From: Qipengyuania intermedia
GTDB lineage: Bacteria; Pseudomonadota; Alphaproteobacteria; Sphingomonadales; Sphingomonadaceae
Reading direction: 5' to 3'
Assembly: GCF_019711615.1 (NCBI RefSeq)
Contig: NZ_JAIGNS010000002.1
Location: 421,501 to 485,500 of the forward strand
Length of the DNA stretch: 64,000 nucleotides
Position 1 is the stretch's first letter. The number at the start of each line of letters is the position of its first letter. The notes under the pieces are model-generated. The model saw only the letters and a list, made by a program, of their open reading frames with translations. It did not search any database and had not been told where the DNA came from. Shown in pieces: positions 1 to 64,000 of the stretch. A program made the translations under genes and the position numbers.

Positions 1-485
1 AGGGAGGCGGGCACCCGGCTGCCCAGCAGGCCCAGCACGCCCATGGCGAAGGCGATGTCGGTAGCTGCCGGAATTGCCCAGCCGCGCGTCAGTTCACCGG
101 CGCCTTCTGCGTTGACAAAGAACAGGTAGACCAGAGCCGGGAAAACCATCCCTGCCGCGGCGGCCAGGACCGGCATCTTGCGCTGGTCATTGTCGGACAG
201 CTGGCCTTCGATCCACTCGCGCTTCACCTCAAGGCCGACGACGAAGAAGAAGATCGCCATAAGCCCGTCGTTGATCCACAGGTGCAGCGTGTTCAGTTTG
301 AACACGTCGGCACTGAACAATTCGCCATGGAACAGGTGGTGGTAATCTTCGGCCAGCGCAGAGTTCGCCGCCAGCATTGCGGCTATGGCGACCAGGATCA
401 GCAGGATGCCCGCTGATGCATCGCTGACGAACAGCGCGCGGACAGGAGCAAATACGAGGCGGATCGGTGAAGGGCGGTTACTCAT
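1..485 (-). CDS. nhaA: Na+/H+ antiporter NhaA, N-terminal part (cut by window edge)
   Basis: Inner-membrane sodium/proton antiporter used for pH and salt homeostasis. About 161 codons are visible, read leftward from an ATG at 485-483; the rest lies outside the window. The family-typical stretch FFFVVGLEVKREWIEGQL is readable around residues 80-100, preceded by a membrane segment (ILLILVAIAAMLAANSAL) and by HLWINDGLMAIFF. The later AIPAATDIAFAMGVL is the NhaA region carrying the paired-aspartate transport site. It diverges from the glycosyltransferase gene to its right. Identification is from family motifs and is strong; the missing 3' part cannot be assessed. Confidence 0.93.
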   Translation of the reverse strand, partial: MSNRPSPIRLVFAPVRALFVSDASAGILLILVAIAAMLAANSALAEDYHHLFHGELFSADVFKLNTLHLWINDGLMAIFFFVVGLEVKREWIEGQLSDNDQRKMPVLAAAAGMVFPALVYLFFVNAEGAGELTRGWAIPAATDIAFAMGVLGLLGSRVPAS

Positions 486-566
486 AGCGCCTGCTCTCTT
501 TCGCAAAGCATCGTGCGTTGCAAGGGGCGAATGTGCAGGTTAGGAACGCGACAGGGGGATAAAGGG

Positions 567-1967
567 TTGCCGGTCGCACAATTTACGTCTGCCGAATGGC
601 TTGCGTTGCTTCAGCACGAGCTGCTGCTGCTTGCCGCGGTATTCTTCACAATCGGACTGATCGACGAACTCGCGATCGACCTCACCTATGGCTGGCTGAG
701 GCTTACGGGAAGAGCGAAACCGGTGGAGGTGGGGAGCAGCGGATATGCTCGCCAGGACCTTTCCGGAATGGCTGCCGTGTTCATTCCCGCATGGGAAGAA
801 GATGCCGTGATCGGGCCGACCCTAGCCCATGCGCTCGCAGCCTGGCCGCAGGACGATGTGCGCATATATGTCGGTTGTTATCGCAACGACCCGGCGACGA
901 TCGCCTCCGTGGCGGTCGCAGCGCGTCAGGACAATCGGATCCGCGTCGTGATCGTCGGTGACGACGGGCCGACCAGCAAGGCGCACTGCCTCAACCGTCT
1001 CTATCAGGCGCTATGCGATGACGAGGCGCGGCTGCGGACCAAGGCGCATATGGTCGTGCTCCACGATGCGGAGGATATGGTCGATCCTGTCGCGCTTGTC
1101 CTGCTCGACAGGGCGATCTGGCAGGACGACTTCGTGCAATTGCCGGTCATGGCGCTGCCGCAATCCGATTCACCCTGGATCGCGGGCCATTATTCGGACG
1201 AATTCGCGGAATCTCATGCCAAAGCCATGGTCGTACGAGATGCTCTCGGCGTTTCTGTGCCGGGGGCAGGCGTCGGTTCGGCGATCAGACGCTCGATGCT
1301 CGCTCGCCTGGCGCAGAGACATGAAGGCGGACCCTTCGCGGCCGCATCGCTGACGGAAGACTACGAGCTGGGCCAGCGGATCGGAGCGCTCGGCGGCACG
1401 GGCCGTTTCCTGCGTGCACGGACCGCCCACGGCAGGCTGGTGGCGACACGGGCGTTTTTCCCGTCCGACCTGTCTGCGGCCGTCCGGCAGAAAACCCGCT
1501 GGACCCACGGAATTGCTCTACAGGGATGGGACCGGCTCGGCTGGCGCGGCTCGTTGATGGAACGCTGGATGACCCTGCGCGACAGGCGCGGGCCGATGGC
1601 AGCGCTGGTTCTCGCCGTCGCCTACTTGCTGGTGCTGGTGTCCGTGATCTCGCAGGTTTCCGCGGCCGCCGGACTGATCGCACCCATCGAACCGTCACCG
1701 CTACTGCAGGCATTGCTCGTCTTTACAATGTTGGGCCTGTTCTGGCGATTGGCCATGCGGGCGCTTTTCACCGGACGCGAGTACGGGTTGAAGCAGGGAC
1801 TGCTCGCGATACCGCGGGTCGTCGTCTCCAACGTGATCGCCATCATGAGCGGACGCCGCGCGCTCGTGGCATATTGGCGCAGCCTGCGCGGGGCGCCGAT
1901 CGTGTGGGACAAGACCCAGCATCACGACCATCCCTCTCTCGCGGCTCCATCGGCAGCCTACGCATGA
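567..1967 (+). CDS. NfrB-like family 2 glycosyltransferase lacking the C-terminal regulatory domain
   Basis: Predicted inner-membrane processive glycosyltransferase. It has one membrane segment near residues 16-36, a GT-A catalytic domain, then several C-terminal membrane segments. Motifs in order: IPAWEE, GPTSKAHCLN, HDAED (about 166-170), TEDY (about 263-266) and QKTRW (about 308-312, the QxxRW signature). As I recall it, the protein follows the N-terminal half of E. coli NfrB (phage N4 adsorption protein B) closely, down to a final WDKTQH, then stops; NfrB continues into a MshEN-type domain. Start: TTG 567 has AGGGGG 8 bases upstream and gives a normal N-terminus; ATG 531 or GTG 513 would add 12 or 18 residues. 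The stop overlaps the next ATG (ATGA), so the two are coupled. Confidence 0.85.
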   Translation: MPVAQFTSAEWLALLQHELLLLAAVFFTIGLIDELAIDLTYGWLRLTGRAKPVEVGSSGYARQDLSGMAAVFIPAWEEDAVIGPTLAHALAAWPQDDVRIYVGCYRNDPATIASVAVAARQDNRIRVVIVGDDGPTSKAHCLNRLYQALCDDEARLRTKAHMVVLHDAEDMVDPVALVLLDRAIWQDDFVQLPVMALPQSDSPWIAGHYSDEFAESHAKAMVVRDALGVSVPGAGVGSAIRRSMLARLAQRHEGGPFAAASLTEDYELGQRIGALGGTGRFLRARTAHGRLVATRAFFPSDLSAAVRQKTRWTHGIALQGWDRLGWRGSLMERWMTLRDRRGPMAALVLAVAYLLVLVSVISQVSAAAGLIAPIEPSPLLQALLVFTMLGLFWRLAMRALFTGREYGLKQGLLAIPRVVVSNVIAIMSGRRALVAYWRSLRGAPIVWDKTQHHDHPSLAAPSAAYA

Positions 1968-3076
1968 GTCATTCTGCCACGACAAGGCGCGGACAGCCGC
2001 TGGTTTTCCTGCTCGTCCTCCTTGGCGGCTGGATGACGTTGAGGCTGGCGATGTGGGAGAACCCGTGGCCTCAGGAAATACTGCGTACCATCGGCCAGCC
2101 GGCGCAGGATCGACCGGGTGCGCTCTATGACCGCGCGATCGCAGAGGCCCAGAAGCCGTCAGCCCTGATCGACGCTCCACCTGTGGCGATGCCAGTCTCA
2201 CTGACCGCTCCGCCACCGTCGATACTGCCGGCAAGCGGCGATCGCCCGTCGGGTTTCGCCCCCGGCAGGTCGATGACCGGGCATAACCTCGTGTGGATGG
2301 CCGCCATGTCCCGCTTGCCGATGCCGACCAGCGTCGCCGAGGCCCTCGACCGGAGTTCGAGAGTGGAGCGCGCGGCAGTGCCGCTGCCACAATCCGTCCG
2401 CGAGGATCGCAAGCCTTGGCGGTTCGATGGATGGGTTCTGCTGCGCGGCGCCGGAAAGACGGCATTTTCAGGCGGCGAACGGCCAGCGAGCTACGGGGGC
2501 AGCCAGCTTGGAGGCGTGCTTGCCTATCATCTCGATGGTGCGTCCGGTCACGATCCGGCGCTTTACCTGAGGGCCAGCGCAGCCTTGCGCGAGCCGCTTG
2601 AAACCGAGGCGGCTTTTGGTCTGCGTGCCCGACCCGTTGGTGATTTACCGGTCACTTTCCACGCAGAGGCGCGTCTTTCAGAGCGTCGGGGACGAGCGGA
2701 GGTGCGCCCGGCTGTCTTCGCAACCGTGGGCTTCGAGCGCAAAAGCCTTCCCCTTGGGATCGGCATGCGCGGCTACGCGCAGGCAGGCTATGTCGCCGGA
2801 CGCGATGCAAGCGCCTTTGTCGACGGGCTGGCCGTTGCAGAGCGCGAAGTGGCACGCTTCGACCTTGCGGCGGTGAATGCCGATGTTCGTGCAGGCGCCG
2901 GCATATGGGGCGGAGCACAGAAGGGCGCGAGCCGTCTCGATGTCGGCCCTTCGACGAGCATGGATCTGCGCGTTGGCGAGGTATCCGCGCGCGTTTCGCT
3001 CGATTACCGGATCCGTGTCGCCGGCGATGCCGAACCTGAAAACGGACCGGCTTTTACCCTTTCGACGGGCTTTTGA
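1964..3076 (+). CDS. Putative outer-membrane beta-barrel partner of the NfrB-like enzyme (NfrA C-terminal-like)
   Basis: About 370 residues, starting at an ATG inside the stop of the preceding glycosyltransferase gene. Residues about 13-32 form one hydrophobic helix (signal or anchor), followed by a Pro/Ala-rich linker. From about residue 155 the sequence alternates polar and hydrophobic residues in short strands (LYLRASAALREPL, GMRGYAQAGYVAG, AGAGIWGGAQKGASRLDVG) and ends in ...LSTGF. A terminal Phe is typical of outer-membrane barrels. Pattern and gene order recall the C-terminal domain of NfrA, the outer-membrane partner of NfrB, but the TPR part of NfrA is absent. Role in polysaccharide export is inference; no close family is recognised with certainty. 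Confidence 0.6.
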   Translation: MSHSATTRRGQPLVFLLVLLGGWMTLRLAMWENPWPQEILRTIGQPAQDRPGALYDRAIAEAQKPSALIDAPPVAMPVSLTAPPPSILPASGDRPSGFAPGRSMTGHNLVWMAAMSRLPMPTSVAEALDRSSRVERAAVPLPQSVREDRKPWRFDGWVLLRGAGKTAFSGGERPASYGGSQLGGVLAYHLDGASGHDPALYLRASAALREPLETEAAFGLRARPVGDLPVTFHAEARLSERRGRAEVRPAVFATVGFERKSLPLGIGMRGYAQAGYVAGRDASAFVDGLAVAEREVARFDLAAVNADVRAGAGIWGGAQKGASRLDVGPSTSMDLRVGEVSARVSLDYRIRVAGDAEPENGPAFTLSTGF

Positions 3077-3122
3077 CACGGTTCAGCTTTAATAGAGCGA
3101 GGTGCTGCGATAGGGCAGCGCA

Positions 3123-4028
3123 ATGGATGTCTACCTCCCCATTGCAAACCTGTCCGTCGACGGACTGGTAATCGTCGCGCTCGGGGCGCTGACGGGCATC
3201 CTGTCCGGCCTGTTCGGCGTGGGCGGCGGCTTTCTGACCACGCCGCTGCTGATCTTTTACGGCATCCCCCCGACTGTGGCTGCAGCCTCTGCTTCGACCC
3301 AGGTCACCGGCGCCAGCGTCTCCGGCGTGATCGCCCATTCCAAGCGTCGCGGCGTCGATTATCGCATGGGCGCCGTCATGATCGGCGGCGGCGTGATCGG
3401 GTCCGGCTTCGGAGCGCTGCTGTTCAATTTCTTCCGCTCGATTGGCCAGATCGACGTGGTGATTAATGCGCTCTACGTCGTTCTCCTGGGTTCGATCGGC
3501 TTGCTGATGGCGAAGGAGGCGATCCAGACATTGCGCGGGACCGGCGGGTCGCAGGCCGCGCGGCGGCGCCACCACCCGCTTGTCGCCAGCCTTCCGTTCC
3601 GCTGGAGGTTTTACGGGTCAGGCCTTTATATTTCTCCGCTAGCGCCGTTAATCGTGGGTATCGTGGTCGGCATACTGACCATGCTGATGGGCGTAGGCGG
3701 CGGGTTCATCCTCGTACCCGCCATGCTTTATATCCTGGGCATGAGCGCGAATGTCGTTGTCGGCACCAGCCTGTTCAACATCCTTTTTGTTACCATCGCG
3801 ACCACCATCATGCACTCGGTCACGACGCGAGCGGTCGACATCGTTCTGGTCGCGCTGCTGCTGCTGGGTTCGGTCTCGGGCGCGCAGATCGGCTCGCAAT
3901 TCGCAGTGAAGGCCAAGCCGGAGGCGCTGCGTCTCGTCCTCGCCGCCATCGTGCTGCTGGTGGCCTTCCGCATGTTCCTCGGCCTGTTTTACCGGCCCGA
4001 TGAAATCTACACGGTCTACCCGCTGTGA
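3123..4028 (+). CDS. Sulfite exporter TauE/SafE family membrane protein
   Basis: 301-residue polytopic inner-membrane protein with two copies of the family repeat: a first half with GILSGLFGVGGGFLTTPLL (about residues 24-42) and a second half with ILTMLMGVGGGFILVPAML (about 182-200). These glycine-rich GVGGGF turns are the TauE/SafE hallmark. Members export sulfite, sulfoacetate or similar anions; the substrate here is unknown. Its stop overlaps the GTG start of the next gene (GTGA), and that neighbour belongs to a family repeatedly found beside TauE genes in alphaproteobacteria, so the two probably act together. Confidence 0.9.
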   Translation: MDVYLPIANLSVDGLVIVALGALTGILSGLFGVGGGFLTTPLLIFYGIPPTVAAASASTQVTGASVSGVIAHSKRRGVDYRMGAVMIGGGVIGSGFGALLFNFFRSIGQIDVVINALYVVLLGSIGLLMAKEAIQTLRGTGGSQAARRRHHPLVASLPFRWRFYGSGLYISPLAPLIVGIVVGILTMLMGVGGGFILVPAMLYILGMSANVVVGTSLFNILFVTIATTIMHSVTTRAVDIVLVALLLLGSVSGAQIGSQFAVKAKPEALRLVLAAIVLLVAFRMFLGLFYRPDEIYTVYPL

Positions 4029-4774
4029 GGGCGGCATTGCTCCTTGTTGCTGCCTTCTTCCTGATGGGGCAGCGCGATCCGGTCCTCGTTCCGGAAGTCT
4101 CGCAGCACGAGGTGCAGGTGAGGCAGGGCTTCGTTGGCCAGGAATTGCTGCTGTTCGGCGCCGTCCTCGACCCTGCGGGCCGGGCGGGACAGGACTATGA
4201 CATCGTCGTGGTCCTCAAGGGGCCGAGCGAACCGATCCGCCTGCGCGAGAAAGAGCGTTTCATCGGAGTCTGGGTGAATGCGGAGAGCAGCGATTTCCGC
4301 TCCGTGCCCAGCTATTTCGCGGTCGCCTCCTCTCGCCCGATTACCGAGATCGTCGATGACAAGACGGCTGCGATTTACGAATTCGGCACGAACTACATCC
4401 AGTTGTCGCCCAGCGGATCTTTCGATCCTGAAGAGCAGCGGCGTTTTGCCGCAGGCCTCGTGGACCTAAAGCGCAGGCTCGGCCTGTACCGCGAAGATTT
4501 CGGCGGCGTGCAGATCAGCGAAAGCGTGCTCTACCAGGCCCGCATCGAACTCCCCTCCAACGTGACGACCGGCACTTATACCGCAGAGACATTCGCCGTC
4601 ACGAGAGGCCGCGTGATTGCCTCGGCCGTCTCGGAGGTCGAGGTAAAGAAGGTCGGTTTCGAACGTTTCGTCGAGGACAGCGCAAACGAATGGGGTCTTG
4701 CCTACGGCCTCATCGCCGTGCTGCTGTCGGTCGGAATGGGCTGGGGCGCGGGTCGCCTGTTCGCCCGTCTCTGA
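4025..4774 (+). CDS. TIGR02186-type conserved membrane-anchored protein
   Basis: 249 residues. An N-terminal signal-like helix (about 3-15) leads to a predicted periplasmic beta-rich domain and one C-terminal membrane helix (about 226-246, WGLAYGLIAVLLSVGMGWGAG). Phrases such as FIGVWVNAES, VPSYFAVASSRPI and LYQARIELPSNVTTGTYTAE fit the alphaproteobacterial family TIGR02186, which has no assigned biochemical role. The GTG start lies inside the TauE stop codon, implying co-translation. It probably assists the TauE-type exporter, for example as a periplasmic stalk; that is inference from context. Confidence 0.8.
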   Translation: MRAALLLVAAFFLMGQRDPVLVPEVSQHEVQVRQGFVGQELLLFGAVLDPAGRAGQDYDIVVVLKGPSEPIRLREKERFIGVWVNAESSDFRSVPSYFAVASSRPITEIVDDKTAAIYEFGTNYIQLSPSGSFDPEEQRRFAAGLVDLKRRLGLYREDFGGVQISESVLYQARIELPSNVTTGTYTAETFAVTRGRVIASAVSEVEVKKVGFERFVEDSANEWGLAYGLIAVLLSVGMGWGAGRLFARL

Positions 4775-4872
4775 GGCCAGATTCCCGTTCATCGTTGACG
4801 CGATTTTAACCGTTCTGCGGCATTCCACCCCTGCAATTTTGCGTGATCTGCACGAGGGATGTGGGCCGAGTT

Positions 4873-6876
4873 ATGAACGACATGAGCAAGGGCAATTTCC
4901 GGACTTTCGACCCGGCAAAGGAAGACGGCGCGGAGCCGCCGCAGCCGCGGGGGAACAGCCTGCGTGACCGCATTCGCCGTTCCGAACAGTCCCAGCAACC
5001 CGCTCCTGCTGCATCGCGTTCCGGCTATGTGCACCAGCCCCAAACGCAGCCTCAGGCTCAGCCGGAAGTCGAATCTCCGGCTACAAGCGCCCATCAGCCC
5101 GCCCCGCAGGAAGCTGCCGCCCCTCGGCAGGATCATGCGCCCGCTCCTGCCCAGGAACAGGCCGAACGCCCGGTGCCGCAACCTGCACCCCGCCAAGAGG
5201 CGGCACCCGCGCCCGTCGCCGCTCCTGCCGAGCCGCAGCAAAGCCGTAACGAAGCCCCCGAGCAGGGAAGCGACAGCGACAATGCGATGCAGCCCATTGG
5301 CGTGGTCCTCGAAATCGCAGGCTCCGGCTCGCAGGTAGCCATCGACCTGCAGCGCCTGACCGAATGCGCCGACGACAGCGATCCGTCCGTTGCCATGGCC
5401 GGCCAGGTCGGTTCGCAAATCAAGATCCGCGTCGGCAACAGCTGGCTGCTCGCCAGCGTCCGCAACCAGAAACAGGACCGCAAGGCGGGCAGCATCCTCG
5501 CCAATATCGACTTCCTCGGCGAAGGCGTGGAAGAGAAGCTGACCGGCAGGCTCCACGGCTTCCGCCGCGGTGTGACCCGCTACCCGGTCCCCGGCGCGCT
5601 GGTCTATCCCGCAAGCACCGCCGACCTCAAACAGGTCTATGCCAGCGATGGCCGCAGCGCGGTCACCATCGGCAAGGTCTATCCGACCAAGGACATTCGC
5701 GCCGGCATCTATGTCGATGCGATGCTGGGCAAGCACTTCGCCCTCCTCGGTTCGACCGGTACGGGTAAATCGACCAGTGCAGCCCTGATCCTTCACCGGA
5801 TCTGCGAGGCAGCGCCCGAAGGTCACATCGTCATGATCGACCCCCACGGCGAGTACGCTTCCGCATTCCGCCAGACCGGCGTCATCCTCGACGTGTCGAA
5901 CCTGCAGATGCCCTACTGGATCATGAACTTCGAAGAGCATTGCGAAGTCCTGCTGACCAGCAATGGTAACGACCGGCAGATCGACGCGGATATCCTCGCC
6001 CGCTGCCTGCTGAAGGCGCGCCAGAAAAGCCGCCTTGCCGAACAGATGGGCAAGATAACGGTGGATTCGCCCATTCCGTACCTGCTGTCGGACCTGTCGA
6101 ACGCGATCCAAGACGCGATGGGCAAGCTCGACAAGGCAACCAACTCCGCACCTTACATGCGGATCAAGAACAAGCTCGAGGAGCTCAAGACCGACCCGCG
6201 CTACCAGTTCATGTTCTCCGGCATGCTGGTCGCCGACACGATGGCCGACTTCATCTCCAAGATCTTCCGCATGCCCGCTGGCGGCAAGCCGATCTCGATC
6301 ATCGACGTCTCGGGCGTGCCTTCGGACATCACCTCGACCGTGGTTGCCGTGCTCAGCCGCCTCGTGTTCGACTTCGCGATCTGGGGCCGCGAGGAAAAAA
6401 CTACGCCGATCCTCCTCGTTTGCGAGGAAGCGCACCGTTACGTGCCGAGCGAGAAGAACGCCGACGGCAACTCTGTCGGCACCATCCTGTCGCGGATCGC
6501 GAAGGAAGGTCGTAAGTACGGCATCAGCCTCGGCCTCATCACGCAGCGTCCGTCCGACCTTGCAGAAGGCGTGCTGTCGCAGTGCGGTACGATCATCTCC
6601 ATGCGTCTCAACAACGACCGCGACCAGGACTTCGTGCGCGCCGCGATGCCCGAAGGTGCGCGCGGTTTTCTCGATGCCATTCCCGCGCTCCGCAACCGCG
6701 AGTGCATCATTTGCGGCGAGGGTGTCGCCATCCCGATCCGCGTCAGCTTCGACAATCTCGAAGAGGTCAAGCGCCCGGCTTCGGAAGACCCGAGTTTCGT
6801 CGAGATGTGGAGCCAGAGCGGCGGCGAGGAGGACATCGTCCAGCGGACCGTCCAGCGCTGGCGCAGCCAGGGTTAG
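4873..6876 (+). CDS. HerA-like ATPase (DUF87) with Pro/Gln-rich N-terminus
   Basis: About 667 residues. The first 130 or so are very rich in Pro, Gln and Ala and look disordered. A HerA barrel-like domain follows, then a hexameric RecA-fold ATPase: Walker A GSTGTGKS (about 294-301), MIDPHGEYASAF, Walker B LLVCEEAHRY (about 513-522), and a C-terminal arginine region (SMRLNNDRDQDFVRAAMPEG). HerA family members translocate DNA, in other lineages with the nuclease NurA; no nuclease gene is adjacent here. Start: ATG 4873 (MNDMSKG) is preferred over the upstream GTG 4843; ATG 4882 is also possible. It is read toward queE, with a hairpin-rich spacer between. Confidence 0.88.
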   Translation: MNDMSKGNFRTFDPAKEDGAEPPQPRGNSLRDRIRRSEQSQQPAPAASRSGYVHQPQTQPQAQPEVESPATSAHQPAPQEAAAPRQDHAPAPAQEQAERPVPQPAPRQEAAPAPVAAPAEPQQSRNEAPEQGSDSDNAMQPIGVVLEIAGSGSQVAIDLQRLTECADDSDPSVAMAGQVGSQIKIRVGNSWLLASVRNQKQDRKAGSILANIDFLGEGVEEKLTGRLHGFRRGVTRYPVPGALVYPASTADLKQVYASDGRSAVTIGKVYPTKDIRAGIYVDAMLGKHFALLGSTGTGKSTSAALILHRICEAAPEGHIVMIDPHGEYASAFRQTGVILDVSNLQMPYWIMNFEEHCEVLLTSNGNDRQIDADILARCLLKARQKSRLAEQMGKITVDSPIPYLLSDLSNAIQDAMGKLDKATNSAPYMRIKNKLEELKTDPRYQFMFSGMLVADTMADFISKIFRMPAGGKPISIIDVSGVPSDITSTVVAVLSRLVFDFAIWGREEKTTPILLVCEEAHRYVPSEKNADGNSVGTILSRIAKEGRKYGISLGLITQRPSDLAEGVLSQCGTIISMRLNNDRDQDFVRAAMPEGARGFLDAIPALRNRECIICGEGVAIPIRVSFDNLEEVKRPASEDPSFVEMWSQSGGEEDIVQRTVQRWRSQG

Positions 6877-6945
6877 TGAGGGTCTCGCGGCAGGCGATCT
6901 GACCGAGCCGAAGGCGAGGCAAGGCCGACCGGCCGCCCGCAGCGG

Positions 6946-6995
6946 GTGCAGCTTGCTGCACGTCTAGCGAGGACGCACCCGCGGAGGCGGGTGCG
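6946..6995. repeat. Two strong hairpins between convergent genes
   Basis: Two adjacent perfect inverted repeats lie in the 125-base gap between the HerA-like gene and queE. The first is GTGCAGC-TT-GCTGCAC at 6946-6961. The second is CGCACCCGC-GGAG-GCGGGTGCG at 6974-6995, followed on the plus strand by six A residues. Neither has a U-tract on the correct side for a canonical terminator, but both would fold in either transcript and probably act as a shared 3' end or mRNA-stabilising element. Confidence 0.55.
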
Positions 6996-7001
6996 AAAAA
7001 A

Positions 7002-7736
7002 TCACGTCCCTCTTGTGTCTCCAAACAAATGTATATGCAGGCGGTCGCTCATGCGGAAGCCGTGCTTGAGGCATAGATCGGCCAGCCATTTCTCGCGGGT
7101 GCGCAGCGTTTCGCTGTCGGTGCCCTCGGGCATCAGGAAGACATGGCCGGGGCGGAAGCGATAGCGTTCGTGGAGCGCGAGGACCTCATCCACGTCGGAA
7201 GGCTCCGCGATCACGAATTTAAAGAAAGCGCGCGGGTCGGTGGCGTAGGCGTCGAGCCGCTCGGGGATCAGCGCGAGGTCCGCCGGATTGCCGCTATGCG
7301 CCAGCTTGGGGCTGACGTTGAACTGGTCGATGCGGATGTCGAGCGGGACCGGGGCCTTGGTCGTTCCGTTGGTCTCGATCTCCACGCTGATATCGGGCAG
7401 GTGGTCCAGCAGCTTGGCGAGCGCCGGTGCCTGCAGCAGCGGCTCCCCGCCGGTAATCACCAGCCGGTCCTGCCCCAACGCGAGTATGCGCTCGGCGACC
7501 TCGGCCTCGTCCAGAGTGACCTGGTTGGCTTTTCGCTCGAAAGTCCGATCGTCGCGGTGCGGGCGATTGTCGCCTTCGAAATGCCAGGTGTAGGCCGTGT
7601 CGCACCACACGCAGGCAAGGTTGCAGCGCGACAGGCGCATGAACGCGACGGGCCGTCCCACGCTCGGCCCTTCGCCCTGCACGGAGGCGAATATTTCAGG
7701 CCCACCCGTATCGTCCGTGGCGAGGACTAGCGCCAT
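7002..7736 (-). CDS. queE: 7-carboxy-7-deazaguanine synthase (radical SAM)
   Basis: 244 residues. Converts 6-carboxytetrahydropterin to 7-carboxy-7-deazaguanine in the preQ0/queuosine pathway. The [4Fe-4S] motif is C38-x3-C42-x2-C45 (RCNLACVWCDT), the CxxxCxxC radical SAM signature, followed by ITGGEPLL and IETNGTT, which contact S-adenosylmethionine and substrate. The start region FASVQGEGPSVGRP is characteristic of QueE. No other queuosine gene is in the window. The valS gene lies upstream on the same strand, with a spacer of about 180 bases that carries a long inverted repeat. Confidence 0.95.
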   Translation of the reverse strand: MALVLATDDTGGPEIFASVQGEGPSVGRPVAFMRLSRCNLACVWCDTAYTWHFEGDNRPHRDDRTFERKANQVTLDEAEVAERILALGQDRLVITGGEPLLQAPALAKLLDHLPDISVEIETNGTTKAPVPLDIRIDQFNVSPKLAHSGNPADLALIPERLDAYATDPRAFFKFVIAEPSDVDEVLALHERYRFRPGHVFLMPEGTDSETLRTREKWLADLCLKHGFRMSDRLHIHLFGDTRGT

Positions 7737-7769
7737 CGGGCGATCTCCGAAGGCGACGAAGGCGACACC

Positions 7770-7841
7770 GTGTCACCCGGCGGCACAGCCATCAAAGCAC
7801 TGGATTCGCTGGCAAATGCAGCGTCCCCGCCAGGGTGACAC
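7770..7841. repeat. Inverted repeat GTGTCACCC / GGGTGACAC in the valS-queE spacer
   Basis: GTGTCACCC at 7770-7778 is matched by its exact reverse complement GGGTGACAC at 7833-7841, 54 bases apart, within the spacer between valS and queE. A transcript reading leftward from valS could form a large hairpin here. No U-run follows, so it is not a classical terminator. No gene is seen in the spacer. Confidence 0.45.
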
Positions 7842-7916
7842 TTGGCGCGGAGAATTCGAGGGCGAGCGGTGTTCATGCCTGTCTTGTGCCACAGCCGGGC
7901 CGGGTAGGAAAATTTC

Positions 7917-10625
7917 CTAGCCCAGCCGCGCCAGTGCTGCCTTCAACCGTTCGATCTCGGCCGTGTGATGCGCGAAGTCGGCGCGCGCCTTTTCGACTGC
8001 CTCGGGCTTGGCGCGTTCGACGAAATTGGCGTTGTTCAGACGGCCTTCGAGCGATTTGGCTTCCTTCGTGGAGGCTTCCATCGCCTTGGTCAGGCGCGCC
8101 TTTTCCGCCTCGATGTCGATGACGCCTTCGAGCGGCACGATGAAGGCATCGTCGCCCGCAGCGACCTGCATGGCGGCACCGCCGGGCGCTTCTTCGAAGC
8201 GGACCGGCGTGAGGCGCGCGAGACGCTCGATCGCGGCGGCGTTCTCTTCCACGACCTTGCGGCCGAGCGCCGACGGGGCGGGGCAATAGGCTTCGAGCTT
8301 CGCCCCCGGCGCGATGCCGAGTTCGTTCTTCGCCGTGCGCACCGCGCTGGTGAGCGCGATCAGCCAGTCGATTTCGGCCTTGGCGCTCGCATCGACTTCG
8401 GCTTGCGGATCGGGCCATTTGGCGGTGATCAGCGGATAGTCGCGGCGATCCCCCTGCTTCGACCACAGCTCTTCGGTGATGAAGGGCATGAAGGGGTGCA
8501 GCATGACGAGGATCTGGTCGAGCGCCCAGCCGGCGACGGCCCTGGTTTCCTCGTCGAAATTGCCCTTGATAAGCTCGATATACCAGTCGCAGAACCGGTC
8601 CCACACGAAGTGATAGATCGTGTTCGCGGCGGCATCGAAGCGCAAATCGGCCATCGCCTGTTCGAGCGCGTTCTTCGTCTCGACGACTTCGCCGATAATC
8701 CACTTGTTGACGGCCTGCGTGGCAGCGGGTGCGGCGATGCTGGTGCTCGCACCGATGCCGTTGGACTGGCAGAACCGCGTCGCGTTCCAGAGTTTGGTCG
8801 CGAAGTTGCGATAGCCCTCCACGCGCTTCTCATCCATCTTGATGTCGCGGCCCTGGCTTTCCATCGCCGACATGAAGAAGCGCAGCGCATCCGCGCCATA
8901 CTGGTCGATCAGGCCCAGCGGGTCGACGACATTGCCCTTGGACTTGGACATCTTCGCCCCGTCGGCGGCGCGGACCAGCCCGTGGAGGTACAGCCGCGGC
9001 CACGGCGCCTTGCCGGTCAGATGCATGCCCTGCATCATCATGCGCGCATCCCAGAAGAACAGGATGTCGAAGCCGGAAATCAGCAAATCGTTCGGATAGT
9101 GCTTGTCCAGCAGGTCGGTCTTGTCCGGCCAGCCGAGCGTCGCGAAAGGCCAGAGCGCGGAAGAGAACCACGTGTCGAGGACATCATCGTCGCGGGTCAG
9201 GGCGACGCCTTCTCCTGCCTTCGCCTGCGCTTCTTCCTCGGTCATTGCGACGTAGGGATTGCCCTCTGCATCATACCAGGCCGGGATCCGATGACCCCAC
9301 CACAGCTGGCGGCTGACGCACCAGGGCTGGATGTTCTCCATCCAGTTGAAGAAGGTCTTTTCCCACGACTTCGGGACGATTTCGATGGTGCCGTCCTTCA
9401 CCGCCTCGATCGGCGCCTTGGCGAGGGTTTCGGCATCGACATACCATTGGTCGGTCAGCCACGGCTCTATCACCACGCCTCCGCGGTCGCCGAAGGGCGT
9501 CGCGATGGTGCGCGGTTCGGCGTCGTGTTCGACCTCGTTGCCTTCCTTGTCCTTGGTGACATGCGGGATGAGGAAGCCGAGTTCCTTCATGCGCGCAACG
9601 ACCAGCTCGCGTGCGCCGTCGACGCCGTCACGCTTGAAGCGGTGCAGGCCGAGGAATTCTTCCGGTACCAAGCCGTCCGCCGTCTGGCAGACATTGCCTT
9701 CCGCATCGAGCATGTTGAGCATTTCGGCAGGAGCGAAGCCCGCGCGCTTGCCCACGTCGAAGTCGTTGAAATCGTGACCCGGCGTAATCTTCACGCAGCC
9801 CGAGCCGAGTTCCGGATCGGCGTGCTCGTCGGCCACCACCTTGAAGCGGCGGCCGGTGATTGGCTGGAGGATGTCCTTGCCCACGACCGACCTGTAGCGC
9901 TCGTCATCGGGGTGAACCGCGACCGCCATATCGGCGAGCATGGTCTCGGGGCGCGTGGTGGCGACCACGAGGTAATCCTTGCCTTCCGACGTCGTGACGC
10001 CGTCTGCCAGCGGGTAGCGGAAATGCCAGAAGCCGCCCTTCACATCGACCGTTTCCACTTCGAGGTCGGAAATCGCGGTCTTGAGCTTGACGTCCCAGTT
10101 CACCAGCCGCTTGTCGCGGTAGATCAGCCCGTCGTTGTAGAGATCGACGAAGGTCTTGAGCACGGCGTTCGAGAAATGCTCGTCCATCGTGAACTGCTCT
10201 CTGGACCAGTCCATCGAGCAGCCGAGGCGACGCAGCTGCTTGGTGATTGCACCGCCGCTTTCCGCCTTCCATTCCCAGACCTTGTCGACGAACTCCTCGC
10301 GCGAGTAATTGGTGCGCTTGTCCTGGTTGGCCTCCATCTGGCGTTCGACGACCATCTGCGTGGCGATACCGGCATGGTCCATACCGACCACCCACAGCGC
10401 ATCCTTGCCGCGCAAGCGTTCGTAACGGATCACAACGTCCTGCAACGTGTTGTCGAGCGCGTGACCGATGTGGAGCGAGCCCGTCACGTTCGGCGGCGGG
10501 TTCACGATGGTGAAGGGTTGGGCATCGGGCCGCTCGGGGCGGAACAGGCCGTTTTCCTCCCAATGCGCGTACCAGCGCTGCTCGATATCGGCGGGATCGA
10601 AGGTCTTTGAAAGCTCGGTGGTCAT
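7917..10625 (-). CDS. valS: Valyl-tRNA synthetase
   Basis: About 902 residues, class I aminoacyl-tRNA synthetase charging tRNA-Val. The HIGH motif is at residues 52-55 ([10 protein letters not shown]) and the KMSKS motif near 558 ([14 protein letters not shown]). The C-terminal part is the usual coiled coil ([22 protein letters not shown]...). The in-frame region continues upstream to 10661, but ATG 10625 ([19 protein letters not shown]) matches the family N-terminus. The length is normal for a proteobacterial ValRS. The whole opposite strand is also open over about 2.6 kb, which is codon-bias shadow. It diverges from the Mla-type operon that begins at 10729. Confidence 0.97.
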
Positions 10626-10728
10626 GCTGGTGCCAATGCCAGTGCGCATTGTGCGATGCAACGGGATATAGCCCTTGCGCGCTTACGTGCTTGTTTGGCG
10701 AGTGAAATCCGCCCATACGGGGGGCCGA

Positions 10729-11838
10729 ATGACAGGGCTTGCACAATTCGAGATCGTCGAGGGGGACGGGGGCTCCGCGCTGGTGCTCACCGGGCCCTAT
10801 CTCGTGTCCACGATCGGCGCGGTCGACGACGAACTGCGCACGGTGGACGCAAACGTCGCCACGATCGACATTTCCGACGTGTCGGAAATCGATACCGTCG
10901 GCGCGTGGCTGGCCTGTACGCTGGCGACCGAACACGATGCGGAAATCACCGGGGCAAGCTCGCGGGCGCAGCGGTTGCTGGACGCGATTTCGGGCCTCGG
11001 CGGGGAAGAGAAGCTTTCCGCGCCGCGCCTGCCGTTCTGGAGCCGGGTGCCCGAGGCGATGGGCGAGAAAATCTTCAATGCCCGCAGCGGCATTGTCGGG
11101 GTCGTGAGTTTCCTCGGCGCGCTGCTTATCTCTGCCGGTTCGCTGATCCGCAATCCGCGGCGCTTCCGCACGGTCGCTTTGTTCCGCCAGATGGAGCTTG
11201 TGGGCGTGTCGGCCCTGCCGATCATCGGCCTGATGAGCTTCCTTATCGGCATCGTTATCGCGCAGCAAGGCGCGGTCCAACTGGCGCAGTTTGGCGCGGA
11301 AACGCTGACGATCAACCTCGTCGGGCGAATCACGCTGCGGGAGCTGGGCGTGCTGATGACCGCGATCATGGTCGCCGGCCGCTCGGGCAGCGCCTTTGCC
11401 GCCGAAATCGGCACGATGAAGCTGACCGAAGAAATCGATGCCATGCGCACGATCGGCATCTCCCCGATGGAGGCGCTGGTCATCCCGCGCATCCTGGCGG
11501 CCGTCCTGATGATGCCGCTGCTCGGCTTCTACGCCTCGTGCATGGCGATCATCGGCGGCGCGGTCATCGGCGACACCATGCTGGGCATTCCCTTCTGGAC
11601 CTTCCTCAGCCGCATCCAGGAAGTCGTGCCGACCTACGATCTGTGGGTCGGTCTCGTGAAGGCGCCGGTATTCGGCCTGATCGTGGCACTGGCGGGCTGT
11701 TATAACGGGATGCAGGTGAAGGGTAATTCCGAAGAAGTCGGCAAGCGCACCACGCTCTCGGTGGTCTCCGCAATCTTCGCCGTTATCGTGCTCGACGCGT
11801 TCTTCGCGGTCTTCTTCACCGAAATCGGGTGGGCGTGA
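10729..11838 (+). CDS. MlaE-type lipid ABC transporter permease fused to an N-terminal STAS domain
   Basis: 369 residues. Residues 1-85 or so (LVLTGPYLVSTIGAVDDEL, IDISDVSEIDTVGAWLA) form a STAS domain like the separate MlaB subunit of E. coli. The remainder is a five-to-six-helix MlaE permease (FRQMELVGVSALPIIGLMSFLIG, IMVAGRSGSAFAAEIGTM, EEIDAMRTIGISP). It moves phospholipids between the membranes with the downstream ATPase and MCE protein. ATG 10729 is chosen over the upstream in-frame 10675 because it has a G-rich ribosome-binding stretch and gives a normal STAS start. Its stop overlaps the next ATG (TGATG). Confidence 0.93.
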   Translation: MTGLAQFEIVEGDGGSALVLTGPYLVSTIGAVDDELRTVDANVATIDISDVSEIDTVGAWLACTLATEHDAEITGASSRAQRLLDAISGLGGEEKLSAPRLPFWSRVPEAMGEKIFNARSGIVGVVSFLGALLISAGSLIRNPRRFRTVALFRQMELVGVSALPIIGLMSFLIGIVIAQQGAVQLAQFGAETLTINLVGRITLRELGVLMTAIMVAGRSGSAFAAEIGTMKLTEEIDAMRTIGISPMEALVIPRILAAVLMMPLLGFYASCMAIIGGAVIGDTMLGIPFWTFLSRIQEVVPTYDLWVGLVKAPVFGLIVALAGCYNGMQVKGNSEEVGKRTTLSVVSAIFAVIVLDAFFAVFFTEIGWA

Positions 11839-12734
11839 TGGCAGAGGGCGGCAAGGCCAAGCACGAGCGCTTTCGCGGCGATTATCCCATCGTCGTGGAC
11901 GGTCTGATCAATCGCTTCGGCGAGCAGACCGTGCACGAGGATCTCGACCTCAAGGTCCGGCGCGGCGAAATCCTCGGCGTGGTGGGCGGTTCGGGTACGG
12001 GCAAGTCCGTACTCATGCGCTCGATCATCGGCCTGCAGCCGCCGTCGGGCGGCAATGTCAAGGTGTTCGACCAGTCGATCACCGAGGCAGAGCCCGACGA
12101 GGTGCTTGGCGTGCGCGATCGCTGGGGCGTGTTGTTCCAGGGCGGCGCGCTGTTCTCCACCCTGACGGTGGGCGAGAACGTCGAAGTCCCGCTGAAGCAG
12201 TTCTACCCCGACATCTCCGACGATTTGCGTCACGAAATCGCGCGCTACAAGGTGATGCTCTCCGGCCTTCCCGAAGAAGCGGTCAGCAAATACCCGAGCG
12301 AGCTTTCGGGCGGCATGAAGAAACGCGCAGGCTTGGCGCGTGCGCTGGCGCTCGACCCGGAACTGCTGTTCCTGGACGAACCGACCGCGGGCCTCGATCC
12401 GATCGGCGCATCGGCCTTCGACCGGCTGACCAAGGAACTGAAGGAAACGCTGGGACTGACCGTTTTCCTCATCACCCACGATCTCGATACGCTGCACGAA
12501 ATCTGCGACAGGGTGGCGGTGCTGGCGGACAAGAAGGTCATCGCCGTCGACACGGTGCCGAACCTGATGGAACTCGATCACCCCTGGATACAGGAATATT
12601 TCAACGGACCGCGCGGTCGTGCCGCACTGACGGCGCAGGCGCTCGACGAACTGCGCCAGCACATGGACCGGCCGGTCGCCGCCCATGCTGTCAAAGCGTT
12701 GGACAAAACGCCTCCGGGCAAGGATAAGGCCTAA
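11838..12734 (+). CDS. MlaF-type ABC transporter ATP-binding protein
   Basis: 298 residues. ABC ATPase with Walker A GGSGTGKS, signature LSGGMKKRAGLARAL, Walker B LLFLDEPTAGLDP and switch His in FLITHDLDTL. LSGGM and the position between an MlaE permease and an MCE protein place it in the MlaF branch, which energises lipid transport at the inner membrane. ATG 11838 overlaps the permease stop; an alternative GTG at 11829 would add three residues. The C-terminal tail of about 40 residues is poorly conserved. The next gene begins three bases after the stop. Confidence 0.94.
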   Translation: MAEGGKAKHERFRGDYPIVVDGLINRFGEQTVHEDLDLKVRRGEILGVVGGSGTGKSVLMRSIIGLQPPSGGNVKVFDQSITEAEPDEVLGVRDRWGVLFQGGALFSTLTVGENVEVPLKQFYPDISDDLRHEIARYKVMLSGLPEEAVSKYPSELSGGMKKRAGLARALALDPELLFLDEPTAGLDPIGASAFDRLTKELKETLGLTVFLITHDLDTLHEICDRVAVLADKKVIAVDTVPNLMELDHPWIQEYFNGPRGRAALTAQALDELRQHMDRPVAAHAVKALDKTPPGKDKA

Positions 12735-12737
12735 CCA

Positions 12738-13685
12738 ATGGAAACGCGGGCAAATTACATCTGGGTGGGGGCTGTAACGCTGGCCGTATTGGCCGCGCTT
12801 GCGCTCTTCATCGTCTGGCTGGCGCGCTGGGGCGAAGGCGCCCAGAAGGAATACGACATCTTCTTCAAGCAGTCGGTCGCAGGCCTCGCCAATGGCAGCC
12901 AGGTCAGCTTTGCGGGCGTGCCCGTGGGGCAGGTCAACCAGATCGTGCTGTGGGACAAGGATCCCGAATTCGTCCGCGTGCGCATCAGCGTGAAGGAAGA
13001 AGTGCCGATTCTGGTCGGCACCACCGCGACCATCCAGGGCAGCTTTACCGGCGTCTCGACCATCCTGCTGGATGGTGCGCGCAGTGGTGCGCCGCCCATC
13101 ACTTGCGAAACCACGGCCTGCACCGAAGGCGTGCCGATCATTCCGCCGCAGGACGGGGGCCTGAACGCGCTGCTGTCCAACGCGCCGCTGCTGCTCGAAC
13201 GGCTGGCGACGCTGACCGAACGCCTGACGCAGCTGCTGGACGAGGAAAACCAGGGCGAGATCGCCGGCATCCTTGCCAATACCAACCAGATGACGCGCAG
13301 CCTTGCCGAAACCGCCCCGCAGATCGAGCGGACCATGGCCGAATTGCAGGTTACCCTGCGCGAAGCGGCCGAAGCGCTCGACGAATTCGAAAAGGTCACG
13401 GCATCGACCGACCGCCTGATCAATACCGAGGGCGAGCAGCTGGCGCAGGAACTGCGCAAGACGTTGGCTTCGGCTGGCGGCGCGGCCAAGGCGCTGGAAC
13501 AGACGCTCGAAGAAGCGCGCCCGGCGACCAAGCAGCTGACCGAAAGCACGCTGCCCGCCGCCGAAGCGACGCTGCGCGACCTGCGCGCCACCAGCAAGGC
13601 GCTGCGCAGCGTGACCGAAAAGATCGACGAGAAGGGCGCAGGCTCGCTGCTTTCCAGCCAGCCGCTGCCGGAATACGAACCATGA
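12738..13685 (+). CDS. MlaD-family MCE protein
   Basis: 315 residues. One N-terminal membrane helix (about 8-28, YIWVGAVTLAVLAALALFIVWLA), then an MCE domain (KQSVAGLANGSQVSFAGVPVGQVNQIVL... VPILVGTTATIQGSFTGVSTILLDG). A long Ala/Glu/Leu/Thr-rich alpha-helical region follows (about 150-300) that probably forms a coiled-coil tube or oligomer contact. MCE proteins are the periplasmic lipid-binding ring of Mla-type transporters. There is no MlaC-type carrier gene here; the last gene of the operon is a lipoprotein instead. The stop overlaps the next ATG (ATGA). Confidence 0.93.
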   Translation: METRANYIWVGAVTLAVLAALALFIVWLARWGEGAQKEYDIFFKQSVAGLANGSQVSFAGVPVGQVNQIVLWDKDPEFVRVRISVKEEVPILVGTTATIQGSFTGVSTILLDGARSGAPPITCETTACTEGVPIIPPQDGGLNALLSNAPLLLERLATLTERLTQLLDEENQGEIAGILANTNQMTRSLAETAPQIERTMAELQVTLREAAEALDEFEKVTASTDRLINTEGEQLAQELRKTLASAGGAAKALEQTLEEARPATKQLTESTLPAAEATLRDLRATSKALRSVTEKIDEKGAGSLLSSQPLPEYEP

Positions 13686-14284
13686 GACGGGATCGCGCGA
13701 TGAACACGACCAAGACCCTCGCCATCCTTGCCCCGGCCCTGCTCTTGGGCGGCTGCATCAGCTTCGGCGCAGAACCGCCCGAAAGCCTGCTGACCCTGAC
13801 GCCCACGGCCACCGCGCCTGCCGGAACCGGCGGATCGAGCGATGCGGGCACCGCGCTGGCGCTGACCGAGTTCGAGGCCCCGGCCGCGCTCGACGTGACG
13901 CGCGTGCCTGTGCAGGTGAACGCCACCGAGCTCGCCTATCTCAAGGATGCGGTGTGGGTGGAAAAGCCCGCCCGCCTGTTCCGCCGCCTGATCGCCGAAA
14001 CCATCCGCACGCAGTCGGGCCGCGTGGTCGTCGACGGTGACGATCCGGGCGCGATGGCGGTCAACCGCATCTCGGGCACGCTGCGCCAGTTCGGCTACGA
14101 CGCCTCGACCTCCAGCGTAGTGGTCGTCTTCGACGCCGTGCGCGCAGGCGAGGGCAGCGCAGTCGAAACCCGCCGCTTCGAAGCCGTGGTCCCGGGCGTG
14201 ACGCCCGACGTGCAAGGCGTCGGCCCCGCCCTCAACCGCGCCGCGAACGATGTCGCGGGGCAGGTCGCGGAGTGGGTTGGCTAG
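13682..14284 (+). CDS. ABC-transport auxiliary lipoprotein (PqiC/YmbA-like)
   Basis: About 200 residues with a lipobox (ALLLGGC, Cys near residue 24), so it is probably an outer-membrane lipoprotein. The later VTRVPVQVNATELAYLKDAVWVEKPARLFRRLIAETI is typical of the ABC-type transport auxiliary family related to PqiC, which works with MCE systems at the outer membrane. ATG 13682 overlaps the MlaD stop; ATG 13700 (MNTTKT) is also a good lipoprotein start. It completes a four-gene lipid transport operon. Confidence 0.85.
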   Translation: MRRDRAMNTTKTLAILAPALLLGGCISFGAEPPESLLTLTPTATAPAGTGGSSDAGTALALTEFEAPAALDVTRVPVQVNATELAYLKDAVWVEKPARLFRRLIAETIRTQSGRVVVDGDDPGAMAVNRISGTLRQFGYDASTSSVVVVFDAVRAGEGSAVETRRFEAVVPGVTPDVQGVGPALNRAANDVAGQVAEWVG

Positions 14285-14374
14285 GCCGTAAGGGCGCTGA
14301 AAGTCCGCTGACGACCCGATTGCGGACATTGGGTGTGCGTGCCACTATCCTTGCGGCTTGGTAGGACGAGTTCA

Positions 14375-14593
14375 ATGAGCGAAGACGCACGCAATTCGAT
14401 TTATCTTTGGTTGAGCACGCTAGCGTTCTTCGGTGCTTGCTGGGCTTGCCTCCACTTCGATTGGGTGGAGGGAATCTCCGACACTTGGCTTTGGCCTGTC
14501 TTTACAGCGCTGCTGGTCGTGAATGTCGTTCAGACCGTTCGCGGCGTCTGGCAGCGCCGTGCTTCCAATCCCAAAAACCCGAACCGCCTCTAG
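14375..14593 (+). CDS. Small two-helix membrane protein, function unknown
   Basis: 72 residues: MSEDARNSIYLW at the start, helix one about 9-28 (LSTLAFFGACWACLHF), helix two about 37-57 (LWPVFTALLVVNVVQTV), and a basic tail. AGGACGAG about 4 bases upstream supports ATG 14375. Not recognised as a named family. Base composition looks more A/T-rich than the neighbouring operons. It stands alone between the Mla-type operon and cfa. Confidence 0.6.
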   Translation: MSEDARNSIYLWLSTLAFFGACWACLHFDWVEGISDTWLWPVFTALLVVNVVQTVRGVWQRRASNPKNPNRL

Positions 14594-14691
14594 CTTCCGC
14601 TTTCCACCCATTAGGCGCCTGTTTCGGCAGCCTACTCCGGCACCAGAAATGAAACGAAGCTAACGAGCCGCTTACACCGCCCCGACCACCG

Positions 14692-15939
14692 CTAGCGTGA
14701 CGCCAGTTCCTGCTCGCATTGCATCATGTAATCGCGCGTCAGCGGCAAGACGCGGCGGTCGCGGCAATACTGGATCTGGTAATTGCACATGCCGCCGTTC
14801 TCGAAGCTCGACGTCGCCCCCGCGAGGTAGAAGGTCCACATCCGGAAGAAGCGTTCGTCGTACATACCGACAATCGCTTCCCGGTGCTTCATGCAGTTCG
14901 CATACCATGCGCGCAGCGTTCTTGCGTAATGCAGGCGCAGCATCTCCGTATCGCTGGCGATCAGGCGGTACTTCTCGCTCGCGGCGACGGTTTCGGACAG
15001 CGCCGGGATATAGCCGCCGGGGAAAATATACTTGCGGGTGAAGGCATCCGTCATGCCGGGCCCACCGATGCGGCCGATGGTGTGGAGAAGCATCACCCCG
15101 TCGTCCGCCAACAGGTTGGCGCAGGTCTGGAAGAACGTATCGAACTGCGGCCTGCCGACATGTTCGAACATGCCGACCGAAATGATCCGGTCGTACCGGC
15201 TGCCCCGGTTCGCCAACTCGCGATAATCCACCAGCTCGAAAGTTATGCGATCGGCCACACCGGCTTGTGCGGCGCGCTCTTTGGCAAGTTCCAGCTGCTC
15301 GCGCGACAGGGTGATCCCGTGCACTTTCACATCGAAATGCCTGGCAAGATAGATGGCCATGCCGCCCCAGCCGCAACCGATGTCGAGCACGCTTTGTCCG
15401 TCGGCGAGCGCGAGCTTGGAGACGATGTGTGCAAGCTTCGCTTCCTGCGCTTCGCCCAGCGTTTCCACCCCGTCGGCCCAATAGGCGCAGGAATACTGCA
15501 TGTGCTCGGGGTCGAGCATCAGTTTATAGAGGTCGTTGCCGATATCGTAGTGGTGCGACACGTTGCGCTGCGACCGGATCCGGTCGTTCACCGCCTCGCG
15601 CGCGAAGCCGATGCGGTTGACGATCCGTCGCACCAGCTTCGGCGAGCCGATGGTGCCGCCCTTGTCCCACGGCTGGTTGGAACGCAGCAGTTCGACAAGC
15701 TCCATGATCCCGCCCTGCTCGATGACCAGGCGCCCGTCCATGAAGGCTTCTGCCGCACCCAGCCGCGGATCGAGCACGATGTCCCGTGGGACCTTCTTGT
15801 CGGCGAGCCGGATCGCAACGTCCGGGAAGCCCTCTGCCGGAGACCCGAAACGGGAAACCGACCCGTCGGCGAAGGTGACGTGCAGCGTGCCGCGGTCGAT
15901 GATCCTGTCGAGGTATCGATTGAACAAGGTCGTGCTCAT
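14692..15939 (-). CDS. cfa: Cyclopropane-fatty-acyl-phospholipid synthase
   Basis: 415 residues. Transfers a methylene group from S-adenosylmethionine to unsaturated acyl chains of membrane phospholipids. The SAM-binding motif is VLDIGCGWGG (184-193); upstream SHHYDIGNDLYKLMLDPEHMQYSCAYW region and downstream ISVGMFEHVG are CFA synthase hallmarks, as is AWYANCMKHREAI near the C-terminus. The N-terminal SCP2-like part is present. Length fits the shorter alphaproteobacterial form. ATG 15939 is the first good start. It is separate from the ATP12 gene upstream on the same strand by about 45 bases. Confidence 0.94.
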   Translation of the reverse strand: MSTTLFNRYLDRIIDRGTLHVTFADGSVSRFGSPAEGFPDVAIRLADKKVPRDIVLDPRLGAAEAFMDGRLVIEQGGIMELVELLRSNQPWDKGGTIGSPKLVRRIVNRIGFAREAVNDRIRSQRNVSHHYDIGNDLYKLMLDPEHMQYSCAYWADGVETLGEAQEAKLAHIVSKLALADGQSVLDIGCGWGGMAIYLARHFDVKVHGITLSREQLELAKERAAQAGVADRITFELVDYRELANRGSRYDRIISVGMFEHVGRPQFDTFFQTCANLLADDGVMLLHTIGRIGGPGMTDAFTRKYIFPGGYIPALSETVAASEKYRLIASDTEMLRLHYARTLRAWYANCMKHREAIVGMYDERFFRMWTFYLAGATSSFENGGMCNYQIQYCRDRRVLPLTRDYMMQCEQELASR

Positions 15940-15984
15940 GTCACGACCATATGTTGCCGGCGGCTATCGCGCCAGACATGATGA

Positions 15985-16677
15985 TCAGGAGGCGGCCCGC
16001 GCAAACTGCATCGCTGCAAGGAAATCGCCCTTGCGCCTGGCGCGGCGTTCTTCGGCTTCTTCCTCGCGGCCCCAGAGGTCGGCCTGCCATTCTTCTTCGA
16101 GGCTGGCAGCGGCCCATAATCCGTCACCGTCGGCGGCTTCTTCCAGCGCTTCGAGCCCTACGCATAGCGATGCAGCGAGCGAGGTTAGCTGTTCCAGCGC
16201 GGCGAGGTGGAAGGGGCCGAGCGCGGCGAGGCGCTGGCGCAATGTGTCGAGACTGGATGCAGGCTGCGCCTTGTGGACGATCCCGCTCACGCGGTGCAGC
16301 GTCACGCCTTCGCGCGCTTCCATGGCTGCAAGGATCGGCTCCCACACCTCCTGCTGGCGGCGGTAGAGCGGCTCTTCTGGATCGGCGCGGTAGCACAGCG
16401 TATCCGTCTCCGCATAACCGACCAGCTTTTCGATCACGGCCTCGGCATCGCGTGCGACCACGTCGAGCGCATAGTCCGCCATGTCGCGAAAGCGGAAGGA
16501 GGCAGGGTCAATCTTTTCGCCCTGTGCGCGCCATTCCGCGGCGAGCATTTCGGCCATCGCCTCGCTCGGCAGGACCTGCGGCTGGCCGGCTTGCGTCTTG
16601 ATCGGCCGCCCGTCGAGATGGACCGTCCAGCCGAGATCGGTCTCCGCGACGCTCACGTCCTTGTAGAAGCGTTTCAT
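15985..16677 (-). CDS. ATP12-family F1-ATPase assembly chaperone
   Basis: 230 residues. Begins MKRFYKDVSVAETDLGWTVHLDGRPIKTQAGQPQ, the usual ATP12 start (RPIKT, then LPSEAMAEMLAAEWRAQ and YAETDTLCYRADPEEPL). In mitochondria, ATP12 binds the F1 alpha subunit before assembly; alphaproteobacterial members are thought to act likewise. ATG 16677 overlaps the stop of the small membrane protein gene (TGATG), while a GTG one codon earlier is possible. It is the last gene of a six-gene overlapping minus-strand operon beginning with crcB. Confidence 0.92.
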   Translation of the reverse strand: MKRFYKDVSVAETDLGWTVHLDGRPIKTQAGQPQVLPSEAMAEMLAAEWRAQGEKIDPASFRFRDMADYALDVVARDAEAVIEKLVGYAETDTLCYRADPEEPLYRRQQEVWEPILAAMEAREGVTLHRVSGIVHKAQPASSLDTLRQRLAALGPFHLAALEQLTSLAASLCVGLEALEEAADGDGLWAAASLEEEWQADLWGREEEAEERRARRKGDFLAAMQFARAAS

Positions 16678-16886
16678 CACTCGCCCGATTTCCAGCGCTT
16701 GGAGAGAACTGCGGGCACCACGAAGAACTCGGCGAGGCCGATCACGAGGATGATGTAACCGACGAAAACGGGCAGATCGATGATCTTGCTGACGATCAGC
16801 GCGCCGATGAACACCATGACGAAGGCGCTCAGGCGGGCCATCTGGATCACCCAGAAACGGCGGGCGACAGTCTCTTCATCGGCCAC
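16677..16886 (-). CDS. Small two-helix membrane protein, function unknown
   Basis: 69 residues with helices at about 17-34 (LSAFVMVFIGALIVSKII) and 38-58 (PVFVGYIILVIGLAEFFVVP), and a charged tail KRWKSGE. No named family is recognised. The start overlaps the end of the HAD phosphatase gene by 11 bases and the stop overlaps the ATP12 start, so it is firmly part of the operon. Such a protein next to ATP12 could be a membrane-biogenesis helper; this is speculation. Confidence 0.75.
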   Translation of the reverse strand: MADEETVARRFWVIQMARLSAFVMVFIGALIVSKIIDLPVFVGYIILVIGLAEFFVVPAVLSKRWKSGE

Positions 16887-17532
16887 GGATCATATTCTCC
16901 AGTTCTTCCATGGTGGAGGCAACGGACTGCGCGCCCGCTGCCATGAGTTCTGCGGGATCGTGATAGCCCCAGGCGACGCCGATAGCCCGCACGCCCGCGG
17001 CCCCGGCCATCTCGATATCGAAACTCGTGTCGCCGATCATGACCGCGTCGTCCGCACTCACGCCTGCTTCGTCGAGTGCGGCTTCGAGCATGGCGGGATG
17101 GGGTTTCGAGGGATAGCGATCCGCGCCGTGCAGCGTCACGAAGCGCTGCTTGATGCCATGCGTTTCGAGGCAGGAATGAAGGCCCCGGTCGCTCTTCCCC
17201 GTGGCTACGCCAAGCAGCCAGCCATCCTCGTCGAGCCGGGCAAGCAGGTCGGCCATGCCGTCATAGAGAGGTTCGTGCAGCGCCCCCGACAGCCGCGTTT
17301 CGCGAAACAGGCGCTTGTAGGCTTCGACCACCTGCAACCAGTCCACTTCGCGTCCGTCCATCATGAGCTCGCGCACGGCGAGCGGCAGGCTGAGGCCGAC
17401 GGTGCGGCGGATCGCGTTGCGTTCGGGCGGGGGGCTGCCGATGGCGGCGAAAGCGCGTTCCATCGTCTCGCACACGGCGGCCTGGCCATCGACGAGCGTG
17501 CCGTCGCAATCGAATACGGCGAGCCGGGTCAT
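16876..17532 (-). CDS. HAD-superfamily hydrolase (phosphoglycolate phosphatase-like)
   Basis: 218 residues. HAD motif I is FDCDGTLVDG with nucleophile D8 and acid D10; motif II is GVATGKS; motif III Lys lies in PSKPHPAML; motif IV is IGDTSFDIEMA. The helical cap between motifs I and II places it in subfamily IA, as in Gph and related phosphatases. The substrate cannot be told. ATG 17532 overlaps the stop of the PaiB-like gene (ATGA); the longer reading frame to 17703 is just open overlap with that gene. Confidence 0.9.
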   Translation of the reverse strand: MTRLAVFDCDGTLVDGQAAVCETMERAFAAIGSPPPERNAIRRTVGLSLPLAVRELMMDGREVDWLQVVEAYKRLFRETRLSGALHEPLYDGMADLLARLDEDGWLLGVATGKSDRGLHSCLETHGIKQRFVTLHGADRYPSKPHPAMLEAALDEAGVSADDAVMIGDTSFDIEMAGAAGVRAIGVAWGYHDPAELMAAGAQSVASTMEELENMIRGR

Positions 17533-18128
17533 GCCGGCACCTTGCGCATCCAGCGCGCCAGATGCGGGTTGCCGTGCGCCGCGTGTTGCTCTGCGATCCG
17601 CTCGCGGACAGGGGCGGGCTGCTTTTGCGACAGCTTGAGCGTGGGGCGCATGGTTTCCACTGCGAGTTCGAAGCCGACGTTTCCCTTGAACAGCTTCGCC
17701 CAATGGCTGTCCGGCGTTTCACTCGCCTGCCAAGGTTCTCCGCTGAGACCATCCTCGAACTGCGTTATGGAAGTGTGCAGCAACGCCTCGAGCCCCTCGT
17801 CATCGAGGCGCGACACCACCCCTTCCAGTTCGATCGCGACATAATCCCAGGTGGGGACGGAAGCGCGGTCGGCATACCAGCGCGGGCTGACGTATCCGCG
17901 CGGTCCGTTGACGACGATCAGCGCTTTCGCTCCGCCCAGATGGGCGGCCAGCGCGTTCGATCGCGCAATATGAAACCGCAGCGCGCCATCGCCGCTCGCG
18001 ATCAGGGGGACATGGGCGACGCGCGGTCCGTCCGGCGTGGTCAGGAACACCATCCCGAACCCGGCCTCCGCCACAATGCACTCGATTAGCTCCTTGTCGT
18101 CGGTTCGGAAGAGCGGATTGGGATGCAT
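17529..18128 (-). CDS. PaiB-family FMN-binding protein
   Basis: 199 residues. Matches the PaiB/FMN-binding split-barrel family: GFGMVFLTTPDGPRVAHVPLI near the start, LRFHIARSNALAAHL, then VVNGPRGYVSPRWYADRASVPTWDYVAIELEG, and KLSQKQPAPVR near the end. Family members are annotated as negative regulators from Bacillus PaiB, but flavin-dependent activity is as likely. It overlaps rluA upstream (TGATG) and the HAD gene downstream (ATGA). Confidence 0.9.
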   Translation of the reverse strand: MHPNPLFRTDDKELIECIVAEAGFGMVFLTTPDGPRVAHVPLIASGDGALRFHIARSNALAAHLGGAKALIVVNGPRGYVSPRWYADRASVPTWDYVAIELEGVVSRLDDEGLEALLHTSITQFEDGLSGEPWQASETPDSHWAKLFKGNVGFELAVETMRPTLKLSQKQPAPVRERIAEQHAAHGNPHLARWMRKVPA

Positions 18129-19261
18129 CAGTGCTTGCCCTTGCCCTTGCCCTTTGCCGGGCCCTTTCCGCCGGTTCCGCCACGCGCTCTGCGCGGGCCG
18201 CGCTGGGCCTTGCGGTAATTCTTGGCGTGCTGGCGAGCCTGCTGCTTCTTCTCTTCGCGCGATTTGGGCGGCGGATCGTCACGCATCGGCGTGGCGTCGC
18301 TGGCGTTCTCGTCGAAACCCAGCTGTTCCAGCGAGGCGGCGAAATGTTCGGGCAGGTCGGCGGTCACGTCCAGCTTGCCGCCATCCGGGCTGTCGATGAT
18401 CAGGCGGCGCGCGTGGAGGTGCATCTTGCGGCTGATCGATCCGGTCAGGAAAGCATCGCGCCCGCCGTATTTGCCATCGCCGACGATGGGATGGCCCATC
18501 GCCGCACAATGAACGCGCAGCTGGTGGGTGCGACCGGTCATAGGCTGGAGTTCGAGCCACGCGGCGGTCTTGGCCGCCGTTTCCACGACGCGATACTTGG
18601 TCTTGGCAGGTGCGCCGCCTTCATGGTCGACATGCATCTTCTCGCCGCCCGATCCGGGCTGCTTGGCGAGCGGTGCCTCGATCACGCCCTGCTTGATGTC
18701 CGGCACGCCGACCACCAGCGCCCAGTAGATCTTCTTGGCGCTTCGACCGGAAAACCGCTTCGAGAAGAACGCCGCGCTACCGGGCGTCCGCGCCACGAGC
18801 AGGACGCCCGAGGTATCCTTGTCGAGCCGGTGCACGAGGCGCGGGCGCACATCGTCCTCGCCTTCGACGAAGGCATCGAGCAGCCCGTCGACATGGTTGA
18901 AGGTGTTGGTGCCGCCCTGCGTGGCAAGGCCCGCGGGCTTGTTGAGCGCGATTGCGGACTTGGTCTTCTTGATGACCATGTCGTGCGCCTGTTCGATCTC
19001 GGCCTGGCTCAGCTCGCGCTTGGCCTTGGGCTTCTTGTGCGCCGCATCGCCGCCCGGGGGCACGCGGATCTGCTGGCCCTGTTCGAGCCGGTCGTCGGGC
19101 TTTACCCGCTTGCCGTCGACGCGGACCTGGCCGGTGCGCGCCCACTTGCTGACGGTGCCGAAGCCCACTTGCGGCAAGTGCCGTTTGAACCAGCGGTCGA
19201 CACGGATGCCGTCATCGTCGGCCTCGACCGTGAACTGGCGTACTTCGTCGGAGGTTTTCAT
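18128..19261 (-). CDS. RluA-family pseudouridine synthase with basic C-terminal tail
   Basis: About 377 residues. N-terminal S4 RNA-binding domain (VDRWFKRHLPQVGFGTVSKW, QVRVDGKRV), then the RluA catalytic domain with RLDKDTSGVLLVAR (catalytic Asp in the HRLDKDTSG motif), LALNKPAGLATQGG and MTGRTHQLRVH. It makes pseudouridine in rRNA, or possibly tRNA; the target is unknown. The last 55 or so residues are extremely basic and Gly/Lys/Arg-rich (ending GKGPAKGKGKGKH) and lie beyond the catalytic fold. ATG 19261 overlaps the crcB stop (ATGA); the open frame upstream to 19570 is shadow. Confidence 0.92.
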   Translation of the reverse strand: MKTSDEVRQFTVEADDDGIRVDRWFKRHLPQVGFGTVSKWARTGQVRVDGKRVKPDDRLEQGQQIRVPPGGDAAHKKPKAKRELSQAEIEQAHDMVIKKTKSAIALNKPAGLATQGGTNTFNHVDGLLDAFVEGEDDVRPRLVHRLDKDTSGVLLVARTPGSAAFFSKRFSGRSAKKIYWALVVGVPDIKQGVIEAPLAKQPGSGGEKMHVDHEGGAPAKTKYRVVETAAKTAAWLELQPMTGRTHQLRVHCAAMGHPIVGDGKYGGRDAFLTGSISRKMHLHARRLIIDSPDGGKLDVTADLPEHFAASLEQLGFDENASDATPMRDDPPPKSREEKKQQARQHAKNYRKAQRGPRRARGGTGGKGPAKGKGKGKH

Positions 19262-19668
19262 CCTGCCATCCTCATGACTGCAAGCCCGACCATCAGCCCG
19301 GTAATGCCGAGCGCGAAGGAAAGGACGGCATATAGTGTTGCGAAGAGATATTGTCCGCGCTCGATCAGCATCACCATTTCCAGGCTGAAGGCGCTGAAAG
19401 TGGTGAAGCCGCCCAGTACGCCTGCGCCGAGCAGCAGGCGCGTCTGCTCGCTCGTGTCGGCACCCGATCGCACCAGCCAGCCGGCGAGCACTCCCATAAG
19501 GAGGCTGCCGATTGCATTGACGGCGAGGGTGGCGAAGGGGAAGGCGCCCATGATCGGCGCGCCGAGCCATTGCGTCATCGCGCGCCCGGCCTGGTAACGC
19601 ATGGCCGCGCCGATCCCGCCGCCGATGGCGACGTGCAAGGTTGCGGCGAGTGGGGAGAGGGTGGACAT
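19258..19668 (-). CDS. crcB: Fluoride ion exporter
   Basis: 136 residues, four predicted membrane helices. CrcB/Fluc motifs: GGGIGAAMRY (16-25), the conserved Asn in NAIGSLLMG (N51) and GGFTTFSAFS (86-95) lining the fluoride pores. It lowers cytoplasmic fluoride. ATG 19668 is chosen (GGACAT context) over an upstream in-frame start at 19713. It heads the overlapping operon crcB-rluA-paiB-HAD-membrane protein-ATP12. No fluoride riboswitch is visible upstream. Confidence 0.95.
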   Translation of the reverse strand: MSTLSPLAATLHVAIGGGIGAAMRYQAGRAMTQWLGAPIMGAFPFATLAVNAIGSLLMGVLAGWLVRSGADTSEQTRLLLGAGVLGGFTTFSAFSLEMVMLIERGQYLFATLYAVLSFALGITGLMVGLAVMRMAG

Positions 19669-19815
19669 TGCGCGATCCCCTAGCCGCTCGCGCGGGTTTG
19701 CGAAAGGCGGCACTGCACGCTTGCCTTTTATGGCTCGAATCCGTATGTGGCGGCCATTCGAGCCGGTCCGGAACGGATTCGGCGCGCTTTTCGTTGATAA
19801 AGCGAAACCCTATTC

Positions 19816-19868
19816 AAGGAGGCATACCCCGCTACAAGCGGGCTCTGGCCCGTAAGTCGAGGTATTGA
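19816..19868 (+). promoter_or_regulatory. Structured leader of rpsU with a detached Shine-Dalgarno
   Basis: A perfect AAGGAGG at 19816-19822 sits 51 bases before the rpsU start with no ATG, GTG or TTG at usable spacing. It is followed by a hairpin CCCGC-TACAA-GCGGG (19828-19842), which competes with GGGC-TCTG-GCCC (19840-19851). An open frame reading [13 protein letters not shown] ends in TGA five bases before the rpsU ATG. This looks like a leader that controls translation of S21, possibly by a non-standard start or ribosome standby; mechanism is inference. Confidence 0.45.
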
Positions 19869-19873
19869 ATTTT

Positions 19874-20080
19874 ATGCAGATCATGGTTCGCGATAACAAT
19901 GTCGACCAGGCCCTCCGCGCGCTCAAGAAGAAGCTGCAGCGTGAAGGCGTCTATCGCGAAATGAAGCTGCGCCGCCACTACGAAAAGCCCAGCGAAAAGC
20001 GCGCCCGTGAAAAGGCTGCTGCAGTTCGCCGCGCTCGCAAGCTGGAGCGTAAGCGCATGGAGCGTGACGGGATCAAGTAA
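19874..20080 (+). CDS. rpsU: 30S ribosomal protein bS21
   Basis: 68 residues. [14 protein letters not shown] start and the basic C-terminal helix ([12 protein letters not shown]) are typical of alphaproteobacterial S21, which sits near the anti-Shine-Dalgarno end of 16S rRNA and helps initiation. ATG 19874 is preferred over an upstream in-frame codon at 19865; GAGGT lies about 10 bases before it. A canonical terminator follows at 20116-20140, so it is probably monocistronic. Confidence 0.97.
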
Positions 20081-20115
20081 TCCCGGGTTGCGACCTACGA
20101 CAAGCTAAGCCATGA

Positions 20116-20140
20116 GGGCGCGGAGAAATCCGCGCCCTTT
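20116..20140 (+). terminator. Intrinsic terminator after rpsU
   Basis: Perfect 9-bp stem GGGCGCGGA / TCCGCGCCC closed by a GAAA tetraloop and followed by TTT. It lies 35 bases after the rpsU stop and 23 bases before the FKBP gene. Confidence 0.85.
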
Positions 20141-20162
20141 GCGTATCACAGGCGAATTTTAC

Positions 20163-20738
20163 ATGACCGAGATCACCCGCGTACCGCTCCGCCCCATCAA
20201 GAAGGGCTCGCTCACCAAGCTCTGGCTTGGCGTTATCGTCGCCATCCTTCTGGGGGCAGGCCTGGCATGGGCCGCCGTGCCCAAGGGCGTGGAAGTGGAA
20301 ACGCTGACCGAAGGTGTCGGTCCGTCGCCGCAGATCGGCGATGTTGTCTTTGCCAATTACGTGGGCACGCTGCCCGACGGCACGGAATTCGACCGTTCGC
20401 AGCCGAGCCCGTTCCCGCCCGAGATATTCCCGGCTGGCACGCCGTTCCCGCTCGACGAGCAGGGCGGCATCATCGAAGGCTTCGCCGAAGGCCTGATGCA
20501 GACGCAGAAGGGCGGCAAGTACCGCATCGAAATCCCGGCAGAGCAGGCCTATGGCGCAACGCCGCCTCCCGGATCGGACATTCCGGCCAATAGCGACCTG
20601 ATCTTCGAGGTCGAAGTTACGGAAATCATGTCGCTCGAAGAAGCGCAGCAGCGCTTCATGCAATTGCAGGCCCAGATGGGTGCGCAGGGCGGCCCCGACG
20701 GGCCCCAGGGTGCCCCTCAGCAAGCGCCGGTCGAATAA
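20163..20738 (+). CDS. FKBP-type peptidyl-prolyl cis-trans isomerase, membrane-anchored
   Basis: 191 residues. One N-terminal helix (about 20-38, LWLGVIVAILLGAGLAWAA) anchors or exports it, so the isomerase domain is periplasmic. FKBP features: VFANYVGTLPDGTEFDRS, IIEGFAEGLMQTQKGGKYRIEIPAEQAYG, FEVEVTEI. A Gln/Pro/Gly-rich tail of about 25 residues follows. ATG 20163 chosen; in-frame codons upstream would fall inside the rpsU terminator. Probable role: folding of envelope proteins. Confidence 0.92.
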   Translation: MTEITRVPLRPIKKGSLTKLWLGVIVAILLGAGLAWAAVPKGVEVETLTEGVGPSPQIGDVVFANYVGTLPDGTEFDRSQPSPFPPEIFPAGTPFPLDEQGGIIEGFAEGLMQTQKGGKYRIEIPAEQAYGATPPPGSDIPANSDLIFEVEVTEIMSLEEAQQRFMQLQAQMGAQGGPDGPQGAPQQAPVE

Positions 20739-20787
20739 GGCGCAAAGCCTGCTTGAAGCGCGCGCGCCACACGGCTAACGCGCGCCC

Positions 20788-21089
20788 ATGTCAGTTACCC
20801 GAGAAGAAGTGGCGAAAATCGCCTCTCTGGCCCGCATCCGGATGGAGGATGCGGAGCTGGATCGCATGGTGCCCGAGCTCAACAACATCCTCGATTGGGT
20901 GGAGCAGCTGGGCGAAGTCGACACCTCCGGCGTGGAGCCGATGACCGCGGTCATCCCGAACACGCTGCGCCTGCGCGACGATGTGGTCGACGCCATTCCC
21001 GAAACGTCCGGCGGACGGCGCGACGATGTGCTGGCCAATGCTCCGGCAGCCGAACACGGCTTCTTCGGCGTGCCCAAGGTGATCGAATA

Positions 21090-21090
<1 letters not shown>
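20788..21090 (+). CDS. gatC: Asp/Glu-tRNA amidotransferase subunit C
   Basis: 100 residues with the GatC pattern: [17 protein letters not shown] at the start, [23 protein letters not shown] in the middle, LRDDVV and a C-terminal FFGVPKVIE. GatC clamps GatA to GatB in the complex that converts Glu-tRNA-Gln and Asp-tRNA-Asn to the amidated forms. The stop overlaps the gatA start (TAATG). Confidence 0.96.
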
Positions 21091-22579
<1,489 letters not shown>

Positions 22580-22583
<4 letters not shown>

Positions 22584-23143
22584 CACCCAGAGCCGTCATT
22601 AGGCTTCCCCAAGTTCTCGGTGCCGCACTTTCTGCCAATGTTTTCGTAGTCATCGCTCAGGCGATTGCGGTGGCCAGCGGATTGGCCGAATATGCTTTTC
22701 TCATGTTGATTTTTGTGTGGAACCTCAAAGACGGAATTGACGATTTTAAGACCTATGAATCCGATTATGCTTCGGGCTTCAGCTTGGCGCCAACGGTGAC
22801 CTACCGCGTAATCGCATACGTACTTCTTGCCGTTGCTGCGATCTCCTTGCCCGACTTGCAGACCGCATCGATTTGGTTTGCTCTTTATTTTGCGACACTG
22901 ACACTTTGGTCGGCCAACTCCGCATTCAGAAGAAGCCGGCAGCAACGATCGGACGAGAATGATGAGCGCCTACGGCGACGCAAGGGTTGGCTTGTCCTCT
23001 ATCCCATCTGTGCGATATGCGCGCTAGTATTGGGCTGCGGGTTGACGCCATTTTTCTTCGGGGCTTTTCTTATCGCTGCCCTGTACCTTTTCGATGCCCT
23101 TGAGTGCCGGACCTTCAGCAACGAAATTAACGAGACTCTCTAA
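22580..23143 (+). CDS. Four-helix membrane protein of unknown function inserted between gatA and gatB
   Basis: 187 residues from a GTG that overlaps the gatA stop (GTGA), ending in TAATG with gatB. Hydrophobic segments near 12-31, 62-78, 84-105 and 137-175 (two helices), split by a charged stretch ([19 protein letters not shown], about 114-132). A conserved-looking [17 protein letters not shown] follows helix one. No family is recognised. The DNA is visibly more A/T-rich than gatA and gatB, yet both junctions are perfectly coupled, so it is probably a recent arrival now cotranslated with the gat genes. Confidence 0.7.
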
Positions 23144-24642
23144 TGGAAAAGTATCGCATCCAGGGCGCAACGGGCGAATGGGAGGTCGTGATCGGCCTCG
23201 AAGTCCATGCGCAGGTCACTTCCAACGCCAAGCTATTCAGCGGCGCTTCCACCGCTTTCGGTGCAGAGCCGAATACGCAGGTCAGCCTCGTCGATGCGGC
23301 CATGCCCGGCATGCTGCCCGTGCCCAACCGTGAATGCATCCGTCAGGCCGTGCGCACCGGCATGGCGATCGAGGCGCAGATCAACAAGTGGAGTCGGTTC
23401 GACCGCAAGAACTACTTCTACGCCGACCTGCCGCAAGGCTACCAGATCAGCCAGCTCTACCACCCCATCGTGGGCGAAGGACAGCTCGTGATCGAGGCGG
23501 ACGAGAAGGCCGGAATTCCCGAAGACAAGATCATCGGGATCGAGCGCATCCACGTCGAACAGGACGCGGGCAAGCTGATGCACGACCAGCATCCGACCAT
23601 GTCCTATGTAGATCTCAATCGCACGGGCATCGCCCTGATGGAGATCGTTTCCAAGCCCGACATGACCTCGCCTGCGGAAGCAGGGGCGTACGTGCGCAAA
23701 CTGCGTTCGATCCTGCGCTATGTCGGTAGCTGCGATGGCAATATGGAGCAGGGCTCCATGCGCGCCGACGTCAACGTCTCGGTCCGCAAGGTCGGCTCCA
23801 GCGAACTGGGTACTCGCACCGAAACCAAGAACGTGAACTCGGTCCGCTTCGTGATGGCGGTGATCGAACAGGAAGCGCGCCGCCAGGTCGACCTGATCGA
23901 GGACGGCGGCAGCGTGGTGCAGGAAACGCGGCTCTACGATCCCGACCGCAATGAAACGCGCTCCATGCGCAGCAAGGAAGACGCGCACGACTATCGCTAC
24001 TTCCCCGATCCCGATCTCCTCCCGCTGGAGCTGGAAGACAGCTTCATCGAAGAATGCCGCGCCAGCCTGCCGGAACTGCCCGACGCCAAGCGCCAGCGTT
24101 ACGAGAACGAGCTGGGTCTTACGCCCTACAACGCGCGCGAACTGACGGCAGAGGTCGAAACCTTCGGCCGCTTCGAAACGCTGCTTTCGGCAACGGCCAG
24201 CCAGATCGGCAAGCCCGAAGCCAAAGTCGCGACGCAGGTGGCGAACTGGGCGCTTTCGGTCGCTCCCGGCGTCATGAAGTCGCTGGGCGACGAAGCCGAT
24301 CCGGCCAATGCCACTGCAGAAGCGCAGGCGAAGATCCTGGCGATGCAGGACAAGGGCGAAATCTCCGGCGGACAGGCCAAGGAAATCTACGAACACGTCC
24401 TTCGCACCGGCGGCGATCCGGAAGCCATCGCGGACGAAAAGGGTCTGAAGCAGGTCAGCGATACCGGCGCCATCGAGGAGGCGATCGACGGGATCATCGC
24501 CGCCAATGGCGACAAGGTGGAGGAATACCGCGGCGGCAAGGACAAGCTGTTCGGTTTCTTCGTCGGCCAGACCATGAAGGCCATGCAGGGCAAGGCGAAT
24601 CCGGCGGTCGTGAACCAGATCCTCAAGGACAAGCTGGGCTGA
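23143..24642 (+). CDS. gatB: Asp/Glu-tRNA amidotransferase subunit B
   Basis: 499 residues. GatB/E catalytic domain begins [12 protein letters not shown], with [31 protein letters not shown], and [18 protein letters not shown]; the C-terminal YqeY-like tail domain (ILKDKLG end) binds tRNA. It phosphorylates the misacylated tRNA and amidates it with ammonia from GatA. Starts in the stop of the membrane protein gene and ends overlapping the next ATG (TGATG). Confidence 0.97.
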
Positions 24643-25073
24643 TGCAAATCGTGCTTTCCCCGGCAGGCCGTTCGCTGGTGGTGACCGGGGCGGCGCTTTT
24701 CCTCGCCGGGCTGGTCCAGGGCGCAGTGATCGAGCTTCACGCCAATCCGCGGATGGCGCTGTCCGCACATCTCGACGCCGTGCAAAGCGGTATGGCCGTG
24801 ATGATTGCGGGCATCCTGTGGTCCTCGGCGCGCCTTGGCGAACGCATGGAAGCCACGGCGCGATGGGCGCTGGCGGTGGGCATGGTGGGGCTATGGCTCG
24901 GCCTGACCCTTGCCGCGGTTACCGGTGCGAGCGAGACCCTGCCGATGGCTGGCGAAGGATATGCCGGGACACCCGCAGCCGAAGCCGTGGTCGGCCTGAT
25001 AGTCCTGGCCTCGAGCGCGGCGCTGACCCTTGGCTGGGCGTTGTTCCTGTGGGGCCTTTTCCGGGCGCGATGA
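24642..25073 (+). CDS. Hydroxylaminobenzene mutase/styrene-oxide-isomerase-like membrane protein
   Basis: 143 residues, four predicted helices. The segment ELHANPRMALSAHLDAV, then GILW..., and ASETLPMAGEGYAGTPAAEA with a C-terminal LTLGWALFLWGL agree in order with hydroxylaminobenzene mutase HabB and its relatives, including styrene oxide isomerase. These integral membrane enzymes catalyse intramolecular rearrangements. Whether this member is catalytic is unknown; the identification is from recalled family pattern. Its ATG overlaps the gatB stop and its stop overlaps trmL (ATGA). Confidence 0.65.
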   Translation: MQIVLSPAGRSLVVTGAALFLAGLVQGAVIELHANPRMALSAHLDAVQSGMAVMIAGILWSSARLGERMEATARWALAVGMVGLWLGLTLAAVTGASETLPMAGEGYAGTPAAEAVVGLIVLASSAALTLGWALFLWGLFRAR

Positions 25074-25525
25074 CCTCCATCGTCCTTGTCCATCCCGAGA
25101 TACCCGGCAACACCGGCGCGGTGGGGCGCACCTGTGTGGCGCTCGACATGGAACTGGTGCTGATCCACCCGCTAGGCTTCGAGATTTCGGACAAGCGCGT
25201 AAAGCGCTCCGGCCTCGATTACTGGCCGCATATCCGGCTGGTCGAATTCGCCAGCTGGGAGGCCTTCCTTGCCGAGCGCGCCCCGCGCGAAGACCAGATG
25301 TTCCTGTTCGAGGAATACGCGAAGCGCAGCTTCTACGAACCCGACTACCCTGACGACGCCTATCTCGTCTTCGGACGCGAGACCAAGGGACTGCCAGACC
25401 AGATCGTCTCCGCGCATGAGGTGCAGTTGGTCGGACTGCCGATGCGATCGGACAAGGTGCGCTCGCTCAATCTGGCGAACACGGTGGCGGCTGCCGCCTA
25501 CCAGGCGGTGCGCGCCCATATCTGA
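25070..25525 (+). CDS. trmL: tRNA (cytidine/uridine-34)-2'-O-methyltransferase
   Basis: 151 residues. SPOUT-fold methyltransferase with the trefoil-knot motifs PEIPGNTGAVGRTC (start), LVFGRETKGLPDQI and LPMRSDKVRSLNLANTVAAAAYQ. It 2'-O-methylates the wobble base of tRNA-Leu. ATG 25070 lies in the stop of the preceding gene. It is the last gene of a tRNA-related operon begun by gatC. Confidence 0.94.
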   Translation: MTSIVLVHPEIPGNTGAVGRTCVALDMELVLIHPLGFEISDKRVKRSGLDYWPHIRLVEFASWEAFLAERAPREDQMFLFEEYAKRSFYEPDYPDDAYLVFGRETKGLPDQIVSAHEVQLVGLPMRSDKVRSLNLANTVAAAAYQAVRAHI

Positions 25526-25647
25526 ACGCCGTTCGTCGGGCAGGTAAGTCCCTGACAGAAGTCTCGCTTGCACAACACCTTGCCAGCTTTTAGCCCTCTG
25601 CGCGTTTCGCGCGTTTTCACGCGCGCCATGTGAGGGACTGAAAATCA

Positions 25648-27810
25648 ATGCGTAAGACCGCTACTCTCGCGGCGCTGCTCGCTTGCACCGCGACCGCGCC
25701 GCTTGCCGCCAAGGAAGGCATGTTCACGCCCGGCCAGCTGCCGGAGATCGCCGAAGACCTGAAGGAAACCGGCCTCGAAATCGATCCGGAAACGCTGACC
25801 GACCTGACCGGCTTCCCGATGGGTGCGATCGTGTCGCTCGGCGGCTGTTCCGCCAGCTTCGTGTCTCCCGAAGGCCTGGTCGTGACCAACCACCACTGCG
25901 CCCGTGGTTCGGTCCAGTACAACTCCACCGCCGAGAACAACTATCTCGAGAACGGCTTCCTCGCCAAGGCGAAGGGCGACGAGCTGCCTGCCGCGCCCGG
26001 CTCGCGGATCTATGTGACGACCAAGATCACCGACGTGACGGCCCGCATGCGCGACGGCGTCGATGCCCTGTCGGCGACCGAGCGTTACGACACGCTTGAA
26101 CAGCGTATGAAGGACATTACCGCCGAGTGCGAACAGGATGCCGGATCGCGTTGCCAGGTCGCCAGCTTCTATGGCGGCGCGGAATACACGCTGATCAAGC
26201 GCCTCGAAGTGCGCGACGTGCGCCTCGTCTACGCGCCGGCCGATTCGATCGGCAAGTATGGCGGCGATATCGATAATTGGATGTGGCCTCGCCATACCGG
26301 CGACTTCGCCTTCTACCGCGCCTATGTCGCACCCGACGGTTCGGCTGCGGACTATTCCGAAGACAACGTGCCCTACCGCCCCGACCACCATCTGAAGGTC
26401 AGCGCAGCAGGTCTCGATGACGGCGATTTCGTGATGGCTGCCGGCTATCCCGGATCGACCCAGCGCTATGCCACGCTGGCCGAGGTGGAGAACACCTTCA
26501 GCTGGAGCTATCCGACCTACGTCACGCTGGTGAACGACTGGATCGACACCATCGAAGAGGCCGCTCCCGAAGGTTCGGATGCGCGCGTGAAGTACGAATC
26601 GCTGCTCGCCAGCCTGAACAATTTCGAGAAGAACACGCGCGGCCAGCTCGAAGGCGCGCGCCGTGTCGGTCTCGTCGACCGCCGCCGTGCCCGCGAAGAA
26701 GCACTGGCTGCATGGATTGCCGCAGATGCTTCGCGCGCGAATTATGGCGAGGCGATCACCGGCTTGCAGGCGCTGAACGAAGAAGGTGCGGCCGCCGCGA
26801 AGAAGGCCTTCTGGTACAATTTCGCGACCCGTCCTGCCCTGCTTTCGGCAGCGCAGCGCCTTTATCGCTTGTCGCAGGAACGGCTGAAGCCCGATGCGCA
26901 GCGCGAGCCGGGCTATCAGGAGCGCGACATGACCTTCTTCGCGCAGGGCCTGCAGGCGCTGGATCGCCGGTATGAGGCTTCGGTCGACAAGGCGCAGTGG
27001 CTGCTGTTCCTCGACACCTATCTCGAAGAACCGGCCGAGAACCGCGTGGGCGTGTTCGACAATGCGCTGGGCCTCACCGGCAATGTCGATGCGGCGGCCC
27101 TGTCGGCCAAGCTCGACAGCTATTATGCAGGCACCACGCTGGATGACAGCGAAACGCGCCTTGCGCTGATGGACGCCAGCCCGGCCGATTTCGAGGCGAG
27201 CGAAGACCCGTTCATCCAGCTTGCCGTCGCGCTCTACGAATACGAGCGCGAGCAGGAAGCCGAAGCAGAGGAGCGTGCAGGACGCGCACAGGCGCTGCGC
27301 CCCGCTTATATGGAGGCGATCACCCAGTGGCAGCGTTCGCAGGGGCTCTCGACCTATCCCGATGCGAACTCCACGCTGCGCGTGACCTATGGCACGGTGA
27401 TGGGCGGATCGCCGAAGGACGGCATGGCTTACCTGCCGTTCACGACGCTGGAAGGCATTCTGGAGAAAGACACCGGCGAAGACCCGTTCAACGCTCCGGC
27501 CAAGCAACTGCAGGAAATCCGCGAGAAGGATTACGGTAAGTATAAGCTCGACAGCATCGGCTCGGTGCCGGTGAACTTCCTCTCCGATCTCGACAGCACC
27601 GGCGGCAATAGCGGCTCAGCCACGCTGAACGCACGTGCAGAGCTGGTCGGCCTGCTGTTTGACGGCACGTTCGAAAGCGTCAATTCGGACTGGGACTTCG
27701 ACCCGCGCACCACGCGCACGATCCATGTCGACACCCGCTATATGCTGTGGGTCATGGACAAGGTCGACGGGGCGCAGGGCCTGATCGAGGAAATGGACAT
27801 CGTCGACTGA
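25648..27810 (+). CDS. S46-family dipeptidyl peptidase (DPP7-like)
   Basis: 720 residues with a cleavable signal (about 1-21, ...APLAA). Serine exopeptidase releasing dipeptides in the periplasm. The catalytic His region is VTNHHCARG (82-84), the nucleophile is S655 in STGGNSGSA. The residue after FD near the S1 pocket is Gly (FDG, G673); in characterised members Gly here favours hydrophobic P1 residues (DPP7), while Arg gives acidic preference (DPP11). GG/WPRHTGD (IDNWMWPRHTGDFAF) is the usual S46 landmark. Followed by a strong terminator. Suits growth on peptides. Confidence 0.93.
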   Translation: MRKTATLAALLACTATAPLAAKEGMFTPGQLPEIAEDLKETGLEIDPETLTDLTGFPMGAIVSLGGCSASFVSPEGLVVTNHHCARGSVQYNSTAENNYLENGFLAKAKGDELPAAPGSRIYVTTKITDVTARMRDGVDALSATERYDTLEQRMKDITAECEQDAGSRCQVASFYGGAEYTLIKRLEVRDVRLVYAPADSIGKYGGDIDNWMWPRHTGDFAFYRAYVAPDGSAADYSEDNVPYRPDHHLKVSAAGLDDGDFVMAAGYPGSTQRYATLAEVENTFSWSYPTYVTLVNDWIDTIEEAAPEGSDARVKYESLLASLNNFEKNTRGQLEGARRVGLVDRRRAREEALAAWIAADASRANYGEAITGLQALNEEGAAAAKKAFWYNFATRPALLSAAQRLYRLSQERLKPDAQREPGYQERDMTFFAQGLQALDRRYEASVDKAQWLLFLDTYLEEPAENRVGVFDNALGLTGNVDAAALSAKLDSYYAGTTLDDSETRLALMDASPADFEASEDPFIQLAVALYEYEREQEAEAEERAGRAQALRPAYMEAITQWQRSQGLSTYPDANSTLRVTYGTVMGGSPKDGMAYLPFTTLEGILEKDTGEDPFNAPAKQLQEIREKDYGKYKLDSIGSVPVNFLSDLDSTGGNSGSATLNARAELVGLLFDGTFESVNSDWDFDPRTTRTIHVDTRYMLWVMDKVDGAQGLIEEMDIVD

Positions 27811-27837
27811 CGTCAGTCCGACAGCACTAAGACAAGG

Positions 27838-27867
27838 GGGCCGCCGGAGACGATCCGGCGGCCCTTT
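27838..27867 (+). terminator. Intrinsic terminator after the S46 peptidase
   Basis: Perfect 11-bp stem GGGCCGCCGGA / TCCGGCGGCCC with loop GACGA, followed by TTTGTGTTTT, 27 bases past the stop codon. Confidence 0.88.
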
Positions 27868-27900
27868 GTGTTTTGCGCGATCGGGTATAGTCTGCGCCAC

Positions 27901-28137
27901 ATGAAGTGGGCCTTCATCGTCTTCACAGCGCTTTACGCCATCGCGCTCTTCCTGCTTGCCGTGGGCACCGTCGGCTGGTTCGGGCAGGAGCAGGACCCAC
28001 TGTCCGGCGTGTTCCTGATGCCGTTGGGCCTGCCATGGAACATCCTCGCCGACCGGCTGGGCCTGGTGGGACCGTGGGTCGCAATCCTTGCGCCTGCGAT
28101 CAACGCGGCCATCCTCTACTGGTTGTGGAAGCGCTGA
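27901..28137 (+). CDS. Small membrane protein, function unknown
   Basis: 78 residues: MKWAFIVFTALYAIALFLLAVGTVGWFG forms the first helix; PLSGVFLMPLGLPWNIL and PWVAILAPAINAAILYWLW make one or two more. No named family is recognised. ATG 27901 is chosen because upstream codons lie in the terminator of the preceding gene. It converges on the lipoprotein gene at 28144-28623, with only six bases between stops. Confidence 0.65.
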   Translation: MKWAFIVFTALYAIALFLLAVGTVGWFGQEQDPLSGVFLMPLGLPWNILADRLGLVGPWVAILAPAINAAILYWLWKR

Positions 28138-28143
28138 CCCGCT

Positions 28144-28623
28144 TCAGCCACCGGTGATAAGCGCGTCGACGAGGACATAGGTTTCGGGTCCGAATTTGAC
28201 CGTCACCTGGTCTCCATCACGCGTTGTAGTGAAATCCCAGCCTGCCGAACCGTCCGCCTGCGCACTGTCCGCGCCATAGGGTTCTGTGCCGTTGAAGAAG
28301 ATCGCACGCTTGCTACCATCCGGCTTGCTCACCTCGACGAGATGCGTGCCATCCTCGCCCCAGTTGCGCTTTACGCCCGCCTCGCAGCTCTGGGTGGGCG
28401 GTGCGTTGTCGAAGCCGCAGTCGAGAATGGTCGTGGCATTGTAATCGGTGCCTGCGACCATGGCATCGCCCTCGCCGTAAGCAGGGGTTGCGGCCTCTTC
28501 GGTCTGCGCGGCAGCATCCGTGTCGATAACCTCATTCGCCGGCTCCATCTCGTCGGTCGCCGCGCCGTCGCCGCACGCCGCGAGAGTGAGGGCAAGGGCG
28601 GATGTCAAAATGGCAATCCTCAT
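28144..28623 (-). CDS. Hypothetical lipoprotein
   Basis: 159 residues, lipobox LTLAAC with Cys17, then an acidic Ala/Glu/Asp/Thr-rich linker and a small globular part (TTILDCGFDNAPPTQSCEAGVKRNWGEDG...). Two Cys (in ILDCGF and SCEAGV) may form a disulfide. No family recognised. It follows another lipoprotein gene on the same strand after 24 bases, so the two are probably cotranscribed and both envelope-located. Confidence 0.7.
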   Translation of the reverse strand: MRIAILTSALALTLAACGDGAATDEMEPANEVIDTDAAAQTEEAATPAYGEGDAMVAGTDYNATTILDCGFDNAPPTQSCEAGVKRNWGEDGTHLVEVSKPDGSKRAIFFNGTEPYGADSAQADGSAGWDFTTTRDGDQVTVKFGPETYVLVDALITGG

Positions 28624-28647
28624 GCCGGATACTCCTTTGTAGTCGTG

Positions 28648-29268
28648 TCAGAGCGCGCCTTCGCTCCCGGTGTACATGACCTCACCGATGGTCCCGTCGC
28701 GATAGGCGAGGCAGCGCCAGGGTGCTTCGGCTCCCTGCACGTTCACGTATATCCCGATCGCCGCTTCGCTTTCTTCGATGCGGTTGGTCCCCAGAACGGG
28801 CGCCCCGACCGTGCTGGCGACTTTGTCGGCGCAGCGGCTCTCGAGACTGTTCGCGCCGCGGATCGGAACCTGCGCCGGGGCAGCGGCTTGCGTGGCAGCC
28901 GCCACCGGCCCGTTCTCGCCCATCGCTTCGCCCGTGCCTGCATTGGCATCGCCCATCGGCACGCTGACCAGGCGCACGCCTTCGACATTGCCGACGATGG
29001 TGCCGCCCAGCGCCTCGGCGGAGGCTTCGCTCGGGCAGCCGACCAGCATCGCGCTGTCGTCGAGATAGTTCGAGGTCGCCGCGCTTTCACCCAGCCTTTG
29101 GCAAGGATCGCCTGCATTGGGATAGCCATCGCCGAACGGGGCGAGGCTTTCGGGAATTACGGCAAGCTCTTCGGCAGGGGCGGCTTCGGCTTCCGGTTCG
29201 GAAGTGCTTTCACCGCATGCGACAAGGGCGAGCGCCGAAGCGCCCGCCACGATAGCCTTGAATTTCAT
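28648..29268 (-). CDS. Hypothetical lipoprotein
   Basis: 206 residues. Lipobox LALVAC with Cys18, acidic Ala/Glu/Pro linker, then a domain with [29 protein letters not shown] and LESRCADKV, containing four Cys likely paired in the periplasm. No catalytic motif is visible and no family is recognised. It lies between the His-rich protein gene and the second lipoprotein gene, all on the minus strand and closely spaced (16 and 24 bases), suggesting one transcript of three envelope proteins. Confidence 0.7.
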
Positions 29269-29284
29269 CGCTCGTCCCCCTCGC

Positions 29285-30070
29285 TCAGCGGCACTTGGGA
29301 TGCTGGCCGATGTCGCGAATGTCGTAAAAGCGACCGTCTGCGATGGTCACCTGCACGCATTGGCGCGACTGCGGGCGCCACTGGATCGAATAGCGGGTAT
29401 TGCCGCTGGTGAAATTGTCGACCTGGCGGAAGCCACGGCTTTCGAGCTCGCTCATCCCGCCCGCTGCCCGCGCATCTTTAAGATCCGCGATCTGCGCTGT
29501 CTGACGGTAACCGCCATGACCCTGGTGGTGACTCAGATTGGCATTGCGCTCGCTCACGCCTGCGCTGTAGCCGCTGGAATAGGCGTCGGAGCGGTCGTAA
29601 TTGTGGTAGGATGCGTTGTGCAGCCCGTCCTGGTAGCCGCGCTCGTACTGGGCTTCGGCTTCGCGATCGTCATGGTGCTTGTCGTCTTCATGGTGATGCG
29701 ACTTGTGGCTGAGCAGCGCACCGAGGATCGCCGCGCCCGCCACTGCGGCGACTGCTGCGCCGGCATTGCCCTTGTGATGGCCGCAATCCTGGTCGCTTGC
29801 ATCTGTAATGCTTTCGACCCGCCCATTGTAGACTTCGACATTGACGCAGTCGTCGTCGGCCTCGTCCCACCAATAGCTGTAGACGTAGCCCATATCGTTC
29901 TTGTGGGTGGAGATATGCGCGAAGCCGCGCTCGCGCAGCTGGCCTTCGGCGTCGCGTCCGTAGGAGCCGTTGATGTAGGTTAGTTCACTGGCTTTCTCGG
30001 CCAGAACCGGAACGGCGGTCATGGCAGCCAGCGCGGTGCCGGCGACGAAGTGCTTCAGTCCAATAGTCAT
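29285..30070 (-). CDS. Secreted protein with duplicated domain and His-rich linker
   Basis: 261 residues with a signal peptide (about 1-25, ...PVLAEKA). Two related units: residues about 28-85 ([40 protein letters not shown]) and about 195-258 ([40 protein letters not shown]). Both share RGF, an aromatic strand, Cys-Val and an -GR-(V/F)-x-x-I ending. Between them is a short hydrophobic stretch ([19 protein letters not shown]) and a His/Asp/Tyr-rich linker ([15 protein letters not shown]). ATG 30070 is preferred; the upstream frame lacks a signal. No named family is known to me. Confidence 0.7.
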
Positions 30071-30222
30071 GCGAGACCTCCCATTCGCCCCCGGACTGGG
30101 AGCAAAATCATCAGAAACGAATCGACCCGAAACTGTTGTTTTCGCGACCAACCTACCGCGAATGATGGCAGGAATGTGGCTCGCGCAGACATTCGTCGAG
30201 AACCTTACAGGCACCGCGCATG

Positions 30223-30255
30223 AAAAAGGGCCGCCGGATCGCTCCGACGGCCCTT
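30223..30255 (-). terminator. Intrinsic terminator of the 30280-30585 gene
   Basis: Read on the minus strand: stem GGGCCGTCGGA / TCCGGCGGCCC (one G.T/G.U pair) with loop GCGA, then TTTTT. It is 25 bases beyond the stop of the small gene and nearly the same sequence as the terminator at 27838-27867. Confidence 0.85.
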
Positions 30256-30279
30256 CCTTATTCTGGTCTGACGATGGGG

Positions 30280-30585
30280 TTAGCCCTGGCGTTCGCCTGT
30301 CAGCGCCATGTCGCCGAATGCGCCGGCGTTGACGGTGCCGGTCAGCTGGTCGCCATCGACCGTTGCATTGCAGTTCAGCGTCATCGGCATGGGGACGGTC
30401 ATGTCCATCTTCCAGCTCAGCGCATTGCCGTCGATGGTGCCGTCCTTGACGTCCATCGAGCCCATGCCGCCAGCCATCGAGCCGGTGAAGGTCTTGCCGT
30501 CATCGCCTGGAACGACGGTGAAGGTGCCCTTCTGGTCACCCATCGGGCTCTTGACGACGGTGTCATAAGTACCGGCTACGGACAT
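30280..30585 (-). CDS. Small hypothetical protein, beta-rich
   Basis: 101 residues, no signal peptide. Starts MSVAGTYDTVVKSPMGDQKGTFTVVP; alternating strands and Gly/Asp turns (GDDGKTFTGSMAGGMGSMDVKDGTIDGNALSW) suggest a small lipocalin-like or beta-sandwich fold. No known family named. A good AGGAGA ribosome-binding site lies just before ATG 30585. Flanked by its own terminator. Confidence 0.7.
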   Translation of the reverse strand: MSVAGTYDTVVKSPMGDQKGTFTVVPGDDGKTFTGSMAGGMGSMDVKDGTIDGNALSWKMDMTVPMPMTLNCNATVDGDQLTGTVNAGAFGDMALTGERQG

Positions 30586-30671
30586 GCATATTCTCCTTTT
30601 GCGTGACCCGCTGCTGCGGGCCGGATCTAGTGGTGATGACATCGGCGTTACTTACACCGATGTCAACAAGC

Positions 30672-33575
30672 TCATTCCTGCGGTTCGATCACCTCGACTT
30701 CGAGGCCGAGCGTGTCGAGCTGCGGGGCGACCACTTCGGCATCGCCTACTACGATATAGACGATATCACCCTCGTTTATGTTCCGCCGCGCTTCGAGGTC
30801 GAGCTGCGGTGCGGTGAGGGTGTTGTAGCGTGCCGCCAGCGTCTCGTAATAATCGTCCGGACGGTCGTAGCGCACGATGTTGACTAGCCCGCCGAGCACA
30901 TCGCCCGCAGTTTCGAACTGGCCGGGCAGTTCACGCATGTTGGAATTGACGATCCGCTCCAGTTCGTTGGGCTGGACGCCGCGCGCATCCACGAAATCGT
31001 TGATCTCGCGGCGGATCTCGCTGATCGAATCTCCGGTGCGGTCGGACTGGACCGGTGCGCGCACGCCATAGAAGACGCGGTCGAGCCCGCTCGCGATCTG
31101 GCTGCCCGCGCCATAGGACCAGCCCTTTTCCTCACGCAGGTTCATGTTGATCCGCGCAAGGAAGCCCCCGCCAAGCGCCTCGTTGGACGCGATCAGCGGG
31201 ATAAGATCGTCACGGCCGGTCAGGCCGAGCACCTGGCCGCCGTAAATGATCGACTGCGGCGAATTGGGGCGGTTGACCAGGATGATGCGCTGGCGCGGTT
31301 CGGGGATAGCGGCGCTGTAATTACGCTCTGGCCTGGCGGTGGCAGGGGCCTGCCAGTCGCCGAAGCTTGCCTCCAGCAGGCGCGTCACCTCGGCCAGCGA
31401 GGTATCCCCGACTACGAAGATGCGGGCATTGTCGGGACGGAGCCATGTATCGTGAAAGGTGCGCAGGTCGGCTTCGGTTATCGCTTCAAGTCGCGCCGCA
31501 GTACCGAGACCCGAACTGGGCAGGCCATAGGGGTGCGGTCCGAAAATCGTCCGGCGGCCGACGCGATCCGCGATGGAATTGGGGTTCTTCAGTTCCGACG
31601 ACAGCGCGTTCAGGAGCTGCGCACGTTCGCGCTCGATCACATTGGGACGCAGGCCCGGCTGGCGAATGGTTTCGGCCAGCAGTTCCAGCGACGGCGCGAG
31701 GTTCGGGGCCAGCGCCGCGAGCGAGAAGTTGGTGTAGTCGGCATCGAAGCCATTGTAGATATTCGCGCCGAGACGTTCCTGCGCGATCGCATAATCGGTC
31801 GCATCGAGACGCTCGGTCCCTTCGCCCATCGTGCTCAGCAGCAAGCGCTGCGTGCCCAGCGTGTCCGCATTTTCAGCGGCACGACCGGCATCGAATTCGA
31901 CGCGCACCGACACGGTCGGGACGGCATCGCGGTGCGCGAAATAGACTTCCATGCCGTTCGACAAGGTCGCGCGCTCGATATCCGGGAAGTCGAGACCTTG
32001 CAGCGGCTGGAGTTCCGGCAAGGTATCGCGATCGGCCTGCGCCTGCGTGGCGATCTGCGACAGGTCGCAGCTTTCCTCGGCGCAGTAATTCGCCTGTGCG
32101 ATATCCGCGATGGAATCGGGGCCGGTTACGGCGCCGCCGCGATCTTCGCCGCCTTCGGTGCGTTCGCCCGGGTTGAAGACGAGGTTGAAGACCGGGCGCG
32201 AGAGCCATTTGCGCGCCAGGGCATGGACCTGTTCCGGCGTTGCGGCGGCCATCTGGTCGAGCTGGCGTTGCACATAGCCGGGGTCGTTCGCGAATAGTTC
32301 GCCCGAGGCAAGCTGCGGGGCCTTGCCGCCGAAGCCGCCGACCGATTCAAGGCCGCGGATGACCCCGGCCATGGTCGAGACCTTGGCGCGCTGAAGCTCG
32401 TCTTCGGTCGGGCCGGTGGCGAGGAAATCGGCGATCTGCGCGTCGAGCTTGGCTGCTACTTCGTCCTGGTCCACGCCCGGCTTCACATCGGCCTGCACCA
32501 CGAAGATGCCGGCGTCTTCGAGCGTGTAATTGAAAGTGCTTACCGACACCGCGACCGGGTCTTCGCGTACCAGTGCGTTGTCGAGCCGCGAGCTCGACAG
32601 GCCGCCCAGCACCGCAGAGGCGAGGTTCATCGGGACCGATTCCGCAGAATTGGAACCGGGCACGGTCCACATGCGATAGAGGCGCGTGGTCGAAATCTGG
32701 TCGGTCGTGACCTTGGTCTTCTCTTCGGCCAGCGTGGGCACGTCGACGGCGGGGTGGACCACTTCAGGCCCGCGCTCGATATCGCCGAACCACTTCTGCA
32801 CCTTCTCGCGCGCGGTGGCCGTGTCGATATCGCCTGCCAGCACCAGCACAGCGTTGTTCGGCCCGTAGTGGTCGATGAACCAGTTGCGCACATCGTCCAT
32901 GGTCGCCGCATCGAGATCGGCCATCGAGCCGATGGTCGAGTGGTGATAGCGGTGCCCCTTGGGGAACAGGTTTTCGAAGATTTCGTAGCGCAGCAGGCCG
33001 AAGGGATTGTTGTCGCCCTGGCGCTTTTCGTTCTGGACGACGCCGCGCTGGTTATCGAGCTTCTCCTGCGTCACCGCATCGAGCAGGTGACCCATACGGT
33101 CGCTTTCCAGCATCAGTACGCGGTCGAGCGCGCCAGTCGGCACGGTCTGGAAATAGTTCGTGCGATCCGGATTTGTCGTCCCGTTCACATCGGTGCCGCC
33201 CATCTGCTGGATATATTCGAACCAGTCTTCGGGCGCGTTCTCGGTGCCATTGAACATGAGGTGTTCAAACAGGTGGGCAAAGCCGGTCTTGCCCTTGGGT
33301 TCGTGCTTGGAGCCGACGTCGTACCACACCGAAACGCCCACCAGCGGCGCCTTGCGGTCTTCGTGGACGACCACGGTCAGACCATTGTCGAGGATGAACT
33401 TGTCGTAAGGAATGTCGACTTCCGCCACCAGCTGCGAGAGCGGGGCGGGCTCGTAGCTGACGGCCTGCTGGGTGACGGCGGCATCGGTGGATGCGGTATC
33501 GACGGGTTCCTGCGAATAGGTCGAGCAGGCCGATACGGCGAGAGCGATGACGCTGGCGGAAATGATACGTTTCAT
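30672..33575 (-). CDS. M16-family zinc metallopeptidase, tandem-domain lipoprotein
   Basis: 967 residues. Lipobox AVSAC (Cys17), so membrane-anchored. Inverted zinc motif HxxEH at 101-105 (HLFEHLMF), in the first M16 domain, then a second, inactive-like M16 domain (VYFAHRDAVPTVSVRVEFDAG...). This is the pitrilysin/insulinase layout that closes around short peptides. The reading frame stays open upstream to 34199 inside the neighbour, but the signal and lipobox fix ATG 33575. Adjacent to a penicillin-acylase-type gene on the same strand. Confidence 0.92.
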   Translation of the reverse strand: MKRIISASVIALAVSACSTYSQEPVDTASTDAAVTQQAVSYEPAPLSQLVAEVDIPYDKFILDNGLTVVVHEDRKAPLVGVSVWYDVGSKHEPKGKTGFAHLFEHLMFNGTENAPEDWFEYIQQMGGTDVNGTTNPDRTNYFQTVPTGALDRVLMLESDRMGHLLDAVTQEKLDNQRGVVQNEKRQGDNNPFGLLRYEIFENLFPKGHRYHHSTIGSMADLDAATMDDVRNWFIDHYGPNNAVLVLAGDIDTATAREKVQKWFGDIERGPEVVHPAVDVPTLAEEKTKVTTDQISTTRLYRMWTVPGSNSAESVPMNLASAVLGGLSSSRLDNALVREDPVAVSVSTFNYTLEDAGIFVVQADVKPGVDQDEVAAKLDAQIADFLATGPTEDELQRAKVSTMAGVIRGLESVGGFGGKAPQLASGELFANDPGYVQRQLDQMAAATPEQVHALARKWLSRPVFNLVFNPGERTEGGEDRGGAVTGPDSIADIAQANYCAEESCDLSQIATQAQADRDTLPELQPLQGLDFPDIERATLSNGMEVYFAHRDAVPTVSVRVEFDAGRAAENADTLGTQRLLLSTMGEGTERLDATDYAIAQERLGANIYNGFDADYTNFSLAALAPNLAPSLELLAETIRQPGLRPNVIERERAQLLNALSSELKNPNSIADRVGRRTIFGPHPYGLPSSGLGTAARLEAITEADLRTFHDTWLRPDNARIFVVGDTSLAEVTRLLEASFGDWQAPATARPERNYSAAIPEPRQRIILVNRPNSPQSIIYGGQVLGLTGRDDLIPLIASNEALGGGFLARINMNLREEKGWSYGAGSQIASGLDRVFYGVRAPVQSDRTGDSISEIRREINDFVDARGVQPNELERIVNSNMRELPGQFETAGDVLGGLVNIVRYDRPDDYYETLAARYNTLTAPQLDLEARRNINEGDIVYIVVGDAEVVAPQLDTLGLEVEVIEPQE

Positions 33576-33616
33576 GGGGGCTCCGAAGGGTATACTTTTT
33601 TGAAGTGCCTGGACGC

Positions 33617-35812
33617 TCAGCGACCGTTTGTCACGGTCTTGCGGCTCTTCGCGTTTTTCAGCACATCTTCGCGCCAGAAATGGACCGGCTTCAACCGGTG
33701 CTGGACGAACAGCGTAGACTGATCGGCGTAATGCGGTGAATCGGGCCGCGTGGTGGCGGAACCGAAGGGCTGGATGGAGCGCGAGGACACTCGCTTGCCC
33801 GGCAGCCATTCGACCCACTGGATGAAGCTGTCGCCGTGGCGGACCGACAGCCTGCCGTCCTCGTCGACATCCCACAGCGTCGATGCGCGCAACGTGTCCG
33901 ATCCGCCGTCCAGAGGCAGGTCTACATCGCCCTGACGCAGGCGAAGCAGGTCGCCCATCGGCGGGTCGATCCGGCCGAAATGCGTTTCCAGATGGTCCAC
34001 CGATTTCACCAACTCGTCGCGTGCGCTGGGGCAGGCCTTGTTCTGGTACCGGCAGGACATGAACTCGCGGATCATCAGCAGGGCGAGGCTGTCGCCGCGC
34101 CCGATGTTGTCGGCGGTGAAATCCCACTCGAGCAGCAGCTTGCGGGCCTCGGCAAGGCGCGGCTCGTCCGACAGGTCGAGCGCTTCCAACTCGTCCCACA
34201 GGTCCGCAACGTAACCTTCACGCGCATAGCCGGTGTCGTACTTGATCTCTTCCAGCGTGGCGCGGTCGAGCCGGTCGGCTTCACTCAGCAGTTTCCAAGC
34301 CCTGCGCGAACGGTTGGTCTGCTTGAGTTCGACACCGAGTTCGGGCGCGAAGTCATCGGGCGAGAGATCGCTTCCCGCCCCCGCGGCGGTGTAGGGCGCG
34401 TTGTTGGCATTGTAGAGCCAGCCCGAGGCCGGGTTCAGGTAACGCGGCAATTCGCCGTATTCGACCGGACCGCTCCAGACGAGCGCCGGATCGCTTCCGT
34501 CCAGCACGGTCCGCCAGTTCGGCCCCTCGCTACGGTCGGGCAGGGCGGCATTGTAGACATAGGCGATATTGCCGGTCTTGTCGGCGTAGATGAAGTTGGT
34601 CGAAGGAATGTCCATCCGCGCAAGGATGCCCTCCCACTCTTCCAGCGTTTCGGCCTTGTTGAGGCGGTAATAGGCATCGAGCTGGCCCAGATTGTCGATC
34701 CCGCCATAGCGGAAGGCGAAATAGCCATTGTCGTTCTTGATGACCGGCCCGTGGACGCTGCGCAGCACCTCGCGCTGGATCGGCAGGACGAGCGGGCCGA
34801 GCCGCACGGGCAGGGTCACCGTCTTGCGCTCGAGCTCGCGCCATTCCTCGCCGAAGCGATAGCGATTGCCATCTGCGTCCATTTCCAGCTGGTAGACGTC
34901 GATCATGTCGGGGGTGTTGACCGTATTGGTCCAGCCCAGATCGCGGTTGTGGCCGAGGAAGGGGAAGGGCGAGCCGGGGAAATTGGCCCCGGCATAGTGC
35001 CAGCCCTCGCCGCTTTCCACGACGAGTTCGTACCACGCCACGCCGCCGCGCCAGGGCTGGTGGCTGTTCGAGACGAGGATGGTGGGTCCGCCCGATTTCT
35101 CCGGCGTGACGGCAAAGGCGTTCGACCCGCTCATCCCGTTGTCCTTGCCCAAGGGAGACATCGCTACCTCTTGCGAGGGCAGTGCGGTATCGACGGTATC
35201 AGTGGAACGCGGGAAGCCCGGAATGTCGGGACCGTATTCGCGGCGCAGCGGCTCGCCGGTCACCAGCGGCTCGATCACGCCGTTGAGGCCGAAGAAGAAC
35301 GGCTGGCGCAGCGCGAAACCTGCCGCCACGTCCTCGCCCTCGACCGGAAACAGATTGCCGAGCTTCAGCTCGTCCGGATTGTCTTCCGCGAACTGGTTCA
35401 GCCCTGCCGCATAGGCATCGAACAGCGCGCGGGTGTCTTCGGGCAGGTTCGGATAGTGGCGCTCTGCCGTGCCGCGCGCATCGAGCAGGTGGTAGACATA
35501 ATCGATTGCCGCGCCGTCCTGGCCGGCGATCGCGCCATAGCGGCCCCGGGCCATGGCGATCACGTCCTGCAAGGTCGAGAAATCGTCTTCCGAATGGGCG
35601 ATGGCGACGCCGTAAGCGACGTCCGCATCCGTATCGCCATAGATATGCGGCACGCCGAATTCGTCGCGAATGATCTCTGCGGTGTAGGTGCGCTGCGGCT
35701 CGACGACATCGTCGCGCTCTGCCCACAGCGGTTCCCAGGTTGCCAGCGCGACGAATGCGACAAGCACGAGCAACAAAAGGGCGAAACCTATGCGCCCGAA
35801 CCATTTGGTCAT
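33617..35812 (-). CDS. Penicillin acylase (S45) family N-terminal nucleophile hydrolase
   Basis: 731 residues with an N-terminal export helix (about 8-26). The precursor splits before the nucleophile Ser: GMSGSNAFAV, Ser230 after Gly229, as in PvdQ and other S45 acylases (GSNA motif). Landmarks: IIRDEFGVPHIYGDTDADVAYGVAIAHSEDDF at the alpha-chain start and GHNRDLGWTNTVNTPDMIDVYQ in the beta chain. Members hydrolyse acyl amides such as penicillins and acyl-homoserine lactones; this substrate is unknown. Follows the M16 gene's upstream side with 41 bases between. Confidence 0.92.
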   Translation of the reverse strand: MTKWFGRIGFALLLLVLVAFVALATWEPLWAERDDVVEPQRTYTAEIIRDEFGVPHIYGDTDADVAYGVAIAHSEDDFSTLQDVIAMARGRYGAIAGQDGAAIDYVYHLLDARGTAERHYPNLPEDTRALFDAYAAGLNQFAEDNPDELKLGNLFPVEGEDVAAGFALRQPFFFGLNGVIEPLVTGEPLRREYGPDIPGFPRSTDTVDTALPSQEVAMSPLGKDNGMSGSNAFAVTPEKSGGPTILVSNSHQPWRGGVAWYELVVESGEGWHYAGANFPGSPFPFLGHNRDLGWTNTVNTPDMIDVYQLEMDADGNRYRFGEEWRELERKTVTLPVRLGPLVLPIQREVLRSVHGPVIKNDNGYFAFRYGGIDNLGQLDAYYRLNKAETLEEWEGILARMDIPSTNFIYADKTGNIAYVYNAALPDRSEGPNWRTVLDGSDPALVWSGPVEYGELPRYLNPASGWLYNANNAPYTAAGAGSDLSPDDFAPELGVELKQTNRSRRAWKLLSEADRLDRATLEEIKYDTGYAREGYVADLWDELEALDLSDEPRLAEARKLLLEWDFTADNIGRGDSLALLMIREFMSCRYQNKACPSARDELVKSVDHLETHFGRIDPPMGDLLRLRQGDVDLPLDGGSDTLRASTLWDVDEDGRLSVRHGDSFIQWVEWLPGKRVSSRSIQPFGSATTRPDSPHYADQSTLFVQHRLKPVHFWREDVLKNAKSRKTVTNGR

Positions 35813-35931
35813 GAAATCCAGTCCTCTCTCGCAACCGACCTAGCGTCGTGCGACGAGCGGTGCAATCGGTCTGGGCAAAACCTCTCGCGGCCTATTCCGC
35901 TTTGGGGATTCGGCTGTCTAGCCATGTGCGT

Positions 35932-37380
35932 GTGACTGCCAACATCACCATCGGCCATGAAACGTCCGGCAAGCCGGTCGAGTTCGATATCGAGGAGCTT
36001 CTCGCGACCCGCCTGCTCGTCCAGGGCAATTCGGGAAGTGGCAAGTCGCACCTTCTGCGCCGCCTGCTTGAGGAAAGCGCGGGGATGGTGCAGCAGGTGG
36101 TGATCGATCCGGAAGGCGATTTTCCCAGCCTCGCGGAAGAATTCGGCCATGTGGTCATCGACGGGGCGGCCTATTCCCCGCCCGAGATAGAAGCGCTGGC
36201 TCGCCGCATCCGCGAGCACCGCGCTAGCGTGGTGCTCGACCTGGACGGGCTGGAGGTGGAACAGCAGATCCGCTGCGCGGCCCAGTTCCTGACCGCACTG
36301 TTCGATGCCCCGCGCGAGCATTGGTATCCTGCGCTGGTCGTGGTGGACGAAGCGCAGATGTTCGCGCCTGCCGCAGCAGGCGAGATGGCCGAAGACACGC
36401 GCCGCATGACCCTGTCGGCGATGACGAACCTGATGTGCCGCGGGCGCAAGCGCGGGCTGGCGGGAATCGTCGCCACGCAGCGACTGGCCAAGCTGGCAAA
36501 GAATGTCGCGGCAGAAGCGTCGAACTTCCTGATGGGCCGCACCTTCCTCGATATCGACATGGTCCGCGCGGCCGACCTGTTAGGCATGGAGCGCCGGCAG
36601 GCGGAACGTATCCGCGAACTGGAGCGCGGACATTTCCTCGCGCTGGGACCGGCGATCACGCGGCTGCCGGTCGCCTGCAAGATCGGCCCGGTAAAGACCG
36701 GCCACCAGGCACGCAGCGAAGGGCTGATGGCGCTTCCCGATACGGCGCCGGAAGATATGGCCGACTTGTTGACGCGCGATCTTGCCAGCGATGTCGCCAA
36801 GGCTCCGCCGCCTCCTGCTCCTCCGCCCGCACCGCGTCTGGAGGAAATCGAGGACAGCATCGCCCATGCCGAGGAGCGGCAGGTCGAAGCGCCGGCGGAG
36901 AAGCCCGATACCTCTGCCGTCGCGCAGCGGATCGAGGAACTGATCGGCGAGCTTGCGGGCGAAGAGGGCATCGCCTTCCAGTCGGCCAGTGCGCAATACC
37001 AGACTTTCCTCACCCGTTGCCGCCGCGAACGGCTGATCGGGCCGATGCCGGACATGCACGCCTTCCGCCGCCGCTTTGCTATCGCAGGCGCAGGCCTTGC
37101 CGATCTCGGTGAGGATTTGCAGGCGCGGATCATGCGCCTCGCAAGCGCGGTGGACGAAGATTTGCTGGGACCCTTCCTGGTGATCGCCAAAGCGGCCCAT
37201 GCGGGCGAAACGCAGGTCGACGAGGACGAACTGGCGCGCGCCTACGGCACCAGTTCTCCCGGACGCATCCGCCGCCTGCTCGACCACCTCGAACGGCAGG
37301 GCCTGATCGTCGTGCGCGAGGATTTCGGCGGCGGCCGCACGGTGATGGTGCCGGGCCTCGAAGGCGTGAGCGCCGAATAA
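35932..37380 (+). CDS. HerA-like ATP-binding protein with C-terminal winged helix
   Basis: About 482 residues. Walker A GNSGSGKS (about 32-39), IDPEGDF, Walker B ALVVVDEAQMF (about 136-146), and a sensor region GIVATQRLAKLAKNVAAEASNFLMGRTFLD typical of HerA/DUF87 ATPases. A Pro-rich hinge (PPPPAPPPAP) leads to a C-terminal domain with a winged-helix (SPGRIRRLLDHLERQGLIVVRED). It lacks the N-terminal HAS barrel of the HerA-like protein at 4873. GTG 35932 is favoured over 35848; GTG 35926 is also possible. Divergent from the acylase gene. Confidence 0.82.
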   Translation: MTANITIGHETSGKPVEFDIEELLATRLLVQGNSGSGKSHLLRRLLEESAGMVQQVVIDPEGDFPSLAEEFGHVVIDGAAYSPPEIEALARRIREHRASVVLDLDGLEVEQQIRCAAQFLTALFDAPREHWYPALVVVDEAQMFAPAAAGEMAEDTRRMTLSAMTNLMCRGRKRGLAGIVATQRLAKLAKNVAAEASNFLMGRTFLDIDMVRAADLLGMERRQAERIRELERGHFLALGPAITRLPVACKIGPVKTGHQARSEGLMALPDTAPEDMADLLTRDLASDVAKAPPPPAPPPAPRLEEIEDSIAHAEERQVEAPAEKPDTSAVAQRIEELIGELAGEEGIAFQSASAQYQTFLTRCRRERLIGPMPDMHAFRRRFAIAGAGLADLGEDLQARIMRLASAVDEDLLGPFLVIAKAAHAGETQVDEDELARAYGTSSPGRIRRLLDHLERQGLIVVREDFGGGRTVMVPGLEGVSAE

Positions 37381-37459
37381 ATTTCGCCTTGCCTCTCGCC
37401 AAGCGCGCAGGCACCCCTATATCCGACTAACACACCTCGCATATTTTTGCGGGGGAGGT

Positions 37460-37487
37460 CTTGTGTTGCAAATTGGCAACACCATAT
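37460..37487 (+). promoter_or_regulatory. RpoH (sigma-32) type heat-shock promoter of clpB
   Basis: CTTGTGT (37460-37466) and CACCATAT (37480-37487) separated by 13 bases fit the sigma-32 -35 and -10 elements (CTTGAAA, CCCCATNT). A transcript would begin near 37494, 24 bases before the clpB ATG. Inside the spacer lies an inverted repeat GTTGC-N6-GCAAC (37465-37480). Confidence 0.65.
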
Positions 37488-37517
37488 CCGGGCGGCAATT
37501 CTTTTTGAGGGACCAGT

Positions 37518-40094
<2,577 letters not shown>

Positions 40095-40102
40095 CAAATA
40101 AA

Positions 40103-40133
40103 AAGAGGCGGGTTGCAATGGCCCGCCTCTTTG
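40103..40133 (+). terminator. Intrinsic terminator after clpB
   Basis: Stem AAGAGGCGGG / CCCGCCTCTT with a 9-base loop, followed by TGG TTT, 8 bases past the clpB stop. Confidence 0.85.
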
Positions 40134-40464
40134 GTTTCCGGGCGCCGGTGATTCGCTTGTCGTTCAAACGCCTACAGCGATTGCGACGACGATAGGCGAA
40201 ACAAAATTCTGTGCGCTAACCGATTGCGAGAATGAATATTTCACGCTTTCGCTGCCGATCGCCAAATGTGTGGGATTTGCGCAACAAGAGATTCTAAAGC
40301 GTCCCAGTGCTTTGACACTGCATCGTTAATCCCGCAGAAACCCGTGTGTTGGGACTGGGGGTCATCCACCCGGACAATTCGAGCGAACCGGACGCCGCTA
40401 GGGGTGCGTCCTTTTCGTCGTCCGGATGGGGGCGCAGTTCCAGTTGTCGCGACTGGAGTAATCA
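40134..40464 (+). other. Non-coding leader upstream of the first TonB receptor
   Basis: 331 bases without a gene. It holds a hairpin CAGTG-CTTTGA-CACTG (40305-40320) overlapping a TTGACA, and an apparent attenuator at 40370-40428. No B12-box, TPP or other known riboswitch core was recognised. Confidence 0.6.
40370..40428 (+). promoter_or_regulatory. Candidate transcription attenuator before the TonB receptor
   Basis: A terminator-like hairpin GGACGC-N10-GCGTCC followed by TTTT lies at 40390-40415. Its left arm overlaps CCGGAC (40388-40393), which can instead pair with GTCCGG at 40420-40425; a second CCGGAC copy is at 40370-40375. The two pairings are mutually exclusive, as in attenuators and riboswitches. 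It is 50 bases before the ATG. Function is inference. Confidence 0.4.
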
Positions 40465-43400
40465 ATGCGAAAAATTCACACGAAAACAATCCGGGGTCTC
40501 GCCTTCTCGGCGTCGGCGCTCGCGCTTACTGCGGGTAGCCAGGCATATGCGCAGGACGCAGACTGCCCCGAAGGTCAGGAAGAAGTAGCCGGCGAATGCG
40601 TCATCCAATCGGATGGCCCCGACGGCGTCACCACAAATGATCCGACCGCACAGGACGTTGTCGATGTAACCGACACCGGTGCCACCGGTCAGAGCGCTCC
40701 GGGCGCAATCGTCGTTACCGGTTCGCGTATCAAGCGCGACACCTACAGCTCGATCTCGCCGCTCCAGGTCATCACCTCGGAAGTCGAAAACGAAGCCGGT
40801 CTGTTCGATCCCTCGCAGATCCTGCAGCGCTCGGAAAGCGCATCGGGTCAGCAGATCGACGCCACCTTCCAGGGCTTCGTCCTCGATAACGGCCCGGGTT
40901 CGCAGACGCTGAACCTGCGCGGCCTCGGTGCAGACCGTACCCTCCTCCTGCTCAACGGCCGCCGCCTGGCTCCCGCCGGTGTGGAAGGCGCGCCTTCGAG
41001 CCCGTCGATCAACCTGCTGCCGGGTTCGCTCATCGACCGTTACGACCTGCTGCTCGACGGTGCTTCGTCGATCTACGGTTCGGACGCGGTTGCCGGTGTG
41101 GGTAACGTTATCCTGCGCAAGGACTTCGACGGCCTCGAACTCTTCGCACGTGGCGAAATCAACCCGCAGGGTGCTGGTGAAGACTACACAATCAGCGCAG
41201 CCTACGGCATCAACTTCGACCGCGGCTTCATCGGCTTCGGCGCCGAATACGATCACCGCGACACCATTCGTCTGCGTGACCGCGACTTCTTCGCGGGCTG
41301 CGACACCGAATACGAAATCACCGATTCCGGCGAAATTCGTACGGTCAACGTGCGTAACGATGCGATCATTCGTTCGCAGACCGACGGCGAAATCGGCGTG
41401 CGCCAGGATCCGTGTAAGTCGTTCGTCGGCGCCGCCGCGATCATCGTGCCCGGCATCTACGATTCAGTCCTGTTCTTCCAGGACGCCAACGGCAACGTGG
41501 GCGTACCGGGCGGTAACACCGGCATCCCGAACTTCAGCGTCCGCAGCGACGCGTTCGGCGATTTCCGCGACGACAACAACGACGGCATCCTCGACGTCGA
41601 CTATGCCGACTACAACGTAGCGGGTCTCAACCCCGGCCAGACTTTCCAGAGCGGCCAGGACCTCTACAACGTCATGGCTTACGGTGAGTACACTTTCCCC
41701 GGCGAGATGAACCTCACGCCGTTCTTCGAAGCGAACTACACCCGCGCCGAAATCACGTCGGACAACAACGGTGCCGGCAACATCGCGGTGTACGCACCCC
41801 GCGACAACGCCTTCAACCCGTGTAACTTCACCATCAATCCGAACGGCGTCGACTGTGCTGCTGCGGACAACGAGTTTCTCGGCGTCACCGGCACCCGTTT
41901 CGAATTGCCTACCGGTCGTGATCTTGCTGCGCGTTCGTTCTTCTCGATCCGTGGCGACCGCGACAACGTCGAAGTCACGCAGGAACAGTACCGCGGCGTT
42001 ATCGGCCTGAAGGGCGACCTGCCCTTCATCGCGCCGAGCTGGACCTTTGAAGTCGCGGGTGTCTACTCGCGTTCGGAAGGTAAATCGATCCGTCTCGGCG
42101 TTCGTGAAGACAAGCTTGCGTTCGCGCTGGGCGTCGACCCGACTGCTGACTTCAACAGAGATGGCATTGCCGATCGTGACGGTGACGGCATTGCCGACGA
42201 TTACAACGGCAACGCTTCCAATCCGCCGCTCACGGGCGGTGCCTGTAACGCGGATGGCCTCGCCAATCCGGAGCTTGCAGCACCCGACCTTCTCCAGGGC
42301 TGTGTGCCGGTCAACATCTTCGCTCCGAGCGTTTACGGTCTCCCCTTCGGCGACTTCGCGACGCAGGCGGAACGCGACTATGTCTTCAGCCCCAAGCTGT
42401 TCGACACGGTTTACGAACAGAAGCTGGTCAGCGCCTTCGTAACGGGCGACCTGTTCGAGCTTCCGGCCGGACCGGTCGGCGCGGTGTTCGGTCTCGAATA
42501 TCGTCACGACAAGATCGATTCGCAGGCTGACTTCGTCACCACCAACGGTCTGTTCATCCAGTTCGCTTCGGATGCAGGCACCACCGGTGACAAGTCGACC
42601 AAGGAAGCGTTCGCCGAAATCGACATCCCGCTGCAGGCAGGCAAGGAATGGGTCCGCGAACTCGACCTGAACCTGTCGGGCCGTATCACGGATGACGAGT
42701 TCTACGGCACGAACTACACCTATGCGATCAAGGCCGGCTGGCGTCCGATCGATCCGCTGCTCCTGAAGTTTAGCTATGGTACGTCGTTCCGTGCGCCGAA
42801 CCTGCGTGAAAACTTCCTCGGCGGTCGTACCGGCTTCGGCAGCATCGTCGATCCCTGTGCTGTTCCGCCCGAAGCGTATGACTCGCTGGGTGGCGGCTAC
42901 AATGCCGAGAACGACGAGCGCGAGCAGACCACGCTCGAGAACTGCCGTCGTGAAGGCCGTGACCCGACCCGCGTCGGCATCAGCCCGCTCGGCACCAACT
43001 CGACGCAGCTGGCCAGCCCGGAAGTGTTCACCGGCGGTACGCTCGACATCGATCCCGAAACCTCGCGTTCGATCACGGCCGGTGCCGCGTTCGAAGAAAC
43101 CTTCGGCGACGGCTTCGATGTGTCGCTTGGCATCAACTACTACGACATCAAGGTTAAGGACTCGATCGTTAGCCCGTCGTCGCAGTTCATCGTCAACGAC
43201 TGCTTCACCCGTCAGGATGGCACGCGCAGCCCGTTCTGTGACCGTCTCACCTACGACACGGATGCAGAAAACACGCGCCTGCTGATCTCGGACATCAACT
43301 CCGGCTTCATCAACCTGAACCAGGAAAGTGTCCGCGGTCTCGACCTCAATGCCAACTTCGGCAAGGAAGTCGGCCTGTTCGGTACGCTGGTCGATCTCGG

Positions 43401-43977
43401 CATCAACCTGCGTGCGAACCACCTGATCGAACGCAGCAACCTGTTCATCGGTGACAATGGCGATCCGAGCATCGACAACGACGAAGGCGAATTCGGTTTC
43501 CCGAAATGGACCGGCCGTTCGACCTTCACTGCCGATGTCGACAAGTTCCGCGTCACCTACGCAGTGCGTTACACGGGTCCGGTGGAACAGCAGGCTGACG
43601 GTATCGACCCGCTCAGCGATGCATTCGGTCGCGGTCCGGACGGTCAGCCGACCGGCTTCGACGGCAACACCTGCCTCGGTAACGGTTCGGGTTCGAACGA
43701 TCCGGTCACCGGCGAATTCATCCCCGACGGCATCGTGGCCGGCGACGGAGTGTTCTGCCGCGACATCGGCTTCGCGGATGGCCAGTTCCTGCACAGCGCC
43801 TCGGTGCGTTACCGTGCAGAGAAGTTCACCATCCTTGTGGGCGTGGACAACATCTTCAACACCGCACCGCCGCTGGTGGACGGTAACGAAGTGTTCGCGA
43901 TCGCAAACACCGCAATCGGTAACGGTTACGACTACGATGGACGCGAATTCTTCGCCTCGATCACCTATGAGTTCTAA
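40465..43977 (+). CDS. TonB-dependent receptor, large (probable peptide or siderophore-like substrate uptake)
   Basis: 1170 residues. Signal peptide about 1-29 (ending SQAYAQ). A short Cys-containing stretch (DCPEGQEEVAGECV) and acidic linker lead to a TonB box-like IVVTGSRI, the plug domain (LNLRGLGADRTLLLLNGRRL, DGASSIYGSDAVAGVGNVIL) and a 22-strand-type barrel ending in ITYEF. Two extracellular-loop stretches carry acidic repeats (DDNNDGILDVD near 373-383; FNRDGIADRDGDGIADD near 561-577) like calcium-binding DxDxDG loops. It is followed, after a terminator, by an S9 peptidase gene, which suggests peptide uptake. The substrate is not known. Confidence 0.9.
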   Translation: MRKIHTKTIRGLAFSASALALTAGSQAYAQDADCPEGQEEVAGECVIQSDGPDGVTTNDPTAQDVVDVTDTGATGQSAPGAIVVTGSRIKRDTYSSISPLQVITSEVENEAGLFDPSQILQRSESASGQQIDATFQGFVLDNGPGSQTLNLRGLGADRTLLLLNGRRLAPAGVEGAPSSPSINLLPGSLIDRYDLLLDGASSIYGSDAVAGVGNVILRKDFDGLELFARGEINPQGAGEDYTISAAYGINFDRGFIGFGAEYDHRDTIRLRDRDFFAGCDTEYEITDSGEIRTVNVRNDAIIRSQTDGEIGVRQDPCKSFVGAAAIIVPGIYDSVLFFQDANGNVGVPGGNTGIPNFSVRSDAFGDFRDDNNDGILDVDYADYNVAGLNPGQTFQSGQDLYNVMAYGEYTFPGEMNLTPFFEANYTRAEITSDNNGAGNIAVYAPRDNAFNPCNFTINPNGVDCAAADNEFLGVTGTRFELPTGRDLAARSFFSIRGDRDNVEVTQEQYRGVIGLKGDLPFIAPSWTFEVAGVYSRSEGKSIRLGVREDKLAFALGVDPTADFNRDGIADRDGDGIADDYNGNASNPPLTGGACNADGLANPELAAPDLLQGCVPVNIFAPSVYGLPFGDFATQAERDYVFSPKLFDTVYEQKLVSAFVTGDLFELPAGPVGAVFGLEYRHDKIDSQADFVTTNGLFIQFASDAGTTGDKSTKEAFAEIDIPLQAGKEWVRELDLNLSGRITDDEFYGTNYTYAIKAGWRPIDPLLLKFSYGTSFRAPNLRENFLGGRTGFGSIVDPCAVPPEAYDSLGGGYNAENDEREQTTLENCRREGRDPTRVGISPLGTNSTQLASPEVFTGGTLDIDPETSRSITAGAAFEETFGDGFDVSLGINYYDIKVKDSIVSPSSQFIVNDCFTRQDGTRSPFCDRLTYDTDAENTRLLISDINSGFINLNQESVRGLDLNANFGKEVGLFGTLVDLGINLRANHLIERSNLFIGDNGDPSIDNDEGEFGFPKWTGRSTFTADVDKFRVTYAVRYTGPVEQQADGIDPLSDAFGRGPDGQPTGFDGNTCLGNGSGSNDPVTGEFIPDGIVAGDGVFCRDIGFADGQFLHSASVRYRAEKFTILVGVDNIFNTAPPLVDGNEVFAIANTAIGNGYDYDGREFFASITYEF

Positions 43978-44002
43978 TTCGGTTCATCTGAGTTAGTTTA
44001 GG

Positions 44003-44043
44003 AAAGGGCGGTTCCGTGTTTTTGGACACGGTGCCGCCCTTTG
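44003..44043 (+). terminator. Intrinsic terminator after the first TonB receptor
   Basis: Outer stem AAAGGGCGG / CCGCCCTTT and inner stem CCGTG / CACGG around a T-rich loop, followed by TTTGC. It separates the receptor from the S9 peptidase gene. Confidence 0.83.
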
Positions 44044-44087
44044 CTATTGAGGGTCACCCTTTTTGAATATCTTGTGAGAGTCGCTTC

Positions 44088-46091
44088 ATGAAAATCATCA
44101 AATCCGCTCTGCTGGCTGCCGGTGCAGCCGCATCTCTCGGGATCGTCGCCGCCCCGGCTGCGTCGCAACAGAACACGACCGGCATGCCGACCGTTCCGAT
44201 CGAGGTCTGGGCGCTGCGCGACGTCGTCAACGCCGTGCAGGTTTCGCCCGACGGCAAGCATGTCCTGGTCCACGTGGTGGAAAGCAAGGAGGGCGAATAC
44301 CTCCTCAAGATCTACAAGACCGAAGACATGTCCAAGCCGTTCCGCGTGCTGAATGCGGATCCGATGGAAATCATCAGCGCATCGTGGGTCAGCGATCGCT
44401 ACATCTTCGGCTCGGCGTGGCAGCAGAACCGCAGCAAGGTCAACGGTCCGGAACAGGGCACCTACGACTACGCGGGCTATGCCTACGACCTGCAAACCAA
44501 CAAGTTCCAGAAGATCGACGGTAACTTCGGGATTGCCAACCGCCTCCCGAACGACCCCGATCACATCATCGTCGAAACCGGGACGGCCATCCCCGATCCT
44601 TCGGGCGTCGATCCGTTTGAAGCCTTCCGTCCGCGCTCCTACTACAAGGTCAACCTGGCCCGCGGTACGCGCAGCCTCGTCCTGAAGGGCAGCGAGAAGT
44701 ATCCGACCGCGCAGTTCGACAATGAAGGCAATCCGCGTTGGACCGTCGGCTACGACGCAGGCACCAAGGAAGCGATCACCTACTACCGCAAGCCGGGCGA
44801 AAGCTCGTGGACGGAACTGATGCGCTACGATCAGGACAAGCACGAGAACCTGTATCGCACGCTTTCGGGCTTCATGGGGCTCGCCGGTTTCGATCCCAAC
44901 AACCCCAGCATCGGTTATGTCATCGACAACCGCGGCGAAGACAAGGCTGCCCTGTGGGAGTTCAACTTCGACACCGGCCAATTCGGCGAGAAACTCGCTG
45001 CCACGGACCAGGCCGACATCATGGGCATTCGCACCAGCTCCATGCCGGGCGACGAAACGCTCGTCGGTGCGATTTATCCGTGGGACAAATATCGCACGAT
45101 CTGGTTCGATGAGGGCGAAAAGGCACTCTACGACGCTCTCGAAGCCCAGATTCCCAATGCCCACCAGGTGAGGATCACGAGTCGTTCGACCGACGGCGGC
45201 ACGATGATCGTGTCGAACAGCGGTCCGCGCGATCCCGGCTCCTACTGGCTGGTTCGTAACGGTACCATGACCAAGCTGGGCAGCCGCAACCCGCTGATCC
45301 AGCCCGAGCAGCTCGCGGATGTCGAATTCATTCGCTACCCGTCGCGTGACGGCAAGCTCACCATCCCGGCCTATTTCATGCGTCCGAAGGGCGAAGGCCC
45401 ATATCCGCTGATCGTCCGTCACAATGGCGGCCCGCACGTCAACGGTGTGGTCGGCTATGACGAATGGGACCAGATGCTGGTCAACGCCGGATACGCTGTG
45501 CTGCGTCCGCAGAACCGTATCTCGACCGGTTGGGGCCAGAAGCACTTCGATGCAGGCTATGGCGAACACGGCCTCGCCATGCAGGACGACAAGGATGACG
45601 GCGCCCTCTATCTTATCGAGAAGGGCCTCGTGGATCCCGATCGCGTAGCCTTCATGGGCTGGTCTTACGGTGGTTACTCGGCGCTCGTCGCAGCTTCGCG
45701 GTCGCCGAATATCTACCAGTGCGTGATCGCCGGCGCCGCCGTCTCCGATCCGGAGAAGAGCTACAAGCAGCGTCGCAGCCCCTATTCGCCCAAGGCGATC
45801 GACGATTGGGCGCAGCGTCGCGGCATGATCGGCATCAACCCGATCAAGGAAGTTTCGAAGGTCAACGTCCCGATCCTGATGGTCCACGGCGATGTCGACG
45901 CCCGTGTCCTCTACTTCCACTATGAAGACTACAAGGACGCGATCGAGAAGGCCGGTATCCAGGACGCCCAGTTCCTGACCCTCAAGGGTGCCGACCACTT
46001 CTACACGACGCTGATGTTCGAGCACCAGCAGCAGTTCTATACGAAGATGTTCGACTTCCTGAAGAACGACTGCGGCCCGGGCGGCCTCTGA
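44088..46091 (+). CDS. S9-family (prolyl oligopeptidase-like) secreted peptidase
   Basis: 667 residues with a signal peptide (about 1-26, ...APAASQQ). A beta-propeller region (APDGKHVLVHV... style repeats) precedes an alpha/beta hydrolase domain with the triad S526 (GWSYGGYS), D604 (HGDVDARV) and H637 (GADHFY). The family cleaves short peptides, as acylaminoacyl- or dipeptidyl-peptidases. It lies just downstream of a TonB receptor, separated by a terminator, and both probably serve peptide use. Confidence 0.93.
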   Translation: MKIIKSALLAAGAAASLGIVAAPAASQQNTTGMPTVPIEVWALRDVVNAVQVSPDGKHVLVHVVESKEGEYLLKIYKTEDMSKPFRVLNADPMEIISASWVSDRYIFGSAWQQNRSKVNGPEQGTYDYAGYAYDLQTNKFQKIDGNFGIANRLPNDPDHIIVETGTAIPDPSGVDPFEAFRPRSYYKVNLARGTRSLVLKGSEKYPTAQFDNEGNPRWTVGYDAGTKEAITYYRKPGESSWTELMRYDQDKHENLYRTLSGFMGLAGFDPNNPSIGYVIDNRGEDKAALWEFNFDTGQFGEKLAATDQADIMGIRTSSMPGDETLVGAIYPWDKYRTIWFDEGEKALYDALEAQIPNAHQVRITSRSTDGGTMIVSNSGPRDPGSYWLVRNGTMTKLGSRNPLIQPEQLADVEFIRYPSRDGKLTIPAYFMRPKGEGPYPLIVRHNGGPHVNGVVGYDEWDQMLVNAGYAVLRPQNRISTGWGQKHFDAGYGEHGLAMQDDKDDGALYLIEKGLVDPDRVAFMGWSYGGYSALVAASRSPNIYQCVIAGAAVSDPEKSYKQRRSPYSPKAIDDWAQRRGMIGINPIKEVSKVNVPILMVHGDVDARVLYFHYEDYKDAIEKAGIQDAQFLTLKGADHFYTTLMFEHQQQFYTKMFDFLKNDCGPGGL

Positions 46092-46118
46092 TCTGATCTT
46101 CAGCCTCTGATCCGGAAG

Positions 46119-46156
46119 CGGCCGGTGCACCTCGCGGTGTACCGGCCGTTTTCTTT
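46119..46156 (+). terminator. Intrinsic terminator after the S9 peptidase
   Basis: Stem CGGCCGGTGCAC / GTGTACCGGCCG (one mismatch near the loop) with loop CTCGCG, followed by TTTTCTTT. Confidence 0.87.
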
Positions 46157-46663
46157 GCGCTTTTGGCGTTGGGCCCGACCCATGGGGAAAGCCTGAGCTG
46201 CGAAGTCGAATGGCACCCTTAGCCTCTGCGAGAGAGAGGGGGCATCCTGGAGGGAGCGGGGAAGATGAGGGGACGCGCAAACCTCGCTCAAGCTCGCTGG
46301 CTCGAGGCGGCTTCCGTCAGAGCTCGCTATCCGGTGGGCTTGGCTTAGGAAAGCCGTCCTCGCGTGGGTTAGTTGTCACCGCGCGGGGGTCGAGCCTCGG
46401 GGCCGGACTGAGGGGTGCGTGGAGTGTGGACGCCTCGCTTCCGGCAACCCCGGTACGACGCGGAGATGCTTTCAATCCGGTCTAGCCAGCGTGAGGGGGT
46501 GTCCTTGCACACTCGTCAAAGCCGCATGGTCATGTTGGCACTATCGAGCCCCTTCCGGTGCAACCGCAGCATCCTCGGTTCTGTCGGGGCAGACCGGTAC
46601 CGGACGAAGCAGGCGTGAGGTTGCGGCTTGGAACAAGGCAGCACGTTCCCCTTGTCCATGGAC
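46157..46663. other. 507-base stretch without a recognisable gene
   Basis: Between the S9 terminator and the terminator of the second TonB receptor. Six-frame reading gives only short frames (up to about 90 codons) of low-complexity Arg/Ser/Gly-rich sequence with no signal, motif or good ribosome-binding site. A GTGT-CCTTG-CACAC-like hairpin occurs near 46500-46520. It could be a decayed gene or an unrecognised RNA; nothing firmer can be said. Confidence 0.6.
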
Positions 46664-46692
46664 AAAAAAAGGGGCGCCGCGAGGCGCCCCTT
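46664..46692 (-). terminator. Intrinsic terminator of the second TonB receptor
   Basis: Read on the minus strand: stem GGGGCGCC / GGCGCCCC with loop TCGC followed by TTTTTTT (46670-46664), 27 bases past the receptor stop. Its A-run on the left makes it specific to the minus-strand transcript. Confidence 0.88.
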
Positions 46693-46718
46693 TCCATTCA
46701 GTTGCCTGAAGTTCGAGA

Positions 46719-49709
46719 TTAGAACTTCAGCTTCACACCTGCGTAGTAGCGACGGCCCAGCGGGTCGTAGACGCCGGTTTCAGCGTCCATGCCGGTAACC
46801 GAAGCACCCGGGATGCTTGCGGTGTAGATCGGGCTGTTGTCGAGCAGGTTGTTCACACCCACGTAGAGTTCGTAGTTCTCAGCAGCGAAGAAACGGAGCT
46901 GCGTGTTGAGGTAGAACTCGGGGTGCAGACGATATTCGTCGTCCGTACCTTCTTCCACGCCGACGAACTGGTCGTCGAGGAACGCTTCGCCGATGTAGAC
47001 ACCGGTCATCGTCCAGCGGAAGTCATCCGTGCCGACCGAAGTGTTGACCGTGAAACGGTCCTTCGATGCGCCGACTTCACCATCGATGTTGTCGATGTCG
47101 TCTTCAGTCACGAGCGGCTGAATCTTCTGATCGAAAACATGCGAGTAGATGGTGTTGATGCCGATATCGAGATCGGTTCCGAACATCCGGAAGGTGTCCG
47201 CGAACGTCAGTTCGACGTCGATGCCGTCAGCGGTGATACCACCCGAGTTGGACGGGCCGGTGTTCACGAACTGGAGCGAACCTGCGTTGTTCAGGCCCTG
47301 TGCCGCAGCACGACGGGTGATGAACTGGCAGAACTCAGGGTTACCCTGAATGTAGCACTGGTTGATGATGTACTGGCGCGGGGTCGAGACGATCGCGTCT
47401 TCGATTTCCACGTTGTAGTAGTCAACCTTCAGGCTGAACGCGTCCAGAGCCGGAACGAGAGCGCCCGGATCGAGAACGACGCCGAGAGTCCAGGTCTTAC
47501 CCTTTTCTTCCGACAGGTTCGGGTTACCACCGGTGAAGCCCGAAACGCCCTGGCGGTCAGGCTGCGAAACGGTGAACACGCCGCCATTGGCTGCGATGTT
47601 CGCGTTCACACCGTCGGCTGCACGGCAGTTCTGTGCAAGTGCACTGGTGTCGGTAGCGGTGACGCCTTCACACGGATCGTTGACCGTCGGGAAGGTCTGG
47701 TTGAGGCCGTCGAAGAGCTCCGAGATGTTCGGGGCACGGACGGTCTGCGAGTACATACCGCGGAACGTGATTGCCGGGATCGGAGTAATTTCCGCACCCG
47801 CGTTCCAGCTGAGCGTGTTGCCGACAGTCGAGTAGTCCGAAACGCGGACTGCACCGCGAACCAGGAACGTGTCGATGAAGCCGTCTTCGATCAGCGGTAC
47901 CAGAACTTCGGCGTAAGCTTCGCGAACGTCGAATTCACCCGAAGTCGGGGGAAGTGCGTTACCGCCGTTCAGGCCGAGCTGCTGAAGAGCATCCCAGCGG
48001 CTGTCCGAAGTTTCCTTACGATACTCGACGCCGACCACGGTCGAAACCGGGTTGATGCCCGAGATCGTGAACAGTTCGGCACCAAGGTTGGCACCAACCT
48101 GCAGCTGGGTGATGTCGGCATTGAACGACGAAGGAGCGGCCAGGTAAGCCACAGCTTCAGGCGACAGCGAGTTCAGGCCGAACCAGTCAGCCGGCACACA
48201 GCCGTCCGAAACCGCATCGGGGTTCGCACACTGGAAGCCGCCGGCGCCATCGGGAATGATCTTCGCAGCTTCGCGAAGGTTCGGGATGTTGATCTGACCG
48301 TCGCCGAGCTGTGCGATCTGCGTCGAACCGTAGTTCGCGAAGATTTCATAGTTCACGGTGTCGGTCACATCGCCGCGTGCACCACCGACGACGCGGAACG
48401 TCTGGCGGGTTGCCGAGCTGCGACGCGGACCGAAGTCGGTCAGGCGCTTTGCGAAGTAGATATCGCGCAGGCCGTCGCCATCCGTGTCCGAAGCGTCGTC
48501 GTAGATGCCATCGGGAACGAAGGGGTTGCGGATGATGTCGCCGGTGGTCGGGTCAAGCGTTTCGATCGGGTACTGGCCCGATGCGAAAACCGGAGACGCC
48601 GTATCGAACGGGAAGGGTTCGATGTTGGAGTTGGCCGACGTGCTGGTGAACTGGACTTCGCCGAACAGTTCGAGCGACGACGAAACGTCGTAGGTTGCGG
48701 AACCGGCAACGACGAAACGCTCGATCGGAACAGCCAGGTAACGGAAAGCGCTACGGTTGAAGCCGTCGGGGCCGATCGACTGACCTGCTACCGAGCACGA
48801 TGCCGGGGCAGTGCCGCCGTTGGTGCTGAAGCAGTTGCGAAGATCGCCTGCGCCGTTGTTGCCATAGGTCCAGGTGAAGTTGTCGGTCGAGTAACGGCCC
48901 TGGGGCGGGAAGCTCGAGAAGAAGGGTGCGACGCGGTCCGAGTATGCACCACCGAAGAAGATGTCGGAGATGCTGTCGAGAGCAGCGCTGCCCTGTTCGG
49001 TTTTGGTGTCGCCCTTAAAGACGGCGCCTTCGTTCGAGTAACCGCCGTAAAGGACTGCGTTACCGCGGCCGTCGGCAAAGTTGCCGCCGATCGTTGCGTT
49101 GACGGTGTAGTTGTCGCCAGCGCCGGTTTCGTTGATGCCGACCTGGCCTTCGAGTTCTGCACCTTCGAAGTCGTCCTTGAGGACGAAGTTCACGACGCCT
49201 GCAACAGCGTCCGAACCGTAAATTGCGGACGCGCCGCCCGAGGTCAGGACTTCGACGCGCTCGACAAGAGCGGTCGGGATCATGTTAAGGTCGACTGCGG
49301 ACGTGCCGTCAACACCCGAAACGACGCGGCGGCCGTTGATCAGGGTCAGCGTACGCGCGGTACCGAGGTTGCGAAGATCGATCGTCGCAATACCCGAAGC
49401 CGAGGTGCTGAACGACGAGTTCGTACGCGAGATCGCGGGCGAACCGAAGACCGGGTTCTGCAGGAGAGCTTCCTGGACGTTGATGAAACCCTGCGATTCG
49501 ATCAGTTCGTCACCGATGGTGATAACCGGCGCGGTGGTCTCGACCGCGGTCTGAATCCTCGAACCCGTGACGATGATGGCCGGTACTTCGTCTTCGACGG
49601 TAGTAGCGGTGTTGTCATCGCTATTCTGGGCAAGTGCAGGCTGCGCAAAAAGCGCGACACCGAGCGCCAGAGGCGCCGTTGCCAGCTTAAGCTTGCTTTG
49701 CATTCTCAT
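46719..49709 (-). CDS. TonB-dependent receptor
   Basis: 996 residues. Signal peptide about 1-27 (ALAQ), TonB box-like AIIVTGSRI, plug domain (VQEALLQNPVFGSPAISRT, IDLRNLGTARTLTLINGRRVV, GGASAIYGSDAVAGVVNFVL), and a barrel ending YYAGVKLKF (terminal Phe). The loop stretch DDASDTDGDGLRDIYF resembles a calcium-type DxDxDG loop. ATG 49709 and ATG 49703 are both possible starts. It diverges from a thiolase gene and has its own terminator. Substrate unknown; the neighbouring acyl-CoA genes hint at lipid or branched-chain compounds. Confidence 0.9.
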   Translation of the reverse strand: MRMQSKLKLATAPLALGVALFAQPALAQNSDDNTATTVEDEVPAIIVTGSRIQTAVETTAPVITIGDELIESQGFINVQEALLQNPVFGSPAISRTNSSFSTSASGIATIDLRNLGTARTLTLINGRRVVSGVDGTSAVDLNMIPTALVERVEVLTSGGASAIYGSDAVAGVVNFVLKDDFEGAELEGQVGINETGAGDNYTVNATIGGNFADGRGNAVLYGGYSNEGAVFKGDTKTEQGSAALDSISDIFFGGAYSDRVAPFFSSFPPQGRYSTDNFTWTYGNNGAGDLRNCFSTNGGTAPASCSVAGQSIGPDGFNRSAFRYLAVPIERFVVAGSATYDVSSSLELFGEVQFTSTSANSNIEPFPFDTASPVFASGQYPIETLDPTTGDIIRNPFVPDGIYDDASDTDGDGLRDIYFAKRLTDFGPRRSSATRQTFRVVGGARGDVTDTVNYEIFANYGSTQIAQLGDGQINIPNLREAAKIIPDGAGGFQCANPDAVSDGCVPADWFGLNSLSPEAVAYLAAPSSFNADITQLQVGANLGAELFTISGINPVSTVVGVEYRKETSDSRWDALQQLGLNGGNALPPTSGEFDVREAYAEVLVPLIEDGFIDTFLVRGAVRVSDYSTVGNTLSWNAGAEITPIPAITFRGMYSQTVRAPNISELFDGLNQTFPTVNDPCEGVTATDTSALAQNCRAADGVNANIAANGGVFTVSQPDRQGVSGFTGGNPNLSEEKGKTWTLGVVLDPGALVPALDAFSLKVDYYNVEIEDAIVSTPRQYIINQCYIQGNPEFCQFITRRAAAQGLNNAGSLQFVNTGPSNSGGITADGIDVELTFADTFRMFGTDLDIGINTIYSHVFDQKIQPLVTEDDIDNIDGEVGASKDRFTVNTSVGTDDFRWTMTGVYIGEAFLDDQFVGVEEGTDDEYRLHPEFYLNTQLRFFAAENYELYVGVNNLLDNSPIYTASIPGASVTGMDAETGVYDPLGRRYYAGVKLKF

Positions 49710-50024
49710 AATGCTTCAATCCTTATTTCTTGCTCTCACCGGAAGAGACCCGGTGAGAAACCCCTCTAATTTATACCGCGGCAGACGCCGGGGAGGCGCC
49801 TGGATTTGCGGATGCCGCATGTGCTCAAATGTGTCTTCAAATTGCAAAATGTTTATCTCGAACCGGCGCGTTCGCGAATGGTGTGTGGCGAAATGGACAC
49901 AACCTGAAAATGGCGGAAATGCGACAATTTCTGGCCGGAGGGGGGATTGACGGGCCACCCTTTCCCGATTGACCTTTACGTCAACGGAACGTAGCCAGTA
50001 GCAAACAGCAACTCGAATCCGGAG
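49710..50024. other. Divergent intergenic region between TonB receptor and thiolase
   Basis: 315 bases, no gene. It must hold promoters for both directions. The right-hand part contains a LiuR-like palindrome (listed separately); no other feature stands out. Confidence 0.6.
49969..49997 (+). promoter_or_regulatory. LiuR/MerR-like operator before the thiolase
   Basis: TTGACCTTTACGTCAACGGAACGT resembles the recalled LiuR (MerR family) operator, which has a TTGAC start, a central TTTACGT and an AACGT half. TTGACC could be the -35 element, with TAGCCA as a poor -10. LiuR controls branched-chain amino acid and acyl-CoA breakdown genes. No liuR gene is in the window; the assignment is inference. 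Confidence 0.45.
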
Positions 50025-51203
50025 ATGACTATGCCCGCCGCCTATATCGTTGAAGCCGTTCGCACTGCAGGCGGGAGGCGCGGGGGCCGGCTTGCCGGTG
50101 TCCACCCCGTCGATCTGGCTGCAAAGTCGCTCGATGCCGTGATGGAACGCTCGGGCCTCGAGGCCAAGGCGATCGACGATGTCGTCATGGGCTGCGTGAG
50201 CCAGGGCGGCGAACAGGCGATGCAGGTCGGGCGCAACGCCGTGCTTGCATCCAAGCACCTCGGCGAAGGCGTGCCCGCCGTCACCATCGACCGCCAGTGC
50301 GGGTCTTCGCAGCAGGCGATCCAGTTCGCCGCGCAGGCCGTGATGAGCGGGACGCAGGACGTGGTCATCGCGAGCGGCGTCGAAAGCATGACCCGCGTGC
50401 CGATGGGTTCGACCGCGATGTTCCACATGAAGGAGGGCCTCGGTAACTACAAATCGCCGGGTCTCGAAGAGAAATATCCGGGCATCCAGTGGTCGCAGTT
50501 CATGGGTGCGGAAATGATCGTGAAGAAGCACGGCTTCACCAAGGACGATCTCGACCGCTTCGCCCTGTCGAGCCACGAAAAGGCAATCGAAGCCACGCGT
50601 TCGGGCGCTTTCGAGGCCGAGATCGTGCCGGTCGAAATCGAGACACCCGAAGGCACGGAAATGCACACGGTGGACGAGGGCATCCGCTTCGACGCCACGC
50701 TCGAAAGCATCCAGTCGGTCAAGCTGCTCAGCCCCGAAGGCACCATTACCGCTGCCTCCAGCAGCCAGATCTGCGACGGCTCCAGCGCAGTGCTGGTGGT
50801 CAGCGAAAAGGCACTTAAGGAATACGGCCTTACCCCGCTGGCGCGCATCCACAACCTGACCGTGACGGCAGGCGATCCGGTGATCATGCTGGAAGAGCCG
50901 CTGTTCGCCACCGACCGCGCTCTGGAACGGGCGGGCATGAAGATCTCCGACATCGACCTGTTCGAAGTGAACGAAGCCTTCGCGCCCGTGCCGCTGGCAT
51001 GGCTCAAGCACACCGGTGCCGACCCGGAAAAACTCAACGTCAACGGCGGGGCTATTGCACTTGGCCACCCGCTCGGTGCATCGGGGACCAAGCTGATGGC
51101 CACACTGGTCCATGCGCTAAAGGCGCGCGGCAAGAAATACGGCCTGCAGACGATGTGCGAAGGCGGCGGCGTCGCCAACGTCACTATCGTTGAATCGCTG
51201 TAA
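50025..51203 (+). CDS. Acetyl-CoA C-acyltransferase (thiolase)
   Basis: 392 residues. Catalytic residues C92 (RQCGSSQQA), H348 (GHPLGASG) and C378 (MCEGGGVAN) of the thiolase fold are all present, with DLFEVNEAFAPVPLAW before the His. It cleaves 3-ketoacyl-CoA in fatty acid or amino acid breakdown. ATG 50025 and 50031 are two starts; CCGGAG precedes. A 3-hydroxyacyl-CoA dehydrogenase-like SDR gene follows after about 60 bases, so two consecutive beta-oxidation steps are coded together. Confidence 0.95.
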   Translation: MTMPAAYIVEAVRTAGGRRGGRLAGVHPVDLAAKSLDAVMERSGLEAKAIDDVVMGCVSQGGEQAMQVGRNAVLASKHLGEGVPAVTIDRQCGSSQQAIQFAAQAVMSGTQDVVIASGVESMTRVPMGSTAMFHMKEGLGNYKSPGLEEKYPGIQWSQFMGAEMIVKKHGFTKDDLDRFALSSHEKAIEATRSGAFEAEIVPVEIETPEGTEMHTVDEGIRFDATLESIQSVKLLSPEGTITAASSSQICDGSSAVLVVSEKALKEYGLTPLARIHNLTVTAGDPVIMLEEPLFATDRALERAGMKISDIDLFEVNEAFAPVPLAWLKHTGADPEKLNVNGGAIALGHPLGASGTKLMATLVHALKARGKKYGLQTMCEGGGVANVTIVESL

Positions 51204-51262
51204 GCGCATTCGCGCTTATCGGCGTCGAGGCGCTTTAATTATCTGAATTGAGAGGATTTTTC

Positions 51263-52048
51263 ATGGAAGTTTCAGCAAATACCCCCGCAGTCGTGACCGG
51301 CGGTGCATCAGGCCTCGGAGAAGCCACCGCGCGTGCGCTCGCCGCCAAGGGTGCCAAGGTCGCCATCTTCGACATGAACGAAGAAAAGGGTGAAGCGGTC
51401 GCCAAGGACATCGGCGGCGTGTTCTGCAAGGTCAATGTGACCAGCGACGAAGACGTCGACGCTGGCTTCGCCAAGGCGCGCGAGGCCCACGGCCAGGAAC
51501 GCATCCTCGTGAACTGCGCCGGTATCGGCAACGCCATCAAGACCGCCAGCCGCGACAAGCAGACCGGCGAGATCAAGCACTTCCCGATCTCGGCCTTCGA
51601 TTTCGTGATCCAGGTGAACCTGATCGGCACCTTCCGCTGCATCGCCAAGTCGGCCGCCGGCATGATGACCCTCGACCCGCTGACGGACGAGGGCGATCGC
51701 GGCGCGATCGTCAACACCGCATCAGTTGCTGCCGAAGACGGCCAGATGGGCCAGGCTGCCTACTCGGCCTCGAAGGGCGGCGTGGTCGGCATGACGCTTC
51801 CCATCGCGCGCGACCTGATGCGCGAAGGCATCCGCGTGAACACCATCCTGCCGGGTATCTTCAACACTCCGCTGATGAATGCCGCCCCGCCGCAGGTGAA
51901 GGAAGCGCTGGCTGCCAGCGTCCCGTTCCCCAAGCGCCTCGGCAATCCGGAAGAATACGCCAAGCTCGCCATGTGCATGATCGAGACCGGCTATTTCAAC
52001 GGCGAAGACGTCCGACTCGACGGCGCGATCCGCATGGCACCACGCTAA
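51263..52048 (+). CDS. SDR-family 3-hydroxyacyl-CoA dehydrogenase-like (type II/HSD10-like)
   Basis: 261 residues. Rossmann motif TGGASGLG (12-19), LVNCAGIGNA (NAG motif), and catalytic Y167-x3-K171 (YSASK). The sequence KTASRDKQTGEIKHFPISAFDFVIQVNLIGTF is typical of human type II HADH (HSD17B10) and its bacterial counterparts, which oxidise 3-hydroxyacyl-CoA including 2-methyl-branched ones. GAGAGGAT supports ATG 51263. Probably cotranscribed with the thiolase. Four bases separate its stop from the convergent copB stop. Confidence 0.9.
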   Translation: MEVSANTPAVVTGGASGLGEATARALAAKGAKVAIFDMNEEKGEAVAKDIGGVFCKVNVTSDEDVDAGFAKAREAHGQERILVNCAGIGNAIKTASRDKQTGEIKHFPISAFDFVIQVNLIGTFRCIAKSAAGMMTLDPLTDEGDRGAIVNTASVAAEDGQMGQAAYSASKGGVVGMTLPIARDLMREGIRVNTILPGIFNTPLMNAAPPQVKEALAASVPFPKRLGNPEEYAKLAMCMIETGYFNGEDVRLDGAIRMAPR

Positions 52049-52052
52049 GCGG

Positions 52053-53099
52053 TCAGAACCAGGCCCTCAGGCCGACCAACAGTTTGAGGCCGTCGGGGTC
52101 CTCCCCGGCGGCCTTTACTATGTCGGCCGTTTCGCCCAGCTTGGCTTCGTATTCGACGCCGACATAGGGCGCGAATTCGGGCGTGAATTCGTAACGCAGG
52201 CGCAGGCCCGGCTCGACCTTGGTAAGGCCTGCGCCGATCTCGCGCTCAGGGATGTCCTGTGCGGACAGTTCCAGTTCCACGCGCGGCTGCAGGATCAGGC
52301 GCTGCGTAATCTTTTGGTCGTATTCGCCCTCGATGCGCGCCGTCAGGTCGCCCTGGTCGGAAAGGAATAATGCGCCGTCGACATGGAACATGTAGGGCGC
52401 GAGACCCTGAATGCCGATCACGGCGTGGGCGCGGCTGTCGGGCTCGATATCGTATCGAACACCCGCCTGAAGGTCGAAAAACGGCCCGATCGCACGGCTG
52501 TAGAGCGCCTGGATTTCTGCATCCTCCAGTTCTGCCCCGAACTCGCCTTCACCCTCGGTCTTGAAAACGAAGCGGTTGAGATCGCCGCCGTACCAGCCCT
52601 GCGCATCCCAGACATAGCCGGTGTCGCCGCCATCTGTTGGTACGCGGGCCTCGAGCCGTTCCAGCATGATCATGCCGGTCTTCATACCACCATTTTCGTG
52701 GGCCAGTTGCGTGCGGCTGGGCGCCATGGCGCTCTCGCCCCAGATGAGGTCGGCCGCATGACGCGGGCCTTCCAATGCGCGGGGCGGGACGGCACTTTCG
52801 GGAGCGGCGCCGGGGGCGGACTTGTCGGTCATCGCGCCATGGGCGGAATGGTCGACCGATGGCTGGCTCATCGCCGAATGATCCATGGTCGAATGGTCCA
52901 TCTTGGAATGGTCCATCGCCGAGTGATCCATATCGGCGGCCGGTTCTGTTCCGCTCTTCGGTGGGCACTTTTCCGGCGGCAGGTGCCCCATCGCGCAGTG
53001 ATCGGGCTCTTGCGGTGCAGGCTGAGAATGACCCGAATGATCCTGCGCGGCGAGTGGCGCGGAAAGCAGCGCGAGGGGGAGGGCGAGGCTACGCATCAT
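52053..53099 (-). CDS. copB: Copper resistance protein B
   Basis: 348 residues. Signal peptide about 1-18 (LAAQ), then a Met/His-rich segment with repeated MDHS units (MDHSAMDHSKMDHSTMDHS, about 57-75), then the CopB outer-membrane barrel domain (GGDLNRFVFKTEGEGEFG, LQAGVRYDIEPDSRAHAVIG, terminal LKLLVGLRAWF). It binds or sequesters copper at the outer membrane. ATG 53099 overlaps the copA stop (ATGATG); the second ATG at 53096 is an alternative. It follows copA in one transcript. Confidence 0.94.
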   Translation of the reverse strand: MMRSLALPLALLSAPLAAQDHSGHSQPAPQEPDHCAMGHLPPEKCPPKSGTEPAADMDHSAMDHSKMDHSTMDHSAMSQPSVDHSAHGAMTDKSAPGAAPESAVPPRALEGPRHAADLIWGESAMAPSRTQLAHENGGMKTGMIMLERLEARVPTDGGDTGYVWDAQGWYGGDLNRFVFKTEGEGEFGAELEDAEIQALYSRAIGPFFDLQAGVRYDIEPDSRAHAVIGIQGLAPYMFHVDGALFLSDQGDLTARIEGEYDQKITQRLILQPRVELELSAQDIPEREIGAGLTKVEPGLRLRYEFTPEFAPYVGVEYEAKLGETADIVKAAGEDPDGLKLLVGLRAWF

Positions 53100-54784
53100 G
53101 CTTCTCCCGGTGTGGGGAAGGGACGCACCGTCACCACCTGCATCATGCCTGCATGCATGTGGTAGAGGAGGTGGCAGTGGAAGGCCCAGTCGCCCGGCTC
53201 GTTTGCGGTCAGGTCGAAAGTGGCAGTCCCGCCCGGCTGGACCACGACAGTGTGCTTCAGCGGCTGGTGCATGTGATCGGCCCCGTTCACGAGCTCGAAG
53301 AAATGGCCGTGCAAATGGATCGGGTGGGCCATCATCGTGTCGTTGACGAGCTTGACGCGCACCCGCTCGTCGAAACCGAAACGGATCGGGTCGTCGGTGA
53401 CGGAAGTGAATTTCTTGCCGTCGAAGCTCCACATATAGCGTTCCATGTTCCCGGTGAGATGGATCTGCATCTCGCGGTCGACGGTCCGGTGCGGGTTCAT
53501 CCGCTTGGCCTTGAGGTCGGTGTAGCGCAGCACGCGGTGCTTCACCGTGTCGAGGCCGAGCCCGGGGAAGTCCATCCGGTCCATCGGCATGGGCGCGATC
53601 ATGTCGACGCCGGGGCCGACCTTCACATCGTCCGGCACCGCGTCCTTGTCGCGCATGGAGTGATCCATCGAACCGCCGCCGCCATGAGCGGAATGGTCCA
53701 TCATGCCCATGTCCATCATCGACAGCGTCACCGGCTCCCGCAGCGCGGGCGGGGTGGCGATATGTCCCTTGTGCGAGGTGAGGCTGGCAACGCCCATGCC
53801 GCTGCGGTCCATCGCCTCTGCAACGACTGCATGGCTGCCGGCTGGCGGCGTAACGATCACGTCGTAGGTTTCCGCGACACCGATCTGGAATTCATCCACC
53901 TCGACATCGGCGACGTCCTGCCCGTCGGCCTGGATTACGGTCATCGGCACGCCGGGAATGCGGACGTTGAAGAAGGTCATGGCCGACCCGTTGATGACGC
54001 GCAGGCGCACACGCTCTCCCGGCTGGAATTCCAGCTGGAGATCGTCGGCCGGACCGTGCCCGTTGATGAGATAGGTGTAGGTCGTGCCGGTCACGTCGGA
54101 AATGTCGCGTGGGTTCATCCGCATTTCGCCCCACATGCGGCGCATTTCCCCGGACATGTCGCCGTCGGTGGCGGTCTGCATCTGGCGGTTGAAATAGTGT
54201 TCGCCGACCTTGAGCTTGCGCATGATCTCGTGCGGGTGAATCGGCGTGAACTCGCTCAGCAGGACGACGTAATCGCGGTCGTAGCGCGGATCGGGTTCGG
54301 CGCTCTCGACGACGATCGGTCCGTAGTGCCCCGCCTGCTCCTGCAGGCCCGAATGACTGTGCCACCAATAGGTGCCGCTCTGCCGGATCGGGAATTCATA
54401 AGTGAAGGTTTCGCCCGGCTTGATACCGGGAAAGCTGACGCCCGGAACTCCGTCGAACTGGAACGGGACGAGGAGGCCGTGCCAGTGGATCGAGCTGTCT
54501 TCTTCCAGGTGATTGGTGACGTGGAGCTTGACGTTCTGCCCTTCGCGCAGGCGCACCAATGGCCCGGGAACGGTCCCGTTGACGGCAACCGCGTGGCCGG
54601 ACCGGCCGCCGGTCATGAAGTGATGATTGCCGATGGCGAGGCGGATATCCTCGCCCGATACTTCTCCGAAACCGCGCTTCGCATGGGTCAGCGAACCTCC
54701 CTTGGCCCAGGCGGGCATCGAGAGCGAAGTGGCCGCGGCGAGGCCTGCTGTGCTGGTGATGAAACGGCGGCGATCGAACTGCAT
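53096..54784 (-). CDS. copA: Copper-resistance multicopper oxidase CopA
   Basis: 562 residues. Tat signal RRRFITSTAGLAAAT (about 5-19) for export of a folded protein. Type 1/2/3 copper ligands: HWHG (100-103), WWHSHSG, HPIHLHGHFF and the C-terminal HCHLLYHMHAGM. A Met/His-rich insert (MDMGMMDHSAHGG, SMDHSM) near 380-400 is typical. It oxidises Cu(I) in the periplasm. ATG 54784 is preferred (MQFDRRRF); the frame runs further up to 54907 through the operator. Divergent from csoR. Confidence 0.96.
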   Translation of the reverse strand: MQFDRRRFITSTAGLAAATSLSMPAWAKGGSLTHAKRGFGEVSGEDIRLAIGNHHFMTGGRSGHAVAVNGTVPGPLVRLREGQNVKLHVTNHLEEDSSIHWHGLLVPFQFDGVPGVSFPGIKPGETFTYEFPIRQSGTYWWHSHSGLQEQAGHYGPIVVESAEPDPRYDRDYVVLLSEFTPIHPHEIMRKLKVGEHYFNRQMQTATDGDMSGEMRRMWGEMRMNPRDISDVTGTTYTYLINGHGPADDLQLEFQPGERVRLRVINGSAMTFFNVRIPGVPMTVIQADGQDVADVEVDEFQIGVAETYDVIVTPPAGSHAVVAEAMDRSGMGVASLTSHKGHIATPPALREPVTLSMMDMGMMDHSAHGGGGSMDHSMRDKDAVPDDVKVGPGVDMIAPMPMDRMDFPGLGLDTVKHRVLRYTDLKAKRMNPHRTVDREMQIHLTGNMERYMWSFDGKKFTSVTDDPIRFGFDERVRVKLVNDTMMAHPIHLHGHFFELVNGADHMHQPLKHTVVVQPGGTATFDLTANEPGDWAFHCHLLYHMHAGMMQVVTVRPFPTPGEA

Positions 54785-54834
54785 AGCGTAGGAGATTGTC
54801 CGGCTCTGTTGATCCAGTGGTGACCTGCACATAT

Positions 54835-54851
54835 ATACCCCCGCAGGGTAT
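54835..54851. promoter_or_regulatory. CsoR-type operator between copA and csoR
   Basis: Perfect inverted repeat ATACCC-CCGCA-GGGTAT in the 85-base divergent spacer. This matches the known CsoR/RcnR-type operators built from TACCC...GGGTA arms. It sits 19 bases before the csoR ATG and about 50 before copA, so one bound repressor could block both. Confidence 0.75.
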
Positions 54852-54869
54852 TTCAACGGGATCGGAATT

Positions 54870-55139
54870 ATGGCCGACAGTTCGACCGCGAAAATCAATC
54901 GACTCAACCGGATTGCGGGTCAGGTGCGCGGCGTTGCACAGATGATCGAGGACGATCGCTACTGCATCGATATTCTCACCCAGATCCAGGCGATCAAGTC
55001 CGCGCTGGCCAAGGTCGAAACGCAGGTGCTCAAGGATCACGCCGCCTGCTGCGTGGCCGAAGCGATATCGAGCGGAGACGCCGAAGACCAGCGCCAGAAA
55101 TTCGAGGAACTGGTCGAGTTGCTGCAGAACCGCAAATGA
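54870..55139 (+). CDS. csoR: Copper-sensing CsoR/RcnR-family repressor
   Basis: 89 residues, all-helical DUF156 fold. Copper ligands of the CsoR type: C32 (YCIDIL), H57 and C61 in DHAACC, equal to Cys36/His61/Cys65 of characterised CsoR proteins. RLNRIAGQVRGVAQMIEDDRYC is the usual start. The protein releases DNA on binding Cu(I). It is divergent from copA with a palindromic operator between, and its stop overlaps the DUF2231 gene (ATGA). Confidence 0.9.
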   Translation: MADSSTAKINRLNRIAGQVRGVAQMIEDDRYCIDILTQIQAIKSALAKVETQVLKDHAACCVAEAISSGDAEDQRQKFEELVELLQNRK

Positions 55140-55777
55140 TGGCACTCCATCGTCTGCTACCCGTCCTTTTGGTGTTGGCTGCTGCGTGCAGCATGCTGTC
55201 GGTGTCTGCCATCGCGCATGGCCCTAAGGGACACGAGGGCCGTGCAATTGCCGAAGCGCAGGAGCAGAACGCAGTCGAAGACGCCGGGCTATCGGATGTA
55301 AATAGCCCCGCCTTGGGCGAGGTCGGCGCGGACACTGGCGCCAAGCCCTCCCGCCCAACTATCACTCTGGGTGAACCGACCGGCGCATTCTTTCGCGCGT
55401 TGCACCCTGCTTCCGTTCATTTCCCGATCGCTTTCTTCCTTCTCGCCGGAGCGCTCGAATTCACATCGATCGGGAAGCGCGCGTCTGCCATGCGCGATAC
55501 CGTAAACGTGCTAATAAAGGCGGGAGCGATTGGAGCTATCGTCGCGACAGTCCTCGGATGGATACACACGGGCCTGTGGTTCGGCGGTGATACCATGATG
55601 CAGTGGCATCGCTGGACCGGTACTGCGCTTGCGATAGCCGGGATCCTGGCGGTATTCCTTGCCGGACGGTCGACGCGCGGAGCGCTGCGCCTTTTGCTCG
55701 CGGCCATGTGCGTAGCTTTTGTCATTCAGGGTTTTTGGGGCGGCGAACTTGCCCACGGGGCGAACCATCTTGCCTAG
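55136..55777 (+). CDS. DUF2231 membrane protein
   Basis: 213 residues with a signal peptide-like start (lipobox-like LAAAC at about 14-18). A periplasmic linker is followed by a four-helix DUF2231 core: RALHPASVHFPIAFFLLAGALEF (His-containing), AGAIGAIVATVLGWIHTGLW, MQWHRWTGTALAIAGI, LLAAMCVAFVIQGFWGG. The conserved helix His residues recall heme or metal sites. Coupled to csoR by ATGA, thus part of the copper regulon; exact role unknown. Confidence 0.82.
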   Translation: MMALHRLLPVLLVLAAACSMLSVSAIAHGPKGHEGRAIAEAQEQNAVEDAGLSDVNSPALGEVGADTGAKPSRPTITLGEPTGAFFRALHPASVHFPIAFFLLAGALEFTSIGKRASAMRDTVNVLIKAGAIGAIVATVLGWIHTGLWFGGDTMMQWHRWTGTALAIAGILAVFLAGRSTRGALRLLLAAMCVAFVIQGFWGGELAHGANHLA

Positions 55778-55798
55778 ATTTGATACGGAGAAAGTTCG

Positions 55799-56284
55799 AT
55801 GAAAATTACCACCATATCTCGTTCGCCCCTTCGCATTGCACTGGGGCTCGCGCTTGTCGGCTGTGCCGGTGCGGTGCAGGCGACTGACATCGCAATGTAC
55901 CGCGATCCGAATTGCGGATGTTGCCTCTCGTGGCTCAAGCACGCGCATGAGCATTTCTCCGCAGATGGCGATGCGGTGGCTGCCAAAACCATCGAGAGCG
56001 AGAATATCGCCGCGATCAAGTCGGCCAATGGCGTGCCTGCCGATCTGGTGTCCTGCCACACCGCCATTGTCGACGGCATGGTGATCGAAGGTCATGTTCC
56101 GGCCGCGGATATCGAGCGTCTGCTCGAAGAACGCCCGGATGGGATCACGGGCCTTGCTGTTGCCGGCATGCCGCTCGGTTCGCCCGGTATGGAAATGGGC
56201 GAACGGCGGCAGGCCTACCAGGTCATAGCTTTTGGCCCGGACAAGCGGGTCGTCTGGTCGAGCTATCCGGCCAGCGGCAGCTAG
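55799..56284 (+). CDS. DUF411 metal-binding protein
   Basis: 161 residues. Leader with lipobox-like LVGC (Cys22) or signal-peptidase cleavage near VQA; then the DUF411 core: MYRDPNCGCCLSWLKHA (C39, C41, C42), a Cys-His pair in VSCHTAIVDGMVIEGHVPA, and GMPLGSPGMEMG. DUF411 proteins accompany copper and other metal resistance operons and are thought to bind copper in the periplasm. Follows DUF2231 by about 21 bases. Its TAG stop shares CTAG with the stop of the convergent DUF305 gene. Confidence 0.85.
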   Translation: MKITTISRSPLRIALGLALVGCAGAVQATDIAMYRDPNCGCCLSWLKHAHEHFSADGDAVAAKTIESENIAAIKSANGVPADLVSCHTAIVDGMVIEGHVPAADIERLLEERPDGITGLAVAGMPLGSPGMEMGERRQAYQVIAFGPDKRVVWSSYPASGS

Positions 56285-56886
56285 CGCGCGACTTCGACTT
56301 CCTCGCGGATTTCGGGCGTGATCTCGCGCTCGACCACTTTTTCGGCTTCGTCCAGCAGCTCCGGCGTCAGCTTTGCTGTGCGCGGGGGCAGGGGAGTGCC
56401 ATCACCCATTTCCCCGTTCGCTTCGATATCGGCGAGCAGGAGCTTCATCTCCGCGATTTCCTTCACCTGTGCCTCGATGATTGCGTCGGCCAGGTCGCGC
56501 ACACGCGGATCGCTTATCTCGGCGCGGCGGCTGGTGAGAACGGCGATGGAGTGGTGCGGGATCATCGCTTTCATCCAGGCCTCGTCCTCCACCGTCGCCT
56601 GGCTGCGCGCGAGGAACAGGAAGAGGAAGAAGCCCGCGATTGCGCCGATCATCACCAGCACCTTGGTCATGACGGTCTTGTACATGCCCCACATGAAACC
56701 GAGCATGATGACGATCATCGCCATGCCCATCATCAATGCCATCCACATCCGGGTCTGGCTGAAGAAGGCGTGATCCGCCTCGTAGATGTTGGAATATTTC
56801 AGCACGAACATCGTCACGATCGAAGTCGCGATCATGGCGAAGAAGGTGGCCCATTTGCCGCCGTGGCTGGAATCGTCCTGGTTCAT
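56281..56886 (-). CDS. DUF305-domain membrane protein
   Basis: 201 residues. Three N-terminal helices (about 12-30, 44-66, 72-92) followed by the DUF305 four-helix unit: WMKAMIPHHSIAVLTSRRAEISDPRVRDLADAIIEAQVKEIAEMK, with paired His and a Met that may hold metal. DUF305 is frequent next to copper-resistance genes. It converges on DUF411 and shares its CTAG stop. Role probably copper handling; inference from context. Confidence 0.85.
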   Translation of the reverse strand: MNQDDSSHGGKWATFFAMIATSIVTMFVLKYSNIYEADHAFFSQTRMWMALMMGMAMIVIMLGFMWGMYKTVMTKVLVMIGAIAGFFLFLFLARSQATVEDEAWMKAMIPHHSIAVLTSRRAEISDPRVRDLADAIIEAQVKEIAEMKLLLADIEANGEMGDGTPLPPRTAKLTPELLDEAEKVVEREITPEIREEVEVAR

Positions 56887-57141
56887 GGTTTCCCCGTTGT
56901 CTGACTAACCTGTCTGAACCCAAAGCGTTTCGCGGGGACGGACGGTTCCGGTCCGGCCACAATCCGAAACCGACTCACTTTTCGGTTACTTGGAATATGA
57001 GTGTGGCGATGCTCAATCCAAGAAATTGTCAAGTCCAATTGCAAGTCGCCAGAATTCGGTAGGGGCCTGCGCCGATTTTCGTTGCCGAAGAAATTCCCCG
57101 GGGCAAGCATTCCCAAGGGTTGCTTTAGCAGGGGGGGAGTT

Positions 57142-60100
57142 ATGGCCCAGAAATTCTCTAAAATCCGTTCTTTAGTTACTTCTACTGCCGTTTTTGCCCT
57201 GATGCAGGGCACGGCTTATGCGCAATCAGAGCCCGCTCCTGCTCCGGTTGAAGAAAGCGACGATTCCAACCAGATCGTGGTAACCGGGACACAAATCCGC
57301 GGCGCCCAGATCAACGACGTCCTGCCGGTGACCGTGCTGGACGAAAAAGCTATCGAGAACACCGGCGCCGCGTCGGGCGACGAACTCTTCCGATCCATCC
57401 CGCAGGCAGGCACCGTCGCGTTCAACGAACAGAACGCCACCACCCAGAACAGTGCGCGCGGCGACGTCGGGTCGATCAACCTGCGCGATCTCGGCACAGG
57501 CAACACGCTCCTGCTTATCAACGGGCGGCGCATGACGCTGCACCCGGGTTTCCAGACCGAACTGCTCGTTCCCGTGGTGAGCGCCGATACCAACGAAATC
57601 GCTCCCGGTAGCGTGCGTCGCCTCGAAGTCCTGCGCGACGGTGCATCGGCCATCTACGGCGCAGACGCCGTGGCCGGCGTGATCAACACCGTCCTGCGTG
57701 GCAATCGTACCGGAGGCTTCCTCGAAGCGGACTGGCGCGCATCGCAGCGCACCAGCCTTTACAATTACTCGATCAGCGGCGGTTACGGCTTCGACTTCGG
57801 CGGTGGCCGCGGCAACCTGACCGTCTACGGCGGCTATTTCAAAGAAAATGGCATGCCTGCGTCCGAACGCGATTACGCGGGTGAGGACAACCGGCTCCCG
57901 CTGGTCGAGGGCACGGACTTCGAAGGCGATGCATCGTTCAACAACCGCAACACCTTCGGCCCGTTCGGCCAGTTCGACATCCAGGCCCCGTCCAGCCGCA
58001 CACCGATCGGGGATGACGACTTCTACCTCCAGCCGTCCACTTTCCCGGGCTGCCGCCTCGATTTCGGTAACGGTATCTGCGCACGCAACGGCACCACGCC
58101 GACCAGCGCGGTCCGCTACAACACCAATTTCGGTAACAATCTCATCAGCGCCAAGAAGCGCTACAACGCGATGGCCCTGCTCAGCTACGAGCTGTCGAGC
58201 AATGTGGAAGCCTATTTCGAAGGCAGCTACTACCGCTCCGAAAACCGCCGCAATATCGAGGCTTCGGCGATCCTGAGCGCGGTGCCGGTCGGCATTGCGC
58301 GCGATGCCTACTGGAACCCCTTCGGCCCGACGACGCTGGCCGACGGTTCGCCAAATCCCAATCGCCTGCCGGGCACGACCATTGCAGCGGGCGGTGCCGA
58401 TCTCATCATGGAACGCTATCGTTTCGTCGATGTGGGCAACCGCGACGTGAGCGTCGACAAGGACACCTACCGCCTCGTTGCTGGCCTGCGCGGTTCGTTC
58501 GGCGCGTGGGATTTCGACACCGGTGTCCTGTATTCCGAGGCCGATCTGGTCGACCTTGCCCGCAATCGCGTGTCGCTCACGCTCATGCAGCAGCAGATCA
58601 ACCTGACGACGCCCGACGCCTACAACCCCTTCAACGGCGGCTGTCTCGACGATCCGGGCGAGGGCGATTGCACGCCCAATCCCGCTTCGTCGATCGACCC
58701 GTTCCGCATCGACGTCTTCCGCAAGGGCGGCACCAGCCTGGCGCTGGCGGATTTCAAGCTGAGCCGCGATGACCTGTTCACTCTGCCGGGCGGTGATGTC
58801 GGCGTGGCGACCGGGATCGAGTTCCGACGCGAGACTTTCTACGACGACCGCGATCCGCGTCTAGATGGCACGATTACCTTCACCGACAGCGTGACGGGCG
58901 ATTTCAACGGCAGCGATGTCGCGGGCACCAGCCCGTCTCCCGATACTGACGGCACGCGCGATGTCTATTCGGCATTTGCCGAAGTCTTTGTCCCGCTGGT
59001 CGCGCCCGACATGAATATCCCGCTGGTGGAGGAGTTGAACCTCCAGCTTGCTGGCCGTATCGAGCATTTCGCCGATATCGATGCGACGGCAATCGTGCCG
59101 CGCGTTGCCGCGTCCTGGACCACCTTCCCGGGCGTCACCTTGCGCGGTGCATGGTCGCAGGGCTTCCGTGCGCCGAACCTCGTGCAGGTCAACGATGAAG
59201 GAACCACGCGTTCGAACACGCGTGACGACTTCGTGGTCTGCCAGGCCCGCGTGGAAAAAGGCACGCTGGAAAACCTCGGCGCCTGCCCGGGTGCAGGCAC
59301 GATCAGCTTCCGTTCGGGCGCTCGCGATCTCGAACCCGAAGACAGCACCAGCATCAACCTCGGCGTGGTTCTGGAGCCGGTCTTCATCCCGGGCCTGACG
59401 CTGACGGCGGACTATTGGCGCGTGAAGCAGGAAGGGCTGGTCGGCACCTTCGGCGATGACAATGCCATCGCTCTCGACCTGCTGCGCCGTCTCAATGGCA
59501 GCACAAACCCGAACGTGATCCGCGAAGATCCGACGGCGGACGACATCGCCCTGTTCACAGGCACGAGCCTCGCCCCGGCAGGTGCGATCATCCAGGTGCT
59601 CGACCCATACCTCAACCTCGACAGCCGCGTATCAAAGGGCTGGGACTTCGGGATGTTCTACGACGTGCCGAACTTCGGCCTCGGCGACTTCCGCCTGCGC
59701 TTCAATGCCGCTCGTCTCGAAAGCTTCGTCCAGTCCGCCGGTCCGCAAGGGCAGGAACTGCTCGATGCTATCGAGAGCGGCCTGCTTCCGCCGGACGTTA
59801 GCGTCGATGGCTTGGGCGAATTGCTCGAGATCGAAGGGCGCCCGAAATGGCGTTTCAGCAGCGCCATCAACTGGGAAAGCGGACCGGTCGATGTCGGCCT
59901 TTTCGGGTCGTACGTCGGCGAGGTGTGGGACACGAGCGTCACCCGCGACGAATTGATCGAAACCGACGATCCAAACGGGAATTTCTACCGGGTCGACGAC
60001 TTCTTCACGGTCAATTTCTCGATCGCCTACACGATCAACAACGACACCGCGCTCGACGGAACGCGGTTGCGCTTTGCGATCAACAACCTGTTCGGTGAAG

Positions 60101-60195
60101 ATCCACCGCTGGCGGACGAGACCTATGGCTACTTCAGCGAACTGCACTCCGCACGCGGCAGGCAGTTCCATGTGGAGCTGCGCAAGTCGTTCTGA
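57142..60195 (+). CDS. TonB-dependent receptor
   Basis: 1017 residues. Signal peptide about 1-28 (MQGTAYAQ), TonB box-like QIVVTGTQI, plug (GSINLRDLGTGNTLLLINGRRM, DGASAIYGADAVAGVINTVLRG), and a C-terminal barrel ending HVELRKSF. ATG 57142 has GGGGGAG ahead; longer in-frame codons upstream to 57001 lack a signal. A terminator follows at 60225. Next gene is an enoyl-CoA hydratase, separately transcribed. Substrate unknown. Confidence 0.9.
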   Translation: MAQKFSKIRSLVTSTAVFALMQGTAYAQSEPAPAPVEESDDSNQIVVTGTQIRGAQINDVLPVTVLDEKAIENTGAASGDELFRSIPQAGTVAFNEQNATTQNSARGDVGSINLRDLGTGNTLLLINGRRMTLHPGFQTELLVPVVSADTNEIAPGSVRRLEVLRDGASAIYGADAVAGVINTVLRGNRTGGFLEADWRASQRTSLYNYSISGGYGFDFGGGRGNLTVYGGYFKENGMPASERDYAGEDNRLPLVEGTDFEGDASFNNRNTFGPFGQFDIQAPSSRTPIGDDDFYLQPSTFPGCRLDFGNGICARNGTTPTSAVRYNTNFGNNLISAKKRYNAMALLSYELSSNVEAYFEGSYYRSENRRNIEASAILSAVPVGIARDAYWNPFGPTTLADGSPNPNRLPGTTIAAGGADLIMERYRFVDVGNRDVSVDKDTYRLVAGLRGSFGAWDFDTGVLYSEADLVDLARNRVSLTLMQQQINLTTPDAYNPFNGGCLDDPGEGDCTPNPASSIDPFRIDVFRKGGTSLALADFKLSRDDLFTLPGGDVGVATGIEFRRETFYDDRDPRLDGTITFTDSVTGDFNGSDVAGTSPSPDTDGTRDVYSAFAEVFVPLVAPDMNIPLVEELNLQLAGRIEHFADIDATAIVPRVAASWTTFPGVTLRGAWSQGFRAPNLVQVNDEGTTRSNTRDDFVVCQARVEKGTLENLGACPGAGTISFRSGARDLEPEDSTSINLGVVLEPVFIPGLTLTADYWRVKQEGLVGTFGDDNAIALDLLRRLNGSTNPNVIREDPTADDIALFTGTSLAPAGAIIQVLDPYLNLDSRVSKGWDFGMFYDVPNFGLGDFRLRFNAARLESFVQSAGPQGQELLDAIESGLLPPDVSVDGLGELLEIEGRPKWRFSSAINWESGPVDVGLFGSYVGEVWDTSVTRDELIETDDPNGNFYRVDDFFTVNFSIAYTINNDTALDGTRLRFAINNLFGEDPPLADETYGYFSELHSARGRQFHVELRKSF

Positions 60196-60224
60196 TCCGG
60201 GCGTAGGAAACACCCGCAAATTCG

Positions 60225-60254
60225 CGAGGCGCGTCCGCTGGGCGCGCCTCGTTT
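60225..60254 (+). terminator. Intrinsic terminator after the third TonB receptor
   Basis: Perfect 9-bp stem CGAGGCGCG / CGCGCCTCG with loop TCCGCTGGG, followed by TTT. Confidence 0.8.
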
Positions 60255-60334
60255 GCTTTGGCGAGGGGCTTTCCCACTTGCCACGACGCTGCTCCCCGTG
60301 TTCCATCACGTTCGAGAGACACGAGGGAAAACGA

Positions 60335-61207
60335 ATGACCGACTACACGCAGATCAAGCTCGACATCGCAGATGGCGTCGCCACCGTCACGCTGCACCGG
60401 CCCGAGAAGATGAACGCTTTCACCCGCACCATGATGGCGGAGTTCATCGATGCGCTGGATAAGACCGACGCCGACGACAGCGTGCGCGCGGTGATCGTGA
60501 CCGGGCACGGCGACCGGGCATTCTGTGCGGGGGCGGACCTGACGCCGGAGGGCGGGGGCCACGTCTTCTCCGATCCAAACCCGGTCGAAGACCTTTCGGA
60601 CGAGCGTGTCCGTGACGGCGGCGGACGGTTGACCTTGCGCCTGTTCAATTCCAAGAAGCCGCTCATCGGTGCCTGCAACGGCGTAGCCGTGGGCGTGGGC
60701 GCCACCATGCAGCTGCCCTTCGATATCCGGCTGGCGAGCGACAATGCACGCTTCGGTTTTGTGTTCGCGCGGCGCGGGATCACGCCCGAAGCTGCCTCCA
60801 GCTGGTTCCTCCCACGTCTCGTCGGCATGCAGACCGCGCTCGAATGGTGCATGACAGGCCGCGTCTTCGATGCACAGGAAGCGCTCGATCGCGGGCTGGT
60901 GCGCTCGCTCCACCCCCAGGACGAACTGATGGACGCCGCGATGGGGCTTGCGCGCGAGATCGCGGACAATACCTCGGCCGTGTCGGTCGCCATGACCCGC
61001 GCGATGCTGTGGCGCCTCTCCACCACCGACCATCCGATGATGGCCCACCGGATCGACAGCCGCGCGATCTACCGCCTCAGCCGCAGCGCGGACGCGAAAG
61101 AAGGCATTGCCAGCTTCCTCGAGAAGCGGCCGCCCGCCTATCCCGACACGGTGGGCGAGAACATGCCCGACTTCTATCCGTGGTGGGACGAACCAGGTTT
61201 CGAATAG
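60335..61207 (+). CDS. Enoyl-CoA hydratase/isomerase (crotonase) family protein
   Basis: 290 residues. Crotonase signatures: VTLHRPEKMNAFTRTMM, RAFCAGADLTPEGGG (oxyanion and CoA contacts), PLIGACNGVAVGVGATMQLPFDIRLAS and the later FVFARRGITPEAASSW; the acidic residue in ITPEAAS is the usual hydratase Glu. It hydrates unsaturated acyl-CoA, but the crotonase superfamily is broad. ATG 60335 has ACGAGGGA 6-13 bases upstream. A MarR regulator gene follows. Confidence 0.92.
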   Translation: MTDYTQIKLDIADGVATVTLHRPEKMNAFTRTMMAEFIDALDKTDADDSVRAVIVTGHGDRAFCAGADLTPEGGGHVFSDPNPVEDLSDERVRDGGGRLTLRLFNSKKPLIGACNGVAVGVGATMQLPFDIRLASDNARFGFVFARRGITPEAASSWFLPRLVGMQTALEWCMTGRVFDAQEALDRGLVRSLHPQDELMDAAMGLAREIADNTSAVSVAMTRAMLWRLSTTDHPMMAHRIDSRAIYRLSRSADAKEGIASFLEKRPPAYPDTVGENMPDFYPWWDEPGFE

Positions 61208-61244
61208 TTGCAGATGAGATAGTCACACGCGCAACGGCCTTGCC

Positions 61245-61745
61245 ATGGCGGGCGGGGGCATTACAGCTACCGTCATGCCCACCCGCCAGCCCGCCCAGCG
61301 TCTCGCCGATTTCCTGCCGTACCAGCTTTCGGTCGCATCCAATGCGGTTTCGACCCGGATCGCGGAACAGTATCGCAAGCGCTTCGCGCTCAAGACGACC
61401 GAATGGCGCATCATGGCTGTCCTCGGCGATAGCGGCCCGCTGACGCAGCGCGAACTTTCGCAGCAGACGCTGATGGACAAGGTGCCGGTCAACCGCGCGT
61501 GCAAGACGCTTGAAACCCGCGGGCTGGCAGAGCGCACGCCCAATGCCAAGGACGGCCGTTCGCACCTGCTGGCGCTGACCGCTGAAGGAAAGGCGGTCCA
61601 CGCGGGCATCATGCCGCTGGCTCTCAAGATCGAGAAGGAAATGTTCTCGGTCCTGAGTGAAGACGAACGCGTGGCGCTGCGCGATATGCTTTCGCGCGTG
61701 CGCGACAATGCCGGGGACTTCGACGCAGAAAGCCTGGCCGACTAA
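61245..61745 (+). CDS. MarR-family transcriptional regulator
   Basis: 166 residues with a winged helix: TEWRIMAVLGDSGPLTQRELSQQTLMDKVPVNRACKTLETRGLAERTPNAKDGRSHLLALT; the DxRS wing (DGRSHLLAL) is typical. Neither ATG 61245 nor 61275 (MPTRQP) has a strong ribosome-binding site; the second keeps the family N-terminus. It likely governs the adjacent acyl-CoA gene or a detoxification process; unproved. The stop codon lies in the loop of a hairpin that also serves as 3' end. Confidence 0.9.
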   Translation: MAGGGITATVMPTRQPAQRLADFLPYQLSVASNAVSTRIAEQYRKRFALKTTEWRIMAVLGDSGPLTQRELSQQTLMDKVPVNRACKTLETRGLAERTPNAKDGRSHLLALTAEGKAVHAGIMPLALKIEKEMFSVLSEDERVALRDMLSRVRDNAGDFDAESLAD

Positions 61746-61791
61746 ACAGTCGACCAGGCTTTCCTATAGCGACCCGTTTTTTCGGGTTTTG
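61728..61791. terminator. Overlapping bidirectional hairpins after marR-like gene and tadC
   Basis: A 10-bp stem GAAAGCCTGG / CCAGGCTTTC (61728-61763), extended inward by GTCG/CGAC, encloses the MarR stop codon. It is followed by ACCCG-TTTTTT-CGGGT-TTT at 61772-61791, which has a U-tract for rightward transcripts. Together they can end transcription from both convergent genes. Confidence 0.7.
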
Positions 61792-61799
61792 TTAAAGGC

Positions 61800-62801
61800 C
61801 TACTTTCCGACCCCGCCGCTGAAGGCGTCCGCGATCGAACAGGCTGCCGGTCCGAGGATGACCACGAACAGCACGGGCAGGATGAACATGATGAGCGGAA
61901 CGGTCATGATGGCCGGAAGACGCGCGGCCTTTTCTTCGGCGCGCATCATGCGCTCGTTACGGAATTCAGCCGACAGGACGCGCAGTGCGCTGGCCAGGGG
62001 CGTACCGTAGCGTTCGGTCTGGATCATCGTGGTCACCACGCCCTGAACCGCTTCGAGGTTCACGCGATAGGCGAGATGCTGGAACGCGGTCTTGCGTTCG
62101 TTGAGGAACGACAGCTCGATCGCGGTCAGGGCGAATTCGTCACCCAGTTCCGGATAGGCGCGGCCAAGTTCCTTGGCGACGCGGTTGAACGCCGCGTCGA
62201 CGGTCAGGCCGGCTTCGGCGCAGATGACCAGCAGGTCGAGCGCGTCGGGAAGGCCCTTGCGGATCGCGTCGGTACGCTTGGCCGCCTTGTTCGACAGGAA
62301 AAGTTCCGGTCCCTTGTAGCCGGCGAAAACCGCTGCAGCGAGGGCCGCGACACGCTTGAACTGCCAGTCGGGCTGGACCTCGACCACGTAAAGCAGGGTG
62401 AAGGCAATACCGCCGAGGATGATCGGCAGGATCATGCGCAGGCCGATAAGGACGACCGCGATTTCCTTGTTGCGATAGCCGGCCCAGGCCAGCTTCTGCT
62501 GCATGTCCTCGACCTGGCTCTGCTGCAGCACCTTCATGCTGCCCAGGGTGTCCTTCACCTTGTCGGCCGTGTCGTTCTTGCGAACGAGGCTCTGGCGCTT
62601 CTTCGCGCTTGTGGTGACAAGGCCGTGCTTCAGCTCTTCGCGCCGACCTTCGAGCGCTTTGACGCGCTTGGCCATCGGGTCCTTGATCGTGACGGCCGAA
62701 TAGATCGCCACGAACACGGCCAGTGCCGCGATCCCGGCAAGGATCGAGCCGACGAGGATGACGTCGAAGCCGAGGAGGGTAGGGCCGCTTGCGGGTTCCA
62801 T
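61800..62801 (-). CDS. tadC: Tad pilus inner-membrane platform protein TadC
   Basis: 333 residues, type II secretion F-domain. N-terminal helix (DVILVGSILAGIAALAVFVAIY), then GLPDALDLLVICAEAGLTVDAAFNRVAKELGRAYPELGDEF..., the F-domain core, and C-terminal helix PAIMTVPLIMFILPVLFVVILGP. With TadB it forms the platform of the Flp/Tad pilus. It follows tadB with about 20 bases between; transcribed leftward. Confidence 0.92.
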   Translation of the reverse strand: MEPASGPTLLGFDVILVGSILAGIAALAVFVAIYSAVTIKDPMAKRVKALEGRREELKHGLVTTSAKKRQSLVRKNDTADKVKDTLGSMKVLQQSQVEDMQQKLAWAGYRNKEIAVVLIGLRMILPIILGGIAFTLLYVVEVQPDWQFKRVAALAAAVFAGYKGPELFLSNKAAKRTDAIRKGLPDALDLLVICAEAGLTVDAAFNRVAKELGRAYPELGDEFALTAIELSFLNERKTAFQHLAYRVNLEAVQGVVTTMIQTERYGTPLASALRVLSAEFRNERMMRAEEKAARLPAIMTVPLIMFILPVLFVVILGPAACSIADAFSGGVGK

Positions 62802-62820
62802 GATATCGCTTCCTCGTGCC

Positions 62821-63792
62821 TTAGATTTCGAAACTGACCATCTTGGCCATGATGAAGGCCCCGATGCTCATCCAGACCAGGCCGCCAAGGCCAGCCACGG
62901 TGAGACGATCATCGGTGAAGAACGCGCCGATGTAGGACGGGTTGATCCACCAGATCAGGCCGAAGACGATGAAGGGCAGGGCGCCGACGATGTAGGCCGA
63001 AGCCTTCGATTCCGAGCTCATCGCCTTGATCTTGAGCTTCATCTGGGCACGCTTGCGCAGCACGTCCGAAAGGTTGGACAGCGTCTCTGCCAGGTTACCA
63101 CCGGTTTCGCGCTGGATGGCGAGCGTGATGCAGAAGAAGTTGAATTCCGGGATGCCGAGGCGGTCGGCGGTCTGCTGGAGGGAATCCTCCATCGTGCGGC
63201 CGATCTTGATACGCTCGACGATGCCCTTGAACTCCACGCCGACCGGGCCGGGAACTTCCTGCGCCACGACGGCGAGGGTCTCGGTAACCGGAAGACCGGA
63301 GCGAAGGCCGCGAACGAGCAGTTCGATCGCATCAGGGAATTTCACGTTGAACTGATTGGTGCGCTTCTTGATCGCGCGGCTGACCACGAAGTGCGGGATA
63401 CCTGCGCCGACGAACACGCCGATGCCGACCGCAAGCCCGAACGAGCCCGACTTGAGGAAGATCGCGAGTGCAGCGACGAGGCCGAGGCCGAGCGATGCAT
63501 ATCCGTACTGGCTGAGCGTCCAGCCCTTGCCGGTCCGGTCGAGGCGGATGGCGAGCGCTTCGATGCGCGAACCCGATCCGGCCTGCCTGAACTGCTTGGG
63601 CTTGCGGGCAGCGATCGCCTTCTTGAGCTGCGATTCGACCTTGGCGTCGGTGCTTTCCGAGTGACGGTACCGCAGTTGCTGCAGGCGACGCTGGCTCTGC
63701 TTGCCTGCGTCGGGACCGGCAAATGCCACGTATCCGAGCACGAGCAGCGCGAGGATCCCGCCGGCAACCAGCATGAGCTGGACAATGTTCAT
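62821..63792 (-). CDS. tadB: Tad pilus inner-membrane platform protein TadB
   Basis: 323 residues. Starts with a membrane helix (QLMLVAGGILALLVLGYVAFAG); the F-domain contains FPDAIELLVRGLRSGLPVTETLAVVAQEVPGPVGVEFKGIV and TLAIQRETGGNLAETLSNLSDVLRKR, the usual TadB signature. Two C-terminal helices close it. It precedes tadC and follows, with an 86-base gap, another gene on the same strand. Confidence 0.93.
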   Translation of the reverse strand: MNIVQLMLVAGGILALLVLGYVAFAGPDAGKQSQRRLQQLRYRHSESTDAKVESQLKKAIAARKPKQFRQAGSGSRIEALAIRLDRTGKGWTLSQYGYASLGLGLVAALAIFLKSGSFGLAVGIGVFVGAGIPHFVVSRAIKKRTNQFNVKFPDAIELLVRGLRSGLPVTETLAVVAQEVPGPVGVEFKGIVERIKIGRTMEDSLQQTADRLGIPEFNFFCITLAIQRETGGNLAETLSNLSDVLRKRAQMKLKIKAMSSESKASAYIVGALPFIVFGLIWWINPSYIGAFFTDDRLTVAGLGGLVWMSIGAFIMAKMVSFEI

Positions 63793-63878
63793 CGTGTCTC
63801 TCCGTCCCGTACCGTAAACTTACCGTGAGGAGCGGATGACCCGGCCCGCATTGAGCCGGATCACTCCGTCATCCCCGT

Positions 63879-64000
63879 TCAGGCCTCTTCGACCTGGCCC
63901 TTGTCCTTCTTGGCGAGCAGCGACTTGATGTCGAAGCTGCCGAGGAGGGATTTCTTGCCGCCGGAAACGTGTGCCGCTTCCTCGCTTTCCTCGTCGCCGA
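63879..64000 (-). CDS. C-terminal tail of a Tad-cluster gene (cut by window edge)
   Basis: About 40 codons to the stop at 63879-63881, ending GSFDIKSLLAKKDKGQVEEA. The visible part is charged and probably disordered. Gene order of Tad clusters (ATPase tadA/cpaF before tadB) makes the ATPase the first guess, but the residues seen do not prove it. Confidence 0.5.
   Translation of the reverse strand, partial: GDEESEEAAHVSGGKKSLLGSFDIKSLLAKKDKGQVEEA

Follow-up and report, generated by a model that had tools for sequence, protein, structure and literature searches.

A short NfrB-like glycosyltransferase paired with a predicted anchor-and-barrel protein in Qipengyuania intermedia and other Sphingomonadaceae

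Introduction

The closest described system to the locus reported here is NfrB-NfrA of Escherichia coli, which makes the N4 glycan receptor and consists of a glycosyltransferase with the same order of core motifs and an adjacent gene for a barrel protein (PMC8669469, PMC8669472). An MshEN domain is carried by 1,705 of 1,841 NfrB homologues (PMC8669469), so that homologues without this domain are already in print and, together with the named family NF011307, make a short NfrB a known kind of protein. The pair described here differs from the E. coli system in that its glycosyltransferase (hereafter GT) is without MshEN and the partner (hereafter P2) is without a match to tetratricopeptide (TPR) repeats or NfrA_C and starts with an anchor-like stretch, not a classical signal sequence; homology between the two barrels is transitive.

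Other systems offer partial likenesses. In BcsA-BcsB, the partner BcsB is anchored at the synthase (PMC5727187), as we propose for P2, and the GT resembles BcsA in fold only, sequence kinship not being claimed. The short glycosyltransferases of NF011307 (the PRK14716 group) include the GT as a member, and their model covers the GT only, not P2. In BcsA-BcsB and PgaA-type systems the synthase partner and the exporter are separate proteins, and the exporters of other systems of this sort have 16-18 strands, so that the predicted 12-stranded barrel of P2 would be smaller. The TonB-like layout consists of an anchor, a proline-rich linker and a C-terminal domain; P2 shares this layout alone, ending in a barrel and not in a small docking domain, and no homology is claimed. 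To our knowledge, an uncleaved inner-membrane anchor on an outer-membrane barrel is without settled precedent, and our search of open-licence literature found neither a paper on the GT-P2 pair in sphingomonads nor a clear precedent for an inner-membrane-anchored barrel exporter.

Here, we analyse the pair in a stretch of 64,000 nucleotides (the window) from contig NZ_JAIGNS010000002.1 of Qipengyuania intermedia, and follow it through its genus, family and class. We see an even chance that it represents a sphingomonad form of the Nfr synthase-exporter pair in which the barrel partner has an inner-membrane anchor and may reach across the envelope. The pair is counted with the Nfr kind as a variant, not as NfrB-NfrA proper.

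The locus and its distribution

The features are as follows (window positions; aa, residues of the protein):

567..1967, + strand, GT gene, 466 aa, short NfrB-like enzyme of the NF011307 family, without MshEN
1062..1076, + strand, HDAED, DxD-type motif, aa 166-170
1353..1361, + strand, TED, aa 263-265 (TEDY is 263-266)
1488..1502, + strand, QKTRW, the QxxRW motif of processive enzymes, aa 308-312
1905..1922, + strand, WDKTQH, near the end of the GT, aa 447-452
1964..1967, + strand, ATGA shared by the GT stop and the P2 start, read in the sequence
1964..3076, + strand, P2 gene, 370 aa, with anchor, proline-rich linker and predicted barrel
1988..2071, + strand, conserved N-terminal membrane anchor of P2, aa 9-36, with G10, P12, W23, R27 and W31
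2072..2416, + strand, variable proline-rich linker, aa 37-151
2276..2311, + strand, linker motif TGHNLVWMAAMS, aa 105-116, in a predicted helix (103-115), kept in barrel-less relatives
2417..3073, + strand, predicted 12-stranded barrel domain, ending in Phe, aa 152-370

The GT starts with TTG, and its coupling to P2 by ATGA, read earlier from the sequence alone, is present at 1964-1967; GT and P2 are real, coupled genes. The genome comprises 2,697,527 bases in 4 contigs. Upstream of the GT, on the minus strand, lies what we take by eye from the sequence to be an NhaA-type gene. P2 is followed by a gene for a TauE/SafE-type permease (3123-4028) and one for a TIGR02186 protein (4025-4774; PF09608 of Pfam over its cut-off, the NCBIfam model under its own), after which the domain scan places a HerA central domain protein. 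This order, from the NhaA-type gene on the other strand through GT, P2, permease and TIGR02186 to the HerA-type gene, is conserved (window 3123-6876; loci L095-L174). Among the best 80 of 361 GT loci, some of them clipped by contig ends, the permease is present in 77 and NhaA in 72, and the nearest named relatives by GT are Qipengyuania aquimaris (87% identity) and Q. nanhaisediminis (86%).

P2 was found in 162 of 199 genomes of the bacterial family by a single-sequence search. The P2 profile was built from 48 rows out of 52 P2s, 49 of which fitted the anchor pattern; left out were a fragment, a piece after a stop, one sequence with Phe off the pattern (judged by eye) and L012. Across the class, this profile matched 3 of 240 genomes, all of the same family and including the genome under study. 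P2 is thus common in one family, and none was seen outside it in the 240-genome sample. In the same 240 genomes the GT model scored over its cut-off in the same 3 and below it in 17 more, seven of these at about 299-376 bits; six of the seven were scanned, with MshEN found in L242, L243 and L246 and none in L241, L244 and L245. Among viral contigs, 25 stretches fitted the single pattern used, none of them a relative of P2.

The pairing holds from either side. A GT lies directly upstream in 30 of the 30 loci taken for the best P2 matches. Conversely, a search with the GT only gave 361 loci, and in the best 80 a P2 profile match follows on the same strand in 78, four of which are barrel-less; counting two further barrel-less P2s without a profile match (L099 and L100), a P2 gene is downstream in all 80, with the barrel in 74 and without it in 6.

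The glycosyltransferase

The four NfrB landmarks named in the sequence-only reading (HDAED, TEDY, QxxRW, here QKTRW, and WDKTQH) were located in that order in the 466-aa GT. Across 46 aligned GTs, D-A-E-D (167-170), T263-E264-D265, Q308, R311 and W312 are invariant, while 44 have His and 2 have Gln at position 166. The GT belongs to NF011307, scoring 579 bits against a cut-off of 431 with residues 8-460 on positions 9-454 of the 464 of the model. The NfrB model NF008411 reaches 280 bits against a cut-off of 1170 and is covered over positions 3-477 of 723, so that the enzyme does stop where NfrB continues into MshEN, although the DxD, TED and QxxRW motifs of NfrB are all present. By its sequence, the GT is a family-2 glycosyltransferase of the processive type, in a named short NfrB-like family.

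The AlphaFold model of the GT (mean pLDDT 90.6, pTM 0.89) contains no domain beyond WDKTQH. Its closest solved folds in Foldseek are led by the bacterial cellulose synthase BcsA, with hyaluronan synthases among the first, and the list also includes transferases with lipid or single acceptors, GtrB for example. The model has about three long hydrophobic helices (8-47, 342-367 and 378-406) and an end helix (417-440), and BcsA has more membrane helices than this. The helix count and the GtrB-like matches would suit an enzyme that adds sugar to a membrane-bound acceptor, such as a part of a lipid or lipopolysaccharide, with P2 placing or protecting it and the barrel serving a separate role, as would the nine relatives described below that manage without the barrel. 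We consider this improbable: all 46 aligned GTs keep the DxD, TED and QxxRW motifs of processive enzymes unchanged, the best folds are BcsA and hyaluronan synthase, and the barrel is retained in 48 of 60 genomes of the genus.

The family model matched 184 of 199 family genomes, 164 over the cut-off, and all 60 genomes of the genus, 55 over the cut-off, although in 3 of the 60 the sole match is a long NfrB. With matches in so many genomes, a truncated NfrB pseudogene was rejected as an explanation. The proposal of a minimal unit free of cyclic-di-GMP control survives in part: a compact synthase and barrel pair without MshEN fits the anatomy, but as a member of NF011307 the GT is no one-off truncation.

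No MshEN match (PF05157) was found in the whole Q. intermedia genome, the GT included, in a search that was positive for 5 of 14 control genomes, among them E. coli. An MshEN gene close by, completing the usual system, had been named as the observation that would overturn the minimal-unit idea; such a partner is rejected for this genome by the same whole-genome search. Within the family, MshEN matched 57 of 199 genomes, 52 over the cut-off, and among the GT matches listed it falls inside such a gene only in G194. At this second locus of G194 (L065:6644-8742, contig C2) the NfrB-like gene is split into two overlapping frames with MshEN in one and is followed by an NfrA_C protein, and the genome also holds a GT-P2 pair. 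An organism without cyclic-di-GMP is rejected by 13 GGDEF matches in the Q. intermedia genome, and given these matches cyclic-di-GMP control could still come by another protein or route.

The predicted barrel and its kinship to NfrA

P2 has no match in Pfam, NCBIfam or PHROG, and its one match to a PDB sequence (a T-cell receptor chain, E 0.1) was set aside as chance. In the AlphaFold model, residues 11-30, 103-115 and 122-135 are helical and 12 strands lie between 152 and 367, with mean pLDDT 77.5 and pTM 0.59 for the whole model and block means of at least 90 over 181-350, about 80 in the anchor and 53-58 at 161-180; the linker is low. All 50 Foldseek matches listed are membrane beta-barrels. 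The top ones are the autotransporter domains of EspP and BrkA, followed among others by LpxR, the PgaA entry 4y25 (rank 12), FapF, NanC and a designed 12-stranded barrel; scores are modest (TMq 0.34-0.37 in the best rows), and 8 matches have E <=0.001. Hydrophobicity alternates clearly in 11 of the 12 strands, in a count made without a control, and the C-terminal residue is aromatic in 63 of 64 aligned P2s. Residues 152-367 are thus predicted to form a barrel like those of outer-membrane proteins, and the structure prediction supports the earlier guess that the second protein is a barrel.

The same reading had likened P2 to the C-terminal part of NfrA without its TPR repeats. The domain scan indeed gave no TPR match, and a barrel akin to that of NfrA through intermediates is what remains of the likeness; P2 had no match to NfrA_C (PF13283) up to E 1, and its N-terminal part is an anchor and linker of its own. 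Compared directly with the profile of TPR-type NfrAs, P2 aligned end to end over the barrel at probability 4.1 and E 0.01, which is not significant. The bridge is made by L067, L071 and L072, three proteins whose genes follow a related GT in other family genomes, and which carry one TPR-like unit ahead of the barrel and, in two of the three (frames read by eye), an anchor-like N-terminal stretch. In single comparisons with these three, P2 matched over the whole barrel (E 3.9e-30) and five TPR-type NfrAs matched over the last TPR-like unit and the barrel (E 5.4e-11). Since the intermediates match both, we infer that P2 arose from an NfrA-like ancestor by loss of the TPRs. An origin from another outer-membrane protein would agree with the weak direct comparison, the absence of NfrA_C matches from the whole genome (0 found) and the autotransporter barrels as best folds, but the two intermediate matches speak against it, as does the shared position of P2, the intermediates and the NfrAs immediately after a GT of one kind; we regard such an origin as very improbable.

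In a genome outside the family (G355), locus L245 (1426-4352) encodes a short GT without an MshEN match and then a TPR protein, which makes the losses of MshEN and of the TPRs separate steps.

Anchor and linker

A conserved membrane anchor and a linker stand in P2 where NfrA has its signal peptide and TPRs. Conservation was assessed in 64 P2s, namely that of the window and 63 of 77 others, four barrel-less and ten further sequences having been omitted by eye and L151 dropped beforehand, as its match began only at model position 176; the row of L134 diverges near its end, and the start codons of one eighth of the rows come from the script only. The anchor motif G-x-P...W-x3-R is nearly invariant (G10 in 64, P12 in 63, W23 in 62 with Tyr in the other 2, R27 in 64 and W31 in 54 of 64), in rows that had passed a loose pattern beforehand ([PG], then [WYF]xxx[RK]; 77 of 78 passed). 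The sequence-only reading had not remarked on this motif. Information per column is 2.52 bits over 9-36, 0.95 over 37-100, 1.81 over 101-125 around the linker motif, 1.01 over 126-150 and 2.65 over 151-370, and the anchor is thus as conserved as the barrel. Residues 13-31 have a mean Kyte-Doolittle value of 1.91, and the linker, 91-187 aa long in the aligned P2s, contains 12.9% proline. The GHxLxWMAA motif in the linker (window 2276-2311) is the best-kept piece of the barrel-less relatives.

Outer-membrane barrels usually have a cleaved signal peptide. The N-terminus of P2 is positively charged and hydrophobic, and the TPR-type NfrAs of the same genus start with signal peptides that look ordinary by eye. 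P2 could accordingly belong to an ordinary NfrB/NfrA-like pair, its helix being an unusual signal peptide that is cleaved, so that mature P2 is a free barrel in the outer membrane, its N-terminus disordered in the periplasm. We think this unlikely, although less so than the membrane-acceptor alternative: near-invariant Gly, Pro, Trp and Arg lie in and around the helix and are conserved like the barrel, a strict AxA occurs within about 20 residues after the helix in just 12 of 64 P2s, and the anchor is retained at low pN/pS where the barrel has been lost.

A natural series within the genus

Of 60 genomes of the genus, 48 have a P2 with the barrel, 9 have a P2 without it and 3 have no GT-P2 pair, the 48 including G437 (a GT with a stop and a P2 fragment) and G458 (a split GT match). 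On contig C2 of G458 about 39 kb separate the two pieces of the GT match (L233 near 792250 and L234 near 831068) and P2 is intact, as if a large element had been inserted in the GT gene. In the three genomes without the pair (G436, G463 and G488) NhaA adjoins the permease, with no GT or P2 match between them.

The barrel-less P2s have 104-156 aa and consist of anchor and linker. Their nine genomes cluster together in the GT tree (97/92), and the barrel was therefore probably lost once. In all nine, the anchor retains G-R-P, W and R and the linker motif retains H..LW. In four close barrel-less pairs, which represent three species sets and are not independent, the anchor has a pN/pS of 0.16-0.28 and the linker one of 0.30-0.57, and in the linker motif it is 0, 0 and 0.05, with one pair unchanged. 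When all pairs of the nine are taken together, pN/pS is higher, at 0.51 for the anchor, 0.76 for the linker and 0.38 for the motif at a pS of about 0.7, which is near saturation, and we therefore place the weight on the close pairs. The anchor and the motif seem from these sequences to have a job without the barrel, and decay of the barrel-less P2 is disfavoured, as both are kept in nine genomes of one clade.

A long NfrB-like gene (frames of 700-731 aa) occurs in 5 of the 60 genomes: the three without the pair and two of the nine barrel-less ones (G439 and G489), and none of the 48 others. These canonical systems (L228-L232) have a related GT (301-321 bits to the GT profile) with a barrel protein downstream, and differ from the GT-P2 pair in the length of the gene, in MshEN, which is over its cut-off in both long genes scanned, and in the barrel protein, which has TPR, and NfrA_C over its cut-off, in all three scanned. 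Of the 12 genomes that lack the barrel or the pair, 5 thus have canonical NfrB-NfrA, against 0 of the 48 others (Fisher 1.5e-4, with the groups drawn post hoc), which suggests that GT-P2 and canonical NfrB-NfrA are able to replace each other. In a permease tree of 11 rows, the barrel-less and pair-less genomes tested also group (support 83/68), and the association may therefore reflect one event.

Proposed working of the pair

From fold and motifs, we envisage the GT in the inner membrane, where it would polymerise sugar on the cytoplasmic side and pass the chain outward. UDP-ManNAc, as in E. coli, is a possible substrate, given a gene for a WecB-type epimerase on another contig of the genome. 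The conserved N-terminal helix would keep P2 in the inner membrane, most likely packed against the GT, and as the GT model has few long hydrophobic helices the P2 helix may complete its membrane part. The proline-rich linker would span the periplasm and, if extended, be long enough to reach the outer membrane, where the 12-stranded barrel would be the exit pore or part of one. A tether in P2 would in this way do the work of NfrA's signal peptide and TPR scaffold, with no control through MshEN.

That P2 is a single polypeptide in both membranes, with its helix on the synthase, a proline-rich periplasmic cable and a 12-stranded barrel in the outer membrane, is a tentative reading to which we give somewhat less than an even chance. 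If it is true, synthesis and export would be joined covalently in a two-gene machine without TPR scaffold or MshEN. On this two-membrane reading, the halves of P2 would have separable jobs, as one clade shed the barrel and kept the anchor. Because the pair persists there without the barrel, export through P2's own barrel is not always needed, which speaks against the proposed arrangement. Further points against it are the limited confidence of the P2 model with its weak stretch at 161-180 and low linker, the modest Foldseek scores, the failure of P2 to match NfrA directly, the lack of a settled precedent for a barrel anchored in this way and the small number of strands.

Significance

The short NfrB itself is not new; new are the anchored architecture of P2, its distribution across one bacterial family and the barrel-less form that occurs naturally. 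P2, which is present in 162 of 199 genomes of the family and has so far been without any family model, gains a concrete hypothesis. A single genus offers a natural series of full pair, barrel-less pair, no pair and canonical NfrB-NfrA, which makes two questions accessible to test: can a polymer travel between the synthase and a pore in the outer membrane when no TPR scaffold is present, and can a barrel still insert in the outer membrane while its protein keeps an uncleaved inner-membrane anchor? If the proposed arrangement is true, the pair would be among the simplest trans-envelope polysaccharide machines.
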